Assembly: GCA_029556545.1 (NCBI GenBank)
Contig: JAKQEQ010000097.1
Location: forward strand, 1-49,343
Direction: 5' to 3'
Length of the DNA: 49,343 bases
Source of the DNA: Candidatus Hydrogenedentota bacterium
Lineage (GTDB): Bacteria; Hydrogenedentota; Hydrogenedentia; Hydrogenedentales; JAGMZX01
In this document: one piece after another, positions 1-49,343 of the stretch
Layout: each line of letters opens with the position of its first letter
How positions within the stretch are numbered: position 1 is the stretch's first letter
Position numbers and translations under genes: made by a program
Notes under the pieces: model-generated
Databases searched by the model: none
Told to the model about the DNA's origin: nothing
What the model saw: only the letters and a program-made list of their open reading frames with translations

Positions 1-197
1 CCCGCCGCCCGCTCCGCGAAATTCCCGCCGACACCGTAGACAACGGCCATGTCCGAGGCGATGTCCAGTTCCCGCGTATAGGGAGACGCGGTCTGAAAAC
101 AGGTGTAATCCCGCTCGGGCGTTTGCCCGTGCGCCGAGTCCGCTGTCAGCGCCAATAGCGCAATCACGCCGACGCATATGGAAAACCATCCCGGCAT
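1..197 (-). CDS. N-terminal part of a secreted protein (cut by window edge)
   Basis: This is an open frame of 65 codons that runs off the left edge of the window. The start is an ATG at 197, preceded at good spacing by an AAGGAG ribosome site. The first 25 or so residues look like a signal peptide: MPGWFS, then a hydrophobic stretch (ICVGVIALLALTA), then a likely cleavage around AHG-Q. The mature part begins QTPERDYTCFQT and carries no motif I recognise. It is probably an exported protein, but nothing more can be said from this fragment. Confidence 0.75.
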   Translation of the reverse strand, partial: MPGWFSICVGVIALLALTADSAHGQTPERDYTCFQTASPYTRELDIASDMAVVYGVGGNFAERAA

Positions 198-396
198 GCC
201 GTTACTCCTTGTTGTTTCGAGGGTAGTCTCGCGGGCAAGCGGAAAATACCATCCGGGGCGCCGCCGACTCAATGATTCGGGAACGAGCGGAGGCCATCGG
301 GCGGACGTGGGGAACCGAGCCACGGGCTCGACCGAAGGTCTCCAAACGCTATTCACCACAGAGGCACGGAGAGCACGGAGAAAATACAGAGAAGCA

Positions 397-420
397 GTTC
401 GTAGTTCAGGCTTCAGCCTG
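397..420 (+). repeat. Family D palindromic repeat, copy 1
   Basis: The core at 407-420 is a 6-2-6 palindrome, CAGGCT-tc-AGCCTG, preceded by gttcgtagtt. Related cores occur at 551-564 (one mismatch), 35291-35306, 37614-37627 and 44770-44783. Their stem bases differ, but pairing is kept. Confidence 0.8.
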
Positions 421-448
421 TGTCATGCACGCGGGAGCCCAACGCATT

Positions 449-533
449 TCTCCGCGAATCTCCCCGTTCTCGGCGTCTCTGCGTTGAATCTTCCAACGCA
501 GAGGCGCGGAGACCGCGGAGAGGACGCAGAAGA
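449..533. repeat. Large imperfect inverted repeat
   Basis: Two arms of about 38 bases, 449-486 and 494-533, are mostly reverse-complementary around a 7-base loop. The innermost 9 pairs (TCTGCGTTG with CAACGCAGA) are perfect. The arms belong to a purine-rich 'cgcagaggcgcggaga' type of sequence, of which a further direct copy lies at about 357-393. It could form a hairpin in either strand and may act as a terminator or just be a repeat. No T-tract follows it. Confidence 0.65.
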
Positions 534-540
534 GGCAGTA

Positions 541-564
541 GTTCGTAGTTCAGGCTTCAGCGTG
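541..564 (+). repeat. Family D palindromic repeat, copy 2
   Basis: The first 21 bases (541-561) are identical to 397-417. The palindrome core CAGGCT-tc-AGCGTG has one mismatch in its stem, so this copy appears slightly decayed. Confidence 0.75.
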
Positions 565-694
565 AGACGCACAAAGTGGGGACAGGCACGTCTCGCTCGA
601 AGACTCGCTTCGCTTGTGCCAGTCCCCGACTTGGGACGCCCGTGCTACGTGGGATTCCTTTGTCCCGTGCGCGGGCGGGTGTTACCATCCGCGC

Positions 695-1906
695 ATGGAG
701 TTGCCTCGATTACAGGTTTCGAATCGTCTGCGCGCGATCATGTCGTATCGGAAATTCGTCGGGCCGTCGCCGCGGGTGCTGTTTCTCGAGAGCGATTACT
801 GGCTCGATACGGCGTGTATCCGCGCGGCGGAGCGCATGGGCTGGGCGCTGCGGCGCACGCCGGTGCGGATGCTGGGCGTCATGCCGCGCGAACAGGTGCG
901 CGACCTGCTGTACGCGCTGGGCGAGTTCCGGCCCGACTTCGTGCTGAGCGTCAATCTCGGGGCCATGGACGAGGCGGGCGTGTTCGCGCGGCTCTTCGAG
1001 GACCTGCGGCTGCCGTGGGTCACGTGGTTCGTGGACGACCCGCGCACGATCATCATGGACCGGACCTGTTACGGGGGCGAGTACGCGGCAGCGCTGACTT
1101 GGGACGCGGCGTATGAGGATGCGCTGCACCGCGCGGGTTTCGCGCTCGTGAGGACGCTTCCCCTCGCGGCGGATACGGCGTTCTTCGACGCCGAACCCGC
1201 CGACGCCTGGAAGTTCCCGCCGACGTTCGTGGGCAATTCGATGATTGAATTCGCGGAGCGGGAGCGCGTCTGGTTCGTCAAACGCCCGAACCTGGCCGCG
1301 ATCATCGACGCGGTTTTTGACGCGGGCCGCGTGACCCGGGAGAGCTTCGGCAGGGGCCTGGACGCCGTGTTGCCCGCGGATTGCGCAACGACCCTGGACG
1401 CGGAGGCGCGACGGCACGTCGAGTTGTGCCTCTTCGTCGAGGGCACGCGCCGGCTTCGCCATGCCCTCGCGACAGCGCTGGTCCCCGAGGGGTTATGTTT
1501 ACGCGGGGACGCGGCCTGGCGCCTCCATTTCCCCGACGCGAGGCCGACACTCAACTATCAAAGAGAACTTCCGGCGTATTATCGCGCGTGTGAAGTGAAC
1601 GTGAACTGTACGAGCATCCAGATGCCGAACACGGTGAATCAGCGCGTGTTCGATTGTCCCGCCGCAGGCGGCTTCCTCTTGACCGACGCGCAGCCCGCGC
1701 TGCGGGAACTGTTCGACGCGGACACCGAGATCGCGTGTTACGCCAGTCTCGACGAGGCGCGCGAGATGCTCCGCTATTTCCGCGCGCGCCCCGCCGAGCG
1801 CCGCGCCATCACGGCCCGCGCCCGCGAACGGATACTCAACGAGCATACCTACGAACACCGTCTGCACGTAATCGCCGACTGGATGCGGGAGCGGTTCGCG
1901 GAGTAG
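695..1906 (+). CDS. CgeB-like glycosyltransferase family protein
   Basis: This is a 403-residue soluble protein. The N-terminal half (about residues 15-230) has a Rossmann-like pattern with VLFLESDYW, an MLGVM strand and a WFVDDPR motif, as in the DUF3880-type domain of CgeB-like proteins. The C-terminal third carries the Glyco_trans_1_2 signature: an NVNCTSIQMP segment, then NQRVFDCPAAGGFLLTD and a helical tail with NEHTYEHR. Such proteins are retaining GT-B-like sugar transferases; the donor and acceptor are unknown. I prefer the ATG at 695, because the longer frame back to 614 is repeat translation. An ATG at 740 is an alternative start. A second CgeB-like domain lies at 11989-13947. Confidence 0.75.
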   Translation: MELPRLQVSNRLRAIMSYRKFVGPSPRVLFLESDYWLDTACIRAAERMGWALRRTPVRMLGVMPREQVRDLLYALGEFRPDFVLSVNLGAMDEAGVFARLFEDLRLPWVTWFVDDPRTIIMDRTCYGGEYAAALTWDAAYEDALHRAGFALVRTLPLAADTAFFDAEPADAWKFPPTFVGNSMIEFAERERVWFVKRPNLAAIIDAVFDAGRVTRESFGRGLDAVLPADCATTLDAEARRHVELCLFVEGTRRLRHALATALVPEGLCLRGDAAWRLHFPDARPTLNYQRELPAYYRACEVNVNCTSIQMPNTVNQRVFDCPAAGGFLLTDAQPALRELFDADTEIACYASLDEAREMLRYFRARPAERRAITARARERILNEHTYEHRLHVIADWMRERFAE

Positions 1907-1939
1907 CGGGCGCGGAAGTGGACCTCTATTGCATTAACT

Positions 1940-1953
1940 TATCGTATATGATA
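1940..1953. promoter_or_regulatory. AT-rich palindrome and -10-like box before abiEi
   Basis: TATCGTA-TATGATA is a palindrome with six of seven pairs. It contains TATGAT (1947-1952), a good -10 match that ends only 11 bases before the AbiEi start codon. No convincing -35 box or Shine-Dalgarno sequence is visible. The transcript may therefore be leaderless or nearly so, and the palindrome is a plausible operator for AbiEi, since antitoxins of this family repress their own promoter. Confidence 0.45.
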
Positions 1954-1963
1954 TGCTTGTGCC

Positions 1964-2599
1964 ATGAGATGGGAAGATGCAGTGGCCCTGGTGGGCAAAG
2001 AAGCGGTATTTTCGTCCGCGTTGCTGCTGGCGGGGGACGTGTCGCCGCAACAGGTGCGGCTCCAGCTTTCCCGCTGGGTGAAGTCGGGCCGACTCCTTCA
2101 ACTGCGGCGCGGTCTCTACGCCCTGGCGCCGGTGTGGCGCAAGACGGAGGCGCACCCGTTCCTCGTGGCCAACGCATTGCGCCGCGGCTCTTATGTGAGC
2201 CTGGAGGCGGCCTTGGCGTATCACGGGGTTATCCCGGAGCACGTGCCCGTCGTGACGAGCGTCGGCCCGGTTCGCCCGGAAACGGTGCGCAATCCCCTCG
2301 GGACCTTTCAATTCAAGCGCGTGGCGAAGAATCTGCTCTTCGGCTATTCGCGCATCGAGGTTGCGCCGCGACAATTCGCGTTTGTCGCGTCGGCGGAGAA
2401 GGCCCTGCTGGACTTGGTTTACCTGACTCCCGGCGCGGATTCTCCGGAGTATCTTCGTGAGCTTCGGCTGCAGCATAGTGATGCGGTGTGCATCGAGAGA
2501 CTTCGCGATTTGGCCGAACGCAGCGGCAAGCCCAAACTTATCCGTGCGGCCAGAATCGCCGGTTTGATCTTCAAGGCGGATGAAGGAACCGCGCCATGA
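1964..2599 (+). CDS. abiEi: AbiEi-family antitoxin (type IV toxin-antitoxin)
   Basis: This 211-residue protein begins with a winged-helix region (about residues 1-55: SSALLLAGDVSPQQVRLQLSRW, then GRLLQLRRGLYAL), the usual DNA-binding head of AbiEi antitoxins. The rest matches the C-terminal antitoxin domain, including SYVSLEAALAYHG and SAEKALLDLVYL. In known AbiE systems this protein represses the operon and neutralises the AbiEii nucleotidyltransferase without stable complex formation. Its stop overlaps the toxin start in an ATGA junction, so the two are translated together. The start at 1964 has no clear ribosome site, but a -10-like box sits just upstream. Confidence 0.88.
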   Translation: MRWEDAVALVGKEAVFSSALLLAGDVSPQQVRLQLSRWVKSGRLLQLRRGLYALAPVWRKTEAHPFLVANALRRGSYVSLEAALAYHGVIPEHVPVVTSVGPVRPETVRNPLGTFQFKRVAKNLLFGYSRIEVAPRQFAFVASAEKALLDLVYLTPGADSPEYLRELRLQHSDAVCIERLRDLAERSGKPKLIRAARIAGLIFKADEGTAP

Positions 2600-3399
2600 A
2601 AGAGTATCTACGCCAGTTGACGGAACAGGTCGACAACGTGTCGGCGCGCCACTGTCTTGTTCGCGAGTACATGCAGGCCCGGCTCCTGGAATCATTGCAG
2701 GAACAGGGGCTATTCCTGCGATGGGCGTTCCTCGGCGGCACGGCATTGCGATTTCTTTTCGGGATTCCCCGGTTTTCGGAGGACCTCGATTTTTCGCTAA
2801 TCGTTCCGGGGCGGGATACCGGCCTGCGGACGGCGGTGGCGGGTATCCGGCGCGTGTTCGAGCGAGAGGGCTACCGAACAGAGGCGAAGGTGAGCGACCG
2901 CAAGGCCGTGGCTTCGGCGTTCGTTCGATTTCCCGGCTTGCCTTACGAACTGGGCTTGTCGCCGCACACGTCACAAACGCTCTCGATCAAAGTCGAAGTC
3001 GATAGCAATCCGCCGCCGGGCGCTCGCACTGAGACCACGCTGGTCCGGCGGCACGTGTTATTGCGCCTGCATCATTACGACAAGGCGTCCCTCTTCGCGG
3101 GCAAACTTCACGCGATCCTGAGCCGGCCCTGGCCCAAAGGACGCGACCTTTTCGATCTGGCGTGGTATCTCGCGGACGGGAGGTGGCCCGCGCCGAACAT
3201 CGACTTGCTGAATGCCGCGCTCGCTCAGACCGGCTGGGAGGGGGCCGCCATCACGGCGAAAAACTGGCGCAGTGAGGTCAGGAAGCGCATCAAGGCCCTG
3301 GATTGGACAAAGGCCCGAGCCGACGTGCGGCCATTTCTTGCGCGTGAACAGGACATGGACCTTGTTGCTCTCGACGTAATCGACGGCCTGCTCCGATAA
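2596..3399 (+). CDS. abiEii: AbiEii/AbiGii-family nucleotidyltransferase toxin
   Basis: This is a 267-residue protein of the DNA polymerase-beta nucleotidyltransferase fold. The active-site signature is intact: GGT at residues 47-49 and the paired aspartates D63 and D65 in EDLDFSL. Downstream are the family landmarks FAGKLHAIL and KGRDLFDLAWYL. Characterised relatives transfer nucleotides to a cellular RNA target and arrest growth, and some give abortive infection against phage. It overlaps the antitoxin gene by four bases. No other defence gene, integrase or mobile element is adjacent, so it looks like a stand-alone chromosomal pair. Confidence 0.92.
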   Translation: MKEYLRQLTEQVDNVSARHCLVREYMQARLLESLQEQGLFLRWAFLGGTALRFLFGIPRFSEDLDFSLIVPGRDTGLRTAVAGIRRVFEREGYRTEAKVSDRKAVASAFVRFPGLPYELGLSPHTSQTLSIKVEVDSNPPPGARTETTLVRRHVLLRLHHYDKASLFAGKLHAILSRPWPKGRDLFDLAWYLADGRWPAPNIDLLNAALAQTGWEGAAITAKNWRSEVRKRIKALDWTKARADVRPFLAREQDMDLVALDVIDGLLR

Positions 3400-3484
3400 C
3401 GGGAGCGTTTGCGCCCGCGATGGGCAATTCGGACATCAGAACGCGTCGCCGATAGCGGCAGCGGTTCCACAAGGCGCTGTCTTG

Positions 3485-6400
3485 TCATCGAGCGCGCGGC
3501 GTGACCTGAACGACGGCTTGGGCGCGGGTTCCCGACAGCAGGTCGTGGGCTTTCACGAGGTAGTGGCCGATGCGTTCGTTGCGGGCGAGAGGCAGGAATC
3601 CTTCGCTTTGGCCGCTTTCGCAGCGGACAACCTGCGTGTAATGCTCCAGGTGCTCGCCGCGCATGGTTTCGAGCGTGATGCGCACGAGGTGGACGCCGCA
3701 CATGCCGTCACGCGCCTTCACCGTCAACCGAAACGGGAGGCGATCGCCCTGTGACACGGACTTGGGCGTAGTCAGGTCGAGTCCGGCCACTTCGTAGGGC
3801 AGATGCGCGAGCAATAGCGCCTCGCCCCGCGCCAGACTGAAGCGCGGCTGCCGCCCACGCACCGGCAGGCCGTTGATCAGGTCGTACACGTGGCCGTCCC
3901 GCGGGAGTTCGGGCCGTATGCGTTCGTACTCGGGTCCGCCCTCGGGCGCGCGCACGATAAGCGTGAGGTCGGCGTCGCCGAAACGATACCGCCGCCGCAC
4001 GCCGGGCAGCCGGTCTTCCTCGGGCGCGGCGAGCGGCGCGTCCGAAGCAATCTCCGCTTCGGCCAGTATGCGCCGCAAGACGACGCCCATTTGCCCTTCC
4101 TCCTCGCTCGTACTCGTGGTCGTAATCGATCCCCCCTCCCCCACACTCCCGGCAGCCGGCAGCGCCGTCCGCCGGACGCCGTGCTCGTCGAATTCGCCGG
4201 GGGCGAAGTCGGCGACGACCCGGCCACCCTGCGCCGCGAAATCCGTGATGGCCGCGATTTCGCGATCGCTCAACGCGCGGGTCATGGGCAAGACCAGCAC
4301 GGCGTACTCGCCGAGTCGGCCAGCCTCGAGGTCCTCGCCGGATAAAAAATCGAACCCGACGCCCAGCCCGTCCAGCAGTTCGACCACCGCCGCCTGCGCC
4401 TCGTCATAGCGCGTTCCGCCCTCGTGCATCACGGCGTCGCAATAGCGGCTTGCGGGCGAATCGTAGACGGCGACGCGCGCCTTCGCGGGATCGGCGGTGA
4501 GCAGGAGGGTGTCCAGGCCGTGAGCGACAGCCGCATACGACGCCGCGAACTCGGCAAAGAACGGGGCCGGGCGGCCATCCGGCGCGAGCGCGGCATCTGG
4601 CGCGGCGTCGAGGGCCGTACCGAACGGTTCGGTCAGCCAGACCGCGTCACAGCCTTGGGCCAGCGCATGCCACGGCAACCAGCGCGCGTGTTCCGCCGAG
4701 CGGAGCGTGCCCCCGTCAAGGCACAGCGCCACGGACGTGGCCAGCGTCTTGTATGAGCGCAGTCTGGCTTCAAGGGCGGGGTCGGGGTCGATGGCAAGCC
4801 AGTCCATCGTGCGCGCCAGCGTGGGCCAGTCGTACCCGCGCATGGGGCCGCCATCGTTGCGCGCGCGAAAGCCGACGCGCGCCTGCGGGTCCACTCCGCG
4901 CATGGCCGCGCGCGCGCCGTCGAGGAAGCCGGTGAAAGTGGAGTCCGTGAACCGGCGAAAGTCGACCCACGACGCGGGGCAACCCAGTTCCCGCGCTTGG
5001 TCGATTGCGAGGGGGCGCACTTCGGCCCAGTCCGTGAAGCGGGAACTCCACGCGGCGTTCAAACCGTGGAGACCTTCGGTCGGCGCGATGGCGCGGTCAG
5101 GAGACCGGCCAGAACGGGCGTTCGGATGGTCTGCCTTCAATCGTGTCCGAAAAGACGCGAGACAGTGGGCGCACTGGCAAACATTGTCGTCGCCGGCGAA
5201 GAAATACGCGGGATTTCCCAGCGAATAGTCGAGCACGCCGGAGACGCCGAAGCGCCGCACGGTCTCGGCGAGCCGCGTCCGCTCGACGCCGCCGTAACTC
5301 GGGTCGCTCAGGCACGGCCCGCGCACGAGCCCTTCTTCGACGTGGTCCGCGGCGATGCGCGCGGCTTCCGCGATGGGCCGCAGATTGAGGCGGGTCAGGT
5401 GGAGGTGCGCCGCCGCGCCCGCGTCCGTGTAGACGGCGTCAAGCCCGGCGTCCGCCAAGATATCGAGCATGTGCCGCGCGTTGTATTCGTATGCCGCGGG
5501 GGCCACCGCCGCCAATCGCAGCGCGCGCGGCAACCGCACCTGCCGCACCGGCAGCACCCGCACCTCCGCCGCGGCCATGTTCAATTCCCAATCTTCGAAG
5601 GTGTGAAGTTCGCCGGGCACGGCGTAGACCTCGATCTTGACGCTCGGCGCGATGAGGTCGGCGAACGGCAGCGCGAGCGACACGTCGCCGCCGCCCTCGG
5701 GCGCGGGCACGGCATTTTCCGCGACGAGGCGGTCGAGGGCGTCGATGCCGCGCGCGTAAATGGCGAGCGGGCGCGCCTCGCCGTATACGGTGCGGAGCTT
5801 GAGCGAAATGTCCACGCTGTCGTGCGGCAGGATGAACGTCTTCGAGAGCCGCAGGTCGGTGAACGAGGGCCAGCCCTCGACCGCCACGGACTCGGAGTGC
5901 CACATGACGATGCCGCGCCGTCCGCGCAACTGGAAATCAAGCAGGTAGCGGCCCGGCCCCGCGAGCACCTCCGCCACGTAGGCATCGGCCCCCTTGCGCA
6001 GTTGCCGCAGTTCGTCGTACACGACGCGCAAGCCGCGATTCGGGTCGCGCAGTTGTACGGTGACGTCGTATGCGCGGTCCGCGGGGCGGTTGAAGCGCAG
6101 CCGAAATGCGCGAATGGGCGATTGCACGATGGAGTCGCGCATGGTCTGTATGAATTCGGACGGCAAGTCGGGCGGGATTTCCTCCTCGGGCGGACCTTCG
6201 GGGGCCAGGTTGTCGACTTGCATCACCCAGAGGTCCGAGTCGCGGCCCGCGGCCCAGCACACCGCCCGCGCGACAAGTGAGAAATAGGAATCCAGGAACT
6301 CGGGCACCGCATGCACCGGGTTGGCCAACGCGGGCAGGAAACAGTGCGTCGCGGGCTTGTCCTCCCGGAACGGCAGCAGCACGACGCGCCCTTCCCCGTA

Positions 6401-7006
6401 TGTCGCGGCCTCGACAAATCCCAGGCCGCCATACCACTCGGGCGTCATGGACTCGCCGACGCCCCGCGTGACCGGGGCGATATCCTCGATCGGCTTCAGC
6501 GCTTCGACAAAGGTTTCGAAGACGACGCCCGAGGCGGGGTCGCAGTTCACAAGCAAGAGCCCCGCGCCACCGGATACGCTTCGGAAGATTTGGCTTTGAA
6601 TCTCGACCGGCACCGCGTTAAGGTCCACGTTGCCCAGGATAATGACGTCAAATGGTTCGTGCAGGAGACTGTTCAACCGCGAGTTCGTCTCCTCCATCGA
6701 TGCGCCGGGAACGGGGCCCTCAACGAGGGCCGGATCGTAGCCAAGATGCGCGCGGTCCCACAGGGGCACAACCTCCAAGTGAATGTCGAGGCGCTGCGCC
6801 AATTCGACGGCATCGCGCAAGGTGTGGCGCGGCGCGACCAGCAGGCCGCGGACAGGTCCGCCTTCGAGGGGTTTCGCCCACGGCACATGCGGCGTCTCGA
6901 CGGCGGCCCCGAGGCTGAATGCGGGCGCGCCCGCGCGGACCGCGGCACAACCGTGACTCGCAATAAGTAGGGTCAGCGCACAAACAATACGGGGAAACAA
7001 CGGCAT
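3485..7006 (-). CDS. Large secreted GH42-like protein with trimerisation-type domain
   Basis: This is a 1173-residue exported protein. I place the start at 7006 (MPLFPRIVCALTLLIASHG), which gives a signal peptide; the longer frame has no such head. Residues about 30-320 form an amidotransferase-like region (FDVIILGNVDLN, GGAGLLLVNCDP). A middle beta-rich region follows, then a TIM-barrel-like part with CQCAHCLASF and LNAAWSSRFTDW, as in GH42 beta-galactosidases. Next is a Rossmann-like trimerisation region (YAVLVLPMTRALSD, GGRVVADFAPGEF). The usual Asn-Glu acid/base pair of GH42 is not visible near GDDNVCQC, so activity is uncertain. Two dispersed repeats are translated in frame (about residues 631-647 and 958-968). 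It is divergent from the aldolase gene. Confidence 0.75.
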   Translation of the reverse strand: MPLFPRIVCALTLLIASHGCAAVRAGAPAFSLGAAVETPHVPWAKPLEGGPVRGLLVAPRHTLRDAVELAQRLDIHLEVVPLWDRAHLGYDPALVEGPVPGASMEETNSRLNSLLHEPFDVIILGNVDLNAVPVEIQSQIFRSVSGGAGLLLVNCDPASGVVFETFVEALKPIEDIAPVTRGVGESMTPEWYGGLGFVEAATYGEGRVVLLPFREDKPATHCFLPALANPVHAVPEFLDSYFSLVARAVCWAAGRDSDLWVMQVDNLAPEGPPEEEIPPDLPSEFIQTMRDSIVQSPIRAFRLRFNRPADRAYDVTVQLRDPNRGLRVVYDELRQLRKGADAYVAEVLAGPGRYLLDFQLRGRRGIVMWHSESVAVEGWPSFTDLRLSKTFILPHDSVDISLKLRTVYGEARPLAIYARGIDALDRLVAENAVPAPEGGGDVSLALPFADLIAPSVKIEVYAVPGELHTFEDWELNMAAAEVRVLPVRQVRLPRALRLAAVAPAAYEYNARHMLDILADAGLDAVYTDAGAAAHLHLTRLNLRPIAEAARIAADHVEEGLVRGPCLSDPSYGGVERTRLAETVRRFGVSGVLDYSLGNPAYFFAGDDNVCQCAHCLASFRTRLKADHPNARSGRSPDRAIAPTEGLHGLNAAWSSRFTDWAEVRPLAIDQARELGCPASWVDFRRFTDSTFTGFLDGARAAMRGVDPQARVGFRARNDGGPMRGYDWPTLARTMDWLAIDPDPALEARLRSYKTLATSVALCLDGGTLRSAEHARWLPWHALAQGCDAVWLTEPFGTALDAAPDAALAPDGRPAPFFAEFAASYAAVAHGLDTLLLTADPAKARVAVYDSPASRYCDAVMHEGGTRYDEAQAAVVELLDGLGVGFDFLSGEDLEAGRLGEYAVLVLPMTRALSDREIAAITDFAAQGGRVVADFAPGEFDEHGVRRTALPAAGSVGEGGSITTTSTSEEEGQMGVVLRRILAEAEIASDAPLAAPEEDRLPGVRRRYRFGDADLTLIVRAPEGGPEYERIRPELPRDGHVYDLINGLPVRGRQPRFSLARGEALLLAHLPYEVAGLDLTTPKSVSQGDRLPFRLTVKARDGMCGVHLVRITLETMRGEHLEHYTQVVRCESGQSEGFLPLARNERIGHYLVKAHDLLSGTRAQAVVQVTPRAR
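4101..4133 (-). repeat. Family C repeat inside a coding sequence
   Basis: This stretch shares the 14-mer tcgtaatcgatccc, and the preceding tcgt/ctcgt pattern, with 18067-18101 in an intergenic region. Here it is translated on the minus strand as a low-complexity Ser/Thr/Glu run (SITTTSTSEEE) in the GH42-like protein. This looks like a repeat accommodated in a surface loop. Confidence 0.6.
5067..5115 (-). repeat. Family A repeat inside a coding sequence
   Basis: These 49 bases match 18152-18200 at 43 positions, without gaps. The first 16 bases also match, in reverse complement, 329-344. The two other copies are intergenic. Here the repeat is read in frame on the minus strand as SGRSPDRAIAPTEGLH, between KADHPNA and GLNAAWSS, where GH42 relatives normally have a short linker. 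Confidence 0.8.
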
Positions 7007-7317
7007 GTACTCGCTCCAACCACCAGGCACACACCAGACCGCAATAACATCGCGCGCGGGGCTCGCACCGTGAACCGCCGGCTGCGCAAAGCCGAGTGTA
7101 CCAGAAACCCCGCCGGCGCCCGCATTCCAGCGGCCCGTCACGGGTTCATTGCCTGCCCACGGCAACGCGAGTATACTGCGGCAAGCGGAAACAGACGCGG
7201 CGAGGCAATGCGCGGCCGCGCGTTTCCGGCGCGCATATCGTCGGCGATAGCGCGATGTCGACGCGATCAGGGGATCAGTCGCGAAAGGAACACGAAGTCC
7301 GGAAGGAAGGAGTCGTC
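7007..7317. other. Divergent promoter region
   Basis: These 311 bases separate the GH42-like gene (leftward) from the aldolase gene (rightward). A good sigma-70-type promoter for the rightward genes lies at 7149-7177. No gene or strong hairpin was seen in the remainder. Open frames here lack ribosome sites and resemble no protein. Confidence 0.6.
7149..7177 (+). promoter_or_regulatory. Sigma-70-type promoter for aldolase/sialidase pair
   Basis: TTGCCT (7149-7154) and TATACT (7172-7177) are separated by 17 bases, the ideal spacing. The -10 matches five of six consensus bases and the -35 four of six. It would give a leader of about 135 bases before the aldolase start at 7318. The same TATACT -10 box recurs before other genes in the window (17949, 33123, 40682). 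Confidence 0.6.
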
Positions 7318-8208
7318 ATGAAGTTCAAGACAGAAGGCATCATCTCGGCTATGGTCACGCCGTTCACGAAGGGCGGCGAGTACGTCGATTTCGACCGGGT
7401 CGGCCCGCTGGCGGCGTGGCTCGTCAAGCGCGGAGCGTCCGGCCTGTTCCCGTGCGGCACGACCGGCGAGGGGCTGCTCATGAGCCCCGAGGAGCGCAAG
7501 ACCGTGGCAGAGGAAGTGGTCCGGGCCGTGGCTAAGAAGGCGCAAGTAATTATCCAGACCGGCGCGATGGACACCGCGACCACGATCGAACTTACGCGTC
7601 ACGCGCGGGACATCGGCGCGCACGCCGCGGGCGTTGTCGCGCCGGCTTTTTACGGCTACGACGACGCGGCCCTCGAACTTTTCTATCGATCCATAGCGAA
7701 GGCGGTCCCAGGGTTTCCCGTGCTGCTTTACAACATCCCCGGCTGCGCGAAGAACTACCTCAAGCCCGACCTGATCGCGCGGCTGGCGGAGGTGGACAAC
7801 ATCGTCGGCGTGAAGGACAGCACCTGCGACATGATCCAGCTCACGCAGTTGCTCAGCGCCGTGCCGAAGGACTTCAACGTCATCAACGGCGTGGACGACT
7901 ACGGGTACCAGGCGTTTCTGGCGGGGGCGAAGGCGGCGGTATCGGGCACCTCGAACGCCGTGATCGACCTTTACATGGGCGTATATACGAATTTGAAGAA
8001 GGGCAACCTCAAACAGGCGTGGGCGTGGCAGGTGCGCCAGTCCGAAGCCTGCCGCATCTTCGAATACGGACGCATGAGCGCGATGATCAAGGAAGGCATG
8101 CGGCTTCGTGGCTTCGACGCGGGGTATGCCCGCCCGCCCCAGCGCGAACTCACGGCCGCCGAAAAGAAGGCGCTGGCGAAGCGGATGGAAAAAGCGGGGT
8201 TGATCTGA
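7318..8208 (+). CDS. Dihydrodipicolinate synthase / N-acetylneuraminate lyase family aldolase
   Basis: This 296-residue cytosolic class I aldolase has all family landmarks: GTTGEG near residue 45, the active-site tyrosine in LLYNIPG, and the Schiff-base lysine in GVKDST near residue 163. The length is normal. The family includes DapA (lysine synthesis), NanA (sialic acid cleavage) and sugar-acid aldolases, and sequence alone does not separate them. The gene lies 108 bases upstream of a sialidase-like gene in the same direction, which favours a sialic-acid or sugar-acid role over lysine synthesis. That is an inference. The ATG at 7318 has a strong GGAAGGAAGGAG ribosome site. Confidence 0.9.
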   Translation: MKFKTEGIISAMVTPFTKGGEYVDFDRVGPLAAWLVKRGASGLFPCGTTGEGLLMSPEERKTVAEEVVRAVAKKAQVIIQTGAMDTATTIELTRHARDIGAHAAGVVAPAFYGYDDAALELFYRSIAKAVPGFPVLLYNIPGCAKNYLKPDLIARLAEVDNIVGVKDSTCDMIQLTQLLSAVPKDFNVINGVDDYGYQAFLAGAKAAVSGTSNAVIDLYMGVYTNLKKGNLKQAWAWQVRQSEACRIFEYGRMSAMIKEGMRLRGFDAGYARPPQRELTAAEKKALAKRMEKAGLI

Positions 8209-8316
8209 GGACGACCTTCAACGGCCCCGGAATTGTTGTTCGCCGGCGATAGAACGCTTCGGTCGCCGCGCCGGCGCGGTCAGGCCACCGGTCGTAAGAG
8301 GCAAGGAGACGTGTTC

Positions 8317-9384
8317 ATGCTTATAGTGGGTCTGTTGACCGCGTGGATGGCCGCCGGCACGGAGGCTGAGGCAATCGAGGGTATCACTTACGAGCGGGTG
8401 TTCGGTCCCGAGGTTCCGGGGGAGTACAAGCACCCGGCGGCGATCACGGAACTGGACAACGGCGACCTGTATCTCGCCTATTACGGCGGGTCGGGCGAAT
8501 ACGGCATGGACACAAAGGTCTATGGCGCGCGGCTCGCGAAGGGCGGCGGTGTGTGGACCGCGCCAACGCCGATTGCGGATACGCCGTGGCGCTCGGAAGG
8601 CAACCCGGTCGTGTTTCAGGCGCCGGACGGATTGGTGTGGCTGTTCTACGTCGTGCGCTACGGGGATACATGGTCCGATTCGCGCATCCACGCGAAGATT
8701 TCGGAGGACGGCGCGACGACGTGGTCGGACTCGATGCTGATCGCCGAGGAAAAGGGCATGATGGTGCGCGGCAAACCCATCGTTCTCAACGACGGCGATT
8801 ACCTGTTGCCCGTCTACCACGAGACCGGCCATGACCGCGAACTCGTCGGCCCGGACACGACGTCCCTCTTCCTGCGGCATAATCCCAAGACGCGGACGTG
8901 GACGGAGTCGGGCCGCATCCGATCGCGTACGGGCAACCTGCAGCCCGCGCCCGCACAGATCACGGATGACCATCTCATTGCGTATTGCCGTCGCGGCGGG
9001 GGTTACCTTCCCGTGCTGGACGGGTATATCGTGCGGTCGGAGTCGCGCGACGGCGGGCGGACCTGGAGCAAGGGCGTGGATTCGCCGTTTCCGAACCCGA
9101 ACGCGGCGGTCGACCTGCTCAAACTGGGCAACGGCCATCTGCTGCTGGTCTACAACGACAACATGAACGCCCGCACGCCGTTGACGGTTGCGATCTCGAC
9201 GGACAACGACAAGACGTGGCCGTACAAGCGGAATATCGCGACCGGACCGTTCGACTACGCTTACCCTTACGCGATCCAGACGCGCGACGGAAAGATACAT
9301 CTCATCTACACGTCCCACGAGCGAACCGTGATCAACCGAGCCGTGTTCGACGAGTCGGCCATTCTCGACGCCGCGTCGCGGTAA
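8317..9384 (+). CDS. Exo-alpha-sialidase-like BNR protein
   Basis: This 355-residue protein has a hydrophobic start (MLIVGLLTAWMAAGTEAEA) consistent with a signal peptide. It is a six-bladed propeller of the sialidase/BNR type, with Asp-box-like motifs SEDGATTW, SRDGGRTW and STDNDKTW. A GDLYLAYYGG strand and an EGNPVVF segment are typical of the bacterial sialidase-like BNR_2 family. Members are annotated as sialidases, but many have no proven activity. The start at 8317 follows AAGGAG at eight bases. Co-direction with the aldolase suggests a shared transcript for release and cleavage of an acidic sugar. Confidence 0.8.
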   Translation: MLIVGLLTAWMAAGTEAEAIEGITYERVFGPEVPGEYKHPAAITELDNGDLYLAYYGGSGEYGMDTKVYGARLAKGGGVWTAPTPIADTPWRSEGNPVVFQAPDGLVWLFYVVRYGDTWSDSRIHAKISEDGATTWSDSMLIAEEKGMMVRGKPIVLNDGDYLLPVYHETGHDRELVGPDTTSLFLRHNPKTRTWTESGRIRSRTGNLQPAPAQITDDHLIAYCRRGGGYLPVLDGYIVRSESRDGGRTWSKGVDSPFPNPNAAVDLLKLGNGHLLLVYNDNMNARTPLTVAISTDNDKTWPYKRNIATGPFDYAYPYAIQTRDGKIHLIYTSHERTVINRAVFDESAILDAASR

Positions 9385-9403
9385 GTGAAAGCTTTCGATC
9401 GCG

Positions 9404-11374
9404 TCAGCGGTGCTGTTCGCCCCGGCGGAGCGGCTGCGTGATCCACGACGCTTCGGGGCCGAAACGCTTGTGCAGCCCGCCATGCCCGGCGTGCGCGTCC
9501 CCGTAAATCTCGCGCACGCCCCAAGTCATGCCGAACGCGGCGAGCGCGACCGCCGCGACGCCGAGCACCGCGTTGCCGCATGCCCACCCGCGAAGGCCGC
9601 GCTCGGGCTCTTCAGGAACGTGCATTCCCTCGCGCAGCAACGTGACGATGAGCACGGTCGCAACAACCGCGTTCACGAAGATGACCCACTCCGTGATCAG
9701 TCGGCCCTCGGAAAATCGGGGCAGGGCCCGCTCGAAGTTGGCGACAACCACCATCCAGAGAAAGACGAGATAGAGCAATTGCCCTTTGCCGAGCCAAGTC
9801 GGCGGGACGAACGCCAATGGCCGCCGCATGTGCCGGAGCATGAGGGCGACGCCGGCCAGCGTGATGAGCGCGTATACGCTGTTGAACCAGACGGCGGCGG
9901 ACAGTTCAATGCTTGGAAAGAGCGGCGCCTTCATGAGGGCGGGCACGATCTTGTAGTCGTTGACCCACGTCGGTACGTTCTTGAACACGTTCACGAAAGT
10001 AAGTCCGAACAGGACAAACGCCACGCAGAACACTTCGGTCCACCGCCGTTGCGCGGGATCGCCCGCGACACGTCCCGCACGTCGCGCGAGCAGGGCCATT
10101 GCGACGGCGATGCCGATGCCGTTGATGAAGCCGTAGCTTTGTTCGAGAAAGCTGTGCCAGTTCGCGCCCTGCCAGTGCGCCCATTGCGCCACGACCGCCG
10201 CGTCGGATTCGATGGTCGGGTTGCCCAGGGCCACGAGCCACAGCTTGATGCACGCCGCGCCCGAGAACCCGAGGCCGCCGATGATCGCGCTGGTCACGGA
10301 TGCGTGGAACACGGGGCGCAGCCCGTTGCGCCACAGCCAGACAAGCGTAGCAATGTACAGTCCAAGAATGCCGGCCCAGTCGTCCGAGCGCGGCGGCGTC
10401 ATACGAATGCCGAGGAGCGTCGGCAGGAGAAGAAAGGCGATAAGCCACCCCGCAGCCATGTATACGATAAGAGACGCGCCCGATCGGAACTCGCCGTGGA
10501 CGGCGAAGTACACGCAAACCGCCACGATGAGGCCGATAATCCAGCCTGTGTGCTGCGGGATATCGAGAAATATCTGCGGCCAGTTGATGACGAGGCTCTC
10601 CGCCGCCTCCTCGACGGGGATGCCCTCCTTGGCGACAATGTACGCGGCGTCCCCCTGCCGCCGCACCAGCAGCGCGGCCAGCGGTCCCGCAAGGCCGAGA
10701 AGGCGCAGCAAGCATTGGACGACAAAGCCGCCGGCCGCCCCCGCCACGGCATAGACTGCCAGCCAGTGCGCCCCCTGAAAACGACGCCGCCATAGATCGA
10801 ACGCGAACATGGCGAGCAGCGCTGTTGCGGCGGGAATCCAGTCGGCGTCGAACCAATAGAACGGGCTCTCGTGGCGTAACCCACCGCTGTTGTAATTGGC
10901 CTCCCACCTGCCGATAACCGTCTCAAACGCACAATAAAGCACGAAAAACGCCCCAAACGTCCAGCAGATGGGGCGGAACAAGGCGGTGAGGCGATCCCGG
11001 TCCATCACGCCCGGAAGGGCAGTACCCGCGCCGCCCATGCCACCCCACAGCGCGCCGATGACGAAGAGGCAGAAGAATCCGTAGTACTGCGTGGGCGCGT
11101 GGCCGGAGTGGGTGTACGCGATGACCTGCATGTACGAAATGGAGCCGCCGAAGGCCCAGCCGAGCGCGCCGAAGAAGGCAAAATACGGGACGCGCTCGCG
11201 CCAGTCTTCGCGGCCGGAGAGGAGGCAGACAACGATGGCCGTCAGGCAGCCGGGAATCATGGCGCCGTATTCGTGGCCGAAGTTGCCGCGAATGCCCCAA
11301 CCGATGGACAGCGACAGCGCCGCCAGGAAGATTGTGGATAGACGCGAGCCGCGTAATTGACCGGTCGGTGACAT
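9404..11374 (-). CDS. Polytopic membrane protein of unknown function
   Basis: This is a 656-residue protein with roughly 14 hydrophobic segments spread over its whole length, so it is an inner-membrane protein. I do not recognise the family. Near the N terminus is a striking polar motif, GWGIRGNFGHEYGAMIPG, inside an otherwise hydrophobic region, and again charged loops such as SDDWAGILGLY. Such buried polar residues suggest a transporter or a membrane enzyme. The start at 11374 has an AAGGAGG site at seven bases. It converges with the sialidase-like gene, leaving only 19 bases between stops. A role in sugar uptake is possible but rests only on the neighbours. Confidence 0.65.
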   Translation of the reverse strand: MSPTGQLRGSRLSTIFLAALSLSIGWGIRGNFGHEYGAMIPGCLTAIVVCLLSGREDWRERVPYFAFFGALGWAFGGSISYMQVIAYTHSGHAPTQYYGFFCLFVIGALWGGMGGAGTALPGVMDRDRLTALFRPICWTFGAFFVLYCAFETVIGRWEANYNSGGLRHESPFYWFDADWIPAATALLAMFAFDLWRRRFQGAHWLAVYAVAGAAGGFVVQCLLRLLGLAGPLAALLVRRQGDAAYIVAKEGIPVEEAAESLVINWPQIFLDIPQHTGWIIGLIVAVCVYFAVHGEFRSGASLIVYMAAGWLIAFLLLPTLLGIRMTPPRSDDWAGILGLYIATLVWLWRNGLRPVFHASVTSAIIGGLGFSGAACIKLWLVALGNPTIESDAAVVAQWAHWQGANWHSFLEQSYGFINGIGIAVAMALLARRAGRVAGDPAQRRWTEVFCVAFVLFGLTFVNVFKNVPTWVNDYKIVPALMKAPLFPSIELSAAVWFNSVYALITLAGVALMLRHMRRPLAFVPPTWLGKGQLLYLVFLWMVVVANFERALPRFSEGRLITEWVIFVNAVVATVLIVTLLREGMHVPEEPERGLRGWACGNAVLGVAAVALAAFGMTWGVREIYGDAHAGHGGLHKRFGPEASWITQPLRRGEQHR

Positions 11375-11443
11375 GGCGCAGCCTCCTTGTTCCCCATGGG
11401 CGGCCCATTTAGTCAGAGGCGGGCACGATAATTCAAGGCAAGG

Positions 11444-11851
11444 TCAGTCATCTTGTTTGTTCACGGCGTCTATTGGCGGGGATTCCGGAGGCGGGTCCTC
11501 GCAAGAACTCGGGGTTGGATCGGCGGTAGCGCTCGCGCCGGTGAAGCTGTCGTACACTTGCCCGGTGGTCTCGCGCACGCGGCGCAGCAGACGACGCGCC
11601 CAGAGAAACTCGGTCGCGAGCAGGCCGAGACCCGCGATGACCGTCACTATGCCGGGACCCGGCAGCGCGAGCATGGCCAAACCCGCGAGGAGGACTGTGC
11701 CGCCGACCACGAATACGACAAGGCGTCGCGCCTGCCTGATCGTCAGGTTCGCAAGCACCTGGCCGACGGCGGCGCGTACGCGCGACGAGAAGAGCGTTAC
11801 GCCGGCCGCCAGCGCGACGGCGGCGCCCGCGAGTATCCAAGCCCAGACCAT
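11444..11851 (-). CDS. PGPGW-type small membrane protein
   Basis: This 135-residue protein has two or three membrane segments. The family signature LALPGPGIVTVIAGLGLLATEF is centred near residue 75 and is followed by a basic segment (WARRLLRRVRE). This matches the PGPGW putative transmembrane family, whose function is unknown. The frame is open further upstream: an ATG at 11989 would overlap the stop of the preceding gene as TAATG. The extra residues (AYVLFVVLVLLVLSL) are encoded by a dispersed GGACCAAGA-type repeat, so I take the ATG at 11851 as the older start. The longer, coupled start cannot be excluded. Confidence 0.65.
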   Translation of the reverse strand: MVWAWILAGAAVALAAGVTLFSSRVRAAVGQVLANLTIRQARRLVVFVVGGTVLLAGLAMLALPGPGIVTVIAGLGLLATEFLWARRLLRRVRETTGQVYDSFTGASATADPTPSSCEDPPPESPPIDAVNKQDD

Positions 11852-11920
11852 GATGGGGCGGCTCCATATCCTGCTGGTTACATACAGGCGTTGGCGTTGT
11901 TTATTCAAGTGAGGGAGGGA

Positions 11921-11953
11921 AAGGACCAAGAGGACCAAGACGACGAAAAGGAC
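11921..11953 (-). repeat. Family F purine-rich repeat
   Basis: This is an approximately 9-base periodic repeat (aaggaccaag, aggaccaag, acgacgaaa, aggac). It ends in ggacgtaag, shared with the repeat at the end of gspD (32569-32610). It lies between the methyltransferase-glycosyltransferase gene and the PGPGW gene, and can be read on the minus strand as a hydrophobic run. Confidence 0.55.
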
Positions 11954-11988
11954 GTAAGCGCCCCGGCGCGCGAGGCGCTTTGCGCGCA

Positions 11989-13947
11989 TTACCAGCCGAG
12001 GGTGCGGGCGATCCAGCCGAGACAGTGGCGGGCGCGCATCGAGCCCGTGTGATGGCGGAGGAGCTGCGCGCGGCCGGCGGCGGCGATGCGCGCACATTCG
12101 TCCGGGGACGCGAGCAGGCGATCGAGTTTAGTCTCCATTTCCTCGAGATCGCCGAAGAAGACGGCGCTTTCGCCGTCAACGAAGTCAAACGGGATGCGGA
12201 TGGGCAGCCGCTCCGAGAATAACACGACGCCGTGCGCGGGGAGTTCCCAGTATCGCACCGTATCAAACCCGAAACCGAAGCAGTTGAGACCCACGCGGCT
12301 TTCGTGGAGCAGCGTCAGATATTGTTCCTGCGGATAGCCTGCAACCAGTTCGACGCCGAGCCGCGCCTCGATGCGTTCGAGGAACAGCCGCCGCAAGCCG
12401 GATTGCCGATGTCCGGCCCAGAAGAACTGGCGTGGTCGCGGCGTGGCGCCGGGCGCGGGCGCTACTCGGCAGTCGGGGTAGGCAAAGGGCAAGGGAAAAG
12501 CATTCGGACCGTAATCGACGCAACGCAGCATTTCGCGCTTGAAGTAGCCCGCGACGGAGGCCACGCCAAGTTGATCCATGACGCGGGCGCGGAGGTCCAT
12601 GGCCGCATCGAGGGCGTCCACAATGAAGAGCGGCGTGTTTCCCGCGGCGCGCGCGATGGCGTGGGCGGTCTCCCGCGGCAGATTCGCCTCGCAATCGCCG
12701 TAGAGCACAACGTCGAATTCGCCTTGGGCCAACTGGTCAAGGAGTTCTTCGAGGGCGACAGGCCGGCCCGGACGGTCGAAGGTGCACGGGTATTCCTTGT
12801 ACTCCTCGGGCGGTGCGCCGTGCAGAGAAGGCTTGTAGGGGAACTCGACAACGTTATTATCGCCCAGCGTGGCGCACAGGCCGTCGTAGAGCACGTCCAG
12901 TCCGTAATGGGGACGCGGATGGAGCACGAACAGGACGCGCGGCGCGGCGCGGCCTGCCGGGGCCCAGTCGGGCGCGGCTTCCGCGGCGGCCCTTGTCTCG
13001 GGCGGCGGTGGGAGCGCTCCAATCTGTCTGGCGACGGCATCGGAAGGCGCGACACGCTGCGCGGAGCGGAGGAGCCGCCGGGCCATGTCGCGGTCGCCGA
13101 GGAGGCGCCAGAATTCCGCCTGGCATTGGTACGCGGGGGCGAAATCGGGTCTGTCGAACACGAGCTGATGGAACAGTTCCTGGGCCTTGTCGAAGTGGTC
13201 AAGTGGCCGAAGGTCAGCGCGGCGTTTCAGGTCGGACAATAGGCACAACTGCATGAGCGCGCGGACATTGATGCGAACGTCCGTCTCCTGGAGATAGACG
13301 GCGGGAATCAGCGCCAAGACCTCGAAGGCCGAATCCGGCCGCCCTGCGTCGAAGAGCGCCTCCGCATGTTCGAGCGGGTTGTAGTCCGGTCGCACGAGCA
13401 CCAGCAGGCACTCGCCGGCAGGAGCATCTCCATCACCGGCTTCAATCACGGGCGGGACGCCCCTGCCACGGGCCAAGGGCGCGCGGTGATAGAGGCCGAA
13501 CCCGGCGTCCCGCGCGGCCTCCAGGATACGGTCATACGCGTGCCGGCGGACGGTGTCCGCCGCCTCGGTCGCGGTTTCGTCGGGCGGCGCAGGCGCGCGC
13601 AGCATCAGATAGCCGCGCGGATTCAGGGACGGGGCCAGCCTCGTAAGGCGATCCCGCAGGACGTTCGCGTCGGGATCGATTTCCAGGGCGAGCAGCGCGT
13701 CAAAATGGGCGTCGGGGAACGGGCAGGCTTCTCCGGGTTCCTCGACGACGGCGTTCAGGCATTCCCGCGCGAAGGGGATGCACTCGGGGCGCGATTCGAC
13801 GCCGAAGACCTCGATGCCGCGTTGCTTTCTGAGGAGATACCCGAGTTCGCCGCGCCCGGCGGGGGCGAGCAGCAGCCGTTGAATGAACATTGGCAGCCAC
13901 GACGCCAAGTCGATGATTTCGGCGGGGCGGCTCGCGGGATTTACCAT
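11989..13947 (-). CDS. Methyltransferase-like / TPR / CgeB-like glycosyltransferase fusion
   Basis: This 652-residue protein has three parts. Residues 1-175 resemble a class I SAM methyltransferase fold used in hypothetical-modification enzymes (LLLAPAGRGELGYLL, then GIEVFGVE, FDALLALEIDPD), although the classic GxGxG is poor. Residues about 185-300 are TPR-like helices (LVFDRPDFAPAYQCQAEFWRL). Residues 325-652 are a CgeB-like GT-B domain: VLFVLHPRPHYGLDVLYDG, FDVVLYGD, FFWAGH, then LHESRVGLNCFGFGFDTVRYWELPAHG. It may modify or polymerise a surface glycan. The ATG at 13947 has a GAGGG site. Half of repeat family B is read in frame near residues 160-169. Confidence 0.7.
   Translation of the reverse strand: MVNPASRPAEIIDLASWLPMFIQRLLLAPAGRGELGYLLRKQRGIEVFGVESRPECIPFARECLNAVVEEPGEACPFPDAHFDALLALEIDPDANVLRDRLTRLAPSLNPRGYLMLRAPAPPDETATEAADTVRRHAYDRILEAARDAGFGLYHRAPLARGRGVPPVIEAGDGDAPAGECLLVLVRPDYNPLEHAEALFDAGRPDSAFEVLALIPAVYLQETDVRINVRALMQLCLLSDLKRRADLRPLDHFDKAQELFHQLVFDRPDFAPAYQCQAEFWRLLGDRDMARRLLRSAQRVAPSDAVARQIGALPPPPETRAAAEAAPDWAPAGRAAPRVLFVLHPRPHYGLDVLYDGLCATLGDNNVVEFPYKPSLHGAPPEEYKEYPCTFDRPGRPVALEELLDQLAQGEFDVVLYGDCEANLPRETAHAIARAAGNTPLFIVDALDAAMDLRARVMDQLGVASVAGYFKREMLRCVDYGPNAFPLPFAYPDCRVAPAPGATPRPRQFFWAGHRQSGLRRLFLERIEARLGVELVAGYPQEQYLTLLHESRVGLNCFGFGFDTVRYWELPAHGVVLFSERLPIRIPFDFVDGESAVFFGDLEEMETKLDRLLASPDECARIAAAGRAQLLRHHTGSMRARHCLGWIARTLGW
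13441..13469 (-). repeat. Family B half-element inside a coding sequence
   Basis: This is the CACGGGCG-gga-CGCCCcTG hairpin of family B with one stem mismatch, plus flanking bases shared with 35191-35219. It is translated in frame as RGRGVPPVIEA between the methyltransferase-like and TPR parts of the fusion protein. Confidence 0.7.
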
Positions 13948-14005
13948 TGGCTGCCCTCGATTGCGTCGCGGCGCACGGCAGGAAACACGGAGAAACGCGG
14001 ATTCC

Positions 14006-14032
14006 GTGGACCGAGTGGACCGAGTGGACCGA
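14006..14032 (+). repeat. Tandem 9-base repeat
   Basis: Three exact copies of gtggaccga lie in the 194-base gap between the fusion gene and the acyl-CoA synthetase gene. Degenerate copies (gtaggcgga, gtgagccgt) follow. The rest of the gap is A+T-rich near 14110-14141 and shows no gene. Confidence 0.7.
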
Positions 14033-14141
14033 GTAGGCGGAGTGAGCCGTGGGGGCCGTGAGGTCGGGGAGCCCCGCTAAGACGCCGCGATGCCGTTTGC
14101 TCGCCCGTGTAGTAGTTTTTCATAATAATATTACCACTTAA

Positions 14142-15707
14142 CTATAGTCCTAATTCTTTGTGCAGAGCGGTCTTGCTGACCTTGCCGTTCGGCAACAGCG
14201 GCAGATCGGGCCGCACGTCGAAATGCTTGGGCACCTTGAAGTTCGCCAGGCGATCCTTGCAGAACGCGCGCAATTCGTCGCCGGACACGGTCTGTCCCGG
14301 CTTGAGCATGACGAAGGCGTAGCCGACTTCCGAGTAGAGTTCGTCGGGCACGCCGAGGACGGCGGCGAAGAGGACGGCGGGGTGGCGTTCGAGGGTTTCC
14401 TCGATTTCGCGCGGGAAGACGTTTTCGCCGCCGGTCTTGAACATCTCGGAGCGGCGACCGGTCAGGAACAGGTAGCCGCGAGCGTCCATGTAGCCGACGT
14501 CGCCGGTGTAGTACCAGCCTTCCAGGTCGAGCGCCGCGGCGGTGGCATCGGGGTTGTTCAGGTAGCCCTTCATCACGATATCGCCGCGTACGGCGACCTC
14601 GCCGTTCTGCCCGTGGGGCAGGGGCCGCCGTTCATCGTCGACAATCCGCATTTCGAAGGGCGGAACGACGCGTCCCGCCGATTTCGCCAGGAGTTCGCGG
14701 GGGTCATCCGGCATACTGTACGTACAGAAGCCGCAGAGTTCCGTCGAGCCGTAGCCGGTGACGAGCCGCGCACCGGTCTGTTCGCAGAGAACGCATAACA
14801 CGTCGAGCATAATCTCGGGCGCGGCGGAGCCGCTCCACACGAACGCCCGGACGCGGCGCCAGTCCATCTCGGGGAACTTGGGCGCCTGGAACTGGAGCAG
14901 GAACATGACGGGCACCTGTCCCACGACGGTGACCCGTTCGTTCTCGATGGTTTCGAGGGAACCCTGGGGGTCGAAGCGGTCCATCAGCACGAGGCAGCCG
15001 CCGCCGTATATGGTTGAGAAACCGATCTCGACGTCCGCCGCGACGTGATTGATGGGAAAGTGCAGGAGGGCGCGCGTCTCTTCATCGAAACCGAAGTATG
15101 CCACCTCGACGGACGCACTGGCGATGATGCTTCGGTGCGTGTGCAGCACGCCCTTCGGCTTGCCCGTCGAGCCCGAGGTGTACATCAGGAGTACCTCGTC
15201 CTCCGGGGTCACCGTTGCGGCGCGTTGTTCGAGGGTCTCGTCGAGATGACCGCGCGCGGGTTCGGCGAAGGCGGCGTATCCGTCCTCCGCGTCGGGCGCC
15301 GCGCCCAGGAACACGACGCGCCGGATGCCGGGGAATTCCTCGGCGAAGGCGGCGGCGCGCCCGCGGAAATCGACATTCTGAAAACGCTCAACGGCGAACA
15401 GAAGTACCGGGGCGGCGTCCCGGAGTTGGTACCGCAATTCGTCCACGGTGAATTTGGGTGAGATGCCGAGCCACACGGCGCCTATCTTCGAGGCGGCCAT
15501 GAAGGTGACGAGGAACTCGGGGCGGGCCATGGCGATCATGGCGACACGGTCGCCCTTGGCGACGCCGACGTCGAGCATGGCCTTGGCGACGCGGTCCACC
15601 TCGTCACGGAAGGCAGCCCACGGGATGCGCTGTTCCTGGAATACCATGACCTCGGCGTCCGGCTTTGCGGCGGCCCATTTGTCGACGTATTGCCATAAGC
15701 GCGACAT
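14142..15707 (-). CDS. Acyl-CoA synthetase / AMP-dependent ligase
   Basis: This 521-residue enzyme belongs to the ANL superfamily and activates a carboxylic acid with ATP to the acyl-adenylate and then the CoA thioester. The phosphate loop YTSGSTGKPKG lies near residue 177, the adenine motif is YGSTE, and the YYTGD and TGRRSEMFKTGGENVFP motifs mark the hinge. The C-terminal lysine is in PNGKVSK. The fatty or aromatic acid substrate cannot be assigned. The gene follows a MaoC-like hydratase gene on the same strand, separated by repeat family E, which suggests a small acyl-CoA pathway. A GGAGG site precedes the ATG at 15707. Confidence 0.92.
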   Translation of the reverse strand: MSRLWQYVDKWAAAKPDAEVMVFQEQRIPWAAFRDEVDRVAKAMLDVGVAKGDRVAMIAMARPEFLVTFMAASKIGAVWLGISPKFTVDELRYQLRDAAPVLLFAVERFQNVDFRGRAAAFAEEFPGIRRVVFLGAAPDAEDGYAAFAEPARGHLDETLEQRAATVTPEDEVLLMYTSGSTGKPKGVLHTHRSIIASASVEVAYFGFDEETRALLHFPINHVAADVEIGFSTIYGGGCLVLMDRFDPQGSLETIENERVTVVGQVPVMFLLQFQAPKFPEMDWRRVRAFVWSGSAAPEIMLDVLCVLCEQTGARLVTGYGSTELCGFCTYSMPDDPRELLAKSAGRVVPPFEMRIVDDERRPLPHGQNGEVAVRGDIVMKGYLNNPDATAAALDLEGWYYTGDVGYMDARGYLFLTGRRSEMFKTGGENVFPREIEETLERHPAVLFAAVLGVPDELYSEVGYAFVMLKPGQTVSGDELRAFCKDRLANFKVPKHFDVRPDLPLLPNGKVSKTALHKELGL

Positions 15708-15756
15708 CGTAAACTGCCTCCCGGGATTGGGAAATATCCCGCACCGTTATTCGACA

Positions 15757-15783
15757 CGGGCGGTCACACAGGATCGCCCCTAC
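15757..15783 (+). repeat. Family E repeat overlapping a stop codon
   Basis: The sequence contains GGGCG...CGCCC, a short hairpin around cacacaggat. A second copy with an 8-base insertion lies at 16940-16975. The last bases of this copy hold the TAG stop codon (15780-15782, minus strand) of the MaoC-like gene. Confidence 0.7.
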
Positions 15784-16658
15784 GGCGCCAATGTGACACA
15801 GCCGTTGCGGATGGCTTTGTGCCCCTTCTCGTTCAGCACCTGGAAATGGACGCGTGTCGTGTCGTTGACGGCCTCCTTGCCGAGGACGCGCACGGTAATC
15901 TCGCTGTTCGGCTCGACCATGCCGGTGAAATTGCAGGCGAGGCCGCGCACGCGGCGCGGGTCGGCGCCGGCCTCCGCGTTTGTAACTTCCCGCAGGGCGA
16001 CGGCCAGCGTCGCGGTGCCCTGATAGATGACGCCGGGCAGGCCGACGGCGCGGGCGAACGCGCGCGAGGTGTGTATCGGGAAGGGGATATCGCCGCACAT
16101 GTCGTAAACCCACGACGCGAGGGAGTCGATCTTCAGGCGTTTCTCCCATAATAGGTCGCGAGCGCCGCTCCAGGGAGCCGGCTGAGGCAGCTCGGGAGCG
16201 CTCGTGTCGTCGTCGGCGCAGCGGACGCCGCGCATCATGCCGCCGATGTACTCGCGAAACACCAAGCCACCCGACCGGTCTTCCGCGGTGAAGCAGAGGA
16301 CCAGATGGGTCCCGGCGCGATGCGGCTGGATGGCGGCCACCTCGCCGGTGATACGGAGTGTATCGCCGGGAAGCATCGGGCGATGCCATTCGAGCACTTC
16401 GCTGTAGTGGACCTGTTGCGCGAGGACCTCGACTGGGAAATCGCCGACGTCCCAGTACTCCGCGAAATGGGAGGCCAAGTTCCAGGTAAGCGCGACGGCG
16501 AGCATGGGCGGGGCGATGACGCCGCCAGGGCGATCGTCGTCGAAGTAGAGCGGATTGGCGTCGCCGACGCCGGCGGCGTAGCCCATGGCCCGCCGGGCCG
16601 TGACGGTAACCTCGCAGGGGCGTGATCGCCTCCCTACGTATTTCGCGCTAAGTTCCAT
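15780..16658 (-). CDS. MaoC-like double hotdog dehydratase/hydratase
   Basis: This 292-residue protein consists of two hotdog domains. The N-terminal domain has the family pattern VGDANPLYFDDD, but Tyr stands where the catalytic His is usual, so it is probably structural. The C-terminal domain keeps the pattern CGDIPFPIHTSRAFA, with Asp and His in the expected positions for the (R)-specific enoyl-CoA hydratase hydrogen-bond pair. Such proteins hydrate enoyl-CoA or thioester relatives. The gene is directly upstream of the acyl-CoA synthetase gene. The start at 16658 has an AGGAGG site. The stop codon lies in repeat family E. Confidence 0.85.
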   Translation of the reverse strand: MELSAKYVGRRSRPCEVTVTARRAMGYAAGVGDANPLYFDDDRPGGVIAPPMLAVALTWNLASHFAEYWDVGDFPVEVLAQQVHYSEVLEWHRPMLPGDTLRITGEVAAIQPHRAGTHLVLCFTAEDRSGGLVFREYIGGMMRGVRCADDDTSAPELPQPAPWSGARDLLWEKRLKIDSLASWVYDMCGDIPFPIHTSRAFARAVGLPGVIYQGTATLAVALREVTNAEAGADPRRVRGLACNFTGMVEPNSEITVRVLGKEAVNDTTRVHFQVLNEKGHKAIRNGCVTLAP

Positions 16659-16912
16659 TCAGCAGGCCTCCTGCAGGACACGGACCAACACGGACCAACA
16701 CGGACAAGGGCGGGCGCAGTCGTCGGTAGTTGCCGCGCATCGTGCTGTGCGGGGTCGGGGCGCGCCGGTGTCCGGTTGCGGAGTATGAAGTCATACGCCA
16801 TGACGCCCGCAATCAACAGGAAAAGGATCACGGTCACGATGATCAGCACGATAATCATGCGGGGAAACGGGTCGCGCTCGAAGCGCTGATCCGGATGCTC
16901 GTGGTTTGCCAT
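16634..16912 (-). CDS. Small single-pass membrane protein
   Basis: This 92-residue protein has a charged N terminus (MANHEHPDQRFERDPFPR) and one strong membrane helix (MIIVLIIVTVILFLLIAGVMA), followed by a basic tail. I do not recognise a family. The ATG at 16912 follows GGAAAGGAAG. The last third is read through a tandem 10-base repeat (16678-16707) and overlaps the start of the MaoC-like gene by 25 bases. The natural end may therefore have been lost when the repeat arose. Confidence 0.55.
   Translation of the reverse strand: MANHEHPDQRFERDPFPRMIIVLIIVTVILFLLIAGVMAYDFILRNRTPARPDPAQHDARQLPTTAPALVRVGPCWSVSCRRPAEWNLARNT
16678..16707 (+). repeat. Tandem 10-base repeat (acacggacca)
   Basis: Two exact copies and one near-copy of acacggacca lie end to end. 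On the minus strand they are translated as the tail of the small membrane protein (VRVGPCWSVSC). Confidence 0.8.
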
Positions 16913-16939
16913 TGCTTCCTTTCCGCCTATTCGGGGAGT

Positions 16940-16975
16940 CGGGCAGTCACGCAGGACCGGCCCCACCGCCCCTAC
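16940..16975 (+). repeat. Family E repeat, second copy
   Basis: The segment cgggcagtcacgcaggaccg, then gccccacc, then gcccctac matches 15757-15783 with an 8-base insertion. It sits between the small membrane protein gene and the receiver-GGDEF gene. Confidence 0.65.
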
Positions 16976-16984
16976 GCGCGCTTC

Positions 16985-17905
16985 TTAGACGGCTTGGGGC
17001 GGGGCGGCAAGGTCATTGCTCCAAGTCACCGCCGTGCCTTTGGCCTGCTCCTTGGCGCGCTGCAGCGCTTCCTCGGCGCGAGCAAGCAATTCGTCAATGG
17101 CGCCACCGTGTACGGGCGCCTCGACAACCCCGCCGCTGAACGAAACCCGAATGCCCGCGATGCCGTCGCCCACGATGGCGAAACGTTCCTTGATACGTTC
17201 GGCAAGCCGGCATGCTCCGGCGGCATCGGTTTCCGGCAGGTACACGAGAAAGCGCTGGCCGGCGAAGCGCCCGGCGATATCCACGCTACGGATGCGCGTG
17301 AGGATGACTCCCGCCAGGCAGGTGAGCAAGAGATCGCCCATCTCGACGCCGTGCCCCGCGTTGATTTCCGCGAAGCCATCGAGATCAAGGAGCAGCAGAC
17401 AGCCATGACGTTTGTAGCGTTCGATGCGCTTGAGTTCCTCGCGAACGACGTCGAGCAGCGTGGGGAGGTTGAGCAGGCGCGTGAGGGGGTCAATGCGGAC
17501 CATGCGCAGGTAGCTGTCGCGGCGTTCTACGACCGCCTGTACCCGCGCCACAAGCACCACGGGGTCGAAGGGCGTCTCGATACAATCGTCCACGCCGCTG
17601 CGCAACGCGCGGACCTGTTCCTCCGGCTGGTCCTCCGGCACTAGGAAGAGGAACGGAATATCGCGCGTTTCGGGGTTTAGCAGGAACTTCTCGCGGATGC
17701 CCGAGCCGTCCACGTCCTCGGAGTCATGCTGGCAAATGACGAGATGGACGACGTTTTCCCGCATCCGCTTCAGGGCTTCCCAGCCATTGATTGCGATGCG
17801 GACGTTGAAACGCGCGCGGCCGAGATAATCCCGTATGACGTTGCGTGTGGCGGCATCCTGCTCGATGACTAGCACTGTCGCCCTGTCAGTTTCCGTCGTG
17901 GCCAT
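16985..17905 (-). CDS. Receiver-GGDEF protein with degenerate active sites
   Basis: This 306-residue cytosolic protein has a receiver domain (about residues 9-125) joined to a GGDEF domain (about 130-290). In the receiver the phospho-acceptor aspartate position is Gln59 (LVICQHD). The acidic pair is Glu15-Gln16 and the conserved Lys is Thr (ETPFDP). In the GGDEF domain the signature is AGQRF instead of GGDEF. Both phosphorylation and cyclic-di-GMP synthesis are therefore unlikely. It may act as a protein-protein or nucleotide-binding regulator. The ATG at 17905 has a GGAGGAG site and a promoter at 17949-17978. Confidence 0.8.
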   Translation of the reverse strand: MATTETDRATVLVIEQDAATRNVIRDYLGRARFNVRIAINGWEALKRMRENVVHLVICQHDSEDVDGSGIREKFLLNPETRDIPFLFLVPEDQPEEQVRALRSGVDDCIETPFDPVVLVARVQAVVERRDSYLRMVRIDPLTRLLNLPTLLDVVREELKRIERYKRHGCLLLLDLDGFAEINAGHGVEMGDLLLTCLAGVILTRIRSVDIAGRFAGQRFLVYLPETDAAGACRLAERIKERFAIVGDGIAGIRVSFSGGVVEAPVHGGAIDELLARAEEALQRAKEQAKGTAVTWSNDLAAPPQAV

Positions 17906-17948
17906 AACTCCTCCCCGCGGCCTGGTCGCCGCTCGACCGCGTCGGTGA

Positions 17949-17978
17949 AGTATACTCACGGGGCGGCAGGGGCCGCAA
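17949..17978 (-). promoter_or_regulatory. Sigma-70-type promoter for the receiver-GGDEF gene
   Basis: On the minus strand, TTGCGG (17978-17973) and TATACT (17954-17949) are 18 bases apart. The -10 box is strong and the -35 weak. The leader would be about 35 bases. Confidence 0.5.
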
Positions 17979-18066
17979 TGGGCGTCTCCTCTCCCCGTGG
18001 GAGAGGGTTTAGGGTTTAGGGTTTAGGCTGGCGTGAACTGAATGTGTCGCGATATGCTGCACTTCC

Positions 18067-18101
18067 TGTTCGTGCTCGTCTTCGTAATCGTAATCGATCC
18101 C
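18067..18101 (+). repeat. Family C repeat, intergenic copy
   Basis: This is a tgttcgtgctcgtcttcg-type run ending in tcgtaatcgatccc, shared with 4101-4133 in the GH42-like gene. On the minus strand it would read as an acidic DYDYEDEHE-type peptide. Confidence 0.6.
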
Positions 18102-18151
18102 TTCTTCCCGAGGGAGAGGGGCAGTCCGCCGACGGCGGAGAGGGCTCCAGA

Positions 18152-18200
18152 TGGAGACCTTCGGTCGGGCCGGTGGCGCGGTCGTGAGACCGGCCACAAC
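18152..18200 (+). repeat. Family A repeat, intergenic copy
   Basis: It matches 5067-5115 at 43 of 49 positions. A partial third unit (gagaccggccacaac) follows within 35 bases. Confidence 0.8.
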
Positions 18201-18286
18201 AAGTATCGGGAGACCGGCCACAACGGAACGGAGTGTTAACTTTTTTCAGATGCGGCACGTTGTCACGAGAGAAACAGGATACGCGG

Positions 18287-18865
18287 ATGGATCACTCGGC
18301 CCGGGGCGATAGCGAGTTGGCCCTGGCCTTGCGAGGCGGCGATCACGACGCCTTCGAGGAGTTGGTCCGGCGGCACCAGGGCCGGGTGTACGCGGTGGCC
18401 TACCGCCTGACCGGTAACCGCGAGGACGCCTTGGATGTGACCCAGGACGCTTTCCTCAAGGCGTATCGGAAGATCGGGCAGTGGCGGCCCATCGGCGGTT
18501 TCCTGCCGTGGTTGTTGCGTTTGGCGCGGAATCAGGCGATCGATCACTTGCGCCGACGCGAGCGGCGGCGTCATGAGCCGCTCGACGAGACGATGCCGTC
18601 GCAGGGCGACGCAAATGCGGCAATGATCGCGCCGATGGCCACGGACGCGGCGGTGCGCGCTCGGGAGATTGATGAGCGCGTGCGGAAAGCGCTGGTTCGC
18701 CTGTCGCCGTCGCAGAGCACGGTGTTTATTTTGCGGCATTACGAAGGGTTGGCGCTGGCGGAGATTGCGGATGAGTTGGGCTGCACGGTAGGCAGCGTGA
18801 AGGTGCATTTGTTTCGCGCGATCAAGAAGTTGCGCGATGAGTTGGAAGATCTCCGCGGTCCGTAG
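18287..18865 (+). CDS. ECF-type RNA polymerase sigma factor
   Basis: This 192-residue protein has the two-domain ECF layout. Region 2 (about residues 18-85) contains FEELVRRHQGRVYAVAYRLTGN, then DVTQDAFLKAY and LPWLLRLARNQAIDHLRRR. Region 4 (about 130-185) contains LSPSQSTVFILRHYEGLALAEIADELG and the helix VGSVKVHLFRAIKKL. It directs polymerase to a dedicated promoter set. The next gene encodes a zinc-finger anti-sigma factor. The start at 18287 has an AGGA site; a GTG at 18233 would add 18 residues without family resemblance. Confidence 0.92.
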   Translation: MDHSARGDSELALALRGGDHDAFEELVRRHQGRVYAVAYRLTGNREDALDVTQDAFLKAYRKIGQWRPIGGFLPWLLRLARNQAIDHLRRRERRRHEPLDETMPSQGDANAAMIAPMATDAAVRAREIDERVRKALVRLSPSQSTVFILRHYEGLALAEIADELGCTVGSVKVHLFRAIKKLRDELEDLRGP

Positions 18866-18922
18866 GTCGGTGGAATAGACAGGAACTCTCGGTCGCGGGG
18901 CATTACGGGAGTGCGAAGTCCG

Positions 18923-20005
18923 ATGTGGAAATGTCGCCAAGTACGCGCGCTGCTGGCGGCCGCCATCTATGAGCCGCTCGGTGAAGGGGACCGACATCTT
19001 CTGGATACGCATATCGAGGGCTGCGCGCGGTGCCGTGCGTTGCTGGCCTCGATGCGCGAGACGGTCGATGCGATACCGCGGGAAGACGTGCGGTATGAAG
19101 GCGACCTTGCCCCGGCGTTGCGCGCGCGTATCGATACACTTCCTACCCGTTCTCTCGCTTGGCGTATATTGCCCTACCCCATCGCTGTCGCGGCGTTGGC
19201 GGCAGCCTTGTTGCTTGTCGTAGGCGTGCCGCTCCAGATTCCGAAGCATCCCGAAATACAGCAGACACATCCCGTGGCCGGAGTCTCCGCGGCTCGGGAA
19301 ACCGCGCGAGTCGAAAACGGGGAGATGATCGCGGCGTTGGCGTTGGACTCGCCTGTGGCGCAGGCGGTCTGCGAGGCCGACGCCCTCATCGAGAAGCGCG
19401 CCTACGCGGAGGCCATGCGGGTGCTACAGGAAGCGACGACGGCCCATCCGGACGATCCCGCGGCGGGCACGGCGCAGGAGCGGTTGGCGGACATCGAGTT
19501 CAGCCATCTGCGGCGTTACGCGCGCGCGTTCGACGCCTATGTGAAGCTGCGCAACCAGTTCCCGCACACGTTTCGGACCAGTCCCGAGAGCATAGACCGA
19601 TTTGACCTGCTGGTTGAGGGATGGCCGGATAGTTTCAATCCCCTGTACACGCTGGATGTGGCGCGGGCCGACGGCGCGGAGGGCTTCCGGGCCCTCGAGA
19701 CCCTGGTGGCGCACCATCCCGGAAAACTCGTGGCGTCGCTCGCGCTGGACGAAATGCAGCGTGTCGTGGACGACCCGGCCGCCGAAGGCGACCTGCCCCA
19801 TTTCGCGGAACTCGAGGCGGTCCTGGCGCGGTGCAACAATCCGGTGGCCATAGCGCAAGTCAATCTTCGATTGGGCGATACGTACTCGCGCGAGTTGCGC
19901 GATCCGTTGCGGGCCCGGGGCGCCTACTTGGAGGTCGCGCAGAGCGATCACCCCGTGCTGGCGCCCCTTGCCCAGGAGGCCCTGGCGCGCTTGGGTCAAC
20001 CGTAA
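18923..20005 (+). CDS. Zinc-finger anti-sigma factor with long TPR-like domain
   Basis: This 360-residue protein is probably membrane-bound. Residues 1-60 form a ZAS domain with the metal motif HIEGCARC preceded by an upstream Cys, which holds the cognate ECF factor inactive. One membrane helix follows (PIAVAALAAALLLVVGVPL, about residues 90-108). The remaining 250 residues lie outside and look like helical TPR-type repeats (EADALIEKRAYAEAMRVLQEATTAHPDDPAAGTAQERLADI). This would be a sensor of a periplasmic signal. The ATG at 18923 is preferred; GTG at 18911 is possible. The gene ends 234 bases before gspE. Confidence 0.82.
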   Translation: MWKCRQVRALLAAAIYEPLGEGDRHLLDTHIEGCARCRALLASMRETVDAIPREDVRYEGDLAPALRARIDTLPTRSLAWRILPYPIAVAALAAALLLVVGVPLQIPKHPEIQQTHPVAGVSAARETARVENGEMIAALALDSPVAQAVCEADALIEKRAYAEAMRVLQEATTAHPDDPAAGTAQERLADIEFSHLRRYARAFDAYVKLRNQFPHTFRTSPESIDRFDLLVEGWPDSFNPLYTLDVARADGAEGFRALETLVAHHPGKLVASLALDEMQRVVDDPAAEGDLPHFAELEAVLARCNNPVAIAQVNLRLGDTYSRELRDPLRARGAYLEVAQSDHPVLAPLAQEALARLGQP

Positions 20006-20239
20006 GCCCGAGTGCGGCCACAAGATATTGTGGTGCTTGATGTTGCTTGGTTCGCACCTTGCGGTATTCCTTGGCGCTTTGGTACGATTTAGAAAGCGCG
20101 ACAGCGTATTGCCGGCAAGGTCGTCGGTGCTTCGCGCGCATGGCTTAACCTGCTGAATGGAAATGAGTTGCGCCGAAACGCCTTGGAGGGCCGCACAGGT
20201 CGGCCCTTCGGATGGTGTGGGTTAGAGAGGGAACGTAGC
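20006..20239. other. Intergenic region before the secretion operon
   Basis: These 234 bases lie between the anti-sigma gene and gspE, both rightward. A weak promoter-like pair, TTGCGG and TACGAT at 18-base spacing, is near 20058-20087. It could be a target for the neighbouring ECF factor or a housekeeping promoter; I cannot decide. No gene was seen. Confidence 0.4.
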
Positions 20240-21994
20240 GTGCCCGGACAACGGTCTTTCGAGCGGTTTCTGGTCTCGAGTGAGGTCATCACGGAGGACC
20301 GGCTCGAACGCGCGCGGACGGAGGCGCGCAGAAGCGGCGCGGCGCTCATCGACGTAGTGCAGCAACTCGGTTTTGCCACGGCCGATCAAGTCTTCCAAGC
20401 GCTGGCGGCGTTCTGCGAACTGGGCTACGTTGTCCCCTCGAAGATGGAGATTCCGGAAGAGGTGGCGCGGAAAGTCTCCGCCCGGTTCGCGACCCACTAC
20501 GGCTTTGTCCCCGTCACCGAGCACAATGGCGCGCTGGTTGTCGCCGTCAGCGACCCGCTCAATGCGCAGTTGCTCGACGACATCCGTCTAGTGCTCAAGC
20601 GGCGCATCGAGGTCGTCGTGGCCACGCCGGAGGAAGTCACACGCACCACCAAGGCGCTCTATGGCGTCGGCGCGGACACGATGGAGAAGATCCTCATCAG
20701 CGAGGAATCTCACGGCGTTGTGGTCAATCTGGCGGAGACGAGCACGGGCGCGGACCTGGGCGACGAGAATATCGACGCCTCGATCATCAAGTTCACGAAT
20801 GAACTCATTCTTGAGGCCATCAATTCGGACTGCACAGACATCCACATCGAGCCGTTCGAGGACCAGTTGCGCGTCCGGTTCCGTATCGACGGCATCCTGC
20901 ACCAGGTCCCCACTCCCCCGTCGATCCGCGGGTTCCAGGCGGCCATCGTGTCGCGGATCAAGATCATGGCCAACCTGAACATCGCGGAGAAGCGGTTGCC
21001 GCAGGACGGCAAGATCCTGGCCCGGTTCGGCGAAAATCAGTACGACCTGCGCGTGTCGATCCTGCCCACGCCGCACGGGGAGACGGTGAATATCCGCATT
21101 TTGAGCCGCGCGTCGATGTTCCTGACGCTCGATCAACTCGGTTTCTTGCCGGAGGACCTGCGCAAGTTCGAGTCGTTCATCCACAAGCCTCACGGGATCA
21201 TCCTGGTCACGGGGCCTACCGGCAGCGGGAAGACCACGACGCTGTATGCGGCGTTGAGCAAATTGAACGGCCTGGACCGAAAGATCATCACGATCGAGGA
21301 CCCGATCGAGTACCAGTTGCGGGGCGTGACCCAGATGCAGGTGCTGCCGCGGATCGGCTTCGACTTCGGGATGGGCCTGCGATCGATGCTGCGGCACGAC
21401 CCGGACATCATGCTGGTGGGCGAGATTCGCGATTACGAGACGGCGGAAATGGCGATCCGTTCGAGCCTGACCGGCCACCTCGTATTGAGCACGCTGCACA
21501 CGAACGACGCGGCGGGCGCGGTGACGCGTTTGACGGACATGGGCGTCGAGCCGTTCCTGATCGCGAGCACGATGATCGCCTCGATGGCGCAGCGGCTGGT
21601 GCGGCGCGTATGCAAGGTGTGCGGCGCTCCCTGCACACCGAACCCGGAGGTCCTGCGCGAGGAGTTCGGGGTCACGCTCGAGGAAGTCGGGAGCGGCAAC
21701 TTTGTGCGGGGCGCGGGGTGCGACGCGTGTCGCCACACGGGGTATCGGGGGCGTATCGCCATTTATGAAATGCTGGCGTTCACGAACGAGGTCAAGGAAC
21801 TTACGGTGCGCCGGTGCTCTTCGGTCGAAATCAAGCGCAAGGCGCTCGAACAGGGCATGAAGACGCTGCGCATGTCGGGATGGCGGCGCGTGTACAGCGG
21901 GATGAGCACCATCGAGGAGGTGTTGCGCGTGACCGCGGACGCCGAGACGGTGGGCGCGCCGGTCGAGACGGGCGATGCCGCAATTCCAGTATGA
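20240..21994 (+). CDS. gspE: GspE/PilB-type secretion ATPase
   Basis: This 584-residue cytoplasmic hexameric ATPase powers pseudopilus assembly. It has an N-terminal MshEN-like domain (residues 1-150), the Walker A motif GPTGSGKTT near residue 325, the Asp box ITIEDPIEYQ, the Walker B region DIMLVGEIRD and the His box LSTLHTND. A C-terminal tetracysteine zinc site is formed by CKVCGAPC near 457 and CDACRHTGY near 493. I chose the GTG at 20240, since it has a GAGGGA site and the sequence resembles relatives only from there. The last 20 bases overlap gspF. Confidence 0.95.
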   Translation: MPGQRSFERFLVSSEVITEDRLERARTEARRSGAALIDVVQQLGFATADQVFQALAAFCELGYVVPSKMEIPEEVARKVSARFATHYGFVPVTEHNGALVVAVSDPLNAQLLDDIRLVLKRRIEVVVATPEEVTRTTKALYGVGADTMEKILISEESHGVVVNLAETSTGADLGDENIDASIIKFTNELILEAINSDCTDIHIEPFEDQLRVRFRIDGILHQVPTPPSIRGFQAAIVSRIKIMANLNIAEKRLPQDGKILARFGENQYDLRVSILPTPHGETVNIRILSRASMFLTLDQLGFLPEDLRKFESFIHKPHGIILVTGPTGSGKTTTLYAALSKLNGLDRKIITIEDPIEYQLRGVTQMQVLPRIGFDFGMGLRSMLRHDPDIMLVGEIRDYETAEMAIRSSLTGHLVLSTLHTNDAAGAVTRLTDMGVEPFLIASTMIASMAQRLVRRVCKVCGAPCTPNPEVLREEFGVTLEEVGSGNFVRGAGCDACRHTGYRGRIAIYEMLAFTNEVKELTVRRCSSVEIKRKALEQGMKTLRMSGWRRVYSGMSTIEEVLRVTADAETVGAPVETGDAAIPV

Positions 21995-23189
21995 GGTCAA
22001 GAAAGGCCCGGGCGAATCGGCCACGGGACTAATCGAGGCGGAAAATCAACGCGCCGCGGCCGCGCGCCTGCGCGATATGGGCTACTTTCCCATCCGGGTC
22101 GAGGAGTTCTCGGACAAGGAGGAGAAGAAGGACGTTCTCCGGCAGGCGCTGGTGCGCATCGGGTTGAAGGACCGCAACGTCTTCTTTCGTCAACTCGCGA
22201 ACCTGATCGAGTCGGGGATGCCCATCACGCGCGCGTTGCGCACGTTGGTCGAGCAGGCTGAGAACCCGAAGATGTCGAAGCTCATCGACACGCTGCGGGA
22301 CGACGTCCAGAAGGGCAGCAGCTTCGCCGAAGCGATGGAGCGGCGCCCCGAGGTGTTTTCGGCGGTGCAGTGCAACCTGGTGCGGGCCGGGGAGACGGGC
22401 GGGATGCTCGAGGAGGTGTTGTGGCGGCTGGTCGCGTTCGGCGAACAGCAGGAAGAACTGCGCGGGAAGGCGGTGACGGCGCTGGTGTACCCGGCATTCC
22501 TGCTGGTGATCGGGTCGATTGCGGTGTTTATCCTCGTATCCTTCGTGTTTCCGCGATTTATCGAGGTGTTCGAGGATTTCAACGCGGACCTGCCCATGCC
22601 GACGCAGGTGGTCATGGCGGTGTGCGGATTCATGGGTTCCTACTGGTGGGCCGTGCTCATCGGGCTTGGGTGCGTGCTGGGGGGCCTCATCTACTACCTG
22701 CGCACAGAGTCTGGCCGCCGCCAGCGGGATGCGGTCCTGTTGCGCGTGCCGGTGGTGCGGACGGTGGTGCAGAAGTACGAGATGGCGCGCTTCGCGCGGA
22801 CGCTTGGGACGTTGCTCGAAAACGGCGTGCCGGTGCTGCGTTCGCTGAAGACGACGGCGGACACGATGGGCAACGCGCTCATCCGGGACGAGGTGAGCGC
22901 GATTCTCGAGGGTGTGACGGACGGGCGCAGCATGAGCGAGAGCATGGCGCAGAACCCGCATTTCCCGCCGCTGGTGGTGAGCATGTTCATGGTGGGCGAG
23001 GAAAGCGGCCGCATCGGGGACGTGACCAAGCGGCTCGCGGACGCCTACGATCTCGAGGTGGACCGCGCGGTGAAGGCCATGACGGCGTTGTTCGAACCGC
23101 TGCTTATTGTGTTCATGGGGGTCATTATCGGGTTCCTGGTGATCGCGATGCTGCTGCCCATGCTGACGTTGAGCGCGAACGTGGGCTAG
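21975..23189 (+). CDS. gspF: GspF-type inner-membrane platform protein
   Basis: This 404-residue inner-membrane protein carries two tandem T2SSF domains (about residues 68-190 and 270-395), each with the FFRQLANLIESGMPITRAL / FARTLGTLLENGVPVLRSL opening. Three membrane helices are visible, at about 165-195, 215-235 and 375-400. It links the ATPase to the pseudopilus. The start is inside gspE, so translation is likely coupled. The 93-base gap to gspG is the longest in the early operon and is A+T-rich, with TATGATATATA near 23220. Confidence 0.95.
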   Translation: MPQFQYEVKKGPGESATGLIEAENQRAAAARLRDMGYFPIRVEEFSDKEEKKDVLRQALVRIGLKDRNVFFRQLANLIESGMPITRALRTLVEQAENPKMSKLIDTLRDDVQKGSSFAEAMERRPEVFSAVQCNLVRAGETGGMLEEVLWRLVAFGEQQEELRGKAVTALVYPAFLLVIGSIAVFILVSFVFPRFIEVFEDFNADLPMPTQVVMAVCGFMGSYWWAVLIGLGCVLGGLIYYLRTESGRRQRDAVLLRVPVVRTVVQKYEMARFARTLGTLLENGVPVLRSLKTTADTMGNALIRDEVSAILEGVTDGRSMSESMAQNPHFPPLVVSMFMVGEESGRIGDVTKRLADAYDLEVDRAVKAMTALFEPLLIVFMGVIIGFLVIAMLLPMLTLSANVG

Positions 23190-23282
23190 CAGCCGTCCCA
23201 AAACGGACGCGATTTGTCGTATGATATATACGGGATGGCGTGGCGGAGCGCGCTGGCCGTCCCATCCACGTGGAGGTCGGTT

Positions 23283-23669
23283 ATGGACAGTAAAGGCTTC
23301 ACCCTCATCGAGTTGATCCTGGTGGTGGTGATTATCGGCATTCTGGCCGGGGCGGTGGTGCCGATATTCGGCGGCCGGTCGACGGAGGCGCGCATCAACC
23401 GGGCGCGTTCCGATATCGCCATGTACCTGGGGTTCATCTCGGCGTATGAGATAGACAACGGGCGTTATCCGCAGCGCCTCGAGGACCTGGTCAGCGGTAA
23501 CCGCAAGTATGTCCGCGAACTGAACCGCGACCCGTGGGGCAATCCGTATGTCTATGTCCCGCCGTCGGGCGCGACAAGCGACGACTTTGACGTGTTCTCG
23601 GCGGGACCGGACGGCCAGCCGGGCACGGCGGACGACGTGACCCTGAACACGGAAGCGACGGTGCGCTGA
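23283..23669 (+). CDS. gspG: GspG-type major pseudopilin
   Basis: This 128-residue prepilin has the short leader MDSKG cut before FTLIELILVVVIIGILAG, with Glu5 kept. The C-terminal part has the GspG hallmarks: a long helix (NRARSDIAMYLGFISAYEIDNG), LNRDPWGNPYVY, and an acidic tail (SAGPDGQPGTADDV) that normally binds calcium. It builds the pseudopilus shaft. GGAGG lies seven bases before the ATG at 23283. The longer frame to 23214 is not part of the protein. Confidence 0.95.
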   Translation: MDSKGFTLIELILVVVIIGILAGAVVPIFGGRSTEARINRARSDIAMYLGFISAYEIDNGRYPQRLEDLVSGNRKYVRELNRDPWGNPYVYVPPSGATSDDFDVFSAGPDGQPGTADDVTLNTEATVR

Positions 23670-23680
23670 GCAGCCCGGCC

Positions 23681-24325
23681 ATGAGTAAGTTTCTTGGGAT
23701 CGCGGCAGCGGCGCACGCGTGGTGTCTTGCCCATGTTTCGAAACCACGGGCGGGACGCGCGTGCCACGTGCGGTGTCTTGCCCATGTTCCTGAACCACGG
23801 GTGAGACGCCCGTGCCACGGGTGGGGCGGTTTCACGCTGCTGGAACTGGTCGTCGTCCTTTCGCTGATCGCCATTCTTACGGGGCTGGTGGTACCGGTCT
23901 ACGGCGGATCGATGGCCTCGATGCGGATGCGGGGCGCGCAAAGCGACTTTCTCTCGCTCATCCGGTACGTACAGGAGCGGGCCATCACGGACGCACGCGA
24001 ATATCGCCTCTATATTGACGGCAAGGAAAACGAGTTCTGGGTCATGTATATGACCGGCATGAAGGACGGCGAGAAGGTTTTCGAGGAAGAGACGCGGGAC
24101 TACGGGCGTCGGCGCGCGTTTCCGGATCGGCTGGTCGTCGAGCGCGTGCGGGGGCGCAAGGACCGCGATCGGAATGCGCACTACATCACCTGCTATCCGA
24201 ACGGGGCCTGCGACGTGGCCCGCGTTGACATGCTCGATGCGCAGAACCGCCGCCGCCGCACGACAATCGAGACGACGGGCGTCGTCGGGAAGAACGAGAT
24301 CAAGACGCCCTGGACCCGGAGGTAG
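23681..24325 (+). CDS. gspH: GspH-type minor pseudopilin with repeat-extended leader
   Basis: This 214-residue prepilin has its processing site at GG-FTLLELVVVLSLIAILTG, near residue 50. The leader is about ten times longer than normal because residues 12-45 are two 17-residue copies (HAWCLAHVSKPRAGRAC and HVRCLAHVPEPRVRRPC) translated from a tandem pair of family B repeats. A GTG at 23801 would give a normal leader (MRRPCHGWGG), but no ribosome site is clear at either start. The body (residues 51-214) is a minor pseudopilin head with RMRGAQSDFLSLIRYVQERA. It lies 11 bases after gspG. Confidence 0.8.
   Translation: MSKFLGIAAAAHAWCLAHVSKPRAGRACHVRCLAHVPEPRVRRPCHGWGGFTLLELVVVLSLIAILTGLVVPVYGGSMASMRMRGAQSDFLSLIRYVQERAITDAREYRLYIDGKENEFWVMYMTGMKDGEKVFEEETRDYGRRRAFPDRLVVERVRGRKDRDRNAHYITCYPNGACDVARVDMLDAQNRRRRTTIETTGVVGKNEIKTPWTRR
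23714..23815 (+). repeat. Tandem pair of family B repeats in a coding sequence
   Basis: Two 51-base units (23714-23764 and 23765-23815) each carry gtgtcttgcccatgtt followed by the CACGGG-type hairpin. Related single copies are at 35191-35244 and 13441-13469. The unit length is a multiple of three, so the GspH frame is kept. Confidence 0.85.
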
Positions 24326-24331
24326 CCCGCC

Positions 24332-24793
24332 ATGTCGCGCCGGGCCGGGTACATCCTCTTCGAGACTGTGGTGGCGATGGGCATCCTGAGCATTAGTCTG
24401 ATCGTCGTATACAACGGGATGAATCAGGCGTTGTTTCTGCGTTCTCGCGCGCAGGACTTCACGACGGCGCGGTTTCTACTCCAGGAGGTGATGGCGAAAC
24501 GGGAGTTGGAACTCGAGATGCAGCCCGGCTCGGGCCAGGGCACTTTCGAAGGGGAGGACGCCCGGTTTCAGTACCGCTGGGAAGTGTCCAAGGTGCCGGT
24601 GCCCGTGCCGCCGCTTCCGCCGGCGCTCACGGAGGAGGAGCGGGAACGGTTCTTCAAGATGTTCAAGAAATACATGGGAAAGATCACGGTTGTCGTGTCG
24701 TGGTCGCGGCGCGGTCTGGACTATGAGATCAAGGGCGAGACACTCATCCCTCCCGAGCGACTCTGGCTGCCGGAGGAGGAGCGCGATGCGTGA
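24332..24793 (+). CDS. gspI: GspI-type minor pseudopilin
   Basis: This 153-residue prepilin has the leader MSRRAG before YILFETVVAMGILSISLIVVY, a slightly divergent but clear type IV pilin helix with Glu5. The position between gspH and gspJ and the FTTARFLLQEVMAKRE segment fit GspI, which starts the pseudopilus tip with GspJ and GspK. A Pro-rich segment (VPVPVPPLPPAL) splits the head domain. It overlaps gspJ by eight bases. Confidence 0.85.
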   Translation: MSRRAGYILFETVVAMGILSISLIVVYNGMNQALFLRSRAQDFTTARFLLQEVMAKRELELEMQPGSGQGTFEGEDARFQYRWEVSKVPVPVPPLPPALTEEERERFFKMFKKYMGKITVVVSWSRRGLDYEIKGETLIPPERLWLPEEERDA

Positions 24794-25514
24794 CCGGCGG
24801 CGAGAGAGGGGCTTTACGCTGGCTGAGTTGCTGGTGGCGGCCACGCTGCTGAGTCTGATCATGGCGTCGGTGTACACGTTGTTTCACTCGACGATGCGGA
24901 CCTGGCGGCGATCGGAAGGGGCTTTCGATATGCACCAGACGGCGCGGTCGGCGCTGGCCATCCTGGAACACGAGATCGGGAACGTGCTCGACGAAGCGAG
25001 CTACCTGTTTGAAGGGGAAGATGACGAGATCACCATGTTTGTCGTGGCGGAACCCATGAACGTCGAGGATGCGGAGGGGCCGCACCTTATGCGCGTGCGT
25101 TACCGTTTCAATCGCACGGGCAAGGAATTGATTCGCGAGGAGGCGCTGGTCGAGGTGGCGCTGCCGAATCGGCGGCCTGATGGGAAGCCGGTGGATCCGG
25201 GTCGCATAAAGCTCAAGCGTAAACGCGATTTTGTGATAGCGACGAACGTGCGCGACTTTGAACTCAAGTATCATTGGATTCCGGCGCCGGACATGCGCGG
25301 GAAGGACGAGCCGCCAAAGCCCACGCCGCGCCTGATTGTGGATAAGCACAAGGAGGGCTGGGGGCTTCCTCAGGCGATCGAGGCACGCATGGAGTTGATT
25401 GATCCGGAGAACCGCGACCGGAGCGTATCGTTCTCCGTGCTGCGACGCCTGCACGCGCCCACCTTCCACTACCAGCGCAGGGACCTCGAAAAGATGCTGG
25501 GGAATCTGTTATGA
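24786..25514 (+). CDS. gspJ: GspJ-type minor pseudopilin
   Basis: This 242-residue prepilin has the basic leader MRDRRRERG before FTLAELLVAATLLSLIMASVY. The head is beta-rich and the size fits GspJ. The start at 24786 lies within the end of gspI, and the stop overlaps the gspK start as ATGA. With GspI and GspK it forms the pseudopilus tip in known systems. Confidence 0.88.
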   Translation: MRDRRRERGFTLAELLVAATLLSLIMASVYTLFHSTMRTWRRSEGAFDMHQTARSALAILEHEIGNVLDEASYLFEGEDDEITMFVVAEPMNVEDAEGPHLMRVRYRFNRTGKELIREEALVEVALPNRRPDGKPVDPGRIKLKRKRDFVIATNVRDFELKYHWIPAPDMRGKDEPPKPTPRLIVDKHKEGWGLPQAIEARMELIDPENRDRSVSFSVLRRLHAPTFHYQRRDLEKMLGNLL

Positions 25515-26449
25515 AGAGGCGCGACGAGGGATTCGTGCTACTGGTCGTCCTGTGGGTACTGGCCGTGCTCACCGTCGTGACGGTCGGTTTTGGGAAGCGC
25601 ACCCTCCTGGACCAACGCGCCGCGGCCTACATGCTGGACCAGTCGGAGGCGATGATGCAGGCTCGGGGCGCGGTGTATCGCGGGATACTCCTGTTGCGCA
25701 ACAAGGCGGTGACCGACATGGCCGAGATGGACCACCCGCCGGTGACGCATCTCGGGCAGCAATGGGCGAAACCGATGGACTTGTTTAAGGAGGGCGTCTT
25801 TGAACTCCCGGAGGGCGTTGAAGGCGACACCTGCACGTTTCATATCGAGGATGAACAGTCTCGGATGAATCTGAACACCATACCGTTTGAAGTGCTGGAG
25901 AAGGTGGACGCGCTGGATCGGTCCGTGCTGCGCCGGATCCGGGTGCGACGCACGACGGGCGAACACGAGGGCGAGGGTCCGGCGCCGTTCCACGCGGCGG
26001 AGGAATTGCGTTATATTCGCGGGGTCGATTTCGAGGACTGGTACGGAACGCGCAAGAAGGCGGGATTGTACAACCTGTTCACCACGGCGGGCGACGGACG
26101 GATTAACATCAATACGGCACGGCGGGAGGTGCTGGTCTGCATCCCGGACCTCGACGGCCAGGCGATAAACGCCATCCTGGGGTATCGCGCGGGATCGGAC
26201 GGGCAGATAGGCACGGGCGACGATATCGGATTCCTGGATTGGAACGACCTGGTGGAACGGACCGGCGTCTCGGGCGAGTCGTTAACGGCCCTGAAGCGGT
26301 ACGGGGACTTGTATTCGACGTACTACACCGTAACGGGAATCGCCACGCGGCGGAACGGCCAGGTGCGGGCCAGCGCGACGGCGACGGTGATTGTGATGAG
26401 CGGCGAGGCGACCATCCTCGATTGGCGGGAGAGACCTCTTGGCGCGTAA
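25511..26449 (+). CDS. gspK: GspK-type tip pseudopilin
   Basis: This 312-residue prepilin has the leader MKRRDEG before FVLLVVLWVLAVLTVVTVGF. The GspK-specific features follow: FHIEDEQSRMNLNT, a large alpha-helical insertion, and ININTARREVL. In known structures this protein caps the pseudopilus. It overlaps gspJ (four bases) and the next gene (11 bases). Confidence 0.9.
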   Translation: MKRRDEGFVLLVVLWVLAVLTVVTVGFGKRTLLDQRAAAYMLDQSEAMMQARGAVYRGILLLRNKAVTDMAEMDHPPVTHLGQQWAKPMDLFKEGVFELPEGVEGDTCTFHIEDEQSRMNLNTIPFEVLEKVDALDRSVLRRIRVRRTTGEHEGEGPAPFHAAEELRYIRGVDFEDWYGTRKKAGLYNLFTTAGDGRININTARREVLVCIPDLDGQAINAILGYRAGSDGQIGTGDDIGFLDWNDLVERTGVSGESLTALKRYGDLYSTYYTVTGIATRRNGQVRASATATVIVMSGEATILDWRERPLGA

Positions 26450-27914
26450 AGGCGATCATATAAGCATTGTGCAGTTCGACGAACGCCTGATCTCCCGGCT
26501 TCGCGTGGGGCGGTCTTCAGGCAAGCTCGAAGTGACCGCGTTCGACCAGGAGCACGGCGAGTGGTCCGTACAGGACGGATCGCTCGAGGCCGCGGTCCGG
26601 GGGTTTGTATCGCGCTTCCGCGTGGACGAGGACGAGGTTTGCACGGTCCTGCCGCGGCACGACATTACCACCCGGATTCTTATCCTTCCCAGCGATCGCC
26701 CCGACGAGATTGCGAGCATGGTCCGTTTTAGCGCGGAGGAATACGTGCCTTACAGCGCGGACGAACTGATGATCGCGCAGTCTGTGTTGCGAGAATTGCC
26801 CACGGGCGAGACCAGCGTGTTGGCCGCGTTCGCCCACCGCGAGGTGGTGGAAACGCATATGCGCCTGCTCGCAGCCGCCGCAATCGTGCCCGAGCACGTA
26901 TACCTAAGCACGGCCTGTCTGGCCACGGCAGTCGCGGAGGCCCTGGCGGACGCGCCAGGGGACTTTGTGCTGGTCAATCTCGCCTCGGGCGGCCTCGAGG
27001 CGCTGGTGTTCAACCGCCGCGGCCAACTGTTGTTTGGACGCGGCGTGGCTTCGACGCAGCAGTGGCGGGTCGCGCCCGAGGACGCGGCGGCGGTTGTCGA
27101 GGAGTTGGGGGTGGAGGTTCGCGCGACGCTGGGCGCGTATCGACGGGAATCCCCGGAGGCGTTCGAGGCGGAGCGTATTCTCGTGGCGGCGGACGCGGCG
27201 CAGGTGGAGCCCTTGCTCGCCGCGCTCGAAACGGAGACCGGCGCGCCGTGTCAGAGGGTTTCCTGCACGCAGGCGCTGGTCGGGAGCGGGGCGGAACACC
27301 TTACCGCGCCCGCCCTTTCGGTCCTGGGCGCGGCCGTGCTCGCACAGGGACGCGGGCAAGTGCTGATAGACCTCGTACCGGAGTCGGTGAAAGAAGTTCG
27401 CCAATTGCGGGTCGTAAAGCGCCGGGCGCTACGGATGGGGGCGCTGTTCGCGGCGGTTCTTTTGGCGGTGTGCGGGTGGTTTTACCAACAGGTCCGGCAG
27501 CGCGAGGCCTATCGCGCGGAGCTCGACCAGCGCCTGCAATCCGTAGCCGCGCGCGCCGGGGGCGTCGCTGAAAAACGGGAACAACTGCGTATCATTCGAC
27601 GGGAGGTGCGGCCGGCCGGATCGGTGCTGCAGTATCTCGCGAACGTGTGCCAGGCCGCGCCCGAGGCAGGGCTCAACATCACGGAATTCCGGTATGACCA
27701 TGAGTACGGCCTCGACGTGAAGGGCCGCGCGGAATCGCTGGACCTTATCAACGCTTTCGGGCAGGCCATGCGCGACTTGGGGAAGAACGCGGCGCTCGAT
27801 CAGTTTCTCGGGGCGACGCGAACATACGAGAACGACAACATACCGGAACAAAACAAGCGCGTGTGGGAGTATCACTACACGGTACCCTTTGCGGAGAAGG
27901 AGGCGGAGAAGTGA
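26439..27914 (+). CDS. gspL: GspL-type assembly protein (PilM-PilN-like fusion)
   Basis: This 491-residue inner-membrane protein has a cytoplasmic PilM/actin-like domain (about residues 1-320), including LPRHDITTRILILPSDRPDE and SAEEYVPYSADEL. A membrane helix follows near 333-350 (MGALFAAVLLAVCGWFYQQ), then a periplasmic PilN-like ferredoxin fold (QYLANVCQAAPEAGLNITEF). It recruits the ATPase to the membrane platform. The likely start is TTG at 26439, preceded by GGGAGAG and overlapping the gspK stop. The next gene begins in the GTGA of its stop. Confidence 0.82.
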   Translation: MARKGDHISIVQFDERLISRLRVGRSSGKLEVTAFDQEHGEWSVQDGSLEAAVRGFVSRFRVDEDEVCTVLPRHDITTRILILPSDRPDEIASMVRFSAEEYVPYSADELMIAQSVLRELPTGETSVLAAFAHREVVETHMRLLAAAAIVPEHVYLSTACLATAVAEALADAPGDFVLVNLASGGLEALVFNRRGQLLFGRGVASTQQWRVAPEDAAAVVEELGVEVRATLGAYRRESPEAFEAERILVAADAAQVEPLLAALETETGAPCQRVSCTQALVGSGAEHLTAPALSVLGAAVLAQGRGQVLIDLVPESVKEVRQLRVVKRRALRMGALFAAVLLAVCGWFYQQVRQREAYRAELDQRLQSVAARAGGVAEKREQLRIIRREVRPAGSVLQYLANVCQAAPEAGLNITEFRYDHEYGLDVKGRAESLDLINAFGQAMRDLGKNAALDQFLGATRTYENDNIPEQNKRVWEYHYTVPFAEKEAEK

Positions 27915-28945
27915 ACGCGCTGCGTACGGCGGGCGAATTGTGGCGCAAGCTCTCGGCGCGCGAGCAACGACTCGCCGCCTTGATCTTGGCGCTGGCGGCT
28001 GTGCTGGTGTGCGTCGTTGCGTTGCGGCGCGCTTGGGATCGCATCGAGGAACTGGATAGCGCGATCATGCTGATGGAGGACGCCATCATCGAGAGCGCGC
28101 ATCAGATATCGCGGCGCGAGGCGGTCGAGGCGGAGTACGGCGAGGTGGCCGCGCAACATTCGAGCGCGTGGTCCGCGGCGGAGATTCTCGATCGCCTGCG
28201 GAACGAAATGTACCGCTTGGCGTACAACGTTCCGTCGCCGCTGAACGAGGCGGGCGTGGCGGACCGCGTGGAGAACGATTCCGGCCTGCTGGTGAATCTG
28301 CCGGAACTTGGCGAAGGCGTACTCGAGGACAGCGAGGAGGGCTTTCGCGAGTATCGGATCGGCGTGCGGATCTCGAACGTGCCGCTGCACGCCCTGATCA
28401 ACTATCTGGAACGTCTCCAGGCCAGCCCGCAATCGTTGCGCGTTGACGCGCTGGAAATGAAGCGCAACTTCCTGGATGACAAGGTGACGGCCGACATTCA
28501 GATTACGCGCATCGTGGTGGACCGGACGGAGGCGCCGTGGACCTATTTCGCGCGACAACCGGAACAATGGGTGAACAAGGGTTGTCAGATCACGGCCGCG
28601 TCGCACGCGGCCCTCGGTTCCGAGGGCGTAGTGCGTGTTCGGGCAAGCGGGCCGAAAGGCGCGTGCTACGTTCCGGTCACGCTTGAGGACGGCGGCGCGT
28701 ATGAACTCGAATTCCGGGCGGTCGCGCAGGGCGCGGCGACGGTCCGCGTGTACGATGAGCGCGCGGGGAGGAATTTCGAGGGGGAAGCGCAACTCAGCGG
28801 CGACGGAGGCCCGCACGGTTATCGCATCGAGTTCGCCGTCCCGGCCCAAGCAGGTCCGTTCACGGTGCGTATGCCGTTTCTGACATTGGAGACCCCGGAC
28901 AGCGAGGTGCTTCTGGGCGGGATCGCGTACCGCAGGAAGATGTAG
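27911..28945 (+). CDS. gspM: GspM-type protein with extra C-terminal beta-rich domain
   Basis: This 344-residue protein has an N-terminal membrane helix (LAALILALAAVLVCVVAL, about residues 22-40), a coiled coil, and a ferredoxin-like domain (EYRIGVRISNVPLHALINYLERLQ) as in GspM/PilO. From about residue 206 there is an additional domain of 140 residues rich in beta strands (VVRVRASGPKGACYVPVTLEDGG, YELEFRAVAQG, TVRVYDE) resembling a jelly-roll carbohydrate-binding module. GspM proteins normally end near residue 180-200. The GTG start at 27911 follows AAGGAGG. Confidence 0.8.
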   Translation: MNALRTAGELWRKLSAREQRLAALILALAAVLVCVVALRRAWDRIEELDSAIMLMEDAIIESAHQISRREAVEAEYGEVAAQHSSAWSAAEILDRLRNEMYRLAYNVPSPLNEAGVADRVENDSGLLVNLPELGEGVLEDSEEGFREYRIGVRISNVPLHALINYLERLQASPQSLRVDALEMKRNFLDDKVTADIQITRIVVDRTEAPWTYFARQPEQWVNKGCQITAASHAALGSEGVVRVRASGPKGACYVPVTLEDGGAYELEFRAVAQGAATVRVYDERAGRNFEGEAQLSGDGGPHGYRIEFAVPAQAGPFTVRMPFLTLETPDSEVLLGGIAYRRKM

Positions 28946-28947
28946 AT

Positions 28948-29442
28948 ATGGAGCGGATCATTACGATAGCGGGCTTGGCCGTTCTCGCGGTGCTTGGCGC
29001 GCTGCTGGCCGCAGGGGCCATAGGCGACCCGCGCGGCGAAGACCGCGAACTGCTGGAGCAGCGCCTTGCCGCCGTGCCGCGGCAGGTATCCGCCGAGCCG
29101 CGCCCCGAATGGCCTTGGGCGGAATGGGAACAGGCCATTACCAGGAACAGTAATCTCTGGAGCGGTTTGGTCCCACCGCCGCCGCCGCCACCGCCGAAAC
29201 CGCCGCCGGAACCGGAACGCCCGAACATGGCGGCCTTGCTCAAAGACATTTACCCGACGCGGCGCGGCGTGGGCGACAAAGTGCGGATCATAACGCCGCA
29301 GAATCAGAAGGGTGACTACTATAGCGTGGGCGACTCGATAAACGGGTGCACCATCGAGCGGGTGGATAAGACAGCCGTGGTCTTCACCTTGGTCTGGGCC
29401 GCAAAGAACGAGGTGTTGACTTACACGCTGCCACGACAGTGA
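28948..29442 (+). CDS. GspC/PilP-like periplasmic link protein
   Basis: This 164-residue protein has an N-terminal membrane helix (IAGLAVLAVLGALLAAGAI). A Pro-rich spacer follows (PPPPPPPPKPPPEPE), then a small beta domain (GDKVRIITPQNQKGDYYSVGDSINGCTIERVD) like the homology region of GspC or PilP. This part contacts the secretin N-domains in known systems and bridges the inner platform to the outer-membrane pore. It starts two bases after gspM and precedes gspD by 201 bases. Confidence 0.75.
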   Translation: MERIITIAGLAVLAVLGALLAAGAIGDPRGEDRELLEQRLAAVPRQVSAEPRPEWPWAEWEQAITRNSNLWSGLVPPPPPPPPKPPPEPERPNMAALLKDIYPTRRGVGDKVRIITPQNQKGDYYSVGDSINGCTIERVDKTAVVFTLVWAAKNEVLTYTLPRQ

Positions 29443-29643
29443 CCACGGGGATGTCAGCCCATGGCACCGCGCGCGCGTTCTGCAAGAGCAGGCATGAACC
29501 GCGCGGGGAGAATGGAGACGATAACGCGCTGACGCCCGCACCGGGTCATCGGGGGTGACCAAGGGGCCGCGCTTGTGCGGCAGCCCCCCGGTGCGCTATA
29601 TAGAGCGTGGCGCAAGGCAACGGTCACATGGAGTGGGGCGACA
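29443..29643. other. Intergenic region before gspD with a weak promoter
   Basis: This is a 201-base gap between the GspC-like gene and gspD. A weak promoter-like pair, TTGTGC (29573-29578) and TATATA (29597-29602) with 18-base spacing, could give gspD its own transcript. No gene was seen. Confidence 0.35.
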
Positions 29644-32577
29644 ATGGGAAGGCGACAATCGAGTTTAGGAGCAGTGAACGGCGGACGGCCCGGCAAACGC
29701 GGCGCTCGCGCGCGTTGGGTCGCCTTGGGGCTGCTCCTGCTCCTGGCCCCGGCAACCGCACAGTTTTTCCCGGACGTTTACGGGCAGCAGACGCCCCAGA
29801 CGCCGCGCGACCGCCCCGCGCTACCGAGTTCGACACGCCCGATCCGCCTGCAACCGGGCGGCTACGCCCAGGACAGCCAGTATGATCCCACGGGCGGTTC
29901 GCAGCCGTCCACTTTCGGCGGAAGTCGCACGGGTCGGTTCGAAAGCCGTCGCCCCAGGACGGACGAGCAAGCCGAACAACCCGGCGCGCCCGCGCAACAG
30001 CAGGAACCGGAACGCGCGCCGACCGCGGAGCCCACGCCGCCCAGTCCCCGACCCGCTGAAGGACGGCCCGCCGGCGAAGGGCCTACGGTCGTGGGGCCGA
30101 GCGTCGGAGGTCGCCTAGGACCCGGCACGTCGGCCACGGGGCTGCCTGGCGCGCCGACGGGGCCAGGCGCCGGGACGGCGGATCGGGGGCAGCGGGGGCA
30201 AGGGGCCACCGTCAGCGCTATCAGCGCGGGCACGTTTGAGCCGGCCTATGAACGGGCGATCAAGTACCCGGACCTTCCGGACGCGGGGGCGGAGAATGTG
30301 ATTACCGAAGAAGGACCGATGACGGTCCTTGAATTTCTTTCGCTCATCCATCTGTCGACGGAGTGGAACATCATCTCGACGGCCGCGGCGAACGCGGTGC
30401 AACTCAACTTCTATCTGGTGGACACCACGCCGAAGCAGGCGATGAAGGTACTTGAGAAACATGACGTCTACTATGAGTGGGACGAGGACAACAAGTATTT
30501 GTACGTGATGACGAAGGACGAGTACCTGGCGGAGCAGTACGCCAAGGTCTCCCCGATTCCTACGGAGTTCGACGCCGTTCACGCGGATGTGACCTACGTT
30601 GAAGCCATGCTCTCTTCCCTGCTTTCGCAGGTGGGACGCCTGATCACGGACCAACGCACGAACCGGATTTACGTCTGGGACACGGAGGACAACCTCGCCC
30701 AGATGCAGAAGACCTTCGAGGCAATGGACGTTCCGCTCGAGAAGCGCGAGTTCAGCATCCACTATACGGACTTGGCCGACGTCGAGTCGGTGGTGACGGC
30801 GTTGCTTTCGCCGAACGGCAGCCTGCTTTCCGATCCGCGCACGGCCCAGCTTTTCGTTTGGGACAGCCCAAGCGTTCTGGATCGGGTCGCGGAAGCCGTG
30901 GCGCGGCTGGACGTGCAGATCGAGCCGGTTACGTATGAGATCAAGTATGTCAACGCGGAGGATTTGATTGACAGTCTCGAAGTGATGCTTTCGGAGCGCG
31001 GCATGATCCAGGCCGATCCCCGCTACAACACGCTGGTCGTGACCGACCTGCCCGAGCGACAGCGGCGCATCGCCGACTTGGTCGCGACGTTGGACAAGGA
31101 GCTTGAGACACGCACCTGGATCATCAATTACGCGGACATCGACTTCGTAGCCGATCAAATCGAGGCGTATATCCCGAGCGACATGGGCGAGATCGTGGTG
31201 AATGATCTGGTGCATCAGATAACCGTTACGGGACTTCCCGAGCGACTCGCCAAGATCGACGAACTCATCAAGGTCTGGGATATCAAGCGGCAGCAGGTAA
31301 TGATCGAGGCGTTCCTCGTCGACGTGGGCGAGACCGTGGCGCGGGACTTCAATATCCGGTGGTCGTACTTCGATAACGCGAACGCGGGGCCGGTCGCCAT
31401 CAACAGCCCGGTCGGCGGGTTCCCCGGCGTGAACAGCGACGTGATCACTTACGGCCAGTTGCCTTACTCGGTGCCGCTTTACGGCAACCTGCAACTGGAT
31501 TCTTCGGGGAACATTACGCGGCCCGTGCTGACCGATATCGCCGGCAACACGATCATCGACCGCTACCGCGGCAATCGCGTGGGCGCGGCCCTGACGTACC
31601 TGGACAAGTTAACGGACCTGAACGTCCTGGCGGCGCCGCGCGTCACGGTCCAGGACGGTGAAGAGGCGATCTTCGAGAACGCGGAACGGGTGCCCTACGC
31701 CTCGGCGACTTCGTCCTATGGTGGAGGATATGGGGGATATGGCGGTTACGGCGGCGCGTACAGCCGGGTCGAATTCGCCGACGTCGGCATTATCCTGCGC
31801 GTGCGACCGCAGATTACGGAGCACCAGGACATCCTCCTCGACATCGCGGCCGAAGACAGCGCCGCCGAACTGGTCGATATCGAGACTTTCTCGACGGGCA
31901 CGGAGGACACGGTTTCCTCGCGCAAGGCGCCGCGCGTCAAGGCGCGCAACGTCGAGACGCAATTGCGCGTGGCCAGCGGCGACACGGTCGTGCTGGGCGG
32001 GCTGCGGCAGAGCCGGGCTTCCGAAGATGTGAGCCGAGTGCCGATCCTCGGAGACATCCCGGGCTTGGGCCGCCTGTTCCGGTATCCGAAGAAGGAGTCG
32101 GGCACGAACACGCTCATGATTTTCCTGACGCCGACCATAGTGGAAGAGTACACGTTCCCCGAGGCGACATTGTTGTCAGGTACGGAGGAGGTTATTGCGG
32201 AGCGCCACCGGCACAATCGCAAGAATTTCTTCGAGCGCATGCGCGATCGCATCGCGAAGGGCGAACATGAAATCAGCGTTTCGATCGGGCAGAGCGGCCA
32301 TGTCCACTCGGAAGGAGATCGCATCACGATGGAGGAACTACGCGACGCGCTGTATCAGATCGAGAACAAGCGGAGTGTGAAGCTGGTTCTCCGCAAGCAT
32401 CCGCGCGCGCCCGAAGAGGTCATGACGGAAATCACGGAGATAGCCCTCGAGGCGAACGTTAAAGTGGAGTTCGACGATATGATGACGCCGTTGGTGCCGG
32501 CGTATAGGGAACGGGAAGCACCGGCGCAGGCGCAGGCAGAGGCTGAACCGGCCGTGTTACAGGAAGAAGGGACGTAA
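29644..32577 (+). CDS. gspD: GspD-type secretin with an ExbD/TolR-like C-terminal domain
   Basis: This 977-residue outer-membrane pore protein has a signal peptide (WVALGLLLLLAPATA), then a Pro/Gly/Glu-rich region of about 170 residues. An STN/N0-like domain (MTVLEFLSLIHLSTEWNI) and several N-domain repeats follow, then a secretin domain ending in VPILGDIPGLGRLF and TLMIFLTPTIVE. Near residue 700 is a Gly/Tyr-rich gate loop (SYGGGYGGYGGYGGAYS). After the secretin domain come about 110 residues whose pattern (ISVSIGQSGHVHSEGDRIT, then MEELRDALYQI and VKLVLRKHP) resembles the periplasmic fold of ExbD/TolR. The stop lies in repeat family F. Confidence 0.9.
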   Translation: MGRRQSSLGAVNGGRPGKRGARARWVALGLLLLLAPATAQFFPDVYGQQTPQTPRDRPALPSSTRPIRLQPGGYAQDSQYDPTGGSQPSTFGGSRTGRFESRRPRTDEQAEQPGAPAQQQEPERAPTAEPTPPSPRPAEGRPAGEGPTVVGPSVGGRLGPGTSATGLPGAPTGPGAGTADRGQRGQGATVSAISAGTFEPAYERAIKYPDLPDAGAENVITEEGPMTVLEFLSLIHLSTEWNIISTAAANAVQLNFYLVDTTPKQAMKVLEKHDVYYEWDEDNKYLYVMTKDEYLAEQYAKVSPIPTEFDAVHADVTYVEAMLSSLLSQVGRLITDQRTNRIYVWDTEDNLAQMQKTFEAMDVPLEKREFSIHYTDLADVESVVTALLSPNGSLLSDPRTAQLFVWDSPSVLDRVAEAVARLDVQIEPVTYEIKYVNAEDLIDSLEVMLSERGMIQADPRYNTLVVTDLPERQRRIADLVATLDKELETRTWIINYADIDFVADQIEAYIPSDMGEIVVNDLVHQITVTGLPERLAKIDELIKVWDIKRQQVMIEAFLVDVGETVARDFNIRWSYFDNANAGPVAINSPVGGFPGVNSDVITYGQLPYSVPLYGNLQLDSSGNITRPVLTDIAGNTIIDRYRGNRVGAALTYLDKLTDLNVLAAPRVTVQDGEEAIFENAERVPYASATSSYGGGYGGYGGYGGAYSRVEFADVGIILRVRPQITEHQDILLDIAAEDSAAELVDIETFSTGTEDTVSSRKAPRVKARNVETQLRVASGDTVVLGGLRQSRASEDVSRVPILGDIPGLGRLFRYPKKESGTNTLMIFLTPTIVEEYTFPEATLLSGTEEVIAERHRHNRKNFFERMRDRIAKGEHEISVSIGQSGHVHSEGDRITMEELRDALYQIENKRSVKLVLRKHPRAPEEVMTEITEIALEANVKVEFDDMMTPLVPAYREREAPAQAQAEAEPAVLQEEGT

Positions 32578-32610
32578 GAGGGACCTAAAGGACTTAAACG
32601 ACATAAAGGG
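32569..32610 (+). repeat. Family F repeat holding the gspD stop codon
   Basis: Approximate 9-base units (gacgtaaga, gggacctaaa, ggacttaaac, gacataaag) lie here. The TAA of gspD (32575-32577) is within the first unit. An inverted copy lies at 32689-32727, between the convergent gspD and rpmB genes. Confidence 0.65.
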
Positions 32611-32688
32611 CTACGAGACTGTATACGGGACGGGTCTTGGGAAAACGCCTTGCATATCCGTGGGACGGGCAAGAGAACAAGTTTGACG

Positions 32689-32727
32689 TTTACGTCCTTT
32701 GGGTCGCTTAGGTCGTTTTGGCCCCTT
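32689..32727 (-). repeat. Family F repeat, inverted copy
   Basis: Reading the minus strand gives gacctaagcgacccaaagg and then acgtaaa, similar to 32569-32610. Paired with that copy it could form a long, imperfect hairpin between two converging genes and might help end transcription of both. Confidence 0.5.
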
Positions 32728-32765
32728 GAGGCATCTCCCTCCCCGCGCTATGTGGGTCCCGCAGT

Positions 32766-33032
32766 TTACGGCTTGGCGTGGGTGTAGGCCCACTTCCTGC
32801 GCGGCGCCTTCTGAAACTTGCCCGCTTTGATGTAACGCGCGCACACCTTGATCCGGCGCACGCGCCCGTTCTCGTCCACAACGCGGATGGTCTGCAGATT
32901 GGGCTTCCAGCGCCGCTTCGTGATGCCAGTCACGTTTTGGCCGATGCCGCCCTCGCGCTTCGCCTTGCCGCGCCGGACTACCCGGTTACCTACTTGCGGT
33001 CGCTTGCCGCTGTATTCGCATACACGCGCCAT
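32766..33032 (-). CDS. rpmB: Ribosomal protein L28
   Basis: This 88-residue protein of the large ribosomal subunit begins MARVCEYSGKRPQVGN and ends KWAYTHAKP. It has the family core VTGITKRRWKPNLQTIRV. The length is at the long end of the family. An AGGAGG site lies eight bases before the ATG at 33032. The gene stands alone, facing gspD. Confidence 0.95.
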   Translation of the reverse strand: MARVCEYSGKRPQVGNRVVRRGKAKREGGIGQNVTGITKRRWKPNLQTIRVVDENGRVRRIKVCARYIKAGKFQKAPRRKWAYTHAKP

Positions 33033-33098
33033 GTGTTCGCCTCCTGGAATATTGTGCGTTCCATTGCGCCGCCACGCTATCCAACCCCTTGCCGCGCC

Positions 33099-33128
33099 TT
33101 GGGTTCCTCCGGCGTCTGGTGGTATACT
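33099..33128 (+). promoter_or_regulatory. Sigma-70-type promoter for the lipoprotein/rlmN genes
   Basis: TTGGGT (33099-33104) and TATACT (33123-33128) are 18 bases apart. The -10 matches five of six. It lies in the divergent gap with rpmB and would give a leader of about 100 bases. Confidence 0.45.
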
Positions 33129-33235
33129 TGGCGGTCAGAGAGAAGGAAGTTTAGCATACTGTCGCGGCCGGTTCAAGCGAACGGCGGTGGTGCGACTTCT
33201 CCCGCGTTGCCAAGGAATTCAGGTAACCCGACTCC

Positions 33236-34075
33236 ATGAAACGCCTCATCGCACTCGCAATCCTCCCGATGATCGTCGCCGCGTGCCAGCGCCCCGGCAA
33301 GGAACTGGTCCGTGCGCCGCTGCCGCCCGGCGCGCCCGACGCGGCGGTCATCCTGGCCGACCTGGCGGCGCACGACGCGGCGGTACAGTCGTTTCGCGGG
33401 CCGTGTTCGGTGACGCTGGAGTCGCCGGATCTCGCCGGGAAGCAGGTGCTGCATAAGAGCAGCGTGTATTTTCTGCGACCGGACAAACTCCACGTGACGG
33501 GTCGGAAATATGGCAGCACGGTGATGCGGTTGACCTCGGTGGGCGGGGAATTCCTCATCGAGTTCCCTTCCGAGAAGGAGTACTACTACCGCTTTGAAGG
33601 CGAGCGCGTCGAGAGTGTCGCCTTCAGCGTATCGCCGTCGGACATCGCGCGGGAGATGTTCTTCCCGGAACCGTGGGCAACCTTGGACGGCGCGCAGACG
33701 CGCCTGAGCACCTATGACGCCGCGAGCCAGTCCGCGCGATTCGAGGTGTTCGAGGCGGACGGCCGGCACATCCGCCGCGTGGTCACGGTGCAGGGCCCGC
33801 CGTGGGTCCTCGTACGTAACGAGCGGCTCGACCACGCGGGAAGGGCGGTATCCGTCACAACGCTCAGCGATTACCGGCGCTTCGACGGCGTGTACATGCC
33901 CACCACGGTCGAGGCGGTGTTTCCACTCGACGCGACATCGATGACACTGAGTTTCCGGGAGATCAGGACCAATACGCCGATCGAAGACGCCTGGTTCGAC
34001 ATCGACGCACGCGCGCGAGAACTGCGCATACTCCTGGACAAGACCGCGGACCGGCCCCAGCAGGGCAAATATTGA
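33236..34075 (+). CDS. LolA/LolB-like lipoprotein
   Basis: This 279-residue lipoprotein starts MKRLIALAILPMIVAAC, with a lipobox ending at Cys17, so it should be anchored in the periplasmic or outer membrane leaflet. The body is a beta-rich half-barrel type of sequence (VYFLRPDKLHVTGRKYGS, FLIEFPSEKEYYY, YMPTTVEAVFP) like LolA/LolB and related DUF4292 proteins that bind lipid or lipoprotein acyl chains. It is followed after 29 bases by rlmN. Confidence 0.7.
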   Translation: MKRLIALAILPMIVAACQRPGKELVRAPLPPGAPDAAVILADLAAHDAAVQSFRGPCSVTLESPDLAGKQVLHKSSVYFLRPDKLHVTGRKYGSTVMRLTSVGGEFLIEFPSEKEYYYRFEGERVESVAFSVSPSDIAREMFFPEPWATLDGAQTRLSTYDAASQSARFEVFEADGRHIRRVVTVQGPPWVLVRNERLDHAGRAVSVTTLSDYRRFDGVYMPTTVEAVFPLDATSMTLSFREIRTNTPIEDAWFDIDARARELRILLDKTADRPQQGKY

Positions 34076-34104
34076 GGCCGTTTGCCTCCCCCGGAGTACT
34101 ACAC

Positions 34105-35214
34105 ATGGCAAACGACGACAAGATCGCATTGACCGGCAAGACCGCGCGGGAATTGGCGGAAGCCCTGGAGCTCAAGGCGTATCAGGGGCGGCAGTTGTTT
34201 CAGTGGCTGCACAAGCGGCGCGTCTTCGATTTCGAGCGCATGACCGACCTGCCCAAGTCGCTGCGCGAACGACTGCGCGCGGAGTGCATGCCCGCGCAGC
34301 TCGCCGTCATCGAAATGCGTGAATCGCCCCGGACCGGAACGCGAAAGGCGTTGCTGCAACTGCCGGACGGGGAGGCGGTCGAGGCCGTGCTCATCCGGGA
34401 CGGGGAGCGGCTGACGGTGTGCCTGTCGTCTCAAGTGGGGTGCCCCCTGCAATGCGCGTTCTGCGCCACGGGACTCGCCGGCTTCACGCGCAACCTGTCG
34501 CCCGGCGAGATCGTCGAGCAGGCGCTTCACCTGCTTGTGGGGGAAGACCTCGAGGGGCGCACGCCGAATATCGTGTTCATGGGCATGGGCGAACCATTCC
34601 GGAATTACGACGCCGTCATGAGCGCGATTCGCCTGCTGATGGAAGCGGACGGCCTCGGCATCGGCGCACGGAAGATTACGCTGTCCACCGCGGGCGAGGC
34701 GAAGGCCATCGAGCGCTTCGCCTGGGAGGGGTTGCAGGTGCGGCTCAGCGTGTCGTTGCACGCGGCCAATGACGCGTTGCGCGACCGCCTGGTGCCGCTG
34801 AACCGGCGCTATCCCTTGGACCGCCTGCGCGAGGCGATCGAGACGTATACCCACGAATCCGGGCGTCAAATCACCTTCGAGTGGACGCTGCTGGAGGGCG
34901 TGAACGACGAGCCGCACCACGCGCGCGAGTTGCTCGAGTACGCGGGAGGGCTCAAGGCGTTCGTTAACCTCATTCCCTGGAATCCCGTCCCCGGCATGCC
35001 GTTTCAGCCCTCGACAAAGCAGCGGGCCCAGGCGTTTCGGGACGTTCTCGTCGAGGGCGGCGTCAAGGCCACGTTGCGCGCGGAAAAGGGCCAGGACATC
35101 GACGCCGCTTGCGGCCAACTCCGCCGCACGCGGGCGATGGAAGCACGCGCGGCCAGCGCGGGCACGCCGGAGACCGGCCAAGGCGGGAGTGTGGCACGGG
35201 CGTCCCGCCCGTGA
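34105..35214 (+). CDS. rlmN: Dual-specificity rRNA/tRNA adenine-C2 methyltransferase RlmN
   Basis: This 369-residue radical-SAM enzyme methylates A2503 of 23S rRNA and A37 of some tRNAs. The iron-sulphur cluster motif is CPLQCAFC (Cys113, Cys117, Cys120), and a GMGEPF motif follows. The methyl-carrying cysteine is near residue 336 in AACGQL. The 33 residues after it form an unusual tail whose last eight (SVARASRP), and the stop codon, come from a family B repeat. The start at 34105 has a GGAG site; the longer frame from 34072 lacks one. Confidence 0.95.
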   Translation: MANDDKIALTGKTARELAEALELKAYQGRQLFQWLHKRRVFDFERMTDLPKSLRERLRAECMPAQLAVIEMRESPRTGTRKALLQLPDGEAVEAVLIRDGERLTVCLSSQVGCPLQCAFCATGLAGFTRNLSPGEIVEQALHLLVGEDLEGRTPNIVFMGMGEPFRNYDAVMSAIRLLMEADGLGIGARKITLSTAGEAKAIERFAWEGLQVRLSVSLHAANDALRDRLVPLNRRYPLDRLREAIETYTHESGRQITFEWTLLEGVNDEPHHARELLEYAGGLKAFVNLIPWNPVPGMPFQPSTKQRAQAFRDVLVEGGVKATLRAEKGQDIDAACGQLRRTRAMEARAASAGTPETGQGGSVARASRP

Positions 35215-35244
35215 TTCCAGACATGGGCAAGATGCCCATGCCAC
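35191..35244 (+). repeat. Family B composite palindromic repeat (full copy)
   Basis: There are two hairpins of the same 8-3-8 shape: CACGGGCG-tcc-CGCCCGTG (35195-35213) and CATGGGCA-aga-TGCCCATG (35222-35240). They differ at stem positions but still pair. The rlmN stop codon (35212-35214) is inside the first hairpin. All three minus-strand frames and at least one plus-strand frame are open through it. Confidence 0.85.
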
Positions 35245-35290
35245 GGCAAACCCTCGCCCTGCCCTCTGCCGCGGGGGAAGGGGATGAAAC

Positions 35291-35315
35291 ACACGCTGAA
35301 GCGTGTACTACGAAC
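35291..35315 (-). repeat. Family D palindromic repeat, copy 3
   Basis: The core ACACGCT-ga-AGCGTGT (35291-35306) is a perfect 7-2-7 palindrome. The flank actacgaac is the reverse of the gttcgtagt flank seen at 397 and 541. Confidence 0.8.
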
Positions 35316-35332
35316 AGCAGGCCAAATACAAG

Positions 35333-35362
35333 ACTGGCGGCCAAGTTTCCTCGGCCGCCAGT
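35333..35362 (-). terminator. Hairpin terminator candidate for the pilin gene
   Basis: A perfect 10-bp stem (ACTGGCGGCC with GGCCGCCAGT) encloses a 10-base loop. On the minus strand it is followed by cttgtattt, a short T-rich run. It begins 68 bases after the pilin stop codon. The stem is strong but the T-tract is modest. Confidence 0.55.
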
Positions 35363-35429
35363 CCGCTTCTCCCGCCCCCCTTCTCAGCCCGCCCGCACTC
35401 CCGGCCAGAACGCGGGCCATTGGCCGTTA

Positions 35430-35870
35430 TCAGCTATGCCCCAGGACCGGGCTCGCGGCGGTCGCGTCGCCGCCTTCTTCCGCGCGAATCACGCCCGAGG
35501 CGTCGGTGTAGAAGCCCCGGTTGCCGGTGACGCCGTACTGCGCCGCATTGGCGTTCGCGGTGAAGTTCGCCGCGTCGCCGGCCATCACGTAGTTGTAACC
35601 GCTCTTCGTCCCGGACCAGACGCCATCGAGAAACGGCGGCGTAGCCGTGGTCAGGTCGTCAAAACTGCCCGTATACTGAAAATGGCTCCCGTGGTAAGCG
35701 GTTTGCGCGCCGACGATGGTGCGGAGGTTGCCCACGGCAGCGGACTCGTTGGACTGCATACGCGAACGCAGCAGGTTGGGGATTGCAATTGCCGCGATAA
35801 TCGCGATAATCGCAACCACAATCATGAGTTCAATCAGCGTAAAGCCTTTTTTCGTGCACATCTTGTTCAT
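35430..35870 (-). CDS. Type IV pilin-like protein
   Basis: This 146-residue prepilin has the leader MNKMCTKKG before FTLIELMIVVAIIAIIAAIAIPN. The helix continues as NLLRSRMQSNESAAVGNLRTIVGAQTAYH. This resembles the general PilA/GspG-type pilins with a NESAAVGNLR segment common in Planctomycetes, Deltaproteobacteria and similar groups. It is not part of the gsp operon and has its own sigma-54-like promoter and terminator. It could be the pilus subunit of a type IV pilus, or a second pseudopilin. A GGGAG site precedes the ATG at 35870. Confidence 0.9.
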   Translation of the reverse strand: MNKMCTKKGFTLIELMIVVAIIAIIAAIAIPNLLRSRMQSNESAAVGNLRTIVGAQTAYHGSHFQYTGSFDDLTTATPPFLDGVWSGTKSGYNYVMAGDAANFTANANAAQYGVTGNRGFYTDASGVIRAEEGGDATAASPVLGHS

Positions 35871-35962
35871 ATTCCGTTCTCCCTTGTTTCGGCACCCGGA
35901 TTAATCCACAAGCCCTCGCCGCAGGGCCTGCCACCATCAATTTCAACTGTCAGCAATTCAAG

Positions 35963-35978
35963 GGCAACATCCGTGCCA
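35963..35978 (-). promoter_or_regulatory. Sigma-54-type promoter for the pilin gene
   Basis: On the minus strand the sequence TGGCAC-N5-TTGCC matches the -24/-12 consensus, with both GG and GC invariant pairs and exact spacing. The start point would be near 35951, giving a leader of about 80 bases before the pilin. Pilin genes in other bacteria are often sigma-54-dependent. No enhancer-binding regulator gene is in the window. Confidence 0.65.
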
Positions 35979-36169
35979 AGCTGTGGCATATTTCGTAAGT
36001 CATTGCGATACAGTAGTTTATGCTTATATGAATACTGCGCATAGTTGGCGGAGTGGGGTGAATTCTACTACGCGGCACGTCGCGCGGTGACATTTTTTGT
36101 CACTTCCGCCACAGTTCCGCCAGCGAGACACGGGGAGAGGATGCCCAAGAACAGCGCCCGGGGCAGGTC

Positions 36170-37531
36170 TCAGAAAACCACCACTTCCACGCGCTTGCGG
36201 TGCTCTCCGCTGGGATGGAAGATGATCAGGTCTTCCGCCGCGTTCCGGTTGAGGTCGTGGGCCCGCGCCACGCCGAAGCTGGGAATCTGTACGGTATGCC
36301 AAGGGCGGCGGGAGATGAAGTGGTCGGGACTGCCGACATATACGGCCAGTTCGTCCCGCCGCGTGGCGAGGGAAAGGTCGAGCCGTCCGTCCCCGTCGAA
36401 GTCCGCCAGGGTGTGGCCGACCTGCTCCTTGCCTTCCGGCGCATCGATGGTGAGTCCGTCCTGCAGGCTCGGGGCGCTGGGGAACGCGCCATCGCGAAAG
36501 AGGTAGACGTCGGCCTCGACGCGGACCTTTCCGCGCAGCACGAAATTCATGATGTTGCGTGGGCCGAACGGCACGCGCACAAAGATCATATCCAGATAGT
36601 CGTCACCGTCGACATCCGCGAGAACGCCACTTGCGAAAGCGCCTTTGGCGTGGAACGTGGCCGTGGGCTGTTCGGGGTATTCACACAACCCTGTGGCCAA
36701 GTAGACTTGGGTGAGCACCTCCAGGTTCACCGTCCCGCGGGTCTGGGTGACCATGATATCCGGCCAGCCATCCTGGTTGATATCGGCCATGCGCACGCTC
36801 GCGTCCCACTTCTCCTCGAGGTCCACCGGGATGCGGAAGCGGTCCCGCTCAGCCCAGTGTTCGCCGTATGCGAAGTCCGCGTATTCATCCGTGAGAAAGG
36901 CGAGGCCCTTTTGCAGCGAATCCGGCACGTCAAAGACGTGGAAGGTCGGGTACCGGTGCGACACGGAGAGATGCGTTGCCGAGGAAACGCTGCTCGCTAC
37001 ATCGCATTGAATCTCCGCGAGCGCGGAATCCCCACGCCGTACCTCGACGCCGAGCGGCACGGGGATCAGCCACTCGTCCATGCCGTCTCCATCCAGGTCC
37101 ACCGCCACGTTGCGCAGGAAGCGGGGCTCTTTGCCTCCGCTTGGCAACAGCGAGTAAAAGGGAATGCGATCAGCGGCTGCGAAGGCCCCGGCCGCGTAGC
37201 GGTACAGCGTCGCGCCTTTGGCGTCCAGCGCCACCAGTTCGACGGGCGGCGCGCCGTCCCTTTCGGCCAGCATAAGGGCGCCGACTTCCGGCGACAATTC
37301 GATGACCGTCGCGGGCGCTGCGGGGTAGCTTCCGTCTTCCCTGCCAAAGTATATGCCAAGCCCTTTTCTCGGCGGGGCGCTTTTTTCATCGCAGTACAGG
37401 ACCAGTATGTCCCCCACTCCGTCCAGATTGAGGTCGGTTGCGGTCACGTCGCAGACATTTTCGGGCGCTTCAAGGATGTAGTTGGCGGGGGCGGCGAGAA
37501 CCACAAGCCCAATTCCGGCAAGAACGAGCAT
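36170..37531 (-). CDS. Secreted FG-GAP/VCBS repeat protein
   Basis: This 453-residue exported protein has a signal peptide (MLVLAGIGLVVLAAPA). Beta-propeller repeats of the FG-GAP type follow, each with a calcium-binding loop: DLNLDGVGD, DLDGDGMDE, DINQDGWPD, DVDGDDYLD and DFDGDGRLD. Such proteins lie on the cell surface or in the periplasm and bind other proteins or glycans; the role here is unknown. AGGAG precedes the ATG at 37531. Confidence 0.85.
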   Translation of the reverse strand: MLVLAGIGLVVLAAPANYILEAPENVCDVTATDLNLDGVGDILVLYCDEKSAPPRKGLGIYFGREDGSYPAAPATVIELSPEVGALMLAERDGAPPVELVALDAKGATLYRYAAGAFAAADRIPFYSLLPSGGKEPRFLRNVAVDLDGDGMDEWLIPVPLGVEVRRGDSALAEIQCDVASSVSSATHLSVSHRYPTFHVFDVPDSLQKGLAFLTDEYADFAYGEHWAERDRFRIPVDLEEKWDASVRMADINQDGWPDIMVTQTRGTVNLEVLTQVYLATGLCEYPEQPTATFHAKGAFASGVLADVDGDDYLDMIFVRVPFGPRNIMNFVLRGKVRVEADVYLFRDGAFPSAPSLQDGLTIDAPEGKEQVGHTLADFDGDGRLDLSLATRRDELAVYVGSPDHFISRRPWHTVQIPSFGVARAHDLNRNAAEDLIIFHPSGEHRKRVEVVVF

Positions 37532-37613
37532 GGGAACGTCTCCTGAGTTCGGCCGGCGGCTCGGGGCGCATGGCGTCCGTCCTGGAACCGGTTGGGGCCG
37601 GCACTACGTATGA

Positions 37614-37627
37614 CGGGCTGAAGCCCG
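37614..37627. repeat. Family D palindromic repeat, copy 4
   Basis: The core is CGGGCT-ga-AGCCCG, a perfect 6-2-6 palindrome, in the gap between the FG-GAP gene and the small gene ending at 37690. The stem differs from the other copies, with pairing preserved. Confidence 0.75.
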
Positions 37628-37689
37628 CATTACAACCACGACCGTTTCTGTTATATATGCCTTGTGGCGGGGAAGGTGTTCCCGGGCAA

Positions 37690-38118
37690 TCAGAATAATT
37701 CGCTGATCTTGTCTCGCAGCAGCCGGGTCCGAGCCAGCGTCTCCCGGAGGCGTGCGACGGCAACGGCGTCGCGATTCGATTCCGCGTGCCGCAACGCCGC
37801 CTGTAGCGCGTCGGCCAATGCCGTCATCTGTTGTTCCATAATCTGCGACATTTGCCGGCGGGTGGGCACCCGGGTCTTGAGAATGACCCGCGCTTCGAGA
37901 AGGGCCTGTTCGTCCGCGGCGACATCGTCGAGCAGCGCGGCCGGGGGTTCGATGATGCGCACGAGGTCATGGTTTCGCAAGAAATCCAGCAGCGCCTGTT
38001 CGGTCAGGCCGGCGCATTCCGGGCTTCGCCGACAATGAACCAGCAACTCGCTGACGGCGACCAGCGGATTGGGGGCCCCGTCCAAGTAATCGAGACAGTG
38101 TTGTTCCACGCTTTCCAT
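37690..38118 (-). CDS. Uncharacterised 142-residue helical protein
   Basis: I do not recognise this protein. It has no signal peptide or membrane helix and is largely helical (LTEQALLDFLRNHDLVRIIEPP, then MSQIMEQQMTALADALQAALRHAESN). This suggests a small winged-helix-like or coiled-coil fold. The ATG at 38118 has only a weak GTGAA site, and it lies 66 bases downstream of the alpha-mannosidase gene on the same strand. Coding use matches its neighbours. The longer frame to 38220 overlaps the mannosidase and is unlikely. Confidence 0.6.
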   Translation of the reverse strand: MESVEQHCLDYLDGAPNPLVAVSELLVHCRRSPECAGLTEQALLDFLRNHDLVRIIEPPAALLDDVAADEQALLEARVILKTRVPTRRQMSQIMEQQMTALADALQAALRHAESNRDAVAVARLRETLARTRLLRDKISELF

Positions 38119-38183
38119 GTTCACTTCACGACTCCGAACCGGCCGACGGTTGGGTTTGGGAAATGGGATGATGCTAATGGCTC

Positions 38184-40613
38184 TCACTCCTCGAGCAAGT
38201 CCACTTCGGACAGGGTCCACGTCTGGGGGTCGATGCGGACGGTCTTGATCTCGTGCGGGGCGAACACAAGCTCGAATCGCTGGTCGAAATAGGGCAGGTG
38301 GAGGGTCGTTTTCGCGGGGCGTCCCGCTGTTTCGTATCCGCGAATGATGAGATCCCGGCCGGTCTCACTCTGCTTGACCACGGACAGGAGTACGTTGTCT
38401 GAATCCGTGCCGATGAGTTGGGCGTTGGTACGGCGCGTTCCGGGATGGCTCGATTCGAGATGGGCCACCAGCGGCACGTTCAGTTCCCACGCCTGTTTCA
38501 CTATGCGGGCGTCCTGCCAAGGTCCCGCGTGCGGAACGAGGCGCAGGCGCGCTTCATGCCAACCCTGGTCCATTACGGGGTGCATGGCGTCCGCGTCGAC
38601 TCGCACGGGGTCATGGTGCGCGTATAGGGGGCTCCGCAGCACGGTGACGCGCATGACGTTGTCCAACACGTCAAACCCATACTGGCCATCGTTGAGCACG
38701 GCAAATCCATAAGGCAATCCGTCAACCTGTCCGGTGAGATCAAACCATTGCTGTCCCGGTTCCTCGTCGCCACGCGTGTCCCGCTCCTGGAAACCGTAGG
38801 GCGCGTCGTAGGTGGCGACGCCGGAGCCGATGCGCGTGTCGAATGCGAGTTTGAGCGCGCTGTGCGCTTCCTGCCAGTTAACACGCAGCAGGCAATCGAT
38901 GATTTCCAGGTCACGGTGCAGCGTGACCTCCTGCACCGCCACCGAATTGCGCCACCGGGAAACGGCCTGCACCGTGGCCAGCACGTCGCCCTGCTCGACG
39001 ATCCGCAGTCGCGCTTCGCCGAAGCGCCCCGCTTCCGTCCGGTAACCGGCGACACCGTGGCTCCAAGAGTCGGAGCCATCGACCAGCGCCGCGAGCACAT
39101 TGCCCCTGTTGAGCACCTCGGCGCGATACTGCTTATCAAACAACCGGGAAATGCAGCCTGAGTTGGGGTCGAATTCCAGGCGCCACCATTCATTTTCGAG
39201 GAAGTCGTGGCCCGCGTCCAGTCGATTCATCAGCTTTCTGGCTTCGCCGCCGCCGCGCACATGATAGATGCGGTATCCGGTTGCGGGGACTTCCGCGGTA
39301 AAGGCGAGCCGGCTGTCGCCGGGACGCTCATGCCGAATGCGCTGGATGGACACCGGGTTTTCCGTGTCGTCCACCAGATGAAGCGGCGCATCGAGTCCGC
39401 GCGCCGCCGTGCCGGATGCGACCACGGGTTGGCGCACGGGCCACGTCAGCGGATTGACAACGACAATGGTGTTGCCCTCGGCGGAGGTGTCGATATCGCG
39501 CGCGATGGACTGGATGGCCTCATTGACAATTACGTGGGCGCGATGGCGGGCCGCGCCAAGCTGGTCGCGGGTGTCCTCATAGGTGGATTCGAGACTGGTT
39601 CCCGCGAGGATGTCGTGAAACTGATTGTAAAGCAGGTCTTTCCAGGCTTTTTCGAACTGGTCGTGGGGGTATTCGCGCGCGTTCAGGAGCCAGGCCGCCG
39701 TTGCGAAGCGCTCCGCCGTCATGAGCGCGTGCTCGACCTGGCGATGGAGCCGCTTGAGCCACGCATGGGCGCTGTAACAGCCCCGGGCGTGGTGCTGCAG
39801 ATCGCGGTCTATGGTGGGAAACCATTCCGGGCCGTGGGTATCGAGCAAGTCTTTGAAGTAACGACCGAGCGTGGAGAATATGACCGCGGAGCCGCCCTCC
39901 TTCGCGCGCGCGTCGAGGATAGCGCGGATCGCCTGTTTCGTCGGACCGCCGCCGTGGTTGCCCACGCCGTAGAACCCGAGCACATGTTGTTGGCCGGGGT
40001 TCAGGTGGCGGGACTTGGGCAGATCGGCGAGCAGGCGCGGCGCGTCGGTGGCGCTGTAGCACACGGGTATCTGGCTCGCAAGGACCTTCGATCCGTCTTT
40101 CGCGCGCCACCAGAACGTCGTACCGTCGGGATAGGTCATCTCGCACTCGGGATCGGGCCGCATGAAGACATAGGATTCGATCCCGAGCTTTTTCAGAATC
40201 TGCGGGAGCGTGCCCGCGTGACCGAAGCTGTCCGGATTGAACCCGACCGTCGCTCGGACGCCGAAAGCGCGCTCGAAGTAGCGTTGGGAATAGAGCCCAT
40301 GCCTTACAAATGACTCGCCGCACGGCACGTTGCAGTCCGGCTCGACCCACAGGCCGCCGACGACTTCCCATCGGCCTTCCCGGACGCGATCGCGCAGTTC
40401 GTCGAACAGTGTGGGTTCCGTCGTCTCGAACCATTGGTAGAAAGAGGCGCTGGAGGCGGTGAAGGTGAATTCCGGGGTTTCGCGCATGCGTTCGAGGGCG
40501 CTGCGAAATGTCGCGCGCACCTCTCCGCAGCCTTCGGTCCACCGCCACAGCCACGTGGGATCAATGTGGCCGTGGCCGATCATGTGAATCGTCATGTCGG
40601 ACCGCGCACTCAT
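38184..40613 (-). CDS. GH38 alpha-mannosidase
   Basis: This 809-residue family 38 glycoside hydrolase is probably cytosolic, since it has no signal peptide. The zinc and active-site motifs are intact: GHGHIDPTWLW near residue 13, and the nucleophile Asp in GFNPDSFGH. It also has the central three-helix and C-terminal beta-sandwich regions (YEDTRDQLGAARHRAH; NGCISRLFD replaced here by NSGCISRLFD). It removes alpha-linked mannose from glycans. The gene has a TATACT promoter at 40682-40711. An AAGGAATGAGG site precedes the ATG at 40613. Confidence 0.93.
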   Translation of the reverse strand: MSARSDMTIHMIGHGHIDPTWLWRWTEGCGEVRATFRSALERMRETPEFTFTASSASFYQWFETTEPTLFDELRDRVREGRWEVVGGLWVEPDCNVPCGESFVRHGLYSQRYFERAFGVRATVGFNPDSFGHAGTLPQILKKLGIESYVFMRPDPECEMTYPDGTTFWWRAKDGSKVLASQIPVCYSATDAPRLLADLPKSRHLNPGQQHVLGFYGVGNHGGGPTKQAIRAILDARAKEGGSAVIFSTLGRYFKDLLDTHGPEWFPTIDRDLQHHARGCYSAHAWLKRLHRQVEHALMTAERFATAAWLLNAREYPHDQFEKAWKDLLYNQFHDILAGTSLESTYEDTRDQLGAARHRAHVIVNEAIQSIARDIDTSAEGNTIVVVNPLTWPVRQPVVASGTAARGLDAPLHLVDDTENPVSIQRIRHERPGDSRLAFTAEVPATGYRIYHVRGGGEARKLMNRLDAGHDFLENEWWRLEFDPNSGCISRLFDKQYRAEVLNRGNVLAALVDGSDSWSHGVAGYRTEAGRFGEARLRIVEQGDVLATVQAVSRWRNSVAVQEVTLHRDLEIIDCLLRVNWQEAHSALKLAFDTRIGSGVATYDAPYGFQERDTRGDEEPGQQWFDLTGQVDGLPYGFAVLNDGQYGFDVLDNVMRVTVLRSPLYAHHDPVRVDADAMHPVMDQGWHEARLRLVPHAGPWQDARIVKQAWELNVPLVAHLESSHPGTRRTNAQLIGTDSDNVLLSVVKQSETGRDLIIRGYETAGRPAKTTLHLPYFDQRFELVFAPHEIKTVRIDPQTWTLSEVDLLEE

Positions 40614-40681
40614 GCCTCATTCCTTCCGCCGTCACGCCGCGCGCCTGGGCGCATACCGTTGTTTCCCGCAGCATCGTGGCT

Positions 40682-40711
40682 AGTATACGGCCTGGGTCCA
40701 CTCCCGCTCAA
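40682..40711 (-). promoter_or_regulatory. Sigma-70-type promoter for GH38
   Basis: On the minus strand, TTGAGC (40711-40706) and TATACT (40687-40682) are 18 bases apart. The -35 matches four of six and the -10 five of six. The leader is about 60 bases. Confidence 0.5.
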
Positions 40712-40749
40712 AGTTTCCTCTTGCGGCCGCATACTTCTTTCAGATCGGA

Positions 40750-43107
40750 TCACTGTAACGTGGGCGGCGGGATTGCGTCTCCGCGTCGCTGCGCCGCCTG
40801 CTCCCGTAAGGAATAGACCCCGTAGAACGCCGCATTGCCGTCTAACCACAGATACAAGTTGCGCCGTTCGTCTTCAGACAATGCCACGTTGTCCTTGTGC
40901 GTCTCATTTTCGAGAATACCGATAAGGGGACTGACATCGGCGGGCATCCGGCCCGGGAACGTGACGATGCGGCTGATGCTATTGTCGCCCCACTCATACC
41001 ATCGCACATAGGGCCGCAATGCGCGGTACGACACGTTGAATGGACCGGAGCGCCGGCCCGTGAGCATCAGCGACGGACGCGGCTTTTCGCCTTCCTCTTC
41101 AGTCTCGCCGCTATGGAAGCCAGCGCAATGCCGGTCCAGAATCGGCTGCACCAGCCGCACGTAGTTCCAGGGCCGGGTCGCCTCGGGGCCGGGCGCAATG
41201 ATGGAGGGCGCGCGCCGCGTGGCAAGCGCCGTATGCACCGGCGGGGCTTCCCCGGTGGTCTCATGACAGCCGACGCACGCCCGGCGCTCGCCCGGCTGCA
41301 GGTAGACAACGCTGCGCATGCCTTGCACGGCCCTCCCGGCGGCATCCACCGCCTGGAAGGCAAGCGGCTTGCCCGCGGGCGCGCGAAAGTACGCCGAGCC
41401 GTCCGCTTCGACGGGCGCCGAGCCGAGCAACATGCGCGCCGACTCCGCGTTGGCGAAGCCCAAGCGGGGCTTGTTTGCGACATGTGTTTCGCTCTTCGGA
41501 AGAACCTGAAACACGCGGAGGGCGGCTATCGGGCGGCGCTCCGGCATCGGGAAGTGACTCGCGTTCGCCCCAAGGAGAATGAACTCGCCTTCTTCCGCGA
41601 GTTGCGGATCAAGCGTGCTGGTGATCACGGGAGCGCGCTGGCGCGCTTCGAGGGGAATCGGATACATGGCCGAGATGCCAGAATGTCGGTACAACAGTTC
41701 GAGATTGCCGAACCGGTCAAAAAGATACAGTCCCGTTTCGGTGTCCTCATTGACGCGCGGTCCCATTCCGGGCAGCGGATCGAAGCTGAAGGATATGAGG
41801 AAGAAATCCTCGGACAACGGCCAGGGGCTGTGAAAGTAGCTGCCGGGCCAGTCGGGCGCTTCCGCAAAGCATACTTCGGGGGTCAACGTCTCTATGGCCT
41901 CCAGCCGGTCTTCCCCGCTCTCGATGTCCAGCGCCACACGGTCCGGGTCGAGCAGCACGAGGGAGCCGCCCACGTTCGCATGGTGGGCTCCCGCCAGGAA
42001 GGCGATCTTGCGCGAACCGGGCACGGGATGCGGCTGATAACACGCATTGATACGTTCGGTATAGTTGCCGAATAGAGCGCGCGTGCCGGATCCGTCGGGG
42101 TTGGCTAACCAGAGACCGTGATAATGCGCGGCGGACCGGTCCACGTAGTCCCAGCGCGTGTAGATGATGCGTCCATCGGAGAGCACGTTCGGATGCCATT
42201 CGCTCGTTTCATGGAAGGAAAGCGTGCGCACATTGCGGCCATCGTCGTCCATTCGATGGAGCGTGTGGGCGGGCAGCGGCTCCCAGGGGTTGTTGCACCT
42301 CGTGAATCCGCCTCGGCGCGACGACATGAACGCAATTCCCCCGTCGGGCAGCGGGCACGGGTCGAAATCGTCATCGGGGCCGTCTGTCAACTGACGGAGA
42401 TTACCGCCGTCCGCATCCATGGCAAAGATATGAAAACAGCGGCGGTCCTTCGAGTAGTAGTTCGGCTTCTTTCCTTCCGTCCTCGCCGCGAAGGCGAAGT
42501 ACAGCGTCCGCGCGTCATAGGACAAAGCCAACGTCGCGTAGTTGCCCCGCGGCAACCGGCCTGAGATTAGGTCGTCTCTTTCCGCGGAGCGTCCCGGAGA
42601 CCGCAACACGTAGACGCCGCCGCCGTCAATGTCGCCGTAGTCGTAGTAATACCCGAGGTACTCGTGCAGCATCTGGCAGATGAATCGTCGTCGTTCCATG
42701 AAGACGATGGCGCGCCCGGCGAACAACGGGTTCTTCAACGCGGCTTCGCGAACGGCCCAGCGCAGTTCTCGATAGGCTTCCAGCCGATCCGAGGCGTCCA
42801 GAGCGTCTCCTTGCGCCATGAGCGCCCGCCCCCTGTCGAGTGCGGCGGCCTCTTGCGACAGGTCGGGCGCGTTGGGTAATGCACGCAGGGTTTGCAGCAA
42901 GCGCCCCCCCCGGTCCACCAGCGCGGAAAGCGCCTCCCAATCCTCAGGCGACCGCCCCAACCGCGCCTCCTGTCGAAACCAGTCCGTTTCGACCGCCGCC
43001 CCATAGTCAGCCACCGCGTCCGCCATTACACAGTCCGCACACCACAGTAACAGCGCGAAGATGACTGCCACGCGCGTCACTACAAACGAACCAGACCGCT
43101 CTTGCAT
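40750..43107 (-). CDS. HzsA-like secreted cytochrome-type protein
   Basis: This 785-residue exported protein has the hydrophobic start VVTRVAVIFALLLWCADCVMA. The middle part is a beta-propeller (SRRGGFTRCNNPW, HPNVLSDGRIIYTRWDYVD) like the middle domain of the alpha subunit of hydrazine synthase (HzsA). The C-terminal part has one normal c-type heme site, CVGCH (about residues 609-613). A second site reads CAGFH (about 660-664), with Phe where the second Cys should be. Homologues occur in many bacteria that do not make hydrazine, so it is probably a secreted redox or sensor protein of unknown role. Confidence 0.8.
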   Translation of the reverse strand: MQERSGSFVVTRVAVIFALLLWCADCVMADAVADYGAAVETDWFRQEARLGRSPEDWEALSALVDRGGRLLQTLRALPNAPDLSQEAAALDRGRALMAQGDALDASDRLEAYRELRWAVREAALKNPLFAGRAIVFMERRRFICQMLHEYLGYYYDYGDIDGGGVYVLRSPGRSAERDDLISGRLPRGNYATLALSYDARTLYFAFAARTEGKKPNYYSKDRRCFHIFAMDADGGNLRQLTDGPDDDFDPCPLPDGGIAFMSSRRGGFTRCNNPWEPLPAHTLHRMDDDGRNVRTLSFHETSEWHPNVLSDGRIIYTRWDYVDRSAAHYHGLWLANPDGSGTRALFGNYTERINACYQPHPVPGSRKIAFLAGAHHANVGGSLVLLDPDRVALDIESGEDRLEAIETLTPEVCFAEAPDWPGSYFHSPWPLSEDFFLISFSFDPLPGMGPRVNEDTETGLYLFDRFGNLELLYRHSGISAMYPIPLEARQRAPVITSTLDPQLAEEGEFILLGANASHFPMPERRPIAALRVFQVLPKSETHVANKPRLGFANAESARMLLGSAPVEADGSAYFRAPAGKPLAFQAVDAAGRAVQGMRSVVYLQPGERRACVGCHETTGEAPPVHTALATRRAPSIIAPGPEATRPWNYVRLVQPILDRHCAGFHSGETEEEGEKPRPSLMLTGRRSGPFNVSYRALRPYVRWYEWGDNSISRIVTFPGRMPADVSPLIGILENETHKDNVALSEDERRNLYLWLDGNAAFYGVYSLREQAAQRRGDAIPPPTLQ

Positions 43108-43190
43108 GGCCGTTGGGCTCCAGGCATCCGGCGTGCATTGTAGGCAAAGGTCGCTGTCGCCACAAGAAGAAGGACGTCTTTCCCGCTTTC

Positions 43191-44042
43191 CTATGATTTC
43201 TGTGGAAACAAATAGGAGGCCAACGCCGCGGCTTCGGCAAAGTCAGGCACGAGAATATCCGCGCCGGCGCGCAGGAGCCGGGTCCGCTTCGACTCGTTCC
43301 ATCCGTGGCCCTTGACCTCATCCGTCGCCACGCCCAGGGCAATACCGCCGTATTCCTTGACGTTCCGCAACTCGACCGGACCATCGCCTACAGCCAGTAC
43401 CTCCGGCCCGCTCAGGTTGTGCTCGGCCATCAATTCGCGAATGATCTTCTCCTTCGAGCTTTCCTCATACGTGCGCAACGCGCCCCAGATTTCCACGAAG
43501 TAGTCGTCCACCTGCACGACGTGCGCTTCATTTCGCACGTCGTCGCGGTCGGTCCCGCTGAACACATACATCGTTACGTCCTGCTTGGTAAGCAGTTCCA
43601 GGAATTCGACCGCCCCGCGGACGCGCACCTGGTCCAGTGTGAGTTCGCCTCGTTCGAGCCGCGCGATGCGATCACGCACGGGCACCATGAGCCGGTCGTT
43701 GTAGACCTTCTTGTAGCCGTGCGCGTCCAGCATCTTGTCTTCCGGCACTCGGCCATGCGCGCGCACCATCTCGACCAGTCGTTCCATCTGAAGGATGGTG
43801 TTGATCCCCGTCGTCTCTTCGATCATCTCATGGACTTCGTGCTCGACATCGGGCGTAACCGGGGTATCGCCGCAGATCATCTCGATACACACGGGCGCCA
43901 TGATGCGCTGCCACCCTTCGCGCAAGAGGCTGATGGTGCCGTCGAAATCGAAGAGTACGTGCTTGATGCGGCCGAGCGGCGCATCGTTTACGATTTCGAT
44001 TTGGGTACCGGGCAGAAATCGCCGCGTTTCACGTGAAGTCAT
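43191..44042 (-). CDS. HAD-superfamily hydrolase
   Basis: This 283-residue soluble enzyme has HAD motif I FDFDGT (nucleophile Asp32, acid/base Asp34). Motif II is in YVFSGTDRDD, a lysine follows in SSKEKII, and motif IV is VLAVGDGPVE. A helical cap lies between motifs I and II (EHEVHEMIEETTGINTILQMERL), as in phosphoglycolate phosphatase-like enzymes. It probably dephosphorylates a small sugar or nucleotide-type phosphate; the substrate is unknown. It lies between the HzsA-like gene and apt, all leftward. Confidence 0.88.
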   Translation of the reverse strand: MTSRETRRFLPGTQIEIVNDAPLGRIKHVLFDFDGTISLLREGWQRIMAPVCIEMICGDTPVTPDVEHEVHEMIEETTGINTILQMERLVEMVRAHGRVPEDKMLDAHGYKKVYNDRLMVPVRDRIARLERGELTLDQVRVRGAVEFLELLTKQDVTMYVFSGTDRDDVRNEAHVVQVDDYFVEIWGALRTYEESSKEKIIRELMAEHNLSGPEVLAVGDGPVELRNVKEYGGIALGVATDEVKGHGWNESKRTRLLRAGADILVPDFAEAAALASYLFPQKS

Positions 44043-44144
44043 GAGAAAGGTGCTCCTCCAGTCTATAGTTCACCGGCGTCGATGCCGCATTTCGCACAAA
44101 ACATCGGATAAACGGTTAGAAAGGGCCGCGTGTATGCGCCGCCG

Positions 44145-44666
44145 CTACGCCACCATGAACTCGACGAGACAGTGCACCGGAATGCCCCGCAGCGCCTCGC
44201 GGCCACGCAGCGGCGGTAGTTCGACCACAAAGGCCGCCTCGACCACTTCCCCGCCGAGCCGCCGCACCAAGCGCGCAACCGCCGCCATGGTGCCGCCGGT
44301 GGCGAGCAGGTCGTCCACCAGGAGCACGCGGTCTCCGGCAGTTATTGCGTCCTCGTGCATCTCCACGGTGTCCGTGCCGTATTCGAGTTGAAAGGTCTCG
44401 GAAAGTGTGGGCGCGGGCAGCTTACCTCGTTTGCGCGCCGGCACGAAGGGCAGGGACATGGCATATGCCAACGCGCCGCCAAAAATGAACCCGCGCGCCT
44501 CCACCCCGACAATCTTCGTGATTTCGTGTTCGGCGTAGCGCGCCCGCCAACCATCAATGATCTCGTGGAACGCCGCCGCGTCCAACAAGACCGTCGTGAT
44601 GTCCTTGAATTGTATCCCCGGTTTTGGAAAATCCGGCACGTTGCGTATCAATGTCGCTAAGTCCAT
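44145..44666 (-). CDS. apt: Adenine phosphoribosyltransferase
   Basis: This 173-residue enzyme joins adenine and PRPP to AMP in purine salvage. The start is the ATG at 44666 (MDLATLIRNVPDFPKPGIQFKD), which is the usual Apt N terminus. The PRPP loop is VLLVDDLLATGGT (residues 114-126), and VEARGFIFG is also typical. The length is normal. The upstream extension to 44747 is not supported. Confidence 0.95.
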   Translation of the reverse strand: MDLATLIRNVPDFPKPGIQFKDITTVLLDAAAFHEIIDGWRARYAEHEITKIVGVEARGFIFGGALAYAMSLPFVPARKRGKLPAPTLSETFQLEYGTDTVEMHEDAITAGDRVLLVDDLLATGGTMAAVARLVRRLGGEVVEAAFVVELPPLRGREALRGIPVHCLVEFMVA

Positions 44667-44769
44667 GTACTGATACCCCGACAACTTGCTTGCGCTTGGT
44701 GAGATAAGAGCCGACGTATTGTGAAGGCTGACCCGCGCGGATTGCAAGGCATCGGCCTGGCCAGCAGGG

Positions 44770-44783
44770 CAGCCTGAAGGCTG
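44770..44783. repeat. Family D palindromic repeat, copy 5
   Basis: CAGCCT-ga-AGGCTG is a perfect 6-2-6 palindrome with a stem different from the other copies. Confidence 0.65.
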
Positions 44784-44837
44784 CGCTCCGAACGGAGCGC
44801 GTGGCGGTGTCAGGGCTCACTCTTGCACGCCTACTGG

Positions 44838-44857
44838 ATTCCCGCGTGCGCGGGAAT
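44838..44857. repeat. ATTCCC-N8-GGGAAT palindrome (dRS3-like)
   Basis: ATTCCCGCGTGCGCGGGAAT exactly fits the pattern of the Neisseria dRS3 repeat, ATTCCC-N8-GGGAAT. It lies in an extended tactggattccc... arm, of which an inverted copy is at 44891-44914. Similar elements are found in many unrelated genomes. Confidence 0.75.
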
Positions 44858-44890
44858 GACGGAGGGGCGCGATTGACCCACCCTTCATGT

Positions 44891-44918
44891 TTCCGCGCAA
44901 GTGGGAATCCAGTATAAT
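44891..44918 (+). promoter_or_regulatory. Repeat arm carrying a TATAAT box
   Basis: The inverted partner of the dRS3-like repeat (gggaatccagta) runs straight into TATAAT (44913-44918), a perfect -10 box 50 bases before the GT39-like start. No good -35 was found at the correct spacing, so the promoter is only tentative. Confidence 0.35.
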
Positions 44919-44967
44919 TCGCGCACTTCTGGGACTGGCCGTGAGAGAGGACCTCAACATTCACACA

Positions 44968-46515
44968 ATGACCACAAACCTGACGCGCACGCAAGCGCTC
45001 GTAGTCGTCGCATTGATTGGAATCACGACGAGCGGCACGTTCCTGCGCCTGTGGGCGCTTGATCGGGAATCCGCCTACTCCGACGAAGTGGCCAGTCTAC
45101 AGCATCTCTCGGCGCCCGACCTTGGCGAGTTTCTCCGGCGCGTCCGCGTGTCCGATCCGCCGATGACGCCGGGGTATTTCATTGTCGAGTATGCATGGGC
45201 GCGACTGACGGGGAATTCGCTGTACGCTTTGCGCCTCTTGTCCGTGGCGCTGGGGGTCGCAAGCATTCCGCTCGTGTTCCTGCTCGGCCAAGGCGCGTAT
45301 GGGGCCCTTGGCGGCCTGACCGCCGCGGGATTGTTCGCGGTATCGCTTCCGCAGGTCTATTATGCGCAGGAGATGCGCCCCTACGCGTTGGTGCTGTGCC
45401 TGGCGCTCGTGGCGAGTCTGAGCATGTTGCGGGCCGTGCGCGGGGGGCGGGCCTGGTGGGCGGTGAACATCGCGGCGAACGTGGCGCTCATGTGGACCCA
45501 TCTGTTCACGGTCCTTTTTCTGTTAGCGCAAGGGGCGTTTCTCGTGTTCGTCTCCTTGCGACGACGGCGTTCGCGAGTGTTTCTCTGGTGGACGGCGGCA
45601 CACGCGCCGAGCGCGCTTCTGCTACTCGCGTGGGTGGAATCCATCGATCGCGCGAACCTCGAGGTGGCCGCGGCGTGGCGAAACGAGATAGTGCATTCTT
45701 ACTTGCAGCCCCTGGGGGATTTCCTTCTGTTTTCGGGCGCGGGCGTGCCGCTGTTTCGCGACGTGCCGGCAATCGGGTCGCTGAACGCGGGCAGCATCAT
45801 GTGGCGTTTCTTCGCGCTCGTCTTCGCGCTGCATATCGCGCTTGGCGTGTGGCGCTGGAAGATGCGCGCCGGGGGCAGCGACAGCGAGACTGAAGGATCG
45901 TCCCGCGAGACACGGTGTTTTCTGTGGACTTGGCTGGTCGTGCCGCCGGCCGCGTTGTTTCTGCTATCGGCGCTGCTATATGCGTGCCACTCATCGCGCT
46001 ATGTGCTGTACAGCTCGCTTCCCTTCTTTGTTCTGGCAGGCGGGACGGTCACGCTCGTGCCCCGTCGCGCGCTTCAGGGACTGTTGATCGCCGCGTTGCT
46101 TTTCATGCAGGGGCTTGCGCACCACGCCTATCCGCGACCTTGGCGGCCGGACATCGCGAGCGCCGCGGCATTTCTCGCGGAACAGGATGTGTCGCCCGCG
46201 ACACCGGTGGTGGTGCACATCATGGCGGATGTTCCGTCGATGCGCTTCAACGGGCCGCCGAGGATGGAGGAATTGGCGCTTACCGGAGAGAACGCGATCG
46301 AGGGGGTACCCGCCCACTTCGACATCGCCGAGTCGGGGGAAACACGATGGCTTGTGCTGTTTCAACACCAACTTGGGGACGCCGTGATCGCCCGGACCGA
46401 GCGGGCAATAGGCGAGCGCGGCTGGTCCATCGAGAAGAATTCGTTCGGCTACGCGAGCCCTATTCACGTCTATCGCCTGCGGCGGGACCGCGCAACGCCG
46501 GCGGCGGGGGACTAA
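44968..46515 (+). CDS. GT39/PMT-like membrane glycosyltransferase
   Basis: This 515-residue integral membrane protein has about 11 membrane helices. After the first helix is the catalytic-type loop LRLWALDRESAYSDEV, with the acidic pair in a position typical for family 39 (ArnT/PMT-like) enzymes. The loop after it contains PPMTPGYFIVEY. It transfers a sugar from a polyprenyl-phosphate donor at the periplasmic face; the acceptor is unknown. The ATG at 44968 is the likely start, as the frame upstream from 44887 (MFPRKWESS) is repeat sequence. It converges with metY. Confidence 0.82.
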   Translation: MTTNLTRTQALVVVALIGITTSGTFLRLWALDRESAYSDEVASLQHLSAPDLGEFLRRVRVSDPPMTPGYFIVEYAWARLTGNSLYALRLLSVALGVASIPLVFLLGQGAYGALGGLTAAGLFAVSLPQVYYAQEMRPYALVLCLALVASLSMLRAVRGGRAWWAVNIAANVALMWTHLFTVLFLLAQGAFLVFVSLRRRRSRVFLWWTAAHAPSALLLLAWVESIDRANLEVAAAWRNEIVHSYLQPLGDFLLFSGAGVPLFRDVPAIGSLNAGSIMWRFFALVFALHIALGVWRWKMRAGGSDSETEGSSRETRCFLWTWLVVPPAALFLLSALLYACHSSRYVLYSSLPFFVLAGGTVTLVPRRALQGLLIAALLFMQGLAHHAYPRPWRPDIASAAAFLAEQDVSPATPVVVHIMADVPSMRFNGPPRMEELALTGENAIEGVPAHFDIAESGETRWLVLFQHQLGDAVIARTERAIGERGWSIEKNSFGYASPIHVYRLRRDRATPAAGD

Positions 46516-46537
46516 GGCCGCCCTTGCCGGAAGCGCG

Positions 46538-47911
<1,374 letters not shown>

Positions 47912-47946
47912 TCAAGCCCCAATCATTCGCCAAGGACGGGGCGGAA

Positions 47947-48870
47947 TCAGCTTTGGTACAAGACCGTTGAGAGGTAGCGTTCACCGGAATCGGGGAGAAT
48001 GACCACTATCGTCTTGTTTGCGTACTCGTCGCGCGCCGCGAGCCGCAGCGCCACCGCCGTCGCGGCGCCGCAACTGATGCCGCTGATGATGCCTTCCTCG
48101 CGCGCGAGGCGGCGCGCCATTTCCAGGGATTCCTCGTCGGTTACGGTCTCGACGCGGTCCACGACGTTCATGTCCAGCACATCCGGCTTGAAGCCCGCGC
48201 CGATGCCTTGAATCTTGTGCTTGCCCGGTTTGCCGCCCGACAGTACGGGCGAATTCGCGGGTTCGACCGCGATGCTCTCGATCTTCTTGCGCTCTTTGAG
48301 GAAGCGGCTCACGCCGCTAATCGTGCCGCCGGTGCCGACGCCCGACACGAAGACGTCGACTTCGCCGTCGGTGTCGTTCCATATCTCTGGGCCGGTGGTC
48401 TTGTAGTGGATATCCGGGTTGGCCGGATTCTTGAACTGTTGCGGAAGGACGTAGTCCGGATTCTGGGCCGCGATGGCCTCCGCCTCGGCAATGGCGCCCG
48501 GCATGCCTTTCTCGCCGGGAGTCAGGATGAGGTCCGCGCCAAAGGCCTTGAGCATGTTGCGCCTTTCGAGACTCATGGTCTCGGGCATGGTGAGAATCAG
48601 TTTGTAGCCGCGGGCCGCCGCCACATAGGCCAGCGCGATGCCCGTATTGCCCGAGGTCGGCTCGATGATGGTCCCGCCGGGCCGCAACAGACCGCGCTTT
48701 TCCGCGTCCCAGATCATGCTGGCCCCGATGCGGCACTTCACCGAGTACGCGGGGTTGCGCCCCTCGACCTTGCTGTAGACTTTCTCCGTCTTGAGCCCCT
48801 TGGCCAACCGGCCCAGGCGAATAAGCGGGGTGTTGCCGATACTCAAACTGTTATCTTCGAACACACGCAT
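47947..48870 (-). CDS. cysK: Cysteine synthase A
   Basis: This 307-residue PLP enzyme converts O-acetylserine and sulfide to cysteine. The PLP lysine is Lys45 in [12 protein letters not shown], and the substrate loop is TSGNTG (about residues 72-77). The phosphate-binding loop GTGGTISG and the ISCGAA motif are also present. The ATG at 48870 follows AAGGAG; the longer frame to 48957 has no site. It stands upstream of metY and both are likely expressed together under sulfur demand. Confidence 0.96.
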
Positions 48871-49196
48871 GATGCGTTCTCCTTCGTGTCGCGGGCTTGT
48901 CGCGCGGCTTGACCGACAAGACAACCGCGTGCCGGAAAACCCGCTGTATCGTGTCATTTATCGCGATTACACCGGATGCTAGCAGGATCTCGGGGGCGAG
49001 TCAAACGTTCAGACCGGCCTAACCGCGCGCGCGCCAGCGGGTTAATAATGGCGATAATCGTGATAAGGTATTTTCAAATCAGGAAAACATGGGGGCGTAA
49101 CGGGATATTTCCGCGCCGCGAGACGCCGGGAAAAGGACGTCCCGTAGGGAAAGAGAATCTCGCGTCTGGACGCTGCCTGCGGGAAGAAGCTTACAA
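48871..49196. other. Intergenic region before the right edge
   Basis: This gap of about 326 bases follows the cysK start. The promoter of cysK should lie in it, but no convincing -35/-10 pair was found. From about 49040 the base composition becomes more A+T-rich and includes small repeats such as gataatcgtgataagg. Open frames here look like repeat translations. I see no RNA gene. Confidence 0.5.
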
Positions 49197-49343
49197 ATGA
49201 TGCCCGTTGCCTCATCAGAAAATCTACCCGAAATGGGATTCGTTGCCTCACCCAAAAACCTACCCGAAGGGGAAACGGTCTTGATGGGGATTCCGGGCCT
49301 CGTTTCGACCCGGTCGGGACTGCTGCCGGCGGGGTGGTCCGCT
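49197..49343 (+). CDS. Possible start of a protein gene cut by the right edge
   Basis: An open frame of 49 codons starts at ATG 49197 (a second ATG is directly next), preceded by GGAAGAAG at eight bases. It runs off the window. Its first part contains a 12-residue near-duplication (VASSENLPEMGF and VASPKNLPEGET) from a 36-base tandem repeat. I do not recognise a family, so this could be a real gene or a repeat read by chance. Confidence 0.3.
   Translation, partial: MMPVASSENLPEMGFVASPKNLPEGETVLMGIPGLVSTRSGLLPAGWSA
49206..49268 (+). repeat. Tandem 36-base repeat
   Basis: Two 27-base blocks (starting at 49206 and 49242) begin gttgcctca and end cctacccgaa/tctacccgaa, with a few substitutions between. 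The spacing of 36 is a multiple of three. Confidence 0.7.

Follow-up and report, generated by a model that had tools for sequence, protein, structure and literature searches.

In-frame copies of a dispersed palindromic element in the probable leader of a GspH-type pseudopilin of Candidatus Hydrogenedentota

Results

A gspH gene with repeats in its leader

The window, by which we mean the whole stretch of 49,343 nucleotides that was analysed, carries a gspH-like gene that starts 11 nt downstream of the TGA stop of gspG. The features of this locus are as follows.

23286..23669, forward strand: gspG, upstream of gspH (T2SSG PF08334, E 1e-16; TIGR01710 above cut-off)
23681..24325, forward strand: gspH-like minor pseudopilin gene, 214 codons from ATG 23681 (open reading frame, TIGR01708, congener orthologue 78% identical)
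23681..23830, forward strand: gspH leader of 50 residues by translation, ending at the G/F junction 23830/23831, net charge +7
23714..23764, forward strand: element copy 1, a shortened REPIN of 51 nt, read as HAWCLAHVSKPRAGRAC
23765..23815, forward strand: element copy 2, 51 nt, read as HVRCLAHVPEPRVRRPC, 84% identical to copy 1
23801..23803, forward strand: alternative in-frame GTG start of gspH, giving a 10-residue leader (MRRPCHGWGG), without an upstream Shine-Dalgarno sequence

The GspH translation reads MSKFLGIAAAAHAWCLAHVSKPRAGRACHVRCLAHVPEPRVRRPCHGWGG up to the cleavage site and FTLLELVVVL... after it, and contains the prepilin motif G/F-T-L-x-E (the slash marks cleavage) followed by a hydrophobic stretch. 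The NCBIfam GspH model TIGR01708 matches from residue 50 onward, with an E value of 6e-13 that is below the curated cut-off. Judged by this match and by its place between gspG and two further prepilin genes downstream, the gene is a GspH-type pseudopilin. The original prediction described two 51-base repeats read in frame within a 50-residue leader, and their coordinates, length and frame hold: each unit makes up 17 codons, both lie after the eleventh codon and before the cleavage site, and together they supply 34 of the 50 residues. Taking them out would leave a leader of 16.

The repeat is a REPIN

The repeat had also been predicted to be a dispersed element, and the whole-genome search agrees. 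In the source genome (6.12 Mb; a draft assembly of 195 contigs, 96% complete), allowing up to 3 mismatches, we counted 158 matches to arm B, ACGGGCGGGACGCCCGTGCCAC, and 115 to arm A, GTGGCATGGGCATCTTGCCCATG, while reversed-control patterns gave 0 matches in the same search. We collected at least 132 distinct element clusters, 59 of them plain A-B doublets, all in one relative (inverted) order. The doublets are mostly 49 to 57 nt long in total, and nearly all have the outer ends GTGGC...GCCAC, with heads of the GT(A/G)G type; each arm consists of an outer GTGG head, a 7-bp stem and a 5-nt loop. The consensus is predicted to fold into a single hairpin (−37.2 kcal/mol, z −5.3), the opposite strand similarly. 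An inverted REP pair is the anatomy of a REPIN (PMC3116915), and GTGG is an accepted variant of the head (PMC2817692). No CGTC tag was found at the element ends, where the outer heads are GTGG, so this is not a CGTC-tagged REP. Genic copies number 15 to 23 among the at least 132 clusters, compared with about 112 if placement were uniform, and the element is thus high-copy and mainly extragenic. These sequence features identify the repeat as a REPIN of about 55 nt, built from a short spacer between two inverted REPs that carry GTGG heads. It is also frequent in the congener (72 copies), reaches 94 copies in some other genera of the order and is absent from many. Another repeat family, TGGAGACCTTCGGTCGG..., is dispersed at window positions 314-344, 5067-5115, 8250-8298 and 18152-18200, and at several other loci.

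The gspH units are shortened copies that were probably duplicated in place

Against the genome-wide element consensus, unit 1 has a local score of 55 and unit 2 of 65, compared with maxima of 26 and 25 over 1000 shuffles. Neither a chance resemblance of GC-rich sequence nor an assembly artefact, for which a draft assembly gives some room, deserves more than minimal credence: none of the 1000 shuffles reaches the family-consensus match, the control patterns matched nothing, and the units differ from each other at about 8 of 51 bases and in many encoded residues, hence they are not one stretch assembled twice. The left arm of both units is 6 nt short, with the 5′ half of its stem lost, and neither gspH copy retains the two heads and two stems of a complete doublet. 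By sequence, they are decayed, shortened REPIN copies. The shortened left arm, GTGGTGTCTTGCCCATG, occurs genome-wide only in the gspH units, apart from one two-mismatch match elsewhere. Since the two units have this shortening in common and it is unique in the genome, the simplest reading of the tandem is a single decayed copy that was inserted and later duplicated, in line with the duplication originally proposed.

The insertion is lineage-specific

Our comparison rests on one congener genome (G001). Its gspH is 78% identical, has an ATG likewise 11 nt after the gspG stop and encodes a 21-residue leader in which we found no element, with scores within the shuffle range. Since the ATG position is the same and the repeat is missing, the gspH insertion is, on this alignment, lineage-specific, and the in-frame entry of the element into the gene is borne out. 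Relatives with an equally long leader and no repeats elsewhere in their genomes would have spoken against such an entry; the 21 residues of the congener leader do not fit that pattern. Two candidate readings were rejected here, namely that the tandem repeats are a conserved long leader, which the congener gspH does not have, and that the congener leader is itself a decayed element copy, for which its consensus score is no better than that of shuffles. Across the order, gspH leaders vary, mostly from about 8 to 30 residues, with a few possibly longer. The net charge of the leader is +7 here versus +2 in the congener.

The element is read in frame in other genes

Copies elsewhere in the window had been described as intergenic or at gene ends. 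Two of them, with one host gene, are listed here.

35191..35244, reverse strand: full 54-nt element copy that supplies the last codons and the stop of rlmN
13447..13470, forward strand: single element arm, read in frame as RGRGVPPV by a minus-strand gene and absent from the congener orthologue (L258)
about 11995..13947, reverse strand: host gene of the 13447 copy, glycosyltransferase-like, PF13524

The description stands for the first copy: rlmN (34072-35214, forward strand) ends in the element-encoded ...GGSVARASRP, and the congener alignment stops before the element. It fails for the second, which lies inside a coding gene, and it missed the scale of the phenomenon, as at least 15 other recognisable genes contain the element in frame.

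We called a copy genic when coding-type codon usage flanked it on both sides and an open frame ran through it. In this way 23 clusters fall inside genes; for 15 of them, the host gene has a domain that can be recognised or aligns with a congener orthologue. The clearest host is methionine synthase (metH), where the congener has ...QYAREPA-YDGRPLF... and this genome has ...QYAREVA-RGTGVPPVSEDHGQDAHAT-WDGRPLF.... Clean empty sites are found in the congener at several host genes, including metH and a PIG-L-type gene; the congener empty sites are divergent, and exact target-site duplications cannot be read there. Other hosts are a methylmalonyl-CoA mutase-type gene with a MeaB-like domain (the copy lies between the B12 and GTPase domains), an Eco57I-type methylase, a UvrD-type helicase, a 2-hydroxyglutaryl-CoA dehydratase subunit, a polyprenyl synthetase, a 6-pyruvoyl tetrahydropterin synthase and the E2 subunit of a 2-oxoacid dehydrogenase, which has its copy in a linker and aligns to the congener only as far as the insertion point. 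A heparinase-like gene has a decayed copy in the congener too, indicating that insertions can persist. We set aside as doubtful in-frame candidates or gene junctions the loci L061, L134, L081, L017 and L199. Another dispersed repeat, read in frame as LSPRERxGVRV, lies beside REPIN copies at L061, L098, L159 and L188.

The in-frame copies favor one reading phase: 17 of the 23 are in phase 2, compared with 36% expected (p 3e-4), a bias that points to selection on the peptide they encode. A literature search for these peptides found no paper.

Where translation of gspH starts

In gspH the element is read in phase 1, which bears a Cys, unlike the phase 2 of the 17 copies. This counts against translation of the leader, and the phase itself fits either a discarded peptide or no translation at all. 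Two further observations point the same way. The codon usage score is −0.42 (not gene-like) for the insert and +0.46 for the mature part, and there is no Shine-Dalgarno sequence at ATG 23681, which leaves room for a start at GTG 23801, itself without one. In that case the repeats would be untranslated, forming a 5′ hairpin between gspG and gspH that makes gspG mRNA more stable or reduces minor pseudopilin expression. A search within the repeats found no terminator or promoter. The tandem is indeed predicted to fold strongly (−70 kcal/mol, z −2.4); other pseudopilins of both genomes mostly have leaders of 5 to 10 residues with a Shine-Dalgarno sequence; and N-terminal REPs often prove extragenic owing to wrong start calls (PMC3733652). 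However, the congener offers no start codon other than the homologous ATG, this ATG lies 11 nt past the gspG stop in both species, a spacing that fits coupled translation, and the GTG sits within the repeat itself, about 130 nt past that stop. We therefore regard an untranslated hairpin as unlikely and favor ATG 23681 as the likely start, chiefly from the congener sequence.

A second pseudopilin leader, and a RAYT in the congener

A GspK-like prepilin (L139, contig C48:17029-20050, reverse strand; GspK NF037980 E 3.5e-8, below cut-off, aligned from residue 122) starts at an ATG with a Shine-Dalgarno-like sequence and has a 123-residue leader. This leader contains an element arm and another palindromic repeat, after which the mature protein begins with AALIIAIAIMTILL. 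The second palindrome is itself dispersed and is also found at L088, L063, L152 and L118.

The congener counterpart (L122, G001:C80:1-2148, reverse strand) has a homologous start and an identical mature start, with 342 residues between them. Its frame is open from the start to the mature prepilin and runs through two element copies, a RAYT-like transposase (NF047646 E 3e-19, below cut-off) and four more element copies; contig C80 ends some 30 residues into the mature prepilin, which makes the join of RAYT and prepilin provisional. An element-flanked RAYT was seen only in the congener. In the incomplete assembly of this genome we found no element beside its five PF01797 genes, and the nearest homologue of the congener RAYT is 41% identical, with no element adjoining.

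The two prepilin-leader hits compare with 0.01 expected from the in-gene rate (P 5e-5) and 0.27 from the intergenic rate (P 0.03), in a rough, post hoc estimate that assumes about 50 prepilins, 15-codon leaders and 85% coding density.

Discussion

How a mobile palindrome may have settled in a leader

We propose that a RAYT-type single-strand transposase multiplied the REPIN in this genome; the empty sites in the congener are evidence of insertion and do not identify the agent. One copy would have entered gspH just past the start codon, in a stop-free phase and with a length that kept the frame, and a later tandem duplication would have given the present pair. Translation from ATG 23681 most likely runs through the 34 extra residues. 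Prepilin leaders in general are cytoplasmic and are cleaved by the prepilin peptidase (PMC10191384). The added residues should stay in the cytoplasm, within a hydrophilic, positively charged leader, so that topology would hold, and the peptidase would remove the long leader and release an unchanged mature pseudopilin. The leader may thus be a nearly neutral landing site within a coding gene. We infer that leader removal explains why the insertion is tolerated, and the second, independent case in the GspK-like leader strengthens this point. Taken as a whole, the account of a REPIN inserted and duplicated in the gspH leader, translated, cleaved off and close to neutral seems to us probable.

The extended leader might instead have been co-opted, for example to slow GspH targeting or cleavage and so tune pseudopilin stoichiometry. 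The frame was preserved across insertion, the 6-nt shortening and duplication, and the rise in charge over the congener could be seen in this light. But the units have diverged in both bases and residues, the congener lacks the long leader, and one genome gives no measurable constraint, so we find co-option very hard to credit and retain the near-neutral reading.

Relation to known elements

REPINs, RAYTs and intragenic palindromes are already known (PMC3116915, PMC2817692, PMC3733652, PMC10969869). As far as the available portions of PMC3116915 and PMC2817692 describe them, the REPIN/RAYT systems of the Pseudomonas fluorescens type have inverted REPs, outward GT(A/G)G heads, a variable spacer and a predicted hairpin, as here, along with more than 100 copies, mostly extragenic, and a RAYT flanked by copies, which in our case is found in the congener. 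Our element is a different sequence family from the REPs tabulated in those portions, with stems CATGGGC/CACGGGC, and departs from these systems in its sizeable in-frame share and in that no cognate RAYT was found beside it in this genome. The intragenic GTAG/CGTC REPs of Opitutus terrae and Rickettsia conorii (PMC3733652) are likewise in-frame REPs or dimers of 20 to 30 residues, some repeated, and in the part of that report available UvrD/REP-type helicases are among the hosts, as they are here; that part contained no prepilin leader. The Rickettsia palindromic elements (RPE-1, Ogata and colleagues, cited in PMC10969869 and PMC3733652) are, in these citing accounts, selfish palindromes read in frame at permissive positions of many unrelated genes. 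The likeness is one of behaviour only. RPEs are about 150 nt long and belong to an obligate intracellular alphaproteobacterium, whereas our element measures about 55 nt, has GTGG heads and is linked to a RAYT.

We found no counterpart in the open-access literature to this prepilin-leader setting, with its two cases in a single genome and its transposase in the congener. Such a search carries little weight, and the role of prepilin leaders as tolerated sites of insertion seems to be new. A part of a protein that is translated and then discarded is an obvious harmless entry for selfish DNA, yet examples are few. Here the same mobile palindrome appears in the protein code of two pseudopilin leaders of one genome, one of them with a transposase in the congener, and this adds to Rickettsia a case of many in-frame palindromes together with a likely cognate transposase. 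Annotation should anticipate repeat-encoded peptides (GTGVPPV...HGQDAHAT, GMGILPM...HGRDARAT, WHGHLAHV...SRAGRPCH) within real proteins.

We also offer, as a long shot, that prepilin leaders are a favored refuge of REPIN/RAYT because they are cleaved off, and that in the congener a complete RAYT would be made as the leader of the GspK-like protein and freed by the prepilin peptidase. If this were true, the selfish transposase would be expressed and released without any cost to the mature protein.

At L081, one of the loci set aside above (copy at C157:10782), a protein whose C-terminus has a hydrophobic stretch, an element arm and a pseudopilin (26 residues before the motif) follow one another in a single open frame, which makes the locus either a junction between genes or a third example of a leader insertion.
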